NCBI GenBank assembly: GCA_022562935.1
Contig: JADFOI010000012.1
Location: 1-44,180 of the forward strand
Direction of reading: 5' to 3'
DNA length: 44,180 nucleotides
Source: Acidobacteriota bacterium
GTDB taxonomy: Bacteria > Acidobacteriota > UBA6911 > RPQK01 > JADFOI01
Shown: piece after piece, positions 1-44,180 of the stretch
Layout: every line of letters begins with the position of its first letter
How positions within the stretch are numbered: position 1 is the stretch's first letter
Notes under the pieces: generated by a model
What the model saw: only the letters and a program-made list of their open reading frames with translations
Told to the model about the DNA's origin: nothing
Database searches by the model: none
Translations under genes and position numbers: made by a program

Positions 1-711
1 GGCCTGGATGAACCATCCATTGCGTTTATTGTGAAACGTAAACGGATCAAAGGGTCCGGTGAATATGACATCGTCCGTATTGACCCATATCGCCTCGGCG
101 CGGAGATCCAGACGTCCCTTGATGGCCTCAAACTCACGGGCGTAACTGAAGTCAATTGCCTGCATGAGCGTATCCGCACCGCTGTATCGTGAGCCGCTAT
201 CGCCCACCCGGCCGGCGAGAATTGAATAGCCAAGCTCGAGTTCTGGGATGGGCAGAAAGCCGATCCTCCCGCCGACAGACTTGTTGTTGTTATTGTCTCG
301 GAAATTATTGAAGCCCAGTTGGCCCGCCGAGACCAAGTTGGAGTTGAAATCCGGGCCATTGATTACATAGGCAGCGTAGTTGATCTTAGTTGGGCCAATG
401 GGGGCCCCGCCACGGATCTGTAATCCTAACCCGGTCTGGCCGACCAGACCTTCCTGGTACAGAAGTGGTATGGTCGGCAGCTTGTTGACCCATGCGGGGT
501 GCCATCGTTCCCAGAAAGTGGCGAAGGGCAGGAGGAACTTGCCTGCGCCCAGGGTGATGTAGTCGTTCACGAGGTAGCTGAACTGGGCGTATTCCAGTTC
601 GACTTCGGTATCGTTTTCGGTTAATGCGAACCCGACCTGAGTCTCAAATAGCAGCCTGTCGGTGGGTTGCCACAGGAACACGGGGGCGAACCCGGCGCCG
701 AAAGTGGAGTC
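1..711 (-). other. Porin-like outer-membrane beta-barrel fragment (internal piece, lacks both ends)
   Basis: These 237 codons form the 3' part of the mutL frame but look like a different protein: alternating hydrophobic strands, aromatic-rich turns, and the phrases LPFATFWERWHPAWVNKLP, GLQIRGGAPIGPTKINYA and VGGRIGFLPIPELELGYS. I recognise this as the style of a Gram-negative porin family whose members read through this stretch after a signal peptide and N-terminal strands, none of which is present here. The family assignment is from memory and moderate. The segment continues beyond the left edge. Confidence 0.6.
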
Positions 712-2340
712 GACCTCCTCCCGGTTCTGAGAAGTGAGTTCATCTAAGATACCCTCAATCAAGAGCTGCGCATCACATTCTCCGGCGAAAGAAGGAACCC
801 CTTTGATGACCAGGGTCTGTTCGCCAAACCACTCCACTTCAAACCCATTGGCGTTGAGCAGATCCAGAATTTGCTCACAGATAGTTTTCTGGTGAAAATT
901 CAACTCATGAGTCAAGGGAATTAAGAGCCGCTGGGTGGCGCAGGAACGGGGAGATTCCATTTGACGAAGGGCCTTATCATAGAGAATTCTCTCGTGAGCT
1001 ACGTGCTGGTCCACCAACAGGACTCCTTCCCGATCGACCGCCACCACGAAACTCTCTACGAACTGCCCCAGGACGACGGGGACGGGGTCAATATAATCGG
1101 TCTCAGGAATGTCCTCGCCATGGACATCCCCGTTGCCGGATGGGCTCAAAGAAGGGAGCATGTTTTCATGGACGACACCGCTGAGCGTTGGATTCGGACT
1201 CCCCAGCATTGGTAGAGGGTTCCCCTGGAGAGAGTGACGCTGAAAAGCCGTGGCCGTGTTCCTGGCCATCCCATGAGTGGAATAGGGGCTAAGCGCGCTT
1301 TCCGGCAGATCTCGAGCCAGATGGGACAGGCTCCTTCGCTCTCCCAGCAGGGCTTCCTCAATTCCGTGGCGAATGGCCTGGTGCACCGAATTGGAGTGTC
1401 TAAAGCGGATCTCGGTCTTACAGGGATGCACGTTGACATCCACCTGCTCGGGATCCACTTCCAGGAAGAGAATGACGGCAGGATAGGCGTTGGCCGGTAT
1501 CAGATCCTGGTAAGCCAATCGGACGGCATGAGTCAGCATGCGATCCCTGATCATGCGTCGGTTGACGTAAAGATATTGTGACCGGGAGCTGGTGCGCTGT
1601 TCGTGGGGAAGGGAAACGAAACCCGAGAGTGCAATTCCATTCTTTTTGTAGTCCACCTGTACTAGATTCTTCAGAAAGGACTCCCCAAAGACCTGGTGAA
1701 TTCGATCCTCGAGATTCTCCACCGCCGTGGCTTCCACAACCGATCTGCCTTGATGCTGAAATTGAAAGGCCACATGGGGATAGGCAATGGCACAATTCAT
1801 CACTTGACGGCTCAAGTGGCCGAGTTCCGTGCTGGTCCTCTTCAAGAACTCACGCCGAACCGGAACGTTAAAGAAAAGGTCCTCCACCCGCACTTCTGTC
1901 CCTGTGGGCCAGGAAATCTCCTTCACCTCCTTCAACTCTCCTCCCTCGGACTCAATCTCGCTCCCTAAGGGCGTGGGCGAGCCTCGTTCAACCGTTCTTA
2001 AGCGGAGTCGAGAAACGGAAGCAATGGAAGGTAGGGCTTCGCCACGGAACCCCAGGGTTTGAAGATGGCTGAGGTCTTCGAAGCTTTGAATCTTGCTGGT
2101 GGCATGATGTTGGAAAGCCAGACGAGCATCCTCCGGACTCATTCCCATGCCATCATCGCGCACGACAATCAGCCGCTTTCCGCCCTCCTCGGCTTCTACC
2201 ACGATTCGCCGAGCCTCGGAATCCAAGGAGTTTTCAAGCAGCTCCTTCAGTACCGATGCAGGGCGCTCCACAACCTCACCGGCTGCGATTTTGTGGGCCA
2301 GGATGTCGGGAAGAAGTCGAACCTTTGCCATCGCCGGCAT
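1..2340 (-). CDS. mutL: MutL mismatch-repair protein fused in frame to a porin-like barrel (partial, runs off window)
   Basis: The frame is open without a stop from ATG 2340 (alternative ATG 2331) to base 1, 780 codons; I translated every codon. Residues 1 to about 340 are the GHKL ATPase of MutL: KIAAGEVVERPASV, DDGMGM, LGFRGEALPSIASVS and DVNVHPCKTEIRF are all visible. A variable linker follows, then the start of the C-terminal dimerisation/endonuclease domain with DQHVAHERILYD at 444-455. MutL similarity ends near ILDELTSQNRE (about 531-541). From about residue 544 the protein becomes an internal piece of an outer-membrane barrel (FGAGFAPVFLWQPTDRLLF, LEYAQFSYLVNDYITLGAG). The last MutL part with the ACR and CPHGRP motifs is missing, and so is the porin signal peptide. 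MutL links MutS to downstream repair; this product should be defective in its C-terminal functions. No good Shine-Dalgarno is seen at either start. Confidence 0.85.
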   Translation of the reverse strand, partial: MPAMAKVRLLPDILAHKIAAGEVVERPASVLKELLENSLDSEARRIVVEAEEGGKRLIVVRDDGMGMSPEDARLAFQHHATSKIQSFEDLSHLQTLGFRGEALPSIASVSRLRLRTVERGSPTPLGSEIESEGGELKEVKEISWPTGTEVRVEDLFFNVPVRREFLKRTSTELGHLSRQVMNCAIAYPHVAFQFQHQGRSVVEATAVENLEDRIHQVFGESFLKNLVQVDYKKNGIALSGFVSLPHEQRTSSRSQYLYVNRRMIRDRMLTHAVRLAYQDLIPANAYPAVILFLEVDPEQVDVNVHPCKTEIRFRHSNSVHQAIRHGIEEALLGERRSLSHLARDLPESALSPYSTHGMARNTATAFQRHSLQGNPLPMLGSPNPTLSGVVHENMLPSLSPSGNGDVHGEDIPETDYIDPVPVVLGQFVESFVVAVDREGVLLVDQHVAHERILYDKALRQMESPRSCATQRLLIPLTHELNFHQKTICEQILDLLNANGFEVEWFGEQTLVIKGVPSFAGECDAQLLIEGILDELTSQNREEVDSTFGAGFAPVFLWQPTDRLLFETQVGFALTENDTEVELEYAQFSYLVNDYITLGAGKFLLPFATFWERWHPAWVNKLPTIPLLYQEGLVGQTGLGLQIRGGAPIGPTKINYAAYVINGPDFNSNLVSAGQLGFNNFRDNNNNKSVGGRIGFLPIPELELGYSILAGRVGDSGSRYSGADTLMQAIDFSYAREFEAIKGRLDLRAEAIWVNTDDVIFTGPFDPFTFHNKRNGWFIQA

Positions 2341-2378
2341 TATAGCTCGCCTGGATGACAGGCCAGCTCGCCAGAACT

Positions 2379-2489
2379 GTCAGGATCTAAGAGACTCCGG
2401 AAGGTGGGAGGCACCTCAGGTGCCGAATCCGAAAATCCGGGGCTGTTTTGTGGCTGTTCGGCACCTGAGGTGCCTCCCACATTCCGGAG
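2379..2489. repeat. Nested-palindrome intergenic element, copy 1
   Basis: Two 33-bp arms (2395-2427 and 2457-2489) are inverted repeats with one mismatch around a 29-nt loop. Each arm itself contains the 15-bp palindrome GGCACCTSAGGTGCC (2410-2424 and 2460-2474). A conserved left flank with GTCAGG and AGAGA starts at 2379. The element lies between mutL and aspS. A second copy is at 16762-16909. Confidence 0.85.
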
Positions 2490-2539
2490 GTGTCAGCGTG
2501 TAAAGGATGTCTTGGCACAACTCAGCCGTCAGCTGTCAG

Positions 2540-4312
2540 CTATTTTTCTAGCTTCAGGCCCAATTCCTTGAGCTGCTTCTCGCTGACCGTGGAGGGGGCA
2601 CCGCACATGAGATCAACTGCTCGGGCTGTCTTGGGAAAAGCAATGACGTCGCGCAAGGATCGTTCCCCGGCAAGAAGCATGATAATGCGGTCCAGGCCCA
2701 GGGCAATACCGCCATGGGGTGGAGCTCCATATCCCAGAGCTTCCAGCAAGAATCCGAATTTGGCCTGCGCCTCTTCCGGCTCGATCCCCAGAACTTTGAA
2801 AACGCGGGTTTGCAATTCGCGTTGGTGGATACGGATCGAGCCACTCCCGAGTTCCACTCCATTCAAGACGACATCGTAGGACTTAGCCCGTACTCGGGCC
2901 GGATCGCTCTCCAGAAGATCCAGATCCTCATCCAGGGGGGAGGTGAAGGGATGACTGCAGGCAAAGTAACGCTTCTCCTGCTCGTCCCATTCTAGAAGGG
3001 GAAAATTGTACACCCACAGAAAGGCGTGGCTCTTTTCCGGAATCAAATTCTCCTGGAGGGCCAAATGTTCGCGCAGCCGGCCCAGGATCAGGTGAACGAT
3101 CTTCTGGGGGCCCCCCAGCATCAAGAAAAGGTCGTTCTCCTCAAGCTGGGCTGACCCTCTCACGGCTTCCAGCTCCTTCTCCCCTACGGCCTTGGGCAAG
3201 GAAGACTTCATCCCTTCGGTCGTCACCTTAATCCAACTCAAGTCGGCACCCTTCCCCTGGTCCTGGACAAAGCCCCGAAGATCATCGAGTTGTTTGCGAG
3301 AGAAACTCGCACGCCCGGGAACTCGAATGCCCTTGATCAGACCGCCATCCTCCATAATCTGGCGGAACACTCGAAAACTACTCCGGGAAAATGCAGCGGA
3401 GACATCCAGCAGCTTCAGGTCGTATCGAATGTCGGGGCGGTCCGTCCCATACTGGGAGATGGCCTCAGGGTAGCTTAGCCGCGGAAAGGGAGTCGAGACT
3501 GAGATCTCAACCAGGGAGAAGATTCTCTCCAGTAACCGCTCCACCACTTTAAAGATGGTCTCTATCTTGGGAAAAGAGATTTCCAGGTCGATTTGAGTGA
3601 ATTCCGGCTGCCGATCCGAGCGCAGATCTTCGTCTCGGAAGCAGCGAACGATCTGAAAGTAGCGGTCAAACCCGGCCACCATCAAAAGTTGCTTGAAGAG
3701 CTGGGGCGACTGGGGAAGCGCATAGAACTGACCTGGGTAGAGGCGACTGGGCACTAGGTAGTCGCGCGCTCCTTCCGGTGTGGATCGGGTTAAGAAGGGA
3801 GTCTCAATCTCCAGAAAACCCTCTTTGTCGAAAAAGTTGCGGATCGCCATGGTGGCTCGATGTCGAAGCTGGAGATTGCGCTGCAAACGCTCTCGCCTCA
3901 AGTCCAGAAAGCGGTAATGAAGGCGTGTTTCTTCCGAGGCCGAAGCGGGAGAATTGATCGGGAAAGGTGGCGTTTCAGAGGCGTTGAGCAATTCAATCCT
4001 TTCCGCCCGAATCTCCACTCGGCCCGTAGGAATCTCAGGATTGACCGTTTCCTTGTCTCGCCACACCACCTTGCCCGTGACGGCCAGAACATCTTCGGGA
4101 CGAGCTTCCTTGGCTTTGGCCAGGGTACCGGCATGTTCGGGGTCGGCCACCACCTGAACAATTCCTTCTCGGTCACGCAAATCCAGGAAGATCAAACTCC
4201 CCAGGTCGCGACGACGGTCCACCCAACCCATCACCGTGACCGTCTGATCGACGTGTCCCTCCTTGATCAGACCACAGTGGCAGGTCCGTTCCAGGTCAGC
4301 TGGTGAATTCAT
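2540..4312 (-). CDS. aspS: Aspartate--tRNA ligase
   Basis: This 590-aa class II synthetase charges tRNA(Asp) with aspartate in the cytoplasm. It has the bacterial layout: an N-terminal OB anticodon-binding domain (about 15-115), the catalytic core with motif 2 FRDEDLRSDRQPEFTQ at 225-240, an inserted GAD-type domain in the middle, and motif 3 GIALGLDRIIMLLAG near the C-terminus. Length matches bacterial AspRS. The ATG at 4312 overlaps the hisS stop by 4 bp (ATGA), so the two are translationally coupled. Whether it also charges tRNA(Asn) cannot be told here. Confidence 0.97.
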   Translation of the reverse strand: MNSPADLERTCHCGLIKEGHVDQTVTVMGWVDRRRDLGSLIFLDLRDREGIVQVVADPEHAGTLAKAKEARPEDVLAVTGKVVWRDKETVNPEIPTGRVEIRAERIELLNASETPPFPINSPASASEETRLHYRFLDLRRERLQRNLQLRHRATMAIRNFFDKEGFLEIETPFLTRSTPEGARDYLVPSRLYPGQFYALPQSPQLFKQLLMVAGFDRYFQIVRCFRDEDLRSDRQPEFTQIDLEISFPKIETIFKVVERLLERIFSLVEISVSTPFPRLSYPEAISQYGTDRPDIRYDLKLLDVSAAFSRSSFRVFRQIMEDGGLIKGIRVPGRASFSRKQLDDLRGFVQDQGKGADLSWIKVTTEGMKSSLPKAVGEKELEAVRGSAQLEENDLFLMLGGPQKIVHLILGRLREHLALQENLIPEKSHAFLWVYNFPLLEWDEQEKRYFACSHPFTSPLDEDLDLLESDPARVRAKSYDVVLNGVELGSGSIRIHQRELQTRVFKVLGIEPEEAQAKFGFLLEALGYGAPPHGGIALGLDRIIMLLAGERSLRDVIAFPKTARAVDLMCGAPSTVSEKQLKELGLKLEK

Positions 4313-5577
4313 GACGTTGCCGCCCCATCTTCTTTCACATACGAGGCGATCGCCTCTCGGTCCAGCGTCACCTGATGACCGTCCTCCATGCGTTTGAGGG
4401 GAAATTGACCACTTTGTATTTCATCCTCACCGATGATGCAGGTGAAGCGACTTTCAAGCCGATTAGCCAGCCTCATCTGTGCCTTCAAACTGCGACCCTG
4501 GAAATCGATATAGGCGAACACTCCCTGGTGACGAAGTTCCTGAGCCAATCCAAAACTTTCCTTCAGAGCCCCTTCATCCAGGTAAGCCAGGAAAATATCC
4601 GGTCGCGGCCGCCGTAAATCCAGGCTCTCCTCGAGTAGAACCACCAGCCGCTCGATTCCCAAGGCAAAGCCGAAGCCCTTCCCAGGCGGCCCCCCCAGAA
4701 GTTCCGAAAGACCGTCGTAGCGACCTCCACCGACCACGGCATTCTGAGTGGGTCCCAGATCTGAGCTGACCATTTCAAAGGTGGTTCCCACGTAGTAGTC
4801 CAGACCACGCACCAGGCGCGGCGTGACCTCATAGCTGATCTCCTGAAGATCCAGATAGCTGCGCAGTTTCTCAAAGTGCTGCCGGCAGTTGTCGCATAGA
4901 TAATCGAGAATGGAGGGCAGCTCGTCAATCACGGGCTGACAAGCAGGAACCTTGCAATCGAGTACGCGCAGAGGATTGGTCTTGCTGCGGCGCTGACATT
5001 CCGGACACAACTCGTCCTGACGCTTGTTCAATTCTTTCTGCAAAACCTTCACGTAAGCAGGGCGGCAATGGGCACATCCCACCGAGTTGAGCAGCAGACG
5101 AAGCCCCTTGACCCCAAGCTTGTGGAGAAAGCGCTCCAGCATCTCGATCACCTCGGCTTCCAGAGCCGGATGATCGGAGCCCAGCACCTCGACGCCCACT
5201 TGATGAAACTGTCGGTAACGTCCTTTCTGAGGTCGCTCATGGCGAAACATGGGGCCAATGTAGTACAGCTTGTGGATCAGCCCGTCATGGTCAAGACCGT
5301 GCTCGAGGTAAGCTCGAACCACGGGAGCGGTGCCCTCGGGGCGAAGACAGATGGTGTTCCCCTTGCTGTCGCTAAAGGTGTACATTTCCTTCTGAACGAT
5401 ATCGCTTTCGGCTCCAATGCTGCGCGCGAACAATTCTGACCTCTCAAGAATGGGTGTACGCACCTCCTCGTAGCCGTAGAGCTGAAAGACTCCACGAGCT
5501 TCAGCTTCGATTTTTTGCCAGAGTGCCACCGACTCCGGCAGCAGGTCATGAGTACCGCGAACCGACTGGATCTTCAT
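4309..5577 (-). CDS. hisS: Histidine--tRNA ligase
   Basis: A 422-aa class II synthetase for tRNA(His). It has the N-terminal VRGTHDLLP signature (6-14), LRPEGTAPVVRAY (78-90), motif 2 RHERPQKGRYRQFHQ (112-126), the histidine-specific RGLDYYVGTTFE (257-268) with GGGRYDGL after it, and a C-terminal anticodon-binding domain. Four Cys pairs (about 168-231: CAHC, CPEC, CKVPAC, CDNC) sit in the insertion domain, a pattern common in bacterial HisRS. It is upstream of aspS with a 4-bp overlap; the hisS-aspS pair is a frequent bacterial arrangement. ATG at 5577; no strong ribosome-binding site is seen. Confidence 0.97.
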   Translation of the reverse strand: MKIQSVRGTHDLLPESVALWQKIEAEARGVFQLYGYEEVRTPILERSELFARSIGAESDIVQKEMYTFSDSKGNTICLRPEGTAPVVRAYLEHGLDHDGLIHKLYYIGPMFRHERPQKGRYRQFHQVGVEVLGSDHPALEAEVIEMLERFLHKLGVKGLRLLLNSVGCAHCRPAYVKVLQKELNKRQDELCPECQRRSKTNPLRVLDCKVPACQPVIDELPSILDYLCDNCRQHFEKLRSYLDLQEISYEVTPRLVRGLDYYVGTTFEMVSSDLGPTQNAVVGGGRYDGLSELLGGPPGKGFGFALGIERLVVLLEESLDLRRPRPDIFLAYLDEGALKESFGLAQELRHQGVFAYIDFQGRSLKAQMRLANRLESRFTCIIGEDEIQSGQFPLKRMEDGHQVTLDREAIASYVKEDGAATS

Positions 5578-5594
5578 GTGATGCTCTCGATGCC

Positions 5595-5609
5595 CTTAGT
5601 GCCTCGTTC
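5595..5609. repeat. Solo end of the 7027-7191 inverted-repeat element
   Basis: CTTAGTGCCTCGTTC here matches 14 of 15 positions of the outer end of the inverted-repeat element that abuts the dnaE stop. It lies just upstream of hisS. Confidence 0.45.
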
Positions 5610-5625
5610 AAAAATAAGGGGATCA

Positions 5626-6120
5626 TTATAGACGTGTCTTCAAGCGCTGGTAAATGTTCAGGCGATGGGTGCCGCCCCAATAGATCCGCTGGCAGCCCGG
5701 ACATCTCTTGAAATGGGATTGGGTCTTGCAGACGTAGGCGGGAACTTGGCGCCGAATTCTTGCCTTGTCCACACTCTCAAGAAGAGAGTTGCACTCCAGA
5801 CAGCGGGACAGCAGTCGATTCAGGTCAATCTCGTGGCCGATAGCTTCGAGGACTTCCCGAAGCTGCTCGAACAACTCCTCCCGCTCGATCAGGAGGCAGC
5901 CACGCAGTCGGAACCGCTGGGTGAGCCGCCGATCCCGGGTTAGAGCAACCCGGCCCTCTAGACGGCACCGCTCTATGATCTCATCATCTTCGATCCGATT
6001 GTCATAAGCGGTGTCGTATCCCAGGATGCGTAGCCACCTGGCCAGACTGCCCAGCATGACATCGGCGAGGAATTTGACACTGCTACTCGAGGTACTCCCC
6101 GATGCGGCGGAATTTCTCAA
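5626..6120 (-). CDS. Mut7-C RNase domain protein with C-terminal zinc ribbon (DUF82 family)
   Basis: A 164-aa protein of the Mut7-C/DUF82 type. The N-terminal part is a PIN-like fold (KFLADVMLGSLARWLRILGY at 16-35, with acidic Asp20 and the ALTRDRRL stretch near 59-66). The C-terminal part is a four-Cys zinc ribbon (Cys107, Cys110, Cys140, Cys143) ending with the family phrase IYWGGTH. A nuclease role is predicted from the family; the cellular substrate is not known. The only start that keeps the first beta-strand is TTG at 6120, which overlaps accA by 38 bp; the next ATG (6057) would cut off the first strand. It is likely co-transcribed with and coupled to accA. Confidence 0.8.
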   Translation of the reverse strand: MRNSAASGSTSSSSVKFLADVMLGSLARWLRILGYDTAYDNRIEDDEIIERCRLEGRVALTRDRRLTQRFRLRGCLLIEREELFEQLREVLEAIGHEIDLNRLLSRCLECNSLLESVDKARIRRQVPAYVCKTQSHFKRCPGCQRIYWGGTHRLNIYQRLKTRL

Positions 6121-7006
6121 ATCGTGCCGTCAGCATCTCCTCAACACTTTGATGGCGTATTTCTTCCAGATTGCGCAGCAACGGCTGCTTGAGGAGGGCC
6201 GCCGCCTCATCCCAGTCGGTGTGGGAACCTTCTGGGGGTTCCGGAACGATCTCATCAAGGATCTTGAAGGAAAGCATATCCTTTGCCGTCAAGCGTAGAG
6301 CCTCGGCCGCCTCCTTGGCGTGGTCTTGGTCCTTCCACAGAATGGCCGAGCAGCTTTCCGGAGAGATCACAGAATAAATCGAGTGTTCCAGCATCAAAAT
6401 TCGATCTCCCAGACTCAGAGCAAGGGCTCCACCACTGCCCCCTTCCCCCAAGACAGTCACTACAATGGGTACTCGAAGCCGTGCCATGGCTCGCAAATTG
6501 CGGGCAATGGCCTCAGCTTGACCTCTCGCTTCAGCACCAATACCAGGATAGGCTCCCGGCGTATCCACGAAAGTGAAGATGGGACGATTGAATTTTTCCG
6601 CCATGCGCATCAGGCGAATGGATTTGCGATAGCCTTCGGGTTTGGCCATTCCATAGTTGCGATAGAGACGTTCCTTGGTGTTGCGGCCCTTCTGTTGGCC
6701 AATCACCATGACCGGTTCACCCTCAAACAGAGCCATCCCCCCAACCAGGGCCGGGTCGTCACCAAACTTGCGGTCACCTTGAATGGGATGAAAGGATGTG
6801 AACAGACGGGAGATGAAGTCGAGCGTGTAAGGCCGCTCCGCGTGGCGGGCAAGCTGGACATGTTCCCAAGCGGTCAATTTGCCGACAGGATCGGATTCCA
6901 ATTGGGCGATGAGTTGTTTGAGGGTGGCAATTTCCGCTGTCGCATCTGCAGGAAGCTCTTCGACGCGCTCCTTAAGATCCGTCAACTCTTTAACTTTGGT
7001 GTTCAC
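6083..7006 (-). CDS. accA: Acetyl-CoA carboxylase carboxyltransferase subunit alpha
   Basis: A 307-aa crotonase-fold subunit that, with AccD, moves CO2 from biotin-BCCP to acetyl-CoA to make malonyl-CoA for fatty-acid synthesis. Visible family features are TAWEHVQLARHAERPY (45-60), the HPIQGDRKFGDDPALVGG segment, TPGAYPGIGAEARGQAEAI and the glycine-rich GEGGSGGALAL at 187-197. Length is normal. The start codon is GTG at 7006; AAGGA lies only one base upstream of it, so the exact start is a little uncertain. It follows dnaE in the same direction, with a 165-bp inverted-repeat element in the 183-bp gap, and overlaps the Mut7-C gene at its 3' end. Confidence 0.96.
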   Translation of the reverse strand: MNTKVKELTDLKERVEELPADATAEIATLKQLIAQLESDPVGKLTAWEHVQLARHAERPYTLDFISRLFTSFHPIQGDRKFGDDPALVGGMALFEGEPVMVIGQQKGRNTKERLYRNYGMAKPEGYRKSIRLMRMAEKFNRPIFTFVDTPGAYPGIGAEARGQAEAIARNLRAMARLRVPIVVTVLGEGGSGGALALSLGDRILMLEHSIYSVISPESCSAILWKDQDHAKEAAEALRLTAKDMLSFKILDEIVPEPPEGSHTDWDEAAALLKQPLLRNLEEIRHQSVEEMLTARFEKFRRIGEYLE

Positions 7007-7026
7007 GTCCTTAAATCTTGCTCTGA

Positions 7027-7191
7027 AGTGCCTCGTTCCATCAATACGGTGACGTTTGTGGCGAGCGCGACGGCGTCGAGTTCGCGAAACGACGACGATG
7101 CGATGTCAGTGACATCGGCGACGACGAGCGACACAGAGATCACCCGCAACCTCCATCAGCAAACATCATCGTATTGATGGAACGAGACACT
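7027..7191. repeat. 165-bp inverted-repeat (MITE-like) element between dnaE and accA
   Basis: The left arm (about 7027-7057) and right arm (about 7160-7191) are inverted repeats of about 31 bp with three mismatches; the core shared string is CGTTCCATCAATACG. The centre contains the 17-bp palindrome CGATGTCAGTGACATCG and other CGACGA-rich short repeats. The right arm ends exactly at the dnaE stop codon (7190-7192). No open frame was found inside. Confidence 0.75.
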
Positions 7192-10100
7192 AAGTATACA
7201 GGGCTACGGAGTTTTCGCCAAAAAGCTTTTCCACGTCCTGGATAAAAGAGGGGATGGGATTAATCAGAAGATCTTCCTGGGGAATGACCCGAATACGGTA
7301 TTCCTTAAGATGGAGGAGTTCAAATTCCAGGGGGCAGGTCCCCTGGTTATGACTCACTAGCGCATGAAGCTGGGAAATCTTCTCGGAGTTCAGAGAGGGA
7401 AGCGAAATTCGAATTCTCGCTTTCTGAACAACCGTATTCCAAAGAGTGTCCAGGTGGAAAAGTTGCGAGCAGAGCAGACGAATCTCCCCCTTGGCATCCA
7501 GCTCACAGCGTCCTCGAACCAATACCGGCACATCGTTTTCCATCAACTGGCTGTTCCGCTTGTAGGCATTGGGCCAGACCAGGACCTGGACGGTGCCCGA
7601 AAGATCCTCCAGTTCAAAGGCGGCCATCGAAGCTCCCTTGCGGGTACGGAGCTGTCGAAGGCCGGTGATCATTCCACCCACGGATACTTCCTGGCCCGCA
7701 ATCTCCTCAGTGATATCCAGGGTAGAAAACTTCGAAAACTTCTCCAGTTCTCGGACGTAATTTCGAAGTGGATGGCCGGTGACGTAATAGCCCAAAGTCT
7801 CCTTTTCATAAGTCCACTTCTGGCGATCCGGCCATTCTCCGGCATCGGGTATATCCCCAACAGGGCCTCCGGCCGAAGTCATCTCTGGGGCCATAAACAA
7901 CTTCTTTTGACCGCTGAGACGATCTTTTTGAGCCTTCTGTCCAGACTCGATGGCACGATCCAGAAATTCAAAGAGCGACTTGCGATGATATCCCAAGGAA
8001 TCAAAGGAGCCGGCCTTGATCAAGGACTCCAAAGCCCGTCTGTTCACGACCCGCAGATCCACATTCTCACAAAATTCGGAAAAACTGGTGAAGTCATTGT
8101 CTTTAGGCCGACACTTCAAAATGGCACGAATGGCCGACTCTCCGACGTTTCGAATGGCGGCCAGGCCAAACTTGATATCTTTTCCGGAGGCCAGAAAATC
8201 GAGCTGGCTGGCATTGATGTCAGGAGGCACAATGCGAATGCCCATTTCTTTGCATTCGGCCAGATGCTTGACGATCTTGTCCGTGTTGGACATCTCACTG
8301 GTGAGTAAAGCCGCCATAAACTGCACGGGATAATGGGTTTTCAGGTAAGCCGTCTGGTAGGCCAGCAGGGCGTAAGCGGTGGAATGACTTTTGTTGAATC
8401 CGTAGCCGGCAAATTGCTCCATCAACTTAAAAATCCGTTCCGCTTTGATGGCCGGAATGCCTCTTTCCTTGCACCCGCTCAAAAACTGCTTTCTCTGGGC
8501 TTGCATAGCCGTTTTCTTCTTCTTGCCCATGGCCCGCCGCAGAAGGTCCGCTGCTCCAAGAGAAAAACCTGCCAACTTGCTGGCGATCTGCATCACCTGC
8601 TCTTGATAGACAATCACCCCATAGGTTTCCTTGAGAATTTCATCAAGCGCCGCTACTTCATATTCAATTTTTACCTGCCCATGGCGACGTCCGATAAAAT
8701 CGTCGATCATCCCTCCCTGAATGGGGCCCGGGCGGTATAGAGCGTTCAAAGCGATGAGATCTTCAAAGCGGTTGGGTTGCAGGCGCCGTAAAATATCGCG
8801 CATACCCGAAGATTCAAACTGGAAGATGCCGGTCGTTTTTCCTTCACAAAAGAGCTTAAAGGTTTCCTGCTCATTAAGATCGAGCTCGTCCAGAGCCAGG
8901 GTCACCCCGACCTGATCTTTCACTTGCGTCACGGTCTGATGGATGACGGTCAAGGTGGTCAGGGCCAGAAAATCCATCTTCAATAGACCCAGACGCTCCA
9001 GATCCGTCATCGAATACTGGGTCGTGATCTCGTCCTTGGTGCTCTTGTAAAGAGGGATCAAGTCGATCAGCGGCCGGGGCGCGATCACCACTCCAGCCGC
9101 GTGGGTCGAGGCGTGTCGAACCAGCCCTTCCAGCTGCTGGGCAACCTGAATCAATTGGGCGTAAGGGGAATCGCTATGGGCGGCCTCTTTGAGCTCCTTG
9201 ACTCGCTGGACCGCCTTTGCCAGTGTGGCGTCCGGAGTTTGGGGAATCAGGCGGGCGATTTTGTCCACTTCCGCATAGGGGATGTCCAGCCCACGTCCCA
9301 CATCACGAATAGCCCCTCGGGCTGCCATGGTGCCAAAAGTGATGATCTGGCTGACGTTTTCACGGCCGTATTTGGAAGTCACATAGTCGATCACTTCCCC
9401 GCGTCGCAACATGCAGAAATCGATGTCAATGTCGGGAGGAGTGACCCGTTCCGGATTGAGAAAACGCTCGAAGAGAAGATCATATTGAAGGGGGTCCACA
9501 TCGGTGATTCTCATGGCGTAGGAGACCAAAGATCCGGCCACCGATCCTCGGCCCGGACCCACCGGAATCTGATTTTCTCGTGCGTAGCGAATGAAGTCCC
9601 ATACGATCAAAAAATAGCCGGAAAACTGCATCTTCTTGATGATTTCCACTTCCTGCGACAACCGCTTCTCATATTGAGAGAGTGGGTGGCGCAATTCTCC
9701 AAGACTCTCTTTCTGTTTGAGACGTTGAAGGCGGCAGTCAAATCCGTCCTGGACCACTTTCCCGAAATAGCTATCCAGGGTGTGGCCGGAAGGAACTTGA
9801 AATTCGGGAAAGATATTCTTCGGTTCACCGAATTCAAAGGTACACTTCTCGGCCACCTCAAGGGTATTGGAGAGCGCTTCGGGCACATGAGCAAATATGG
9901 AGTCCATCTCCTCGGCATTCTTGAAATAGAACTCATTGGTGCTGTAGCGGAGTCGGTTTTCATCGTGAATGGTCTTGCCGGTCTGGATACAGAGCAGAAC
10001 ATCGTGGGCGAAAGAGTCCTCTTGAGTGAGATAGTGGCAGTCGTTGGTGGCAACCAGAGGAAGATCCAGCTCACGGGCCAGTTTCATCACATGGGAATTG

Positions 10101-10654
10101 ACCTTTTTTTGCTCCTCCAGCCCATGGTCCTGCAGCTCCAGGTAAAAGTTACCCGGCCCCAAAATTTCCGCCAGTTTTCCCGCCTCTTCGCGAGCTTCCG
10201 AGTACTGATCCTGGAGTAGATTCCAGGCCACAATTCCCTTCAGACAGGCGGAAAGTCCCAACAATCCTCCGCTGTACTCCTGGAGAAGCTCCAAGTCGAT
10301 GCGAGGACGATAGTAGAAGCCTTCCAGGTAGCCCAGTGAGACCAACTTGACCAGATTTCTATAACCGGTGGCATCCTTGGCCAAAAGCACCAGATGGTTA
10401 CTCTGGTCGGAACGACCGTTTTTCGATTTACGCCCCTCCCTGGCAACATAAACTTCGCAGCCAATAATGGGCTTGACTCCATATTTGAGAGCCAGGTCAT
10501 GAAACTGAACGGCTCCGAACAGATTGCCATGATCCGATAAGGCAAGGGCCGGCATCTTCAACTCTGCAGCACGGCGCACCACGGCTTCGAGCTGATTGGC
10601 ACCGTCCAGGAGACTGTAATGACTATGCAGGTGCAGGTGAACGAAGTGACTCAT
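7190..10654 (-). CDS. dnaE: DNA polymerase III subunit alpha (DnaE1 type)
   Basis: An 1154-aa replicative polymerase catalytic subunit. In order: a PHP domain (HLHLHSHYSLLDG at 6-18, LSDHG at 39-43, NDCHYL at 204-209), a C-family polymerase core with PDIDIDF at 407-413 supplying catalytic aspartates and LKMDFLALTTLTVI further on, finger motifs (GPGRGSVAGSLVSYA at 366-380), a helix-hairpin-helix region, and an OB fold (VSVGGMITGLRQLRTRKG) near 1000. Length and layout match DnaE1. ATG at 10654 begins right at the conserved N-terminus. The stop TAG lies in the end of an inverted-repeat element. It heads the dnaE-accA-Mut7-C gene string. Confidence 0.97.
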   Translation of the reverse strand: MSHFVHLHLHSHYSLLDGANQLEAVVRRAAELKMPALALSDHGNLFGAVQFHDLALKYGVKPIIGCEVYVAREGRKSKNGRSDQSNHLVLLAKDATGYRNLVKLVSLGYLEGFYYRPRIDLELLQEYSGGLLGLSACLKGIVAWNLLQDQYSEAREEAGKLAEILGPGNFYLELQDHGLEEQKKVNSHVMKLARELDLPLVATNDCHYLTQEDSFAHDVLLCIQTGKTIHDENRLRYSTNEFYFKNAEEMDSIFAHVPEALSNTLEVAEKCTFEFGEPKNIFPEFQVPSGHTLDSYFGKVVQDGFDCRLQRLKQKESLGELRHPLSQYEKRLSQEVEIIKKMQFSGYFLIVWDFIRYARENQIPVGPGRGSVAGSLVSYAMRITDVDPLQYDLLFERFLNPERVTPPDIDIDFCMLRRGEVIDYVTSKYGRENVSQIITFGTMAARGAIRDVGRGLDIPYAEVDKIARLIPQTPDATLAKAVQRVKELKEAAHSDSPYAQLIQVAQQLEGLVRHASTHAAGVVIAPRPLIDLIPLYKSTKDEITTQYSMTDLERLGLLKMDFLALTTLTVIHQTVTQVKDQVGVTLALDELDLNEQETFKLFCEGKTTGIFQFESSGMRDILRRLQPNRFEDLIALNALYRPGPIQGGMIDDFIGRRHGQVKIEYEVAALDEILKETYGVIVYQEQVMQIASKLAGFSLGAADLLRRAMGKKKKTAMQAQRKQFLSGCKERGIPAIKAERIFKLMEQFAGYGFNKSHSTAYALLAYQTAYLKTHYPVQFMAALLTSEMSNTDKIVKHLAECKEMGIRIVPPDINASQLDFLASGKDIKFGLAAIRNVGESAIRAILKCRPKDNDFTSFSEFCENVDLRVVNRRALESLIKAGSFDSLGYHRKSLFEFLDRAIESGQKAQKDRLSGQKKLFMAPEMTSAGGPVGDIPDAGEWPDRQKWTYEKETLGYYVTGHPLRNYVRELEKFSKFSTLDITEEIAGQEVSVGGMITGLRQLRTRKGASMAAFELEDLSGTVQVLVWPNAYKRNSQLMENDVPVLVRGRCELDAKGEIRLLCSQLFHLDTLWNTVVQKARIRISLPSLNSEKISQLHALVSHNQGTCPLEFELLHLKEYRIRVIPQEDLLINPIPSFIQDVEKLFGENSVALYT

Positions 10655-10786
10655 GGATGCTTTTGTTCAGGCGCGCTTTGCGCGCCCGTGCTTTCGTGAC
10701 TTCGTGAGGTTGTCCGGTTCTATTGTTCTTCTCTAACTCTTGTTTCTTTTTTCTATTTTCTATTCTCTACGGAGGAGATGAAGAGT

Positions 10787-10834
10787 TTGGGGACAGTCCC
10801 CGAATTCTAGGAGAATTCTTAGGACGGTCCCCAA
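10787..10834. repeat. Inverted repeat of the GGGGACNGTCCCC type
   Basis: TTGGGGACAGTCCCC (10787-10801) continues to GAATTCT; about 10812-10834 holds the inverted partner ending in GGACGGTCCCCAA. The element lies 20 bp past the guaA stop and about 130 bp upstream of the dnaE start. The motif resembles widespread bacterial REP-like palindromes. Confidence 0.65.
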
Positions 10835-10854
10835 GATTCCCATCCCCCCTCCGT

Positions 10855-12390
10855 TTACTCCCATTCGATGGTACTGGGAGGTTTCGAACTCACGTCGTAA
10901 ACCACACGGTTGACCCCTCGGACTTCATTCACAATCCGGCTAGAGATCCGCCCCAGCAGTTCGTGAGGCAATGGAACCCAGTCGGCAGTCATCCCATCCA
11001 CGGAATGTACGGCACGGATCGCAATGACATTCTCATAGGTTCTTTCATCTCCCATGACACCGACACTCTTGACAGGAAGCAAAACCGCGAACGACTGCCA
11101 AATCTTAGCATAGAGGTCTGCACCTTTTATTTCCTGCTCTACGATCTTGTCCGCCTCTCGCAACGTGTAGAGACGAGCTTCCGTGACCTCGCCGATAATG
11201 CGTACAGACAAACCCGGCCCGGGGAAGGGCTGCCGCTGAATGAGACTTTCCGGGAGTCCCAACTCTTGGCCAACGCGTCGCACCTCATCCTTGAACAGAT
11301 TCTTTAAAGGCTCAACCAGGGAGAGATTCATTTTCTCGGGCAGTCCCCCCACATTGTGGTGGCTCTTGATGGTAGCAGAGGGGCCTAGGACGGAAACTGA
11401 TTCGATCACATCCGGATAGAGGGTGCCTTGAACAAGAAATTGAATCCCGCCCAACTTCTTGGCTTCCCGTTCGAATACGCGGATGAACTGCTCCCCAATA
11501 ATTTTCCGCTTTGCCTCAGGGTCTTCGACTCCGGCCAGAGGTTCCAGAAATTCACGGCCGGCGTCGACACCCACGACATTCAAAGAGAGCTTCTCCTGAA
11601 GTTCCTGGAGTACTTCCTCGAATTCATTCTTTCTGAGTAATCCATTGTCGACAAAGATGCAGGTGAGCCGATCACCGATGGCGCGATCAACCAGCGTCGC
11701 TGCCACCGTAGAATCGACCCCGCCTGAGAGGCCACAGACCGCTTGAGACTGACCGATTTGGGCGGAAATCTCGGTGACCGCACTTTCTGCAAAAGAGGAC
11801 ATCGTCCAATCTGCGCGGCACTTACAGATCTCAAGGAGAAAGTTTTTCAGGATCTGTTTGCCGCAGGGAGTGTGAACGACTTCAGGATGAAACTGAATAC
11901 CATAGATTTTTCGATCTTCATGGGCCATGCCGGCAAGGGCATTCTCACTTCGCCCGATGACAACAAAATCGGGTGGAAGAGTTTCAATCCGGTCTCCGTG
12001 ACTCATCCACACCTCAGTTTTCTTGGGCAAGTCCTGAAAAAGAGGGCTCCCGTCAACGATCTGGAGTATGGCCTTGCCGTATTCTCGATTCTGCGAAGGA
12101 GACACCTTTCCCCCGTAGTGGTGAGCCATGAGCTGCATTCCATAGCAGATCCCCAGGAGGGGGCCTTGAAAGTCGTAGAGTTCTTTCTCGGGATGGGGAG
12201 CCCCTTCGGCGAACACCGAATCGGGTCCTCCCGAGAGCACAATTCCCATGGGATGACGGGCTTCGATTTCCTTCCAGGAGGTGTTAAAAGGCAGGATTTC
12301 CGAGTACACTCCAGCCTCACGAATGCGGCGGGCAATCAGCTGAGCATACTGGGACCCAAAGTCAAGGATGAGAACGGTTTCTTGAGTCAT
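10855..12390 (-). CDS. guaA: GMP synthase (glutamine-hydrolysing)
   Basis: A 511-aa enzyme turning XMP, ATP and glutamine into GMP. The N-terminal class I glutamine amidotransferase has Cys82 in GICYGMQ and His168/Glu170 in IQFHPEV. The ATP-pyrophosphatase domain has the P-loop SGGVDS at 222-227, and the C-terminal dimerisation domain ends in the family signature PPSTIEWE. Length is normal. ATG at 12390 gives the typical N-terminus [20 protein letters not shown]. It is divergent from uppP across a 92-bp spacer that contains an extended -10-like box for this gene. Confidence 0.97.
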
Positions 12391-12424
12391 AAGTCAAAAT
12401 GTGAAGTTTGAACCTCGAATTTAA

Positions 12425-12430
12425 AGTATA
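12425..12430 (-). promoter_or_regulatory. Possible extended -10 box for guaA
   Basis: On the minus strand the spacer reads TGCTATACT, an extended -10 of the sigma-70 type, 35 bases upstream of the guaA ATG. No convincing -35 is visible, which is acceptable for extended -10 promoters. Confidence 0.35.
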
Positions 12431-12482
12431 GCATGGCAAATCTTGACTTCTCGCTCGCAAAACTCGACCCTTAGCTTCCGCG

Positions 12483-13298
12483 ATGCCGACGAATGCCTCC
12501 ATACAGGCTCTCTTTCTGGGTATCCTCCAGGGGATTACCGAATTTCTTCCCATCAGCAGCTCTGCTCACCTCATTTTGCTCCCTTGGCTGGCGGGTTGGG
12601 AAGCCATGGGGCTGACCTTTGATGTGGTGGTGCATGGGGGAACGCTATTGGCTTTGGTGATCTATTTTCGCCAGCAGTGGAAGGAGATTGGAAAACAGTG
12701 CTTAAGATTTTTGATGAACCCATCAGTCCCCCCGCAATCTGGGCTCCTGGGCGCGCTTGTGGTGGGCACGCTGCCGGCTATTCTGGTTGGAGGTCTGTTT
12801 GAAGGCTTCATCGAGAATCACCTACGCACCCCTGGAGTAACGGTGCTCACTCTTCCCCTGTTCGGTCTTCTCCTGGGGTGGGCGGATCATCAGGGATCCC
12901 AATCGCGCGACCTGAAGAGCATCCGTCTTCGGGATGGCCTGATGGTAGGCCTTGCACAGGCTCTGGCGCTGATACCCGGGGTCAGTCGCTCGGGTGTGAC
13001 CATCACAGCGATTTTGATGCTGGGGCTGAACAGGGCCGACGCCGCCCGATTTTCCTTTTTGCTGGGGACGCCGGTGATCGCCTTGGCCACGATTTCTCGT
13101 CTTTATCTGTTGTGGGGGTCTGCGAGCAATGAGACGGGCTCTTTTTTAACTCTTCTTGTTGGTGTAATATTTTCCTTTGTCAGCGGCTTTTTATGCATCA
13201 AGTATCTTCTCCGATTTCTACAAACTCGTACTTACCTTCCTTTCGTCGTCTATCGATTTTTGTTGGCTGCCTGTATCTTTGTTTTGCTGGTTCTGTGA
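12483..13298 (+). CDS. uppP: Undecaprenyl-diphosphatase (UppP/BacA)
   Basis: A 271-aa polytopic inner-membrane phosphatase that recycles undecaprenyl diphosphate to the carrier lipid used for peptidoglycan and surface glycans. It carries both family signatures: QGITEFLPISSSAHL (16-30, catalytic Glu region) and PGVSRSG (165-171, phosphate-binding). About eight hydrophobic segments are visible and the length is typical. ATG at 12483 starts right before the first family helix. Its 3' end overlaps the next gene by 106 bp. Confidence 0.95.
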   Translation: MPTNASIQALFLGILQGITEFLPISSSAHLILLPWLAGWEAMGLTFDVVVHGGTLLALVIYFRQQWKEIGKQCLRFLMNPSVPPQSGLLGALVVGTLPAILVGGLFEGFIENHLRTPGVTVLTLPLFGLLLGWADHQGSQSRDLKSIRLRDGLMVGLAQALALIPGVSRSGVTITAILMLGLNRADAARFSFLLGTPVIALATISRLYLLWGSASNETGSFLTLLVGVIFSFVSGFLCIKYLLRFLQTRTYLPFVVYRFLLAACIFVLLVL

Positions 13299-13900
13299 GC
13301 TTCGCTCCGGGTGCCCAGGAGGAGGAAGAACCCCCACCAGCCCGCCAAAATCCTATCCTCAGAGCCCATTTTCGCCGCCAGCTTGGGAATTTGAGGTCCT
13401 TTGGTACCCGAGGAACGGGACGCCGCGACCCCTTCCTGGACGACTACGTCGATCGTCAAATTGATCACTATCTGTCGGAACTGCGTGAAAAACTGGCTCA
13501 TCTAAACAACCATTTCGCCCAGGTCGAGCAGGCCCAGGAAACGATCCTTCAGGGTTCTTCCGCGCAGGTCATCGGACAGGCCCGAGTCCAGTGGAGGAAC
13601 GCTCTCAAAGGTGTTCAGGACGAAGCCAGTGATGTCTGGAACATGCTTCGTTTCGTTTTGACGGTTCTGAAAGACAAAGGTGATCTCAAGCCTGTCGAAC
13701 CCCAGGAGCCTGACTCCCTATATGAAAAGGAAACACAATTCATAGGCGAGCAGATTGGCAAAGCGGAGAAGAGAATCACCGAATATTTGTTCCGAGTCGA
13801 GAGCGTCATTCAACTGGAAGACCTGAAAGGGGAGAATATGCTGATTCACCTGTACCTGGCGCGCGAGATGGCGAAGAAAATCAGGAAATTGAGCCGGTAG
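13193..13900 (+). CDS. Small secreted helical protein of unknown function
   Basis: I do not recognise this 235-aa protein. It opens with a plausible signal peptide: Arg-Arg at about 18-19, a hydrophobic run LSIFVGCLYLCFAGSVSF and an AxA-like end near APGAQ (38-42). A Glu/Pro-rich linker and a charged helical body (about 75-235) with long amphipathic stretches such as YLSELREKLAHLNNHFAQVE follow, so it is probably a periplasmic coiled-coil protein. ATG 13193 lies inside uppP in another frame; this start is chosen because it gives the signal peptide. Codon use past the uppP stop looks like the neighbours, which supports a real gene. No function is inferred beyond a possible envelope role next to uppP. 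Confidence 0.6.
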   Translation: MHQVSSPISTNSYLPSFRRLSIFVGCLYLCFAGSVSFAPGAQEEEEPPPARQNPILRAHFRRQLGNLRSFGTRGTGRRDPFLDDYVDRQIDHYLSELREKLAHLNNHFAQVEQAQETILQGSSAQVIGQARVQWRNALKGVQDEASDVWNMLRFVLTVLKDKGDLKPVEPQEPDSLYEKETQFIGEQIGKAEKRITEYLFRVESVIQLEDLKGENMLIHLYLAREMAKKIRKLSR

Positions 13901-13910
13901 AAGAACAAAC

Positions 13911-13999
13911 CGCAGCCGGGAGACCGGCTGAAATCCAAAATCACCGGCCGGAGGCCGGAAATTCAAAATCCCAAACAAATTCAAAATCTCAAAACCCAA
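13911..13999 (+). repeat. GC-hairpin plus AT-rich intergenic repeat, copy 1
   Basis: CAGCCGG-GAGA-CCGGCTG forms a 7-bp stem, CCGGCC-GGA-GGCCGG a second, followed by degenerate TTCAAAATCCCAAA-type units. Related copies are at 29691-29753, 39740-39820 and 42579-42622. Confidence 0.7.
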
Positions 14000-14088
14000 G
14001 ATAAATGAATTTCAGTCACAGAACGCAGACCAGGATCCAGAATCGAGAAGTGGGGATTCAGACTTCGGACACCTCTTGGTACTGTGGG

Positions 14089-15708
14089 CTAGGAAAGCTG
14101 CCCGCTGGGTGCCTTTGTCTGTTGTCTGGTGTCTGTTGTCTGTTGTCCGGGAAACACCAGCTTGTAGAGCACGCTGTCGATAATGGCTTGCCAACTGGCC
14201 TCCATGACGTTTGAAGAGACGCCCAGGCTGGTCCAGCTTCGGTGACCATCGGTGGACTCGATCAGTACACGTACCTTGGCGGCGGTTCCGCTCTGAGCAT
14301 CCAAGACACGCACTTTGTAGTCGATGAGCCGAATCTCCTCAATCTCGGGGAAGAAGCGCACCAGCGCCTTTTTAATGGCGCAGTCCAGGGCGTGAACAGG
14401 TCCGCTGCCATCTGAAACAACATGTTCCTCGATGCCGTCGACACAGATCTTGACCGTGGCCTCGCTCACAAACTGGCCCGTGTGATTCTGGTCGACCAGC
14501 ACCCGAAAACCTTTAAACTCAAACGGTTGATTCTGGTCCTTTCCAAACTTGCGGAAAAGGAGCTTCAGGCTGCCATCGGCGCCTTCAAACTGGTACCCGT
14601 TGTATTCGAGTTTTTTGATGTGCTCCAGGAGTGCGTCCAAGTCAATATCTTGTTCATCCAAATCTCCGAATTCTCTAACTTTGTAAAGCAAATTGCTTTT
14701 TCCCGACAAATCCGAAACCAGGACGCGTCGAGTGTTTCCCACAGCATCCGGATCCATGTGCTCATAAGTTTTTGGGTCTTTGTTGATGCCGCTCACATGG
14801 AGTCCGCCTTTGTGGGCGAAGGAACTCTTGCCCACAAAGGGAAGATTATTGGGCACCACCATATTGGCGGTTTCACTCACAAAATAGGCAAGGGAAGTGA
14901 GGCCTTTGAGTTTTTCCGGTCCGACCGTCTCTTTACCCAGCTTCAACTCCAACGCAGGGATCACGGAACAGAGATTGGCGTTTCCAGCACGTTCCCCATA
15001 TCCGTTGATGGTTCCCTGAACCATACGGGCTCCAGCCTGGACTGCGGCAATGGTATTAGCCACTCCCAGCTCGCAGTCATTGTGGGTATGGATACCCAGG
15101 AAGGGGAATTCCGGGCTTAACTGGTGGACCAGCGACTCAATGCTGGAGGGGAGGTTTCCTCCATTGGTATCACACAGGACCACCCAGTCCGCCCCCGCCT
15201 CGCGGGCTGTTCGAATGACCGACTTGGCATATCGAGGGTTGGCCGCATGGCCGTCAAAGAAGTGTTCGGCGTCAAAGATGACCTCTTTGCCCTTTTTCTT
15301 CAGGTAAGCCACGCTGTCCTGGACCATGCGTAGGTTTTCCTCCAGAGTGGTCCCCAGAGCACGCTCCACGTGAAAGTCCCAGCTTTTACCGACCAGGGTT
15401 ACCACCGGAGTATCGGCCTCGAGCAGGGCGGCAATATTGGGATCCTCTTCCACCGAATACTTATGGTGGCGAGTGCTTCCGAAGGCCACGATTTTGCTGG
15501 TCTTCCAGGATAAATTTCGGGCACGCTTGAAGAACTCCACGTCTTTCTGGTTGGAGCCTGGCCAGCCGCCTTCAATGTAATCCACACCAAAGGCATCCAG
15601 CTTCTGAGCAATGTGGATTTTGTCCTCAACGCTCAGTGAGATCCGCTCCCCCTGAGTACCGTCTCGCAACGTGCAGTCATAGATGAAAACTCGTTTGCTC
15701 TCGCTCAT
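14089..15708 (-). CDS. cimA: Citramalate synthase (CimA/LeuA family)
   Basis: A 539-aa DRE-TIM metallolyase predicted to condense pyruvate and acetyl-CoA to citramalate, the first step of the threonine-independent route to 2-oxobutyrate and isoleucine. The catalytic barrel has YDCTLRDGTQGE (10-21) and THNDCELGVAN; the C-terminal LeuA-type dimer/regulatory domain runs from about 380 to 515. The whole pattern is that of the long citramalate synthase subgroup rather than LeuA proper. The last 20 or so residues (GQQTTDTRQQTKAPSGQLS) are encoded by the dispersed intergenic repeat TGTCTGTTGTC, so the original stop has apparently been lost. ATG 15708 lies 54 bp after ilvN, as expected for an isoleucine operon. 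Confidence 0.88.
   Translation of the reverse strand: MSESKRVFIYDCTLRDGTQGERISLSVEDKIHIAQKLDAFGVDYIEGGWPGSNQKDVEFFKRARNLSWKTSKIVAFGSTRHHKYSVEEDPNIAALLEADTPVVTLVGKSWDFHVERALGTTLEENLRMVQDSVAYLKKKGKEVIFDAEHFFDGHAANPRYAKSVIRTAREAGADWVVLCDTNGGNLPSSIESLVHQLSPEFPFLGIHTHNDCELGVANTIAAVQAGARMVQGTINGYGERAGNANLCSVIPALELKLGKETVGPEKLKGLTSLAYFVSETANMVVPNNLPFVGKSSFAHKGGLHVSGINKDPKTYEHMDPDAVGNTRRVLVSDLSGKSNLLYKVREFGDLDEQDIDLDALLEHIKKLEYNGYQFEGADGSLKLLFRKFGKDQNQPFEFKGFRVLVDQNHTGQFVSEATVKICVDGIEEHVVSDGSGPVHALDCAIKKALVRFFPEIEEIRLIDYKVRVLDAQSGTAAKVRVLIESTDGHRSWTSLGVSSNVMEASWQAIIDSVLYKLVFPGQQTTDTRQQTKAPSGQLS
14117..14151. repeat. TGTCTGTTGTC-type degenerate repeat inside the cimA 3' end
   Basis: About three imperfect units of TGTCTGTTGTC/TGGTG form the last codons of cimA. 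Similar strings recur at 22539-22580, 29618-29668 and, in the other orientation (ACTGACAACTGAC), at 22345-22362, 26880-26897 and 39718-39738. Confidence 0.65.
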
Positions 15709-15762
15709 AAGTCACCTAGTCGGAAAGAGTGGGTGAGAATTCGGCGGGTGTCATGGAAAATT

Positions 15763-16341
15763 TCAGTCATGTTTCGCTTTGACCTCCGATTTGGAGGGGG
15801 TTTTCTGATTAGGATCATTGACCAGCGCCGGCTTCTCCCGGGCCGAGGAACTTTGTTTCTTTCCCACTTTCCCTCGGGACAGGGTGAGCTCTCCCGTACG
15901 GTGAAGCTCCCGGACTCCATAGACCTGGGCATTTTGTAAAAAGGCGTCGATTTTCTCGGCCTGTCCGGTCACTTCAAAGATATAACTCGTGGGTCTCACG
16001 TCGATGACACGGGCCCGAAAGACCTCGGAGAGAGCCAAGACTTCAGTCCTGTTGCTTTCGTTGACCTGGATTCGCACCAGTGCCATCTCTCTGAGCACCT
16101 GGGTTGCCGAGTCGTAGGGCGTTACTTTAACGACATTGATCAGCTTACTGAGTTGTTTGACGACCTGTTCGGTCCCGGCTTCATCCGTGATTGTGGTCAG
16201 CGTTATTCGAGAAGCGTCGGCCTCCAGCGCTGGAGCCACGTTCAAGCTTTCAATGTTGTAGCCACGCTGGCTAAAGAGTCCCACCACGCGTGACAGTACC
16301 CCAGCTTTGTTTTCAACCAATAGTGAAATAACCTGTCGCAT
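15763..16341 (-). CDS. ilvN: Acetolactate synthase small (regulatory) subunit
   Basis: A 192-aa regulatory subunit of acetohydroxyacid synthase, which makes acetolactate and acetohydroxybutyrate for valine, leucine and isoleucine. The N-terminal ACT domain (ISLLVENKAGVLSRVVGLFSQ, 5-25, then RGYNIESLNV) binds valine in this family; the second small-subunit domain spans about 80-155. The tail from about 158 is a Lys/Ser-rich low-complexity extension not typical of the family. AAGGGAG five bases before ATG 16341 is a good ribosome-binding site. No large subunit (ilvB) or ilvC is within the window; only cimA follows. An upstream hairpin and small frame may regulate it. Confidence 0.93.
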   Translation of the reverse strand: MRQVISLLVENKAGVLSRVVGLFSQRGYNIESLNVAPALEADASRITLTTITDEAGTEQVVKQLSKLINVVKVTPYDSATQVLREMALVRIQVNESNRTEVLALSEVFRARVIDVRPTSYIFEVTGQAEKIDAFLQNAQVYGVRELHRTGELTLSRGKVGKKQSSSAREKPALVNDPNQKTPSKSEVKAKHD

Positions 16342-16475
16342 CTAGTCTCCCTTGCTGTTATTCGCTTCGCGCCCGAGTTCTGCTAAGCGAAAGCCACGAA
16401 ATAGCTCCCTTCGGGACTATGCATAATACGGGCTAGCTTCGTTAAGAACACTGTTTTTGAGGATTGGGAATTTCA

Positions 16476-16535
16476 GGTTCTTTACGGAGCTTAGGGAGTT
16501 TAACCCGTAATGGGTAAATCCCTCCGCAAAGAACC
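16476..16535. repeat. Long imperfect hairpin upstream of ilvN
   Basis: GGTTCTTT pairs with AAAGAACC, then CGGAG with CTCCG, then inner TTTA-ACCC with GGGTAAA around a GTAAT loop. It has about 20 paired positions with small bulges. No U-run follows on the minus strand, so it is not a classical terminator. Confidence 0.7.
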
Positions 16536-16637
16536 GGAGAGAATAATGTCGCTGATAATTACGAGGCCGAGCAAGCCGGGGAAGAAGCTCCTCTCGGAGA
16601 GCCTGACCCTGTGTGTTCCCTCGATTGTAGTGCTCAT
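16500..16637 (-). CDS. Possible 45-aa leader peptide rich in Leu/Ile/Val
   Basis: ATG 16637 is preceded by GAGGAAAAG, a good ribosome-binding site with five-base spacing. The peptide contains GLLGLVIISDIILSG, in which nine of thirteen residues from the first Gly to the last Leu are branched-chain, and ends inside the long hairpin, about 160 bases upstream of ilvN. This is the position expected for an attenuator leader, but the peptide could also be a chance frame. No family is recognised. Confidence 0.25.
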   Translation of the reverse strand: MSTTIEGTHRVRLSERSFFPGLLGLVIISDIILSGSLRRDLPITG

Positions 16638-16736
16638 CTTTTCCTCGCCAGTCGACTCAAAGCATAAGAGATACGAATTGTGCAAGTCAAGCCATAGCCT
16701 GGATTATTCATAGGTTCTCGTGGCGAAGCGGCGTAG

Positions 16737-16755
16737 GGCGAGCCGGTGGCTCGCC
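16737..16755. repeat. Hairpin GGCGAGCC-GGT-GGCTCGCC
   Basis: A perfect 8-bp stem with a 3-base loop, directly beside the second nested-palindrome element. No T-run follows. Confidence 0.55.
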
Positions 16756-16761
16756 GAGACC

Positions 16762-16909
16762 GTCAGGCTTGCAGAGACCTCCGGAATGTGGGAGGCACCT
16801 CAGGTGCCGAATCCGAGAACAAATGGGGGTAGTCACCTTGTGCTGGAGGGTGACAGCTATTTCAGGAATTGAGTTGTTCGGCACCTGAGGTGCCTCCCAC
16901 ATTCCAGAG
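16762..16909. repeat. Nested-palindrome intergenic element, copy 2
   Basis: Arms 16779-16811 and 16877-16909 are inverted with one mismatch around a 65-nt loop, against 29 nt in copy 1. Each arm carries GGCACCTSAGGTGCC. The left flank (GTCAGG, AGAGA) is also shared with copy 1 at 2379. Confidence 0.85.
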
Positions 16910-16981
16910 GTTCTCGCCACTCGTGGCAAACAGCACGGGCAGGGCGGATGGTTGCAGTAGAGAATTGATGCAGAGCCCAGG

Positions 16982-17569
16982 CTACTCCTCCGTTTCCATA
17001 AAGTAGTAACCCACTAGATGCTGAATGAGAAAATGACCCTCTTCGATGTGTCCCATGTGGGAGGATTCCACAAAAATCGGATAACCTGCCATCTCTCCCA
17101 GCTTTCCCCCCGGTCGTCCCGTGATGCCCACCGTTATCACGGAGTTTGCATTGGCCCACTGGACAGCCTCCAGCACATTAGGGGAATTGCCGCTGCCACT
17201 AAAGGCGATCAGGACATCGTCGGGGCTGGCGTAGTTTTTTAGCTGTTCCACAAAAATTTGTGAGTAATCCATGTCGTTGGCCAGCGCCGTGATCCAGGAA
17301 ACGTTATCGGTCAGAGCCAGCACACGAAATCGTTCGTCCCGATTCCAGGAAGCCCCTTTACCGAGGTCATTGGCAAAGTGCGAGGCCGTGGAAGCACTCC
17401 CGCCGTTTCCGCACAGAAAGATATGACGGTTAGCCTCACGGGCATCGGCCAGAAGGGTAATCAACCCGGCCACCTCCTCCTCAGAGATCCTCTGCATCAC
17501 GCCCAGACTCTTCTTTTTGTAGGACTTCAGATAACTCAGCGGCTGGTCCCGGCTCACCTTCTCACTCAT
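16982..17569 (-). CDS. gmhA: SIS-domain sugar isomerase, GmhA (phosphoheptose isomerase) type
   Basis: A 195-aa SIS-domain protein close in length to GmhA, which converts sedoheptulose 7-phosphate to heptose 7-phosphate for LPS-core or surface heptose. It has the family phosphate-binding segments CGNGGSASTASHFANDLGKG and AFSGSGNSPNVLEA, and ends with the helical GHIEEGHFLIQHLVGYYFME. The start is ATG 17569 because GAGGAGGGA lies just upstream; a longer frame to 17620 has no such site. DiaA-like SIS proteins are similar, so the exact substrate is not fixed. No heptose-pathway partner is adjacent. Confidence 0.75.
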   Translation of the reverse strand: MSEKVSRDQPLSYLKSYKKKSLGVMQRISEEEVAGLITLLADAREANRHIFLCGNGGSASTASHFANDLGKGASWNRDERFRVLALTDNVSWITALANDMDYSQIFVEQLKNYASPDDVLIAFSGSGNSPNVLEAVQWANANSVITVGITGRPGGKLGEMAGYPIFVESSHMGHIEEGHFLIQHLVGYYFMETEE

Positions 17570-17602
17570 CGTCCCTCCTCGTCCTGCTTTGATTTTCCTC
17601 AT

Positions 17603-17608
17603 AGTATA
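17603..17608 (-). promoter_or_regulatory. Possible -10 box for the SIS isomerase gene
   Basis: TATACT on the minus strand lies 34 bases upstream of the ATG at 17569, before the strong ribosome-binding site. The -35 is weak. Confidence 0.3.
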
Positions 17609-17748
17609 CCTGATAGCCATCCCCGACTTGTGAGCGAAGAGAAAGTGAGCCCCGGCTCGCCCATTCCGCCTGGGATCATAATATGGTAACGTCTGCGGAT
17701 TGAACGAAATTGTAGATGTTTGGCCAGAATGGATCAGGGGAGAACGCC

Positions 17749-17994
17749 ATGAGTGAGCCCGTTGCGGAAATGGAAAAAGGTCCGAATGAGAAGATTTTTT
17801 TCAGTTTGAGTGAATATAAGGGCAAAAAATACGCCGATATTCGCGTCTATTTTGAGAACGACGAAAGCGAATGGAAACCCACCAGGAAGGGTCTCACCAT
17901 CAGCCTGGACCGGTTTGCTGAATTCAAGGAACATGTGGGAACCTTGGAAAAATTTCTCACCACTCAAGGACATCTGCCTGTTGATCAGGAATAA
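17749..17994 (+). CDS. PC4/p15-type transcriptional coactivator family, ssDNA-binding small protein
   Basis: An 81-aa protein that is almost entirely one PC4 domain: KIFFSLSEYKGKKYADIRVY, an acidic turn, then the family phrase TRKGLTISLDRFAEFKEHVG. Bacterial PC4-like proteins bind single-stranded DNA as dimers; the cellular role is not settled. The start is ATG 17749 since AGGGGAGA lies 6 bases before it; the upstream ATG 17716 has no comparable site. A CDGSH protein gene follows 42 bp downstream in the same direction. Confidence 0.85.
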   Translation: MSEPVAEMEKGPNEKIFFSLSEYKGKKYADIRVYFENDESEWKPTRKGLTISLDRFAEFKEHVGTLEKFLTTQGHLPVDQE

Positions 17995-18036
17995 GCCGTC
18001 CTTTTATCTTTACCCGTGTGAAAAGGAGCACTTCTT

Positions 18037-18270
18037 ATGCCAGATACTGAAATTCTTTGCCGAAATAACGGACCGCTCCGGGTTACAGGAAATTTTGCGA
18101 TTCAGGATGCCGAAGGGAACCTCTTTGACCTTCGCGGACGTACCGTGATCTCGCTTTGTCGCTGTGGCGCCTCCGAGAACAAGCCCTTTTGCGATGGCAA
18201 TCACAAAAAGGTGGGCTTTGAATCGGAGGTCAAGGCTCGCCAACTCCCGGAGCCGGCCCCGAAGAAGTGA
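18037..18270 (+). CDS. CDGSH iron-sulfur domain protein
   Basis: A 77-aa protein with one CDGSH motif, CRCGASENKPFCDGNH, holding the three Cys and one His that bind a 2Fe-2S cluster in this family. The N-terminal half (NNGPLRVTGNFAIQDAEGN) matches the common bacterial small CDGSH layout. The likely role is electron transfer or cluster sensing in the cytoplasm; the partner is unknown. AAGGAG nine bases upstream of ATG 18037 supports the start. It is paired with the PC4-like gene. Confidence 0.88.
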   Translation: MPDTEILCRNNGPLRVTGNFAIQDAEGNLFDLRGRTVISLCRCGASENKPFCDGNHKKVGFESEVKARQLPEPAPKK

Positions 18271-18712
18271 CTTCCTGCGTTCGTGCTACCCTCACTTTGT
18301 GACGCGGTGCGTTCGTGCTGTTGGACGGGCATCAGGCCCGACAAGAGCTGAACGACAACGAGATGCAGGAAGGGGATCTCCTGGATTCGCATCGAATTGA
18401 CGACTGGTAAAACCGTGTGGAGTATGGTGGGACTGGGATACCCGGAAAGTCGGATAAGAAATATTATGTAAACTTTTAATTCACCCAACTTCTCTCTTCC
18501 GTCCTTCCAGTACCTTCAAGATCGAGTTCAGGACGACCCACTGCAACAATATTATCCTGTATTTAAAGGATCTTACAGGGTGTTTCCTAGATGTTGACTT
18601 GAGAAATCGCTAGAAACCCTGCTGTTTTAGGTGTTCTCTCTTGCCCGGGGGATTCTTGCACCAACTTCACAACAGCACCACTGTGACGAAGTCACGCCAC
18701 TTCGTGGCCCAC
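18271..18712. other. 442-bp intergenic region with GTGACGAAGTCAC-type repeats
   Basis: Near 18276-18327 are two degenerate units of TGCGTTCGTGCT with TTTGTGACG; near 18682-18710 are GTGAC-GAA-GTCAC and GCCAC-TTC-GTGGC hairpins just past the bifunctional nuclease stop. The middle shows no convincing gene, tRNA or promoter. Confidence 0.6.
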
Positions 18713-19198
18713 TCACATCTTATATCTGCCCATATCGTCGGGATTGAGGCTCTCCAGCCACTTCTTAATGTCCTCTGAATCTAGATTCTCTTTTTCCAGG
18801 CTGATGTTTCGGCTGTTGTTGATGACCTCTTCAGTGACAAAAATGGGCGCGTCGGTCCGCAAGGCCAAGGCGATGGCATCGCTGGGGCGACTGTCAATGG
18901 TAATGTGATCGCCGTTCATTCGAAGGTGAATGACGGCATAGAAGGTATTTTCCTGGAGGTCGGTGACCACAATTTTGTCCACGTTGGCGTCGAGTTGCAG
19001 CAGAATATTCTTGATCAGGTCATGGGTCAGGGGGCGAGGGGTATCGATTCGCTCAATCTGCAGGGCAATGGCATTGGCCTCGAAGATTCCTACCCAGATG
19101 GGCAATAAGGTGTTTTTCTCCAGGCTCTGCAGGATCACGATGGGAGAGTTGGTTAGGGGGTCCATAATTAACCCCTTGATTTTAAATTCTCGTTCCAT
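18713..19198 (-). CDS. Bifunctional nuclease family protein (BFN/DUF151)
   Basis: A 161-aa protein with the BFN domain: MDPLTNSPIVILQSLEKN, LLPIWVGIFEANAIALQIE, the TPRPLTHDLI phrase and SRPSDAIALALRTDAPIFV. Family members include plant and bacterial proteins reported to have nuclease activity; the bacterial role is not well known. ATG 19198 is chosen because AAGGGAG lies 7 bases before it. This overlaps the miaB end by 17 bp, so it is translated as the downstream partner of miaB. The C-terminal acidic tail (about 135-161) is usual. Confidence 0.85.
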   Translation of the reverse strand: MEREFKIKGLIMDPLTNSPIVILQSLEKNTLLPIWVGIFEANAIALQIERIDTPRPLTHDLIKNILLQLDANVDKIVVTDLQENTFYAVIHLRMNGDHITIDSRPSDAIALALRTDAPIFVTEEVINNSRNISLEKENLDSEDIKKWLESLNPDDMGRYKM

Positions 19199-20552
19199 AA
19201 TTCTGCTCCCTTCGGTTCTGTTCAATTTCCTCAAGCTTTTGGCCGACCAGGCTGTTGGGACCCACATGGGTGACAAGTAACTCAGTGAATGTCCCTGGCT
19301 GGTCGTTTCCCGGGAAATTCACAATCTTGTTGGTCGTGGTTCTCCCATAGCGACGCACACCATCACGTGCTGTTCCTTCCACCAAAACATTCCAACAGCG
19401 CCCCAGATAACGTTGGCGGTGTAGGCGCAGCTGAATTCCCTTCTGAAGACGCTGCAATTCCATGATACGACGTGTCTTTTCCTCCTCGGGAAGATCACCC
19501 TCGAAGTGTTGTGCTTCGGTTCCAGGACGAGGAGAGTATTTAAACGAGAACATGGACTCGAACTGGACCTCCTCGACCAGGCTCAGGGTCTCTTGAAAGT
19601 CCGCCTCCGTCTCACCTATAAAGCCTACGATGATGTCTGTAGACAAAGCGATGGAGCGACCGCAGTTTCGAAACTTGTCCACCAATTCAAGATAGCGCTC
19701 TCGGGTGTACTGGCGCCGCATACGCTTGAGGATGGGGTTGGAACCCGACTGGACGGGTAGGTGGACCTGGTTGCAGATGGTTTCCTTTTCACCGATGACG
19801 GAGATGGAGTCATCGTCAAACTCACGCGGATGAGGTGAAGTGAAACGAACCCTCCGAAGCCCCGGAATGGCCGCCACCTCAGAGAGCAGGTCGGCGAATT
19901 TGAAGCGCCGGTTGTGGGGATCCTTATAGCTGTTGACGGTCTGTCCCAACAGGAGAATTTCCACAAAGCCTTGGTCGACAACCCTTCGAGCTTCATTCAT
20001 TACTGCCGTGGCAGGACGGTTCCTTTCCCGGCCTCGAGTGTAGGGCACAATACAAAAGCTGCAATGCTTGTTGCAGCCTTCCATGATGGTGATGTTGGCA
20101 CGGAAGCTGTTCTGGCGCATCACCTGAGGAATCTCTACAGGTGCCGGACTCTCCATAAAGTCCGTAGCCACACGTGTCCTGCCTCCGCGCTCTTGCTCGA
20201 TCTCCTCCAGCAGGTCGGGGAGGGCGTGAATCATATGGGTACCCACCACCAGATCCACGAACGGCGCCTTGCTCATCAGCGCTTCACCTTCCTGCTGGGC
20301 CACGCACCCCAACACTCCGATCAAAAAATTAGGGTTTGTGCTCTTCCGCTTCTTGATTTCTCCTAAACGACTGTACATCTTCTGGGCAGCTTTCTCGCGG
20401 ACGCTGCAGGTATTGAGTAAAAACAGGTCGGCCTCCTCGGGCGAGTTGACCGCGACCATACCGTGATGGGCAAGCAGTCCGGCAACTTTCTCCGAATCGT
20501 GCTCGTTCATCTGGCATCCGAACGTTTCGATACAAAATTTCTGAAGCATCAT
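19182..20552 (-). CDS. miaB: tRNA-2-methylthio-N6-dimethylallyladenosine synthase
   Basis: A 456-aa radical-SAM methylthiotransferase that modifies A37 of tRNAs reading UNN codons. The UPF0004 domain has Cys13 (FGCQMNEHDS), Cys49 (NTCSVREKA) and Cys83 (LGCVAQQEGE) for the auxiliary cluster; the radical-SAM cluster cysteines are Cys160, Cys164 and Cys167 (GCNKHCSFCIVPYTRGRE). A C-terminal TRAM domain follows. The GRERNRPA region and overall length suit MiaB rather than RimO or MtaB. The start is ATG 20552; the ribosome-binding site is weak. It is downstream of recN and overlaps the BFN gene. Confidence 0.93.
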   Translation of the reverse strand: MMLQKFCIETFGCQMNEHDSEKVAGLLAHHGMVAVNSPEEADLFLLNTCSVREKAAQKMYSRLGEIKKRKSTNPNFLIGVLGCVAQQEGEALMSKAPFVDLVVGTHMIHALPDLLEEIEQERGGRTRVATDFMESPAPVEIPQVMRQNSFRANITIMEGCNKHCSFCIVPYTRGRERNRPATAVMNEARRVVDQGFVEILLLGQTVNSYKDPHNRRFKFADLLSEVAAIPGLRRVRFTSPHPREFDDDSISVIGEKETICNQVHLPVQSGSNPILKRMRRQYTRERYLELVDKFRNCGRSIALSTDIIVGFIGETEADFQETLSLVEEVQFESMFSFKYSPRPGTEAQHFEGDLPEEEKTRRIMELQRLQKGIQLRLHRQRYLGRCWNVLVEGTARDGVRRYGRTTTNKIVNFPGNDQPGTFTELLVTHVGPNSLVGQKLEEIEQNRREQNYGTRI

Positions 20553-20596
20553 TAATGAGAGCTATTCTATCGGACTTCAAGCAAGGGATACAAGGA

Positions 20597-20631
20597 TTTG
20601 TGCTGCCGTCCCTTTGTGACGGCAGCACAAA
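20597..20631. repeat. Perfect 14-bp-stem hairpin after recN
   Basis: TTTGTGCTGCCGTC (20597-20610) and GACGGCAGCACAAA (20618-20631) pair perfectly around CCTTTGT. It sits 10 bases past the recN stop and about 45 bases before the miaB start. No U-tract follows, so it may stabilise mRNA ends or be a dispersed repeat (compare 34359-34468). Confidence 0.75.
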
Positions 20632-20640
20632 GGGACGAAG

Positions 20641-22323
20641 TCATGAAGTAACGAAATCCTTCCCTCTCCGCAACAATTCTCTAGCCTGCTTACGGGTGGT
20701 TTCCGTTAAGGCCTTCCCTGCCATCATTCTTGAGAGTTCCTCCACTCTTGCCCTCTGTTCAAGAGGAACAATCTCAACGATGGTTCGCTCGGCGCTGTGG
20801 CGCTTGGTGACATAAAAATGCTGGGAAGCATATGAGGCGACTTGTGGAAGGTGGGTCACGCAAAAGACCTGGTGCACAGTTCCCAGACGGGCTAGCTTTT
20901 CTCCGATGGTGGAGGCAACTCGGCCGCCAATGCCTGCATCCACCTCATCGAAAACCAAGGTCTTCGAATACTTCTCCAGAGTGAGAATCGATTTCAGAGC
21001 CAGCACGGTTCGAGACAATTCTCCTCCAGAAGCGATCTTAGACAAGGGTTTTGAGGATTCACCTAGATTGGCACTGATCAGAAATTCCACCTGGTCCATT
21101 CCCTGTTCAGTGGTCCTTTCATCTGAGGTGTTTACCTGTACCGTGAAAGCGGCGCTTCCCATGTGCAAATCGGTTAGTTCACGTTCCACTTGCTTGCTGA
21201 GCATCTTAGCTTGCTGGTGTCTGCTCCTGGAAAGGCGCTGGGCCAGTGCTCGATATTTGCTCTCCAGTTGACTCTCCTTCTCAACCAGTTGCTCTATTTC
21301 GGCTTCACATTGGGAGAGCTCGTGGACTTCCTGTTGGGCCTTTTCGAGATAAGCCAGAATCTCATCCACGGTTTCCCCGTATTTTCGGCGGGCCTTTTGA
21401 ATTTCCGAAAGCCTCTCCTGAACAGCGTCCAGGCGTCCCGGGTTGGACTCAATTTGATTCGTATAGTCGCGAAGCTGGTAGGCCACCTCTTCCAGCAGGT
21501 AACGTGAATCACGCAGTTTCACCATCACCGGCTCCAGCTGAGGGTCCATACCACGAAGTTCTTCCAATTCTTTCATTGCCCGATGCAGCAGACTTAACGA
21601 GGACTCTTCTCGTTCATAAATGTCCTGATAGGCCCGTTGCGATGCGTTCAGGCGTTTTTCTGCACTGGCCAAAAGCCCTTGTTCTGCTTCCAGCTCCACG
21701 TCTAGGCCGGTTCTCAACTGAAGCTTTTCAATGTCGGCAGTTTGGAACTGGAGGGTGTCGAGTCTCTGCAGTCTTTCCTGCTCGCTGGCCTGCAGGCGCT
21801 CCAGTTCTGAACGAACTCCCTGGAGCAGATGAAAGGCCTCTCTTACCTGTTGTGACAATTGTTCGTGAGCGCTGAAGGCATCCAGAAATTGCAATTGAAC
21901 GCTGGGTCGCAAGAGGAGTTGCTGCTCGTGCTGTCCGTGAATATCCGCTAAAAGTGCCCCCAGCTGGGAAAGCGTAGCCAGTGGACTCAAAACCCCGTTG
22001 ATAAAGACCTTGTTGGAACCCGACCGGGAGATATCCCGGCGGATAATAAGTTCCCCGCCCTCCAGCGGAATCCCCGCATCAGCAAGACACACTCGTGCCG
22101 GATGTTCTCTGGAGAGCTCAAAGATTCCCTCCACTCGGGCCTGATCAAAGCCCTGACGAACCATTTCCTGAGAGGCACGCCCTCCCACCAGCAAGCCTAC
22201 AGCATCCACCAGAATGGATTTCCCCGATCCGGTTTCACCGGTGATCAGATTCAGCCCCTGGCTGAATTCAATTTCCAGACGATCGATCAGAGCAAAATCC
22301 TTAATGGAGAGGAACTTCAGCAT
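20641..22323 (-). CDS. recN: DNA repair protein RecN
   Basis: A 560-aa SMC-like ATPase that acts at double-strand breaks. Walker A is GETGSGKS at 29-36, followed by a long coiled-coil middle (about 150-390), the ABC signature SGGELSR and the Walker B LVFDEVDAGIGGRVA near 470. Length and order match RecN. ATG 22323 starts the typical MLKFLSIKDFALID. It is probably co-directional with miaB and the BFN gene; a strong hairpin lies after its stop. Confidence 0.95.
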   Translation of the reverse strand: MLKFLSIKDFALIDRLEIEFSQGLNLITGETGSGKSILVDAVGLLVGGRASQEMVRQGFDQARVEGIFELSREHPARVCLADAGIPLEGGELIIRRDISRSGSNKVFINGVLSPLATLSQLGALLADIHGQHEQQLLLRPSVQLQFLDAFSAHEQLSQQVREAFHLLQGVRSELERLQASEQERLQRLDTLQFQTADIEKLQLRTGLDVELEAEQGLLASAEKRLNASQRAYQDIYEREESSLSLLHRAMKELEELRGMDPQLEPVMVKLRDSRYLLEEVAYQLRDYTNQIESNPGRLDAVQERLSEIQKARRKYGETVDEILAYLEKAQQEVHELSQCEAEIEQLVEKESQLESKYRALAQRLSRSRHQQAKMLSKQVERELTDLHMGSAAFTVQVNTSDERTTEQGMDQVEFLISANLGESSKPLSKIASGGELSRTVLALKSILTLEKYSKTLVFDEVDAGIGGRVASTIGEKLARLGTVHQVFCVTHLPQVASYASQHFYVTKRHSAERTIVEIVPLEQRARVEELSRMMAGKALTETTRKQARELLRRGKDFVTS

Positions 22324-22707
22324 GACAAAAAGCTACTAAAAAGCTGATAGCTAACAACTGACATGAATTGTACACGAGCAGGGTGTCCTCAGCGGGAGCC
22401 TAGCGGCTATGGGGATAGGCCGGCGCTGGAACAGACGTTTCCGCTATTTATGACCTATGAAATAAGGCACTTAATCAAGAGATGCCCGCTTTGGTTGTTT
22501 TCGATATGGCTGTCGATCCCCTGCTCTCCCCCATTTCTTGGTCTGTTGTCTGTTGTCTTCTGGTCTGTGGTTTGTGGTTTTGACAGGCCATTTGAGTACC
22601 CTCTAGAGTTGGTGGTTGATCCAGCAGTAGCTCAATCGGTGTTTGGTATATGATTACAGGCAGGTCATGATGAACATGAACCGGATCGAGAGTGTAGGAG
22701 GTTGGAA
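22324..22707. other. 384-bp spacer between divergent recN and tolQ
   Basis: It holds CTGATAGCTAACAACTGACA-type (22341-22360) and TGTCTGTTGTC-type (22539-22580) repeat units. It must hold promoters for both directions; TTGACA at about 22576 and TATGAT near 22648 are candidates but do not form a well-spaced pair. A 96-codon plus-strand frame crossing the repeats is not credible. Confidence 0.5.
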
Positions 22708-23430
22708 TTGGCCCTCTTTATAGCTCAGGGGAGCTTTGGCAGTTTCTGGTCACTGGTGGGCAATAGCGGTCCGATCGCTCAAATGGTTTTGCTGATCCTT
22801 CTCTTTTTCTCCCTGTTTTCCTGGGGCATCATCTTCCAAAAGGTTCGCTTTTACAAAGAGGTGGGGCAACAGTCCCAGGAGTTTTATGAGCGCTTTAGAA
22901 GAACCTCCAGCCTCTCGGAACTCTACAGTAAATGTGAGCGGTTTCCGCAGTCCCCTCTGGCCGGGATATTCAAGGGTGGCTATGAGGAGTTGAGCCAGCA
23001 GATGAAGTCCCCCGAGTCCGAAGACGATTCTTCCCAGTTAGCCCTCAATCCGGGAACACTCAAGAGTCTCAGCAGTGTGGAACGGGTCCTGCAAAAAACG
23101 GCCCACACGGAGATGACTGTACTGGAAACCTTTCTTCCATGGCTGGCCACCACTGGGGCCGTCTCTCCTTTTATTGGATTGTTCGGCACGGTGATCGGAA
23201 TCATCAATGCCTTTCAAGGTCTCGGAGAGGGCGCTGTGACCACTATTCAGGCCGTTGCTCCGGGAATCAGTGAAGCTCTCGTGGCAACTGCAGCTGGACT
23301 TTTTGCCGCCATTCCGGCAGTTATCGCCTATAACCACTTTCTCAATCGGCTCAAACTTTTTGGCGTCGAAATGGATGATTTTTCGGCAGAGTTCCTAAAC
23401 ACCGTCGAACGCAGTTTTGGAGTAAGTTGA
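22708..23430 (+). CDS. tolQ: TolQ/ExbB-type proton channel protein
   Basis: A 240-aa inner-membrane protein of the TolQ/ExbB/MotA family, which with TolR forms the proton-driven motor of Tol-Pal for outer-membrane constriction and integrity. Three hydrophobic helices are visible (about 17-38, 135-160 and 175-198), with the family segments [21 protein letters not shown] and [21 protein letters not shown]. An in-frame TTG at 22702 directly abuts AGGAGG, so the real start is TTG 22708, six bases after it. It is the first gene of the tolQ-R-A-B-pal operon; tolR starts one base past its stop. Confidence 0.93.
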
Positions 23431-23431
23431 A

Positions 23432-23848
23432 ATGGCTTTTGGTAATCCGCTCAACCCGACTCGACCTTCCATATCGGAGATCAACGTCACTCCCCTGGTG
23501 GACGTGATCCTGGTTTTACTGATCATTTTCATGGTCACTGCACCCATCCTTCAGACCGGCATCGAGGTGAATCTTGCCCGGACGCGAACGGTTGAGCCCG
23601 TCGATCCCGAACGGGCGGCTGTCATCACCATCAGTCGAGAGGAGATGCTTTTTTATCGGTCTAATCCTATCAATTTCAATGAACTGGGTGAGTGGCTCAG
23701 GCGCGAGGTTGGAGACAGTGGAGAAGCCATCTTTCTTCAGGCCGATGAAGACGTACGATGGAAGACGATTGTTGCTGTGGTGGACGAGGTGCGAGTCTCG
23801 GGATACCATCAAATTAATTTAGTCACCAAACCCTATTTGGAGAAGTGA
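23432..23848 (+). CDS. tolR: TolR/ExbD-type biopolymer transport protein
   Basis: A 138-aa protein with a short cytoplasmic N-terminus, ISEINVTPLVDVILVLLIIF including the single membrane helix and the conserved proton-carrying Asp, and a periplasmic domain that in this family binds peptidoglycan. It partners TolQ. ATG 23432 lies one base after tolQ; the stop overlaps the GTG of the next gene, indicating translational coupling. Confidence 0.95.
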   Translation: MAFGNPLNPTRPSISEINVTPLVDVILVLLIIFMVTAPILQTGIEVNLARTRTVEPVDPERAAVITISREEMLFYRSNPINFNELGEWLRREVGDSGEAIFLQADEDVRWKTIVAVVDEVRVSGYHQINLVTKPYLEK

Positions 23849-24672
23849 GACGAATGTCCCCAGGGGTCATCAGCCCGCACGTGCGTGAAGCAGGATATCG
23901 AGGGGCATTCACGGTCTCAGCCGTGGGCCACGTCCTGCTTTTCCTTTTTTTCCTCCTTTCCTCCGAGTTGTTTCCCAGGGGTGCACCTATAGTCATTGGA
24001 AGCGGCGAGGGAGGCGGCCAGAGAGAGAACTTCGTGAAGGTCGGGTTATCGGCTGAGCTCAGCGGCGGTACCGGGATGCATAAACCCGCCATAACTCCCC
24101 GGCCCGAAGCGGTGACCACGCCCGAGCCGAGCAAACCCGATCCGCCGGCTCCCCAGAAGGAGGAGCGCGTCTTGGTGGAAAAGCCGCCCCCCCGGGAAAC
24201 CCCTAAAACGCCTCCTGCCTCCCCAGCGAAATCCCAAGCCGCCACTGAAAACCCTCGGCCCAAACCGATCCCCCGTGAGCCGGAACCAGGAAGCGGCGGA
24301 CCCGGTGGGCAGAGTTCGGGATCAGGTGGGGGCTTTGGAGGAGGACAGGGCGTCACCATCGGCACGGGAACGGGCGAGGGAGCCATGGACTCCTGGTACG
24401 TGCGCCAGGTTGAACAGCGGATCGGACGGAACTGGTTAAAGACTTCGTTGGGTCAGCTGGCGAATCCCGTTCGCACCGTCATCAGTTTTGAGATCCGAGC
24501 CGATGGCCGTATCGACAAAATCCAAATCGAGCACAGGAGCGGCATTGGAAGCATTGACCTGGCTGCTGAGCGAGCCGTTCGTGCCAGCGATCCCCTCTCT
24601 CCGTTGCCCTATGAACTCCGCAATCGAACGGTGAAATTCACTGCCTACTTTGAGTACCCTCCCGGAGGATGA
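23845..24672 (+). CDS. tolA: TolA/TonB-like periplasm-spanning protein
   Basis: A 275-aa protein with one N-terminal membrane helix (about 24-42, VSAVGHVLLFLFFLL), a Pro/Lys/Glu-rich middle (about 80-150), a Gly/Ser-rich linker (148-176) and a C-terminal TonB-like domain (about 180-275, VEQRIGRNWLKTSL, TVISFEIRADGRIDKIQIEH). It should couple the TolQR motor to TolB/Pal. I name it tolA by operon position; the C-terminal domain is of the TonB family type. The start is GTG 23845 overlapping the tolR stop, or ATG 23854. Confidence 0.82.
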   Translation: MRRMSPGVISPHVREAGYRGAFTVSAVGHVLLFLFFLLSSELFPRGAPIVIGSGEGGGQRENFVKVGLSAELSGGTGMHKPAITPRPEAVTTPEPSKPDPPAPQKEERVLVEKPPPRETPKTPPASPAKSQAATENPRPKPIPREPEPGSGGPGGQSSGSGGGFGGGQGVTIGTGTGEGAMDSWYVRQVEQRIGRNWLKTSLGQLANPVRTVISFEIRADGRIDKIQIEHRSGIGSIDLAAERAVRASDPLSPLPYELRNRTVKFTAYFEYPPGG

Positions 24673-24690
24673 AGGAAGAGGATGAAGGAA
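24665..24690 (+). repeat. 13-bp tandem duplication at the tolA-tolB junction
   Basis: GAGGATGAAGGAA occurs twice head to tail. The first copy supplies the tolA stop TGA (24670-24672) and the second supplies the tolB ATG (24682) and a purine-rich leader. Confidence 0.8.
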
Positions 24691-26079
24691 GAGAATAGAG
24701 GTCGATTGACCAAAGAAGCTAAAAAGAAGAAAGACACTCGCATGACTGGAAAAATCCTTGTCCTTTGTTTCATTTGCCTCCCCTCCCTTCTCAAGGCTCA
24801 AACGCCTGACGTGGTGATCTATCCTCGTCCCAGAGAGGATACCAAGCTGGCCGTGGCCGATTTTGTAGCCCGAACTTCAGACACCTCGGAAGTTCGGGCA
24901 GCCTTAAGGATTTTTGATCGGGTCTTGTGGGATGATCTGGAGTTCTCCGCTTTCTTTGAGATGCCTTCCAAGAGCTTCTATCCTTTGAAACCGTTACGAT
25001 CTCCCACCGATGTCAGATTTGACAACTGGAAAATCCCCACTCTGGACGTGGACTTTCTCATCTTTGGCAACCTTCAGGTGGATAGCGGACTCGCCGTGGT
25101 GGAGGCCTATCTGTACGACGTGCGGACACGAGAACAGGTTCTGGGAAAGCGCTACAACATCTCAGATGAGGCATTGATTCAAAGAGTGGCTCACGAATTC
25201 GCCGATCAGGTGGTTTTCCAGTTGTCTGCTGGAACCAGTCGCGGCGTGGCTCGTGCGCAGATCGCTTATAGTTCTCTCAAAGGTCAAGGCAAGGAGATCT
25301 ATGTGATGGACTATGATGGAGCGAATCAGCGGACCATCACCGCCAACGGGGGGTTAAATAAATTTCCCGAATGGTCCTCTGATAACTCGAAACTGGCTTT
25401 CATCACCCATCTTCCCCGTAGCAACCGATGGGAATTGTGGATTCAGGATCTGGATGGAGGCCGAAGAGTGGTGCCGCTACCGAGCTCCTATGTCGCATCC
25501 CCGGCCTTTTCCCCCGATGGCAAACAGATGGCCTTTTCAACCCGCGAAGTAAATGGCACGGATGCAGGCATCTACATCTCTAATCTTGACGGCGGCCGAC
25601 TCAAAAACCTGAGCAACCACTCAGCCATAGATTCTTCGCCTACCTGGAGTCCAACGGGACGGCAAATTGCTTTCATTTCCGATCGCTCCGGTTCCCCTCA
25701 ATTGTGGGTGATGGATACTGATGGATCAAATGTGCAACAACTGGTTCGAGAAGGGGGTCACTGCGACAGCCCCAATTGGTCCCCGGACGGCCGATTCATC
25801 ACCTATTCCTGGCAACCACGCGGCCAATGGAATCACCAGATTTACGTCATAGAAGTGGCTACCGAAAGGATTTTCCAGTTAACTTCAGGTCTTGGCAGTA
25901 GCGAGAATCCGCACTGGTCCCCCGACGGCCGCCATATCGCATTCCAAAGCAGTCGAACCGGATCCAAACAGATCTTCGTCATGAATGCCGATGGGAAAAA
26001 TTTAAAACAGATCACCGCTTATGGCAGCAACGACAGTCCTGCATGGGCGGGTTATCCGGTGACTGAACCCCAAGAATAA
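24682..26079 (+). CDS. tolB: Tol-Pal system beta-propeller protein TolB
   Basis: A 465-aa periplasmic TolB. A signal peptide is visible (ILVLCFICLPSLLKAQ, ending about residue 40); the N-terminal domain (about 45-170) is followed by repeated PD40 propeller blades such as FPEWSSDNSKLAFIT, SPTWSPTGRQIAFISDRSG and NPHWSPDGRHIAFQSSRTG. TolB connects Pal with the inner-membrane complex. ATG 24682 has AAGGA upstream but gives a 20-residue charged leader; ATG 24742 would start right at the signal peptide. Both are possible. Confidence 0.92.
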   Translation: MKEENRGRLTKEAKKKKDTRMTGKILVLCFICLPSLLKAQTPDVVIYPRPREDTKLAVADFVARTSDTSEVRAALRIFDRVLWDDLEFSAFFEMPSKSFYPLKPLRSPTDVRFDNWKIPTLDVDFLIFGNLQVDSGLAVVEAYLYDVRTREQVLGKRYNISDEALIQRVAHEFADQVVFQLSAGTSRGVARAQIAYSSLKGQGKEIYVMDYDGANQRTITANGGLNKFPEWSSDNSKLAFITHLPRSNRWELWIQDLDGGRRVVPLPSSYVASPAFSPDGKQMAFSTREVNGTDAGIYISNLDGGRLKNLSNHSAIDSSPTWSPTGRQIAFISDRSGSPQLWVMDTDGSNVQQLVREGGHCDSPNWSPDGRFITYSWQPRGQWNHQIYVIEVATERIFQLTSGLGSSENPHWSPDGRHIAFQSSRTGSKQIFVMNADGKNLKQITAYGSNDSPAWAGYPVTEPQE

Positions 26080-26098
26080 AGGGTGGAGGAAATCTGAC

Positions 26099-26878
26099 AT
26101 GCGACGCGTCTCTCTTCATAATCTGAGTTGGCTCCTTTGTTTCGTCTGTCTACTCACGGCGGCGGCCTGCCAGAAGAGGCCTCCCCCAAGGGCGCCCTCG
26201 CCAGGTCCTTCCCGTTCAGGTGACATAGCCCGCGCCCGGCGCGCTGGTCCCTTACCTACCGTGACCCTGACCGCCTCGCCTAGCAGCGTTGAGCGCGGAG
26301 AGCAGACGACGCTGAGTTGGACAACAACCGAGACGATGTCACTTTTAATCGATAGCGGTATCGGAAACGTCGCCGACAGCGGATCCTTAGTGATCTCTCC
26401 TCGAGAGTCCACCACCTATACCGCAACGGCCACCGGTCCCGGAGGACAAGCCACTGCCAGCACTCGCGTGACTGTCGTTCCTCGATCGGCCCGGGGAATA
26501 ATCACCTCCACGGACCTGGACGGTCTTCAACAGGCCCTCGAAGAGGGGAAAATCCAGCCCCTGTTTTTTGACTACGATCAGGCGGGAATCACTACAGAGG
26601 GGGAGCGCGTTCTCAAAGAAAACGCCCGCTGGTTCCAGCAGTTTCCGAACGCCACCATTGTGATTGAAGGCCATTGTGACGAACGAGGAACCGAGGAATA
26701 CAATCTGGCCTTGGGGGATCGGCGAGCACAGGCGGTCAAAGCCCATCTGGTGCAATTGGGAGTCGATCCTAACCGCATGGAAACGATCTCCTTCGGCGAG
26801 GAGCGGCCCTTTTCACCCGGTTATGACGAGGCCGCCTACCGGCTGAACCGCCGTGCTCATTTTATAGTAACCCGGTGA
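26099..26878 (+). CDS. pal: Peptidoglycan-associated lipoprotein Pal with Ig-like domain
   Basis: A 259-aa outer-membrane lipoprotein. The signal peptide ends in the lipobox LTAAAC, so lipidated Cys24. A Pro/Arg-rich linker (25-52) is followed by a bacterial Ig-like domain (about 53-126: TVTLTASPSSVERGEQTTL, then STTYTATATGPGG) and the OmpA/Pal peptidoglycan-binding domain (153-258, with IEGHCDERGTEEYN and NRRAHFIV). The Ig-like insert is absent from classical Pal of about 170 aa. GGAGGA eight bases before ATG 26099 fixes the start. Last gene of the tight tol operon. Confidence 0.93.
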   Translation: MRRVSLHNLSWLLCFVCLLTAAACQKRPPPRAPSPGPSRSGDIARARRAGPLPTVTLTASPSSVERGEQTTLSWTTTETMSLLIDSGIGNVADSGSLVISPRESTTYTATATGPGGQATASTRVTVVPRSARGIITSTDLDGLQQALEEGKIQPLFFDYDQAGITTEGERVLKENARWFQQFPNATIVIEGHCDERGTEEYNLALGDRRAQAVKAHLVQLGVDPNRMETISFGEERPFSPGYDEAAYRLNRRAHFIVTR

Positions 26879-27003
26879 AGAGACTGACAACTGACACGAG
26901 CTGGTAGGAACTGGAAACCTGTAACCTTCATTTGATTCCCGCTCTGCTCGAGGATAGAATTTGTTAGCGGGGGCTATTCTAATCCCGGCTAATGGAGACG
27001 ATC

Positions 27004-27810
27004 ATGAAGCGAATCCAACCGATCATGAGTTTTCTGATGGTTCTGACGGGATCTTTATCCTGGGGGCTGGCAGGAACAGAAGAGGAAATTATTCGTCTTC
27101 AAAACGACGTCCTGCAGGTGCAGAATCAGATTCGATTACTTCAAAAAAGCGTTGATGACACCACGGCCATCTTGAAGTCTTTGCTGGAGCAATTAAATGA
27201 CCAGATGGCCACCAGCAACATCCAAATGGCCTCGGTGGGGGAGATCCTTCAAGCTCAAAGTATTACCCAGGAGATTGCTTTGGATCAGGTGCGACAGGAA
27301 GTCCAGAGTTTGAGCATTAAATGGGACGATACCAACACACGCATTGCCGCACTGCAGCTAAAGCTGCAGGAGAATCAACTTCAAGTCCAGTCATTGCGCA
27401 ACGTCCCTTCAGCCGGAAGCACCATCCATCCTGACCAGGTTTATAGTTCAGTTTACAACGATTATCTGATGGGAAACTATGATTTGGCGATCGCCGGATT
27501 TCAGGACTTTCTCACCAATTATTCGGACAGCGAATATTCAGACAACGCCTCTTACTACCTGGGGGTCTGCTATAACGAGAAGGGATACTACGAGCAGGCC
27601 ACTCGGGCCTTTGATCAGGTGATCAACCTTTATCCCAATGCCGACAAAACCCCGACTGCTTACTACAAAAAAGCCTTCGCCCTGCGACAACTTCAACTCG
27701 ATGTCGAAGCGGTTGAAACTCTAACCAAATTGGTGACCATTTTCCCAGACTCCCAGGAAGCCCTCCTGGCCCGTCAGGAACTGCAGTTACTGGGAATCGA
27801 AGTTCCCTGA
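27004..27810 (+). CDS. cpoB: Cell division coordinator CpoB / YbgF-like tol-pal protein
   Basis: A 268-aa periplasmic protein with a signal peptide (IMSFLMVLTGSLSWGLA), a coiled-coil trimerisation region (about 25-125) and C-terminal TPR repeats (about 142-266, YLMGNYDLAIAGFQDFLTNY, SYYLGVCYNEKGYYEQATRA). CpoB links TolA with peptidoglycan synthesis in other bacteria. ATG 27004 is chosen because GGAGA lies five bases before it; the frame upstream to 26992 has nothing better. It is 125 bp after pal, across a repeat-bearing spacer, so it may have its own promoter. Confidence 0.9.
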   Translation: MKRIQPIMSFLMVLTGSLSWGLAGTEEEIIRLQNDVLQVQNQIRLLQKSVDDTTAILKSLLEQLNDQMATSNIQMASVGEILQAQSITQEIALDQVRQEVQSLSIKWDDTNTRIAALQLKLQENQLQVQSLRNVPSAGSTIHPDQVYSSVYNDYLMGNYDLAIAGFQDFLTNYSDSEYSDNASYYLGVCYNEKGYYEQATRAFDQVINLYPNADKTPTAYYKKAFALRQLQLDVEAVETLTKLVTIFPDSQEALLARQELQLLGIEVP

Positions 27811-27823
27811 GCGCTATCGCACC

Positions 27824-27840
27824 TCGTCACAAAGTGACGA
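27824..27840. terminator. Hairpin between convergent cpoB and ssb
   Basis: TCGTCAC-AAA-GTGACGA forms a 7-bp stem in the 32-bp space between the two converging genes. No long T-run is present, so terminator function is only suggested by position; the motif also belongs to the dispersed GTGACGAAGTCAC repeat family. Confidence 0.35.
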
Positions 27841-27842
27841 AA

Positions 27843-28292
27843 TCAAAAGGGGATGTCATCCTCGGTCACTCCGGCATCCATGGGTTCTTCTGTCGCTTTT
27901 CCACCTTCCGCCACGCCTACGGGCTCTTGCTCCTTCTCCTGCTCCTGAGGACCGACCCCATCGGAAGATCGAGGACTCATCATGCGCATGTCTGAAGCGA
28001 TAATCTCCGTAGTGCGGCGTTTGTTGCCATCGCGATCGTCCCACTCTCGAGTCTGGATCCGTCCCTCGATAAAGACCAGCTGACCCTTGGTGAGGTACTG
28101 ATTAGAAATTTCAGCCAGCTTATTCCAGGTGACGATCTTGTGCCACTCCGTTCTCTCCTGTCGTTCGCCTTTTTGGTCGTTCCACCGTTCATTGGTGGCC
28201 AGAGAAAAGTTGGTTACAGGAGTTCCCGAGGAGGTGTATCGCATTTCTGGATCCCGCCCCAAGTGTCCCACTAAAATGACCCGATTCACCAT
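27843..28292 (-). CDS. ssb: Single-stranded DNA-binding protein
   Basis: A 149-aa SSB: an OB fold ([20 protein letters not shown], then [18 protein letters not shown] and [20 protein letters not shown]), an acidic/Gln-rich linker from about 110, and the conserved C-terminal tip EDDIPF that recruits replication and repair partners. ATG 28292 is the start: GGAGGT lies seven bases upstream, while the frame's earlier ATG (28307) would translate that site. TATAGT at 28322-28327 (minus) may be its -10 box. It stands alone between cpoB and htrA. Confidence 0.95.
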
Positions 28293-28443
28293 AATGTTTA
28301 CCTCCAATTATGTCTCTGCCTACTATAACGTTGTCCTCTGAAAAAATGCGAACCATCCCTTCGGAAAAGACCCTGAACCTCGAAAAAATCCAGATCAGCC
28401 ATTCAGAAGGGTCAGGAGGTCAGAGTCTCTTCCGGTGGTCAGG

Positions 28444-29607
28444 TCAGAATCGGAACGTCCCCTGGAGCCGCCTTCCCTCTAAACGCATTTCTTTCTCAAT
28501 CCTTTTCTCACCTCTGTAATAGACCACAGAGATTGTATCTCCCGGGCGCTTGTCCTCCAGAATACTTGCGATGTCCTCCATTGAAGTGACCGGCTTACCT
28601 CCCAAGGCAACAATCACATCTCCTCCGATCATGAGAGGGACATTGCCGAAGAAGATGCGTCTTTGGCCCCCTCGGATACCGGTCTGATCCGCTGAACTAC
28701 GGGACTCAACCTGGACCACCAGCAGCCCTTTCTCAACGGGAAGCCGCAGTGCTTGTGCCAATCGACGGCTCAGAGGTTGTCCTTGGACGCCCAACCAGGC
28801 CCGCAGGACCCGGCCATGCTCGAGAAGGTCGGGGAGTATTCTGCTCAAAGTATTGACAGGGACGGCGAAACCGATGCCGGCACTTTCTCCGGTCCTGGAG
28901 AAGATGGCGGTGTTGATACCGATGACCTCACCTCGCCGGTTCAACAAGGGGCCCCCGCTGTTTCCCGGATTAATGGCCGCGTCGGTCTGAATGACATCTT
29001 CGATGAGCCCAAAGTCGGTCCGCAGGGTTCTCTGCAGTGAAGAAATGATGCCCGTGGTGAGGGTCTGGTCCAAACCGAAGGGATTCCCAATGGCCAGGAC
29101 TTTTTGTCCCACTTTCAGATCATCACTTCGCCCCAGTTGGACGGGGTACAACTTCTCCTCAGGGCAATCAATCTTCAAGACCGCAATGTCGTTGATGGGA
29201 TCAATGCCCACCCTCTCCGCTTCGTATGTCTCCTTGTCATATAGGGTCACCTCCAATCGCTCGGCATCTCGAATGACATGGTAGTTGGTCACGATATGCC
29301 CTTTTTTATCGATGACAACACCGCTCCCCACGCCCTGACGGGGTACCACTTCAAAAAACCAGGTGTATTCCAGCGTCGTGGTGGTGATATTGACCACTCC
29401 GCGACTTCGTGACTCATAGATCCTAATGTTGATTGATTCGTCTTCCGTCAGTGGAGTGTCGAAGGTGGTGCCGGAGGTGGTGCCGGAGGACTGCGCAAAC
29501 TCAGCCTGAGTGGAAGGTGGAGAGGACCAGCGCAAAAAGAAAAACACCACTCCTGCCGAGATGAAGCTGCTGAATAAAACGATTTTCCAAAAATTACGGT
29601 TGGACAT
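28444..29607 (-). CDS. HtrA/DegP-like periplasmic serine protease
   Basis: A 387-aa trypsin-like protease with a single PDZ domain. An N-terminal membrane anchor or signal segment (about 8-26) and a Ser/Thr-rich linker precede the catalytic triad His110 (TNYHVI), Asp140 (NDIAVLK) and Ser217 (GNSGGPLL). The PDZ region spans about 275-375. One PDZ and an uncleaved-looking anchor make it DegS-like in layout; it should handle misfolded envelope proteins. AGGAG upstream of ATG 29607 supports the start. Which E. coli paralogue it equals is not decidable. Confidence 0.93.
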   Translation of the reverse strand: MSNRNFWKIVLFSSFISAGVVFFFLRWSSPPSTQAEFAQSSGTTSGTTFDTPLTEDESINIRIYESRSRGVVNITTTTLEYTWFFEVVPRQGVGSGVVIDKKGHIVTNYHVIRDAERLEVTLYDKETYEAERVGIDPINDIAVLKIDCPEEKLYPVQLGRSDDLKVGQKVLAIGNPFGLDQTLTTGIISSLQRTLRTDFGLIEDVIQTDAAINPGNSGGPLLNRRGEVIGINTAIFSRTGESAGIGFAVPVNTLSRILPDLLEHGRVLRAWLGVQGQPLSRRLAQALRLPVEKGLLVVQVESRSSADQTGIRGGQRRIFFGNVPLMIGGDVIVALGGKPVTSMEDIASILEDKRPGDTISVVYYRGEKRIEKEMRLEGRRLQGTFRF

Positions 29608-29690
29608 GCGAGGCTCCTGACAATTGACAGTAAATCACAGACAACAGACACTTGACAATTCACAGCTAACCGTAAACTTCTAACTTGTGA

Positions 29691-29753
29691 GTTTTGGATT
29701 TGTTTCGGATTTTGAATTTTGGATTTTGAATTTCAGCCGGTCCGCCGGCTGCG
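29691..29753 (-). repeat. GC-hairpin plus AT-rich intergenic repeat, copy 2
   Basis: On the minus strand CAGCCGG-CGGA-CCGGCTG is followed by TTCAAAATCC-type units, matching copy 1 at 13911. It abuts the 3' end of the M14 peptidase gene. Confidence 0.7.
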
Positions 29754-29755
29754 TT

Positions 29756-32305
29756 CTATCGGGTGGTGGCGTAGTAGAGGCTATTGAAGAGAAACTTATA
29801 AGTTCCTCGAGTTTGAGCTCTAAACTGGGTTCGAAAACCAATCAAGATCACTTTCCCCTGATCCATTGGAAATTCAGCAAGGGCGGTTTTGTCGACCAGA
29901 TGCTCCTCACCATGGATCCAGCCACTTAAAAGCGGGTCTTTGCTGCTGTAGCGAACCACCGACAAGCCTCGGGAGAGATCAAAAACAGGAGTGTGACGGA
30001 ACATCACTGCCGCCTCCTCCATCATTCCATAACCGATGGGATGACGATTATTCACGCTTACCCGCAGGAGAGAACCGGGAACGGAAAATTCCCGTGAGGT
30101 AAGCTTCTCGGTAATATCGACTCCACCCAACTGCCAGCGCAGAAGCGGCAATCGAGAGGCCGCCCCAAGAAACACTACGGTTCCACCCTCGGAGGCAAAC
30201 TGCTGTAAGCGAGCCAGTCCTTCCTCTCCCAGTCCACCACGATATTGCTCGGGATAAGAATCTCCCAGTCCCTGTTCGATTTTTTTGGGCTCCTGATGGG
30301 GAAAGAGGATTACATCATAATCAGACAGATCCGCTTCTCGAATATCCTGGTCATGCAGGCTCTGATAGGGAAATTCGTAGCCCTCCAGGATCCAGCGTGT
30401 CCACCCTTCGTCAATAGCACTTGAGAAACTCCTGTACAGGCCAATTCTGGGCATCCGGATCTGTTGCCATGCCAACTCCGGCCGCTTCTTCACGAGCTGA
30501 ATCTTCAAGGGAATGTCCTCCAGCAGTTGCGGTAAAGCAATCTGACCCTCGTCGAAGTGGACCATGAGTGTTCCCACCGGGAAACTCTCCCCTTCGGCAC
30601 GAAATCCGTTTGGCGCCCAGAACACTGCTCGATTCTGTTTGAACAGTCGGTTCACAAGGCGGGCAAAGGCATTGTCGGTATGGGAAAACAACCCGTATAT
30701 TCCCTCTCCTTCGATTTGACCTGAAGGAACTCTCACCTCATCGACTTTGCTCAGAAATGCCTCAAAAGGCTCCATCACCTGATAGTTTTCAACTCCCAGT
30801 TGAATTCCCAGCGTCTGAGCAGTGACATCGAACGGGCGCTTGAAGGGTCCGCCCGGATACTCTCGAGATCCAGGATAGCGCTGAATCTCCAAGAGGGTCT
30901 TGGCAAACGCCCCATAGGGCTGCTGCATTAAAATCACGTAACTGCCTGCGGGAAATTCCCGTCGGTTGGGGAGCCCCAGAGGAGCAGAAACGACTGTGGA
31001 TGACCGAACCTGGAACGGTTCTTGGGCGCGCTGGATTTCCACCCCGCCAATGTCCAGGACCTCCAGAAGATCATACAGACTCTGAGAGTCCCGTTGCTCG
31101 GGAGGAAGGACAAAGGCATAGGGCTGACTTCTTTGGATACTGCGAAGCCCTACCCGATAAAAATTCTCAAGCCACGATTTCCGATGGCGGGCTCCATGAA
31201 GAAGGGCCGCTCTCAGAGCGATTTTCTGGTATTCGACGATGTCGCGCAGTCGCCACACGCCTCCTTCCCAGGGAACGGGAAAGTTCCAACTGGGCCGGTG
31301 CACGGTATAGTTTTCTCCCGACCGAAGCTCTTCTCTGTTGAGGTAAATCGGTGTGGCCAGGTGGACCCTGGCCGTCTCCAGGAGGATCCGGACTCCGCCG
31401 TGATAGTGCTGATAGGCACGGGCCGGTGTGTAGGCGTCATAGATGGCCTGGGTCACAATTCCCTTCTTCCCGGCCGCGATAAGGGCTGAAAACAGGCTTC
31501 CCCCGAGGGAGACAATCTGGGCCTGCAAAATGGGATCCACATTGGGATCGATGGGATCCATGAAAGGAGGTACAAACATACGGGCCCCATAGGCACTCAT
31601 CTCGTGCAGGTCGACCACAATCTGGGGATGCCAAACATTGTGAATCTTTTCAACGGCCAATCGTGTTTCCTTCTGGGTCAACATGTACCAATCCCGGTTG
31701 TTATCGTGTCCCGCATAGGGATGGTAAAGTTGAGGTGGAGACTCTCCCTCAGCGGGTGTTCCCAAAGTCTGACGGTACCAATGAGTGACCATGTCAACGC
31801 CATCAGGATTCAGCGAGGGCACCAGCAGGAAAATGACGTTTTTGAGGATTTCTTCCGTTTCAGGATCTTCCCCCCGGGCCAGATCATAGGCAAACTCCAT
31901 GGACATTTGAGCTGATGCCACCTCGGTGGAATGAATGGCACAGGTCGTCAGCAGAACGGTTTTACCTTGCTCAATGAATTTCTGGGAATCTCCCACAATC
32001 TTGCGGGGATCAGCCAGCATCTCCTGAATTTTCTGAAAACCCGCCAGGTCGGCCAAGGTATCAGGATGTGAAATCACCACCAGAAGAAAAGGGTTGTCTT
32101 GACTGGTCTTCCCCAGTTCCTGGACCACAACCCGGTCACTGTTCTGTTCCAGTTCCCTGAAATAGTCGACGATCTGTTGCCAGTCGGCCAGTTTCCGATC
32201 AGCTCCCACCTGAAATCCCAACGATTCTTCGGGCGAGGGAATCTCTCCCCAAACCGAAAGAACCAGAAAGTGCAGGATCAGAGCTGGAATGATGATTTTT
32301 CTCAC
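29756..32305 (-). CDS. Secreted M14-family zinc carboxypeptidase with large C-terminal extension
   Basis: An 849-aa protein with a signal peptide (IIIPALILHFLVLSVWGE). The M14 domain (about 30-340) has the zinc motif HSTE (His125, Glu128), NPDG at 166-169, NNRDW at 202-206, a third zinc ligand candidate His234 in VVDLHEMSAYG, and the catalytic Glu310 in RILLETARVH; the spacings match carboxypeptidase A. The remaining 500 residues include a region near 640-760 (SDYDVILFPHQEP, EGGTVVFLGAASRL) that looks like a glutamine-amidotransferase-like fold without clear catalytic residues. GTG 32305 overlaps the MFS stop by 4 bp, so the two are coupled. Confidence 0.88.
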   Translation of the reverse strand: MRKIIIPALILHFLVLSVWGEIPSPEESLGFQVGADRKLADWQQIVDYFRELEQNSDRVVVQELGKTSQDNPFLLVVISHPDTLADLAGFQKIQEMLADPRKIVGDSQKFIEQGKTVLLTTCAIHSTEVASAQMSMEFAYDLARGEDPETEEILKNVIFLLVPSLNPDGVDMVTHWYRQTLGTPAEGESPPQLYHPYAGHDNNRDWYMLTQKETRLAVEKIHNVWHPQIVVDLHEMSAYGARMFVPPFMDPIDPNVDPILQAQIVSLGGSLFSALIAAGKKGIVTQAIYDAYTPARAYQHYHGGVRILLETARVHLATPIYLNREELRSGENYTVHRPSWNFPVPWEGGVWRLRDIVEYQKIALRAALLHGARHRKSWLENFYRVGLRSIQRSQPYAFVLPPEQRDSQSLYDLLEVLDIGGVEIQRAQEPFQVRSSTVVSAPLGLPNRREFPAGSYVILMQQPYGAFAKTLLEIQRYPGSREYPGGPFKRPFDVTAQTLGIQLGVENYQVMEPFEAFLSKVDEVRVPSGQIEGEGIYGLFSHTDNAFARLVNRLFKQNRAVFWAPNGFRAEGESFPVGTLMVHFDEGQIALPQLLEDIPLKIQLVKKRPELAWQQIRMPRIGLYRSFSSAIDEGWTRWILEGYEFPYQSLHDQDIREADLSDYDVILFPHQEPKKIEQGLGDSYPEQYRGGLGEEGLARLQQFASEGGTVVFLGAASRLPLLRWQLGGVDITEKLTSREFSVPGSLLRVSVNNRHPIGYGMMEEAAVMFRHTPVFDLSRGLSVVRYSSKDPLLSGWIHGEEHLVDKTALAEFPMDQGKVILIGFRTQFRAQTRGTYKFLFNSLYYATTR

Positions 32306-33480
32306 TGTTTCTCCATCGGTTCCTCAATGAGAAAATAGAGGATCGCGCTGCTGGACAGAGTAAGTAGAGCCGCCCAAACGGTAACTCCCCTGTACCCTAC
32401 CTGTGAGTATAGATTTCCCGCCACCAAAACGGAAATAGAAATTCCTAATTGGGAACAGGCGTTCCTCAGGGCCAAAAAAGTCCCCCGCTCTTCCCCTTGA
32501 ACAAGCTCGGTTTGAAGGGTGTGAAGGGCAGTCTGGCGAAACGAGATGCAAAGAGAGATGACGAAAAACAGTCCAATCAGGGGTGTCCCCCACGCCACCC
32601 GGTCGAGCGCCAGCAAAGGAACAACGAGTAGGGTATTGGCTGCTAAAAAGACTCTTCTTTTGGTGAAGCGGTCGCTGATCCATCCAGAGATCGGACTCCC
32701 AACAGCCGCCGCTACCCCGGCCGTCATAAAGAGCCAGGAAATCTGAAGGGGTGAAAGTCCAAAGTTCTGATCCAGATAATCGGAAATAAAGGTCAAGACA
32801 GCCAGAGTGGCCCCCGAAACCCCAAAGGAAACAGCTACAGCCGCCGCCGTTTCACGCTGCAGGATGAGGCGAGGATAAACACTCCATCGTACGCTGGTCG
32901 ATCGGGCCGAAGAGAATCTATCCCCTGGAAAGAAAAGAAGCGTACAAACGAGCAAAAGCACGGCCAGGAGTGACGAAGCCAAAAAGATGCCTTTCCAGTT
33001 CCATATCTGAGCCACCCACGCTGCCAGGGGTACCCCCAGAATCAAAGCCGCAAAGTAAGAGCTTAGAACCACCCCCATAATGCGCCCGCGACGCTCATAG
33101 GGGAAAAAGTCTCCTACCAAACTGGCCGTGCAGGTAGAGAGCAAACCGGCCGCTAAACCGGTCATTGCCCTGAACCAAAACAACTGAGAATATCCTTGAG
33201 AGAAATATGTAGAAAGTGCTATTAAACAAAAGAAGACGAGCCCTAACCGAAGGAAGACGACTCTCCCAAATCGGTCCGACAGCGGACCCAGGAGCAGGCT
33301 GCACAGACCCGCTGCCAGGGCATAGCTACTGAAGAGCCATCCCAAGTTCTGGACGGAAACACCGAATTCGCGGCCCAGGGTGGGAAGCAGCGGAATCAAA
33401 AGCTGATTGTCGACCGTGGCCAGAAACAACACTCCGAAGAGGGTGGCAATGACCATTTTTTCGCGCTGAGGATTAGACAT
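32302..33480 (-). CDS. Major facilitator superfamily transporter
   Basis: A 392-aa protein with about 12 hydrophobic helices and the MFS loop signature GPLSDRFGRVVFLR after helix 2, plus the related GWISDRFTKRRVF after helix 8. The layout is that of a drug/metabolite proton antiporter. Start ATG 33480 is preferred: the longer frame to 33528 uses TTG and would translate a GC-rich palindromic repeat. It ends in a GTGA overlap with the M14 peptidase gene, suggesting that peptide uptake/export and periplasmic trimming are produced together; the substrate is unknown. Confidence 0.88.
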   Translation of the reverse strand: MSNPQREKMVIATLFGVLFLATVDNQLLIPLLPTLGREFGVSVQNLGWLFSSYALAAGLCSLLLGPLSDRFGRVVFLRLGLVFFCLIALSTYFSQGYSQLFWFRAMTGLAAGLLSTCTASLVGDFFPYERRGRIMGVVLSSYFAALILGVPLAAWVAQIWNWKGIFLASSLLAVLLLVCTLLFFPGDRFSSARSTSVRWSVYPRLILQRETAAAVAVSFGVSGATLAVLTFISDYLDQNFGLSPLQISWLFMTAGVAAAVGSPISGWISDRFTKRRVFLAANTLLVVPLLALDRVAWGTPLIGLFFVISLCISFRQTALHTLQTELVQGEERGTFLALRNACSQLGISISVLVAGNLYSQVGYRGVTVWAALLTLSSSAILYFLIEEPMEKQ

Positions 33481-33658
33481 GGACGGCTTCCAGGTGAGCG
33501 CGCTTCGTGCGCGTTCATCAGGGTTCAAGTTCCAAGACTTTAGAGAACCTATCTTAATTCCGGATTCTGACTTATCCCGCTCGGTCTTTTAACTTTCTGG
33601 ATATCCCGCTATCCACCTTGGTTCTTTCGCCAGGAACTCGGAACTTGAAACTTGGAAC

Positions 33659-34348
33659 TTACTTTTTCGCATCCGAGGGGCGAATATAATTGGCCTTGAG
33701 CTCCTGTGCGGACTGGGTTTTGGTCTCCTGGAAACGTTGATAAGCAATCTGGCACAGCGATTCCAGCACCCGGTTATCGGTCTCCAGCACCCGCGCTTCA
33801 GGATGGGTAGCCACGATGGTCTCCTTATAGAGTTGCGCGCCATCACCCACAAACACACACTCCTGCCCGGATATTCCCTGGAGCCATTGTGCGGGAGAAC
33901 TGACTTGTTCCTTTTGTTCCAACTCCATCTGGGATCCGTTGAACCTAAACATTGCTCCGTAGATCTGATGGCGACGGGCATCGATCATGGGTGCCACCCG
34001 AGAATGAGCCCAGCGAAAACGATAGGCGAGTGCCTCGAGAGTCGAAATTCCGACAACGGGTTTGTTGAGCCCCTGGCAAAAGCCCTTCACGGTGGCTATC
34101 CCGATGCGCAGGCCGGTAAAGGAACCTGGGCCGTTGGCTACTGCAAAGCAGTCCATCTCCTCGAGTTTGAGCTTGTGTTGATCCAGCAAAAAGTCGACCA
34201 GGTAAAGAATTTTTTCTGCGTACTGAAGGGGCGCCTTCACCATCAGTGAAGCGATCACTTCCCCGTTTCGACTCAGGGCTGCCCCTCCACTATTGGTGGC
34301 CGTATCAATGGCCAGGATATGAATGGGGGTCTTCGTCACATCGCGCAT
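33659..34348 (-). CDS. tsaB: tRNA threonylcarbamoyladenosine biosynthesis protein TsaB
   Basis: A 229-aa ASKHA-fold protein that supports TsaD in making t6A37 in ANN-decoding tRNAs. Visible family features are ILAIDTATNSGGAAL (11-25), VANGPGSFTGLRIGIATVKG and VVGISTLEALAYRF. ATG 34348 or GTG 34339 could start it; the first bases lie in repeat-like sequence (GTGACGAAG). It is divergent from mutS across a spacer with an inverted repeat. Confidence 0.93.
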   Translation of the reverse strand: MRDVTKTPIHILAIDTATNSGGAALSRNGEVIASLMVKAPLQYAEKILYLVDFLLDQHKLKLEEMDCFAVANGPGSFTGLRIGIATVKGFCQGLNKPVVGISTLEALAYRFRWAHSRVAPMIDARRHQIYGAMFRFNGSQMELEQKEQVSSPAQWLQGISGQECVFVGDGAQLYKETIVATHPEARVLETDNRVLESLCQIAYQRFQETKTQSAQELKANYIRPSDAKK

Positions 34349-34358
34349 TCGTGCATTT

Positions 34359-34468
34359 GTGCTGTTGTGCTGTCGTAAGATCGCAGCCTTCCGACTTCGT
34401 GTTTTCTTTTACCCTTGCTGTGGGTTACGGATACCCGACAGCACGACCGCACGATAGCACAACAGCAC
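34359..34468. repeat. Inverted repeat between tsaB and mutS
   Basis: GTGCTGTTGTGCTGTCGT (34359-34376) and its inverse (34451-34468) match except for one base, around 74 bases. The unit resembles the recN-side hairpin (GTGCTGCCGTC) and other spacers. Confidence 0.7.
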
Positions 34469-34532
34469 GCCCACCGAAAAATTCATACCCCCTTGCTAGA
34501 GTAAGGCAAAGGCGAGAGAGGCACCAAGAGAA

Positions 34533-37025
34533 ATGAAAGATCTGAGTCCCATGATGCGCCAGTATCATGACATCAAGCGGAAGCATCCCGGCATGCTGTT
34601 GTTCTTCCGCTTGGGTGATTTCTATGAGATGTTCTACGAAGATGCCATCTTAGCTAGCCGCGAGCTGGAAATCACCCTTACCTCCCGCAACCGCGACCGT
34701 AGGGGCGATCCCATCCCTATGTGCGGAGTGCCCCATCATGCAGTCAACAACTATCTGGCCCGGCTCGTCAGGAAAGGTCACAAGGTGGCTCTTTGTGAGC
34801 AAACCGAAGATCCGCGTCAGGTGAAAGGGATTGTGCGTCGTGAGGTTACAAGAATTGTTACCCCGGGAACGACCATCGAGGAAGGCCTGCTGGATTCCAA
34901 AGAAAATAATTTCATCGCCGGTTTGGTGGAGAGACAGGAGCGCGTGGGCGCTTCTTTTCTTGATCTCTCCACCGGAGAGTTCTTGCTGAGTGAGTTCTCA
35001 GGTACCCAGGCTTGGGCAGAGATGAAGCAAGAACTGGTGCATTTTCAGCCGCGCGAACTGATTCTCTCCGAGGAACAGCAGGAGAAGCTCTCCGGTCAAG
35101 TTCCCGCTGACTTGCGAGACCGGACTGTCAAAACTCTTCAGTCTCAGTGGACCTTCAATCTGGATTACTGCAAGCGCATTCTGCTCGAGCATTTTCAGGT
35201 ATCCACCCTGGATGGGTTCGGGCTCAACGGACACCAGGCGGCCATTTGTGCGGCGGGAGCTCTGCTGCACTATGTGAAGGAGACCCAGAAATCACAACTG
35301 GCTCATATCACCCATCTGAATCTTCTTGAAACCAGCCGGTATCTGAAACTGGACGAATCCACGGTTCTGAATCTGGAGTTGGTCCAAGGTTTTGACGGAA
35401 ACAAGCAATGGACTCTCCTGGCTGTTATGGACCTGACGGAAACGGCCATGGGAGCGCGCCTGTTGCGAAGCTGGTTGCTGAGGCCAAGCCTGGAATTGAC
35501 CCGGATCAATGAACGTTTGGATGCCATTCAGGAATTGTCGCAGTCGGTAGTGGGCATGGACCGCCTTAGCCAGGTCTTCAAAGCCATTCAGGATTTGGAG
35601 CGGCTTCTCTCCCGCATCACCATGGAAACGGCAAACGCCCGAGATTTGCTGGCTCTGAAAAATTCTCTACAGCAACTTCCGAAAGTCTCTGAACTGCTGG
35701 ATGGTTACAGCAGTCGCCTGCTCTCTTCCCAGCTGGATCTCCTGCAAGATCTGGTTCAGCTGTTGGAAAAGGCTATTGCCGAGGATCCTCCCGTGGGATT
35801 GAATGAAGGAGGTCTGATCCGGAGCCGCTTCCACTCAGAATTGGATGAACTGCGCGAGATTACACGTTCAGGAAAGTCTTTCATTGCCCGTCTGGAATCC
35901 CAGGAGCGCGAGAAAACGGCTATTCCTTCCCTTAAAGTCAAATACAACAAGGTGTTTGGTTATTTCATCGAGATCACCAAAACTCACCTGGCTTCCGTTC
36001 CAGCTCACTACATCCGCAAACAGACACTGGTGGGATCCGAGCGTTATATTACCCCTGAACTGAAAGAGTACGAAGAAAAGGTCCTCACCGCCCAGGAGAA
36101 GATCTTCGAGCTTGAGAAAAAACTGTTTTTTGAGCTCCGCAAGCAGGTGGGTCAGCAGGCCCAACGTATTCAACAAACGGCTCAGACCATCGCCTGCATC
36201 GACTGCTTAGTGGCTCTTGCACAAGCGGCCAAGAAATACCGTTACGTTCGACCCCATTTGGATGAGAGCCACGAGATGGCCATTCGGGGAGGACGCCATC
36301 CGGTTGTGGAGCTTCAAAACAGCGATCCCTTTGTTCCCAACGACCTACTCTGTCAGGCCGACGGGGATCAACTGTTGATTCTAACCGGACCCAACATGGG
36401 TGGAAAATCAACCTATCTTCGTCAAAATGCCCTCATCGTGATCATGGCTCAGATGGGCTCTTTTGTTCCGGCTGATGAGGCCCACATCGGCGTTGTCGAC
36501 CGAATTTTCACTCGCGTGGGTGCCAGTGATAATCTGGCCCGGGGACGATCCACTTTTATGGTGGAAATGATTGAAACAGCCACCATCCTGAATTCCGCTA
36601 CTCCGCGGAGTTTTATCTTACTGGATGAAGTAGGCCGCGGAACCGCCACCTTTGATGGGTTATCCATTGCCTGGTCTGTAGCGGAGTATTTGCTCACCCA
36701 GGAGAAGCGAAAGGCTCGAACCTTATTTGCTACCCATTATCACGAGTTGACCAAACTGGAGGCACTGTATGCAGGAGCAAAAAACTATTGTGTGAGAGTC
36801 CAGGAATCCAACCAGAAGATCGTTTTCTTTCACCGTGTAGCCCCGGGCGTAGCCAGCAAAAGTTACGGTATTGAAGTAGCGCGTCTGGCCGGCTTGCCCC
36901 AGGGGGTCATCGGCAGGGCTCGAGAGATTCTCTCACGCCTGGAGCGCAAGGAGCTCAAGCTTTTGGGCCACTCTCACCCAACCGCTGCCGCCATAACCGA
37001 CGAGTTGCAGAAGAAGCTGTTCTAG
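34533..37025 (+). CDS. mutS: DNA mismatch repair protein MutS
   Basis: An 830-aa MutS1. The mismatch-reading domain has the Phe-X-Glu motif in GDFYEMF (Phe30, Glu32). Connector, lever and clamp domains follow, then the ATPase with Walker A GPNMGGKST at 619-627, Walker B ILLDEVGRG with Asp698-Glu699, and ATHYHEL after it. The C-terminal tail is short. All key residues are intact, in contrast to the broken mutL in the same window. ATG 34533 gives the expected N-terminus (SPMMRQYHDIKRKHPG). Confidence 0.97.
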   Translation: MKDLSPMMRQYHDIKRKHPGMLLFFRLGDFYEMFYEDAILASRELEITLTSRNRDRRGDPIPMCGVPHHAVNNYLARLVRKGHKVALCEQTEDPRQVKGIVRREVTRIVTPGTTIEEGLLDSKENNFIAGLVERQERVGASFLDLSTGEFLLSEFSGTQAWAEMKQELVHFQPRELILSEEQQEKLSGQVPADLRDRTVKTLQSQWTFNLDYCKRILLEHFQVSTLDGFGLNGHQAAICAAGALLHYVKETQKSQLAHITHLNLLETSRYLKLDESTVLNLELVQGFDGNKQWTLLAVMDLTETAMGARLLRSWLLRPSLELTRINERLDAIQELSQSVVGMDRLSQVFKAIQDLERLLSRITMETANARDLLALKNSLQQLPKVSELLDGYSSRLLSSQLDLLQDLVQLLEKAIAEDPPVGLNEGGLIRSRFHSELDELREITRSGKSFIARLESQEREKTAIPSLKVKYNKVFGYFIEITKTHLASVPAHYIRKQTLVGSERYITPELKEYEEKVLTAQEKIFELEKKLFFELRKQVGQQAQRIQQTAQTIACIDCLVALAQAAKKYRYVRPHLDESHEMAIRGGRHPVVELQNSDPFVPNDLLCQADGDQLLILTGPNMGGKSTYLRQNALIVIMAQMGSFVPADEAHIGVVDRIFTRVGASDNLARGRSTFMVEMIETATILNSATPRSFILLDEVGRGTATFDGLSIAWSVAEYLLTQEKRKARTLFATHYHELTKLEALYAGAKNYCVRVQESNQKIVFFHRVAPGVASKSYGIEVARLAGLPQGVIGRAREILSRLERKELKLLGHSHPTAAAITDELQKKLF

Positions 37026-37104
37026 GAGAACCTGACCTCCTGACCGGCTGACCCCCTGACCCGCTGGCCATCCGACACTGCTCGGTGATATCTTCTGGAT
37101 CCCG

Positions 37105-38721
37105 ATGAGCTTCATCCGCCAGTACTGGCTTCTACTTCTTCTCGCTCTTCCCTTTTTCGTGGCCCTGGATGACTCCTCGCTTTGGGACAGTAATGAAGCC
37201 TTCTATGCCCAGACCCCACGCGAAATGCTGGAGCAGGGCAATTGGTCCGTCCCTTCCTTCAACGGGAAACCCCGACTCAACAAACCTCCCCTTTCCTATT
37301 GGGTGGTGGCCCCTTTCTACAGCCTTTTCTCTCCTTCCGTTTTCTGGGAACGTTTTCCCATGGCGCTACTGGCCTATGGATCCGTTCTGGCGGTTTTTCT
37401 CATCGGCACGATTCTCTATGACCGGCAAGTGGCGCTTTGGGCGGCAGGCATCTTTGCCACAACTTTTCGTTTCCTTATCCTGTCACGCCGACTTCTGATT
37501 GACGTCCTGCTGTTGTTTTGTTTGTTGTGGGCCATCGCCTTTTTTCTTTCCTGGGTCCACTCGCATAAAAAATATCATTTTCTTCTGGCCAGCCTTTTTT
37601 TTGGCCTGGCCTTTCTGACCAAAGGGCCCGTTGCCTTTCTTCCCCTGTTCTTTCTGGGGCTCTATCTCTGGATTGGCGGTCAAATACGCCGACTGGGTCA
37701 GTCTCCCTGGGTGGCAGGCGGTTTGATCTATTTATTTCTATGCTCCTTCTGGTTTGTACTTTTAGGAATCACGACCGGTTGGGAGCCCGTTCTGGAGTTC
37801 TTCTTAAGCGAGAATCTCGGTCGCTTCGTCTCAGTGGACTTCGGTCCTCAGCGCAGTCCCATCTATTATGTGGGAGTTTTTCTGGGCGACTTTTTCCCCT
37901 GGTCGTTCTTTTTCCTCGCGGCCGTGATTTGGACTCTACAGAGGAAAAGCGGAAGCGGCGGAGAAGAAAAAAAGGACCACCACTGGATATTGCTCAGCCT
38001 CTGGATGGGGACCTATTTCCTTCTCTTTTCCCTCTCCCACAATAAACAGGAATACTACATCTTGCCCCTCTATCCAGCGGCAGCCCTGTGGGTGGCGCTT
38101 TACTTGAAGCGGGCTCGGGCCCCCATGATTTTGTCGGCAATCGTAGGCACTTTGTTTGCCCTTCTTGCTCTAGCCCTTTTTGGGATCCTGCGGGTACTGT
38201 TTGAGGAGCCCTGGCTTTGGCTCCCGTTGCTTTTTGTTCCTGTTTTGGTGTGGGGCTTCGTGAGACGACGCTATACCTTGGCCTTGGCTTCCCTGAGCCT
38301 TTTTTACTTCACCTCCTTCGCGCTTTACCTCCAACCACTGGAGAAATATAAACCGGTCCATCATTTCGCTGAGAGGATAAGAACGGATACAGAGCAACAG
38401 GATTTCCAAGCCGGCTACTACAAATTCGCGGCTCCCAGCCTGGCCTTTTATCTGGACCAGCCTATTTTTGAACTGGGCGATCTTCAAGCCGCTGTCGCCC
38501 TTCTGGAGTCCGAAGTTACCGTCTACATGATCGTGAGCGCCGAAGACTATGCGGAGCTGACCCAAGCCACTTCACAACCCTTGCAAATTGTGGAAGAGCG
38601 GCCGAAGTTATATACTACGGCACGTACGCTGATCGAAGGATTCCGACGTGACCGAAGTGATACCCTCCGAGAAAGTTGGACCCGCTCCATCTACCTCATC
38701 ACCAATCGAGGAAATCTCTGA
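37105..38721 (+). CDS. ArnT/PMT-type membrane glycosyltransferase (GT-C fold)
   Basis: A 538-aa membrane protein of the GT83/PMT group that uses polyprenyl-phosphate sugars on the periplasmic side. The N-terminal loop has the family acidic motif (DDSSLWDSNEAFYAQTPREM, 22-41) and KPRLNKPPLSYWV; about 11-12 helices follow and then a soluble C-terminal domain from about 410. It overlaps the next gene (a GT2 that would make the lipid-linked sugar) by 74 bp, a supply-and-use pair as in arnC-arnT. The acceptor (lipid A or other) cannot be told. Confidence 0.85.
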   Translation: MSFIRQYWLLLLLALPFFVALDDSSLWDSNEAFYAQTPREMLEQGNWSVPSFNGKPRLNKPPLSYWVVAPFYSLFSPSVFWERFPMALLAYGSVLAVFLIGTILYDRQVALWAAGIFATTFRFLILSRRLLIDVLLLFCLLWAIAFFLSWVHSHKKYHFLLASLFFGLAFLTKGPVAFLPLFFLGLYLWIGGQIRRLGQSPWVAGGLIYLFLCSFWFVLLGITTGWEPVLEFFLSENLGRFVSVDFGPQRSPIYYVGVFLGDFFPWSFFFLAAVIWTLQRKSGSGGEEKKDHHWILLSLWMGTYFLLFSLSHNKQEYYILPLYPAAALWVALYLKRARAPMILSAIVGTLFALLALALFGILRVLFEEPWLWLPLLFVPVLVWGFVRRRYTLALASLSLFYFTSFALYLQPLEKYKPVHHFAERIRTDTEQQDFQAGYYKFAAPSLAFYLDQPIFELGDLQAAVALLESEVTVYMIVSAEDYAELTQATSQPLQIVEERPKLYTTARTLIEGFRRDRSDTLRESWTRSIYLITNRGNL

Positions 38722-39757
38722 GACCGGGCTTGAGCTCTCCATCATCATTCCCGTTTTTAACGAACTCGAGACGCTCAAACCCCTGTACGACCGTCTCAAC
38801 CAAAGTCTGATCCCCTGGAAATCCAGTTGCGAAATCCTCTTCATCAATGATGGAAGCTCCGATGGAAGCTCCGAGGAACTCCATCGCCTGGCTGCCCTGG
38901 ATCAACGGGTTCGTGTCCTGGAGTTTGTTCGCAATTTCGGGCAAACCGCCGCCATTGCCGCCGGATTTGATTATGCCCGGGGGGAAATCATCATTCCCCT
39001 GGACGCGGATCTCCAGAATGATCCTCAGGATATTCCCCGTATCATGGAGAAGCTCGAAGAGGGTTACGACGTGGTCAACTGCTGGAGGCAGGACCGCAAG
39101 GATCCCTGGCTTACCCGAATCCTGCCCTCTCGCCTGGCCAATCGTTTGATCAGCTGGATCAGTGGAGTCCATCTGAACGACTACGGCTGTACCCTGAAAG
39201 GCTACAGACGGAACATCGTGCGGCACATCCGCTTATACGGAGAAATGCATCGTTTCATCCCCATCTTTGCCAGTTGGGCGGGAGCACGGGTAACGGAAAT
39301 TCCGGTTCACCATCATGCTCGCCGTTCCGGCGAATCCAAATACGGGATCACCCGAACCATAAAGGTCCTCCTGGATCTCATCACGATCAAATTTCTGGGC
39401 AGCTATTCCACTAAACCGATGTATCTTTTTGGGAGCCTTGGATTGCTCTCTTTCCTGGGAGGATCACTGCTCAGTGCGGTGACGCTGTACCAAAAATTCT
39501 TTGAGGCCGTAAAGGCCCATCGCAACCCCTTACTGCTGCTCTCCATCTTCCTTTTTACAGCAGGAATCCAATTCATTCTTTTCGGACTGGTGGCTGAACT
39601 CATCGTGCGCACCTATCATGAATCCCAGGATAAGCCGATTTATATCTTGAGAGAGGAACCGGAAGGTAGGAGACAGGAGAGCGGAGGTAGGAGAGAGCAT
39701 CCGAAGCAACTAACTATAAAACAACTGACAACTGACAAGAGCCGGAAAACCGGCTGA
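38648..39757 (+). CDS. GT2 polyprenyl-phosphate glycosyltransferase (ArnC/DPMS-like)
   Basis: A 369-aa family 2 transferase: LSIIIPVFNELETL (30-43), INDGSSDGS (66-74), the metal-binding LDADLQNDP (118-126), and two C-terminal membrane helices (about 265-285 and 295-320). It should put a sugar on undecaprenyl phosphate for the preceding ArnT-like enzyme. GTG 38648 has AAGGA seven bases upstream. The last 30 or so residues (REEPEGRRQESGGRREH, KQLTIKQLTTDKSRKTG) are polar and encoded by intergenic repeats (ACTGACAACTGAC, GCCGGAAAACCGGC), so the original C-terminus probably ended near YILREEP. Confidence 0.87.
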   Translation: MTEVIPSEKVGPAPSTSSPIEEISETGLELSIIIPVFNELETLKPLYDRLNQSLIPWKSSCEILFINDGSSDGSSEELHRLAALDQRVRVLEFVRNFGQTAAIAAGFDYARGEIIIPLDADLQNDPQDIPRIMEKLEEGYDVVNCWRQDRKDPWLTRILPSRLANRLISWISGVHLNDYGCTLKGYRRNIVRHIRLYGEMHRFIPIFASWAGARVTEIPVHHHARRSGESKYGITRTIKVLLDLITIKFLGSYSTKPMYLFGSLGLLSFLGGSLLSAVTLYQKFFEAVKAHRNPLLLLSIFLFTAGIQFILFGLVAELIVRTYHESQDKPIYILREEPEGRRQESGGRREHPKQLTIKQLTTDKSRKTG

Positions 39758-39820
39758 TATCCCAAATTCAAAATCCCACATCTCAAATCCTAAATTTCAA
39801 ACAAATTCTAAATCTCAAAT
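39740..39820 (+). repeat. GC-hairpin plus AT-rich intergenic repeat, copy 3
   Basis: AGCCGG-AAAA-CCGGCT, then CCCAAATTCAAAATCCCA-type units. The hairpin contains the stop region of the GT2 gene. Confidence 0.7.
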
Positions 39821-39860
39821 CGAACTCGGAAGCTGGGACGTGGAAGGGGCGCGAAGCGCG

Positions 39861-41564
39861 CTATTTCTGCCACGGTTTTCTTTCAAAGTAACTCTTGGTG
39901 AGCTTCACCACCACCCCTGACAGGAGGAGCAAGGCAATCAGATTGGGAAAGGTGACCATTCCCAGCGCCACGTCTCCCAGGGTCCAAACCGTAGAGAGAG
40001 CAAAGACGGCACCCACAAAGTGCATGATTACAAAAACGATCTTATAGGGCAAAATGGCCCTGGGCCCCAGGAGATAATTCGCACAACGGTCTCCATAGTA
40101 ACTCCAGGCAATTGCCGTCGAGATAGCAAAAAGGAGCACGCTGATCAGGACGATGTAATTTCCCCAGGGTCCCAATGGCGACAAGCCTCGTTGAAAGGCC
40201 AGGGCCGTCAGGGGCGCACCGTTTTCAACAGCCTGGCCATACAAACTCGAGTATCGAGTTCCATCATCGGCTACGGCAACCTGATCAGAGGGCCGAATCA
40301 CTCCGCTGAAGGGCTGCTCCTGACTGGCATCGACAAAAAACTCTTCGACCCTCACGTCATGCCAGGCAAAGCCGGCTTCTGCTGTTCCCGTCAGCGGGCG
40401 GCCTTGCTCTATCCGAATGGTCTCTGGAATGGAACTGGCCCGTACCGGGCCCCTTTCTGTGTCCATGAGATAGCTGATCTCCCCTGAGGATAAGGGTAAC
40501 TCCGTATCAAACCTCTCGTTCCAGACTCCGGTGATCAAAATCACCAGCCCCGTCATCGAGCAGATAATAAGGGTGTCGATGAAAGGTCCCAGCAAGGCCA
40601 CCACTCCTTCGGCAACCGGTTCATTCGTCTTGGCGGCCGCATGGGCGATAGGCGCTGAACCCTGTCCCGCCTCATTGGAAAACAGGCCTCGCCGCACCCC
40701 CCACATCATGGTGGTCACGAAAAGACCTATTCCCGTACCCGCTATTCCCGCCGTGGGCTGAAAAGCTTCTCTGAAGATCAGGACAAGAGTAGGAATCACT
40801 TGGGGTAGATTCAGGATCAGAATAATGAGTGCACTGAGAACATAGAGAACCGCCATCAGGGGAGCCAGCACACTGGTCACTCTCGCGATACGGGTGATTC
40901 CACCCACAATGACCGAAAACACAAGAGTGGCTGATGTCAGACCCGTGACCCAGGAGGGAATGCCAAATTCTGTGAAGAGAACATCCGCCATGGTGTTGGC
41001 CTGAATCCCATTGCCGGTGAAAAAGGAGGTGATAATGAGGGCAAAAGCAAAAAAGACGGCCATCGGTTTCCAGCGCTTACCCAGTCCCCGCTCAATGTAG
41101 TACATGGGCCCCCCGGAAGCCGTTCCGTACTGACCGCGACCTGTTGCATCGAGGGTCTCAATCACCCGGTAGTGCATGGACAAGGTCACTTCCACGAACT
41201 TGGTGACCATGCCCAAAACTGCGGTCATCCACATCCAGAACAGGGCCCCCGGACCGCCGAAATGAATGGCTAGGGCCACCCCTGCAATATTGCCAATGCC
41301 CACGGTAGCGGAAAGGGCGGTACTCAAAGCTTGGAAGTGGGAGACGTCTCCCGGCTGACTTGGATCATCGTATTTTCCGGAGGTGAGAGCAAACCCATGG
41401 ACCAGGCGCCGGAACTGTATAAAGGCAAGACGAAGGGTTAAAAAAAAGCCGGTTCCCAGAAGAGCGGCCACAATGATGGGAATCGATTCCCCACCGATGG
41501 TGGGTCCAAAGCTCCAAGTGTAATATTCCAGTGTTCCGACGATTCTTTGAAAGAACTCCATCAT
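39861..41564 (-). CDS. Sodium:alanine/glycine symporter (AGCS family)
   Basis: A 567-aa inner-membrane symporter taking up alanine or glycine with sodium. Family signatures are TVGIGNIAGVA (87-97) and RRGLFSNEAGQGSAPIAHAA (291-310); about 10-11 helices are seen. Between the helix ending at about 346 and the next family segment (APLTALAFQRGL, 450-461) there is a hydrophilic insert of about 100 residues; usual members are 440-500 aa. ATG 41564 is backed by AAGGGA upstream. It stands alone and divergent from xdhC. Confidence 0.93.
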   Translation of the reverse strand: MMEFFQRIVGTLEYYTWSFGPTIGGESIPIIVAALLGTGFFLTLRLAFIQFRRLVHGFALTSGKYDDPSQPGDVSHFQALSTALSATVGIGNIAGVALAIHFGGPGALFWMWMTAVLGMVTKFVEVTLSMHYRVIETLDATGRGQYGTASGGPMYYIERGLGKRWKPMAVFFAFALIITSFFTGNGIQANTMADVLFTEFGIPSWVTGLTSATLVFSVIVGGITRIARVTSVLAPLMAVLYVLSALIILILNLPQVIPTLVLIFREAFQPTAGIAGTGIGLFVTTMMWGVRRGLFSNEAGQGSAPIAHAAAKTNEPVAEGVVALLGPFIDTLIICSMTGLVILITGVWNERFDTELPLSSGEISYLMDTERGPVRASSIPETIRIEQGRPLTGTAEAGFAWHDVRVEEFFVDASQEQPFSGVIRPSDQVAVADDGTRYSSLYGQAVENGAPLTALAFQRGLSPLGPWGNYIVLISVLLFAISTAIAWSYYGDRCANYLLGPRAILPYKIVFVIMHFVGAVFALSTVWTLGDVALGMVTFPNLIALLLLSGVVVKLTKSYFERKPWQK

Positions 41565-41686
41565 GGTCCCTTCTGGATCAAGATTTCAGCAGAGAGCGCG
41601 AGCGCATTATAGCCTGACCATCCTAGGGTTACCAGGCACCTGTCCGGTTGACGGCCACTTCACTGGTCGGGAATAATGGGGCAACC

Positions 41687-42532
41687 ATGGATATTTTCCA
41701 GGAGATTGTGCGGTTGCGAGGTGAGGGTCGCAAGGCCGCCCTGGCCACCGTCGTGAAATGGCTGGGGAGCACACCCCGCAGAGATCATGCCAAGATGCTC
41801 GTCTTCGAGGACGGCTCCACGATGGGCTCTATAGGCGGAGGTTCAACCGAGGCCGAGGTGGTGGAGGAAGCTGGTCGGGTCCTGGAGACTGAGAAGGCCT
41901 CGCTCACGAAATTTAAGCTCACCCAGGAGGAGGCGGCCAGGGACGGACTCATCTGTGGCGGCACCGTGGAAGTCTTTGTGGAACCGATCCTGCCCGATCC
42001 GAGCCTTCTCCTCATGGGTGGGGGCCATCTGGCCCAGGCCGTTGCCGAAGCTGCCCAGCGGGTGGGTTTCAAGGTAAGTGTGGTGGATGACCGAGCTTCC
42101 TTTGCCAACCCAGAGCGCTTTCCCGAGGTTGAAAAAACGATCGTCGCTCCGTTTGAGGAAGGCCTCGATTCCATGAATGTCACCGAAAACAGTTTCATCC
42201 TGATTGTGACGCGTGGACACGGATATGACCAGGTGGTTCTGGAAAAGGCCATCCAGACCCCGGCTCGCTATATTGGGTTGGTGGGAAGCCGGCGAAAAAT
42301 TCGAATTATCGTGAAAAACCTCTTAGAGAAGGGTATCCCTCCAGCGGCTTTCTCCCGCCTTTATGCTCCCATCGGTTTGGAAATTGGCTCGGAAACACCT
42401 CAGGAGATCGCCGTAAGCGTGGTGGCTGAGTTGATTGCCCTCAGAAAGGGAGTCCACCAACGAAGCAAGAAACAACTCTTCGCCATGAAACTTATCGAAG
42501 AGTCCGGTGACCAGGCCGAGGCCTCCGGATAG
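41687..42532 (+). CDS. XdhC/CoxI family protein
   Basis: A 281-aa protein with the N-terminal XdhC_CoxI domain (VKWLGSTPRRDHAKMLV, GSIGGGSTEAEVVEEA, then LICGGTVEVFVEP) and a C-terminal Rossmann domain (LLLMGGGHLAQAVAEAA, VDDRASFANPERFPE, VTRGHGYDQVVLEKA, RYIGLVGSRRK). XdhC proteins bind molybdenum cofactor and help load it into xanthine dehydrogenase or CO-dehydrogenase-type enzymes. No such enzyme is in the window. ATG 41687 is preferred to the TTG at 41648. Confidence 0.9.
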   Translation: MDIFQEIVRLRGEGRKAALATVVKWLGSTPRRDHAKMLVFEDGSTMGSIGGGSTEAEVVEEAGRVLETEKASLTKFKLTQEEAARDGLICGGTVEVFVEPILPDPSLLLMGGGHLAQAVAEAAQRVGFKVSVVDDRASFANPERFPEVEKTIVAPFEEGLDSMNVTENSFILIVTRGHGYDQVVLEKAIQTPARYIGLVGSRRKIRIIVKNLLEKGIPPAAFSRLYAPIGLEIGSETPQEIAVSVVAELIALRKGVHQRSKKQLFAMKLIEESGDQAEASG

Positions 42533-42578
42533 CGCGCTGCGCGCGCGTTCCAAGTTCCAGGTTTCAGGTTCAAAGTCC

Positions 42579-42622
42579 GATTTGAGATTTGGAATTTTGA
42601 ATTTCCGGCCTCCGGCCGGCGA
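42579..42622 (-). repeat. GC-hairpin plus AT-rich intergenic repeat, copy 4
   Basis: On the minus strand CCGGCC-GGA-GGCCGG, then AATTCAAAATTCCAAATC-type units; it lies in the 96-bp space between two converging genes, just after a CAAGTTCCAGGTTTCAGG-type repeat. Confidence 0.65.
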
Positions 42623-42628
42623 TCCTCA

Positions 42629-43885
42629 TCACTCAGTCCTCTCTTCCGGCCGGTCTCCTAGCTCCTTCCTCCCGTCCAGGTAAATCGCTGTGAATTTTCC
42701 TTCCTGAATCTCCAGCGCCGAGGCTTGACCTCCCCGGTAAAAACTCGAGAGCATCCCGGTATCGATCAGGAAAATCTTACCCTGGAACCGCATCTGAATC
42801 TGCACCGGGAGTTGAGGTGTACCTCCGCCAAGGGTTTTCAGAAGTGATCTTATGGTGTGCCCCACCACAAAACGCTTTGCCTCATACGCTTTTAACAACT
42901 GCGGTAGCTGTCGTGCTCCCTCCTCCTCGGACCATTGTGCAAAACCTCTAAACCACAACGGCCCATCCGGGTGGGTGCTGAGCCAGCTGCCGAAATTCAG
43001 GAATTGAGTAAGTTGTCTGTCCTCGTTCCTGCCCCCTGCGGCTTCTCGTCGCTCCACTTCCGCCTGGGCTGCGCTCACGATCTCATTCATAGTAAAAAAG
43101 GAGAGAATCAGCTTCTCCTGAACCATGTACTCTGTATAGGTATCAAAGGCCTGGATCTCGTTTTTGATTCGCTGGTTGAGTTCCTTGACATCCAAGGAGG
43201 CAAGGCTGGGATGAATGCCGCCGTGCAGAAAGATGGTATCAGCGATCTGCACGATTGCAGGGCGCTCCCGCAACCAGCGTCCATACTTCCCTTTCGGCTC
43301 CAGCGCTTTTCGGTATTCCAGAAAACCGGGTGGATGCTCCCCCATCCATTGCCTTTCGAACTCGGGGGTGATCGACGTCTCTTTTCCAAGGACCCGGGCT
43401 CGCTGTTTGATCAGTTTCACGTAATCTTGATAGGCCTTTTGGCGACGCTGTTCCGACTTTTCGTCGACGAAACTGCTGTAGACTTCCGGCGCAACATAAC
43501 GCAGATCCCCCATGATGTTCATCATTTCATGGTTGCCCAACAAAACAACCAGACGGCCACCACCCTTGCTCGCCTGCTTTTCCAGTTCCATAAGTAGATC
43601 CATGACCTGGCGATCCTTCACACCCCGATCCAGAATGTCCCCTGTTTGCACCAGGGTGGCATTCCCGCCCGACCAACGGCGCTGATCGTCGATGATCCCC
43701 GCTTCCTGGAGGATGGAAACCAGGGCGTCCAGATCGCCATGAACGTCACCCACGGCCACCACACGGGATGAAGCGTTTGCTCCCCAAGCCGGCTGCAAGA
43801 GGGGTAACGCCAGGAGCGTTATCAGCAGGCCCATTCCGGCTAGTGCAGCCGTTTTTCCAGAAAAGCGATCGAAAAGATGACCCAT
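42629..43885 (-). CDS. Exported PPP-family (Shewanella-like) metallophosphatase
   Basis: A 419-aa calcineurin-like phosphoesterase. The N-terminal signal peptide (MGLLITLLALPLLQPAWGA, 18-36) is followed by metal-site motifs GDVHGD (46-51), GDILDRG (82-88), GNHE (117-120), FLHGGIHP and VVGHT in the order of PPP Ser/Thr/Tyr phosphatases. The GDVHGDLDALVSIL and RWSGGNATLVQTGD wording is that of the Shewanella-like (SLP) subgroup. ATG 43885 follows AGGAAGA by six bases; the frame extends upstream to 44041 but without signals. The protein is probably periplasmic; the substrate is unknown. Confidence 0.85.
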   Translation of the reverse strand: MGHLFDRFSGKTAALAGMGLLITLLALPLLQPAWGANASSRVVAVGDVHGDLDALVSILQEAGIIDDQRRWSGGNATLVQTGDILDRGVKDRQVMDLLMELEKQASKGGGRLVVLLGNHEMMNIMGDLRYVAPEVYSSFVDEKSEQRRQKAYQDYVKLIKQRARVLGKETSITPEFERQWMGEHPPGFLEYRKALEPKGKYGRWLRERPAIVQIADTIFLHGGIHPSLASLDVKELNQRIKNEIQAFDTYTEYMVQEKLILSFFTMNEIVSAAQAEVERREAAGGRNEDRQLTQFLNFGSWLSTHPDGPLWFRGFAQWSEEEGARQLPQLLKAYEAKRFVVGHTIRSLLKTLGGGTPQLPVQIQMRFQGKIFLIDTGMLSSFYRGGQASALEIQEGKFTAIYLDGRKELGDRPEERTE

Positions 43886-44180
43886 GATGATTCTTCCTAA
43901 GTGCTGCCTAAGCTTAAACGATATGATCTCTAAATTGTATCGCAGAACTTGGAAAGGGGGGCTTGAGGCGGAACCGCGGCTGAAGATGCCCTTGGCAACC
44001 ACGTCGTTCCATACCGGGGGCCAGCCGGTGGCTACCGGCATCTAAGAGAGCTCTGCGGTTGAAAACCACTTCCAGGCTGGCCCGTGGGCCTGTTAAGTGT
44101 ATATGAGAAGCCGGATTTGGCACCGTAGGGGTCAGCGGGTGGCTGACCCGAACCGAACGAGGGGCTGATCTTTGCCGGTG
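43886..44180. other. Right-edge noncoding region with hairpins
   Basis: It contains GCCGGT-GGCT-ACCGGC near 44024-44039 and GGGTCAGC-GGGTG-GCTGACCC at 44129-44149. A minus-strand frame of about 69 codons crosses it but looks like no known protein. The sequence looks like a dispersed repeat or the edge of a mobile element, which I cannot prove. Confidence 0.4.

Follow-up and report, generated by a model that had tools for sequence, protein, structure and literature searches.

The fusion of mutL to an outer-membrane porin that appears at the left end of the window (44,180 nucleotides, the whole of contig C7 in host genome G000, with window base 1 the contig end) is, at a probability that we put at roughly 0.95, an artefact of assembly; the stretch from base 1 to about 735 would be a chimeric contig end. 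The joint lies some 735 bases from the first base of the contig, and the sequence beyond it is akin to that of another phylum. The host genome is a set of 188 contigs, estimated to be 89.3% complete; among named genomes, those nearest to it are Acidobacteriota metagenome bins. We refer to the following features of the contig:

Bases 1–738, minus strand: internal fragment of a planctomycete-type (Porin_O_P-like) porin, foreign to the host and running off the contig start (homology)
Bases 709–714, no strand assigned: GTCGAC (SalI) hexamer, native porin codons V-D (homologous porin L105; 14 occurrences in the window)
Bases 729–741, minus strand: joint, where MutL homology stops and porin homology starts (alignments)
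Bases 741–2340, minus strand: mutL, codons 1 to about 533–537, cut at the joint, host sequence (TIGR00585, Pfam, homology)

The open frame, the joint and the porin fragment

Working leftwards from the ATG of mutL at 2340, we see that the minus-strand frame remains open as far as base 1 (780 codons, no stops), as the initial annotation had described in reporting a stop-free passage from MutL into porin. Any two coding pieces that are joined on the same strand have roughly a one-in-three chance of being in frame; the open frame across the joint therefore adds little.

The mutL part is clearly recognisable, matching the TIGR00585 MutL equivalog at 3e-156 and containing Pfam domains PF13589, PF02518 and PF01119, that is, the N-terminal GHKL ATPase and the DNA_mis_repair domain. 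The C-terminal dimerisation domain is incomplete—MutL_C covers only positions 1–119 of a 142-position profile—and the end of MutL is therefore missing on C7, as is the start of the porin, both absences having been remarked on at the outset. The gene is 63–64% identical to mutL of a genome from the same family, aspS preceding mutL in both, and the relative nearest to its body is G005, followed by other members of the order.

Alignments to close relatives place the end of MutL homology at codons 535–538, and that to planctomycete porins places the start of porin homology at codons 535–536, with TSQNREEVDSTFGA aligned to TYQDRDNVDSTFGA; here TSQNREEVDST of C7 pairs with TYQDRDNVDST of the planctomycete protein. 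The joint therefore falls at about 729–741, and the residues SQNRE, previously assigned to MutL, belong by alignment to the porin. The GTCGAC hexamer, which had been taken to mark the joint as a SalI ligation site, in fact sits about 20 bases inside the porin; the homologous porin L105 carries the identical hexamer at the same codons, and the window contains 14 copies in all. A SalI cloning or ligation joint can thus be ruled out.

The porin part matches residues 139–384 of a 469-amino-acid planctomycete porin along the whole of bases 1–738, so that signal peptide and N-terminal region are absent, as is the end of the protein; neither remainder (approximately 138 N-terminal and 85 C-terminal residues) was found in the host genome. 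Its close relatives are exclusively planctomycetes: the fragment is 64–73% identical to porins of a single order (in six genomes, at 65–73% by the figures that the search itself gives, one of these matches being partial), with two further matches in that order at 47% and 32%. The host's own family gives 24–38% identity, over parts of the fragment only, and a porin of the host itself was rejected as the source, the copy on contig C90 and its orthologue in the genus being just 38% identical over a short stretch. Whilst the fragment alone gives no significant Pfam match, a full-length relative matches PF07396 (Porin_O_P) at 2.1e-5, above the cut-off. Two planctomycete genomes were checked, and in both of them the porin gene is independent of mutL and located on a different contig. 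Base composition is uninformative as a test of this joint, the porin fragment and the flanking host DNA having GC contents of 0.556 and 0.564, respectively; it is informative for contig C109 (see below).

The rest of mutL lies beside rRNA genes on contig C109

Used as a query against the host genome, the C-terminal MutL tail of G005, a member of the same family, gave a match at 20611–20814 of contig C109, which extended to 20832 when the host tail itself took its place. The missing tail therefore occupies 20611 to about 20832, on the minus strand and in an open frame; that the remainder of mutL might turn up elsewhere had been named by the initial annotation as evidence against a real fusion. 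The tail follows the same ranking as the body of the gene, G005 being nearest (87% identity over 68 residues, 88% over 67 and 84% over 74) and other members of the order coming next. Its neighbours, encoded on the other strand and convergent with it, are a 5S rRNA gene and a complete 23S rRNA gene; three further members of the order (L034, L035 and L048) likewise have convergent 5S and 23S genes directly after mutL. From this tail and its conserved rRNA context we infer that C7 and C109 are probably chromosomal neighbours that meet inside mutL, a placement made by homology and synteny rather than by overlap. The two mutL pieces end about 7–9 codons apart, with the intervening codons unrepresented, and no stretch of 12 or more identical bases is common to the end of C109 and the first 1000 bases of C7; a shared word of that size leading to a wrong path in the assembly graph is accordingly ruled out.

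Two other features of this region can be recorded. The 23S and 5S genes (L055:15408–18612, on C109) have no 16S match in the 15.4 kb upstream in L055, and the rRNA operon is therefore unlinked or broken at this point. A low-complexity run of the GAATTTGGGATTTGGAATTTG type (L055:18700–18790) separates the 5S gene from the mutL tail.

Past the tail, C109 ends in ~960 bases (20832–21792; L055:19040–20000) that encode the C-terminus of a different MutL, on the opposite strand and head to head with the host tail. This domain is 38–39% identical to that of the host, its best matches among the loci compared are 34–43% identical, and its GC content is 0.64, as against 0.54 in C109 ahead of the rRNA genes. 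Judged from its sequence, the right end of C109 is a second chimeric contig end; both of the contigs due to meet inside mutL thus bear 0.7–1 kb of unrelated DNA at that place.

Across the assembly, steps in GC of more than 0.07 are commoner at contig ends (11 of 82) than in interior stretches (16 of 478), a comparison that is indicative only, since the interior windows overlap. The right end of contig C14 (~9950–10927; L090:2000–3000) rises from ~0.52 to 0.65 in its last ~1 kb, and could be either a further chimeric end or a phage cargo gene; the rise comes after a gene resembling a phage terminase large subunit. Separately, a near-palindrome of 19–20 bases, GGGAGGCACCTCAGGTGCC, occurs singly or as inverted pairs, mostly ~50–130 bases apart, including at 2406–2478 and 16790–16898 of the window. 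The genome holds 77 such sites (with at most one mismatch), against none for the reversed control pattern, and several copies lie within ~120 bases of contig ends; from its sequence the repeat looks like one of REP/REPIN type.

Assembly artefact, insertion or fusion

How the two contigs came to be in this state can be set out as follows. A piece of a planctomycete-type porin gene from another organism would have been joined to the mutL of the host; we infer that the join was made by the assembler, or was already present in a chimeric read or in a chimeric molecule from PCR or library preparation. The real mutL would continue leftwards for a further ~80 codons, into C109 at ~20832, and beyond its end the chromosome would meet the convergent 5S and 23S rRNA genes. 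At its facing end C109 would have undergone the same thing, with the final ~960 bases deriving from the MutL C-terminus of a different organism. An artefact had been among the readings offered by the initial annotation, and its core, that the left end belongs elsewhere, is strongly supported; the boundary is at ~735 rather than ~711, and the source appears to be another organism rather than another part of this genome.

Foreign sequence flanks the break in mutL on both sides, as would be expected if a single insert, spanning the unassembled stretch and ending in the porin fragment (C7) and the other MutL C-terminus (C109), had inactivated the gene in the host. In this event the strain would carry a true foreign insertion or rearrangement, by which mutL is interrupted and its body is linked in frame to part of a porin gained by horizontal transfer. 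We consider this very improbable. Given the lack of a shared exact word of at least 12 bases, the mutL pieces of C7 and C109 show no target duplication of that size, and the 7–9 codons between them seem to be missing rather than duplicated; an incomplete gene would be required at each end of the insert, the two seemingly of different origin, and neither end has a visible transposase or recombinase. A genuine MutL–porin fusion gene, generated by deletion or rearrangement within the host genome, accounts for the 780-codon frame across the joint and yet is, if anything, harder still to credit: the porin does not belong to this lineage, and the mutL tail has been neither lost nor displaced, lying as it does in an rRNA context conserved in the order. 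The same observations tell against the earlier suggestion of a deletion joining two same-strand genes. The product of such a fusion would, moreover, lack both an export signal and the C-terminal tail of MutL with its CPHGRP motif.

The relatives also speak against either event. Across 38 genomes of the class, and in the matches listed for 396 phylum genomes, there is neither a mutL–porin fusion with this joint nor an insert of this kind; a fusion shared with relatives, which the initial annotation had named as evidence against a chimera, was not seen there. In three other genomes of the phylum, MutL matches sit in unusually long open frames of 831–925 codons, compared with ~620 (G282:C1:666814, G065:C36:176451 and G156:C47:138227), which may be real extensions or read-through.

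Read as a chimeric end, the case is of interest purely as a warning. C7 should lose its first ~735 bases and C109 its last ~960, after which the contigs belong side by side; left untrimmed, the record would contain a mutL cut short and a spurious fusion protein, and would falsely suggest a mutator. With both pieces of mutL present, and mutS complete within the window (34533–37025), no mutator state can be deduced, contrary to the ‘likely mutator background’ first proposed. Further ends of the same assembly may need similar scrutiny.

Comparison with known systems

Set beside bacterial MutL (TIGR00585), the host part is an ordinary member of the family with ATPase and dimerisation domains, differing in that the C7 copy stops ~80 codons short at the joint, the remainder being on C109. 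The porin part, in turn, aligns end to end with an internal section of the planctomycete Porin_O_P-like protein (PF07396), from which it differs in being a fragment with both termini absent from the genome. The closest parallel to the arrangement as a whole is provided by metagenome assemblies in which misassembled contig ends hide the overlaps between contigs, an effect blamed on chimeric contigs or chimeric reads (PMC4270193). As in that study, the foreign sequence is confined to the terminus, and the true neighbouring contig is broken too, with the overlap going unrecognised; the contigs described there are viral, whereas those described here come from a bacterial genome bin.

Follow-up and report, generated by a model that had tools for sequence, protein, structure and literature searches.

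Heptamer-based spacer repeats encode the C-terminal tail of a GT2 glycosyltransferase and recur at gene 3′ ends in an Acidobacteriota draft genome

The last codons of a GT2 glycosyltransferase gene in a draft genome of an Acidobacteriota bacterium consist of repeat DNA, and about 1% of the genes sampled from this genome carry a repeat-derived tail of this kind. Such tails are real in this genome, and similar cases have been published for other bacteria. We consider it probable (roughly 0.78) that the GT2 tail is a by-product of composite spacer repeats based on heptamers, which are tolerated where they reach into dispensable C-termini, without any targeting of stop codons. The gene lies on a contig (C7) that was analysed over its whole length of 44,180 nt and is referred to as the window.

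The features of the GT2 locus and of the other arrays in the window that reach into genes are listed in Table 1. The GT2 protein matches PF00535 (Pfam, E 2.9e-32), and a match to NF007986 (ArnC-type, NCBIfam), which stays below the cut-off, extends up to residue 335 of 369. The final 28-31 codons are repeat DNA. A preliminary description of the window had ascribed the tail to heptamer units and the GC hairpin that follows them, and this was borne out by the array, the hairpin and the position of the stop: the TGA at 39755-39757 is made up of the last base of the hairpin, a T, and the adjoining GA. Tandem Repeats Finder also revealed a purine-rich array at 39649-39694 with a period of 21 (3 x 7), which was absent from that description. 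The ACAACTG array was detected by the same program with 2.6 copies at 39721-39738, and from 39721 to 39741 by our own period-7 criterion. The sequence ACTGACAACTGAC is present in 22 copies in the genome, and AAATTCAAAATC from the AT-rich heptamer module in 109 copies, compared to none for the reversed control in both cases. The looser pattern ACAACWGACAAC (54 copies versus 27 for the reversed control) tells little, since the reversed control itself is present in ACAACAG arrays. Comparison of positions 39640-39870 to phage and plasmid records gave no match. If translation enters the GT2 array at its first base, it terminates after 4, 11 or 1 residues, depending on the frame, and unit changes there should therefore be small in effect.

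Table 1. Positions of the GT2 locus, its repeat modules and other gene-overlapping arrays in the window
Feature	Position	Strand	Remarks
ACAGCTG array	2521..2543	-	crosses stop, 4 nt into gene 2540-4312 (-)
cimA C-terminal tail with ACAACAG array (14114-14150)	14089..14150	-	gene-relative orientation as in GT2
GGAACTT-type array	33633..33660	.	2 nt into gene 33659-34348 (-)
GT2 glycosyltransferase CDS	38648..39757	+	GTG start; 369 aa, ends in IYILREEPEGRRQESGGRREHPKQLTIKQLTTDKSRKTG before the stop
Purine-rich heptamer-derived tract, GGAGACA / GGAGGTA type	39649..39697	+	within GT2 CDS
GT2 extension past residue 338	39662..39757	+	31 codons plus stop; orthologue comparison
ACAACTG heptamer array (GAC7 family)	39721..39741	+	in GT2 CDS, encodes QLTTDK
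GC hairpin AGCCGG-AAAA-CCGGCT	39740..39755	+	with stop to 39757
AT-rich heptamer module AAATTCAAAATCCC...CAAACAAATTCTAAATCTCAAAT	39759..39821	+	after GT2 stop; Tandem Repeats Finder
Degenerate GGAACCT-type module	39822..39845	+	by eye; G002 carries CTGGAACCTGGAACTTGGAA at the same place
Palindrome GGGGCGCGAAGCGCGC / GCGCGAAGCGCGC	39846..39861	.	touches stop of convergent symporter gene
Na+:alanine symporter gene	39861-41564	-	convergent with GT2; PF01235

The C-termini of GT2 proteins were read for 110 loci, including that of the window. The homologues extend 0 to 46 residues beyond residue 338 (the one at L036 runs off its contig), so that tail length alone says little. The homologue at L039, which belongs to an uncultured Acidobacteriota MAG, has equal identity and an identical C-terminus to L018 of G017, a genome from the same order as the one studied here, in keeping with an assignment to the Acidobacteriota. 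The preliminary description had proposed a comparison of lengths with orthologues, and this revealed a difference: GT2 is 28 residues longer here than in G002, a sister species of the same genus, where the orthologue is 94% identical over residues 29-339 and ends at residue 341. In G005 (76% identity) and G003 (69%) the orthologues end at residues 338 and 352, respectively; the copy in G001 runs off its contig and has no end to compare. Since the 94% identical protein of G002 stops at residue 341, the extension, with the tail KQLTIKQLTTDKSRKTG, is lineage-specific among the relatives compared, each species being represented by one genome. On the DNA level, identity with G002 is lost at 39665 and is back at 39828, and the alignable flanks (94-95% identity) enclose 162 nt here versus 28 nt in G002. 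The G002 spacer holds a shorter composite, in which ACCACAGACCGC, CTGGAACCTGGAACTTGGAA (GGAACCT-type heptamers) and a GC palindrome were recognised by eye. Because AT-rich heptamer-like DNA is also seen by eye in the GT2-symporter spacer of G005, the spacer modules may have been lost in G002 rather than gained here; only the protein extension is polarised.

The spacer between the convergent GT2 and symporter genes is occupied by a composite repeat, one of a family that populates spacers in this Acidobacteriota clade. We propose that in this lineage its proximal end (purine-rich and ACAACTG heptamers) spread, or was rewritten, into the last codons of GT2. With the old stop lost, translation would proceed through the array until it meets a stop in frame, which is the TGA at the hairpin edge, and the tail is presumably translated. 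A heptamer is not a whole number of codons; gain or loss of one unit therefore shifts the frame, so that tail and stop can change fast while the folded part is untouched. Unit slippage or rewriting would be the mutational mechanism, and selection would tolerate the changed tails at dispensable C-termini, the tails themselves probably being close to neutral.

Alternatively, the true GT2 could end earlier, and the tail would then have arisen from an error of the draft sequence at a repeat. As the genome is a draft, a consensus error may have occurred at a repeat in the GT2 region; tandem arrays are error-prone in assembly, and the other two frames from 39638 end after 3 or 9 residues. However, the tail is open in one frame without any shift, and tails are also present in other genes, in the separately assembled G002, and in G014, a relative from the same order (3 of 119 genes). 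We therefore regard an assembly or consensus error as the source of the tail as highly improbable.

The second repeat-derived tail of the window belongs to cimA, for which the match to TIGR00977 stops at residue 518 of 539. It had been described as lying in the opposite orientation to the GT2 repeat, which is true on the window strand only: the two genes sit on opposite strands of the window, so that the orientation relative to the gene is equal, with ACAAC(T/A)G on the coding strand of each.

In order to see how often arrays form tails, we ran the scan for repeat-encoded C-termini that had been suggested in the preliminary description on a sample of the draft genome (G000; 3,440,378 bases, 188 contigs, 89% complete). 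The first 20 kb of each of the contigs C1-C100 except C7 were taken regardless of repeats, which resulted in 99 stretches with 1,296,672 bases (2,346 of them N) and 1046 called genes. The window and contig C111 (L218), which had been fetched as a known repeat-holder, were excluded from the rate counts. Genes were called by our own hexamer-score script and not by a standard gene finder, and starts and small genes depend on it. The 99 stretches contain 112 period-7 arrays. Spacers hold 99 of them, the last 63 nt of genes account for 10, the first 63 nt for 2 and a gene interior for 1. Repeat tails are found in 10 of 1046 genes (about 1%) and are formed by 10 of the 112 period-7 arrays (about 1 in 11). 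The last 63 nt account for 6.2% of coding DNA, and the 10:2:1 distribution demonstrates a bias to the 3′ end (binomial p = 2e-10). When the codons of each gene were shuffled 20 times, 0.1 genes scored on average compared to the 10 observed, the shuffle count requiring an array wholly inside the last 63 nt and the observed count an overlap of at least 9 nt. Relative to other coding DNA of this genome, 3′ ends are strongly enriched in such tails. Masking with high-copy 12-mers, supplemented by the output of Tandem Repeats Finder, had picked out 11 of 663 genes but neither of the two cases of the window; it was replaced by the period-7 test.

These numbers qualify two statements of the preliminary description. 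It had counted two cases in 44 kb: both tails are indeed encoded by repeats, but 2 of 33 window genes is not typical and lies well above the genome average, given the sampled rate of 1%. It had also concluded that the repeats regularly supply stop codons and tails. The tails are recurrent and enriched at 3′ ends, but they concern 1% of genes, and the hairpin-type stop is rarely used: 3 of 126 CCGGCTGA sites are stops, two of these three in such a hairpin, as judged by eye.

With the window and C111 added back, the sample comprises 1098 genes, and 13 arrays extend at least 9 nt into a 3′ end, 12 of them with period 7 and one with period 8. Among the 125 period-7 arrays of this full sample, 23 touch upon a gene end, 16 by crossing the stop and 7 by lying inside the gene at most 60 nt from it. 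The inner edges of period-7 arrays fall 19 times into the 3′-terminal 45 nt of a gene versus 43 times into the first 45 nt outside. Inner edges are half as frequent just inside the stop as just outside, and our data therefore do not support a targeting of stop codons. Arrays cluster beside gene ends, and a minority extends into genes. According to our explanation, the 3′-end bias can arise without stop targeting because selection would tolerate arrays at dispensable C-termini.

Among strict arrays with periods of 4-24, period 7 is clearly the most frequent with 63 arrays (55 outside genes), followed by period 14, which is a harmonic of period 7, with 30 and by period 8 with 21. Arrays with periods 6, 9, 12, 15 and 18 are more numerous in genes than in spacers, like ordinary coding repeats. 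For period 9, 6 arrays are in the last 63 nt, 5 in the first 63 nt and 15 in the interior, which is some excess at both gene ends. Gene ends may therefore tolerate repeats generally, and period 7 is not the only period with an end bias. This excess counts against our explanation of the GT2 tail, as do the fact that C-terminal length varies anyway and the missing 3′ bias in G014.

A function is also conceivable for the tail itself or for the RNA formed by hairpin and array, which would be kept for an effect on mRNA stability or transcription termination or for a REP-like role at gene ends; this would be compatible with our explanation of the tail. The hairpin consists of a perfect stem of 6 GC-rich base pairs, and repeat DNA is denser 3′ than 5′ of genes, as is the case for REPs and terminators: high-copy 12-mers make up 11.6% of the first 30 nt past stops versus 2.9% of the 30 nt before starts. 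However, no T run follows the hairpin, and the only terminator-like site between 39400 and 40100 is at 40009-40023 on the minus strand. A single Rfam match at chance level lies off the hairpin (39502-39568, E 0.28), the folding energy is no better than that of shuffled sequences (z -0.79), and the tail sequence is not conserved in G002. The terminator, Rfam and folding tests show no terminator or known RNA at the GT2 hairpin, and we give a function of tail or RNA a small chance.

Of 173 arrays, 124 were scored for polarity because a gene edge lay within 80 nt; 27 of the 173 were unclassed, and others lay farther than 80 nt away. The lists of heptamer units and strands were fixed after the units had been seen, and p-values for polarity are optimistic for this reason. 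GAC-type heptamers point outward from the nearest gene in 21 of 23 arrays at 3′ edges and in 8 of 9 at 5′ edges (29:3 in total), or in 18 of 20 and 4 of 5 when the window and C111 are left out. At this distance, GAC7 arrays are found at 23 3′ edges versus 9 5′ edges. AAATTC-type heptamers are also oriented outward (29 of 32 at 3′ edges, 5 of 5 at 5′ edges; 34:3 in total). For the AAAATAG type, 7 of 10 arrays at 3′ edges and the single one at 5′ edges are outward (8 versus 3 inward, not significant). The GGAACCT type points inward in 9 of 13 arrays at 3′ edges (9 versus 4, not significant) and in 6 of 6 at 5′ edges, and the CACGAAAG octamers point inward in 16 of 17 and 8 of 8, respectively.

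These polarities bear on the idea that arrays are selected as fail-safe translation stop cassettes after genes, the outward CAACTGA-type heptamers carrying stops and the tails being the price. Of 37 arrays, 25 do have one or more frames blocked on the GAC strand, and 14 have all three, while the other strand blocks none in 34 of 37 (3 of 37 block), and 21 of the 23 arrays at 3′ edges carry their stops on the coding strand. Yet the arrays are outward at 5′ edges as well (8 of 9, or 4 of 5 without C111), where stops are useless, the AAATTC heptamers, whose basic unit has no stop in the outward direction, behave likewise (outward in 29 of 32 at 3′ edges), and in G014 the polarity is reversed (13 inward, 3 outward). 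We consider selection as stop cassettes very unlikely. That the outward strand is kept for its stops was rejected, since 5′ edges and stop-free AAATTC arrays share the polarity.

The modules follow the order GAC7 (ACAACTG-type), hairpin, AAATTC7, GGAACCT7, octamer, where the place of the hairpin derives from a loose module finder only. In the strict list, 13 of 14 same-strand neighbour pairs of the four array families agree with this order, and 4 neighbour pairs of these families are on opposite strands. The loose module finder returned more than 1000 "modules", many of them with neighbours on the opposite strand, and the strict count was used instead. Because opposite-strand neighbours occur in both lists, the composite is not one rigid unit. 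The fixed polarities would be explained by modules that form a polar, ordered composite. The heptamer modules share preferred order and polarity and show matches of 28-45 nt within the window, and the spacers vary in length and make-up between species. In the spacers of the window and at L119-L218, most heptamer and octamer families likewise keep one polarity relative to the closest gene edge and tend to follow one order.

Of 40 genomes, 12 contain ACAACTGACAACTG, counting G000, and none contains its reversed control. With 285 matches G014 is far above the next highest of the 40 genomes (56 matches). This high count (e.g., at L271, contig C209) may reflect a recent expansion, which is a guess. 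A sample of 20 contigs of G014, chosen for ACAACTGACAACTG, comprised 169,949 bases with 119 called genes and 58 period-7 arrays. GAC polarity could be scored for 16 of the 58 arrays, of which 13 were inward and 3 outward, and a universal outward polarity was rejected on these grounds. Tails of at least 9 nt are found in 3 of the 119 genes, and 3 arrays lie deep inside genes, so that the 3′ bias does not extend to this relative. Neither the 3′-end bias nor the outward polarity is general across relatives.

At most of the loci compared, the tails differ between this genome and its sister species G002. We compared 6 of the 13 tails with relatives by eye, mostly those with the longest arrays. Five of the six loci also have a repeat-derived stop or tail in G002, and four of these five (cimA and the genes at L208, L209 and L210) differ in sequence from the ends found here, although the gene bodies are 89-96% identical. 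The cimA end is GQQTGALGAQREREEEKKKETIKQ in G002 versus GQQTTDTRQQTKAPSGQLS here, and that of the L209 gene QLTTDRGQLTTDN versus QLTTDRKLADRRPQTTDR. The L210 gene ends with KGSHN in G002, with the stop in the array, versus KGQRKQTTDNRQ here. The L208 gene (L208:12190-12567) has 125 residues compared to 154 in the G002 orthologue (L227), in which translation passes through the entire composite and the stop codon overlaps the start codon of the gene that follows (ATGA). The gene at L194 has nearly the same array in both species, and GT2 has no coding array in G002. Known domains end 5, 7 and 21 residues before the C-terminus in three genes (RsmH/MraW at 311 of 316, Amidohydro_3 at 597 of 604, citramalate synthase at 518 of 539) and farther back in others.

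Judged by the portions of the article covered, the TAACTGA direct repeats (MacGregor 2015, PMC4679880) are the closest precedent. They are described there as tandem heptamers in spacers of marine Beggiatoaceae and of some Cyanobacteria and Bacteroidetes; they overlap the stop of the upstream gene in 13 cases, their forward strand encodes LITDN-stop, and insertions are thought to be successful mainly at protein ends. Here, too, tandem heptamers occupy spacers and overlap stops, with QLTTDN-stop in the place of LITDN-stop, and the forward strand of the arrays overlaps the stop of upstream genes (13 arrays at least 9 nt in). The unit differs by one base, being ACAACTG (= CAACTGA). According to the same portions, TAACTGA repeats mostly precede start codons directly, and few related heptamers occur, whereas here 3′ edges are favoured, several families occur in a preferred order, and the tails of sister species differ.

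The covered portions of a study on Xanthomonas and Nostoc (Rehm et al. 2015, PMC4692102) describe G-rich, quadruplex-forming heptamers of the GGGNATC type at 0-50 bp from a gene edge, with the sense strand past stops and the antisense strand before starts, some of them overlapping stop codons. They are nearer to the 5′ neighbouring ORF, regardless of its direction. Loci near these heptamers were more stable and phase variation was judged unlikely, which speaks against a fast turnover in Xanthomonas and Nostoc. Both systems share, as far as these portions go, an outward strand polarity that is set by the nearest edge, whatever the direction of the gene. In contrast, the GT2 array has no G tract, and among the 25 commonest units of our 125 period-7 arrays only AAATCCC (= GGGATTT, 4 arrays) has a GGG run. 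A comparison of tails with orthologues is not contained in the portions of PMC4692102 covered.

The portions covered on MITE-type repeats report in-frame fusions of RPE, ERIC/RU-1, RU-2, RU-3 and Correia elements with genes (Delihas, PMC2229807; PMC2759123), and QMITE1 of Coxiella is of the same type (PMC5896051). They resemble the arrays described here in that they join or overlap coding sequences, with one named case of a C-terminus. They are, however, defined elements of about 100-400 bp, whereas here tandem heptamers make up spacers without fixed length. A multi-family composite together with a comparison of tails between sister species was not found in the portions of these precedents that were covered. 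Heptamers of Acidobacteriota were not among the matches listed in a search that left most subscription journals outside. The STRR heptamers of cyanobacteria resemble the present arrays as tandem heptamers in spacers.

Array polarity is outward in this genome, inward in G014, and outward in Xanthomonas and Nostoc as we read the covered portions of Rehm et al. One may speculate that it is set by the nearest gene edge, irrespective of the direction of transcription, across unrelated phyla, and that a shared process writes or extends arrays from gene edges, rewriting about 1% of C-termini in the clade. We regard this as unlikely; if true, edge-driven writing of arrays would be a standing source of new protein tails. 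With the polar composite and its parallel in Xanthomonas and Nostoc, the question of how heptamer arrays originate becomes testable. Our data provide a measured rate at which spacer repeats rewrite protein ends in a little-studied phylum (10 of 1046 genes, 10 of 112 arrays). They also call for caution in annotation, as C-terminal tails like TTDNRQ, QLTTDN or TGDRR can come from repeats.

Besides the tandem arrays, the window contains several inverted repeats. An inverted repeat of 33-41 nt (GGTGCCTCCCACATTCCGGAG type) has paired arms at 2390-2497 and at 16771-16914, and its 12-mers rank with the most frequent ones of the genome sample. At 7027-7191 a 32-nt inverted repeat (AGTGCCTCGTTCCATCAATACGG...) encloses 101 nt and adjoins gene 7190-10654. 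Octamer arrays form inverted arms at 34341-34373 and 34436-34469 in the spacer between genes 33659-34348 (-) and 34533-37025 (+), and these octamers point towards the genes at both edges.
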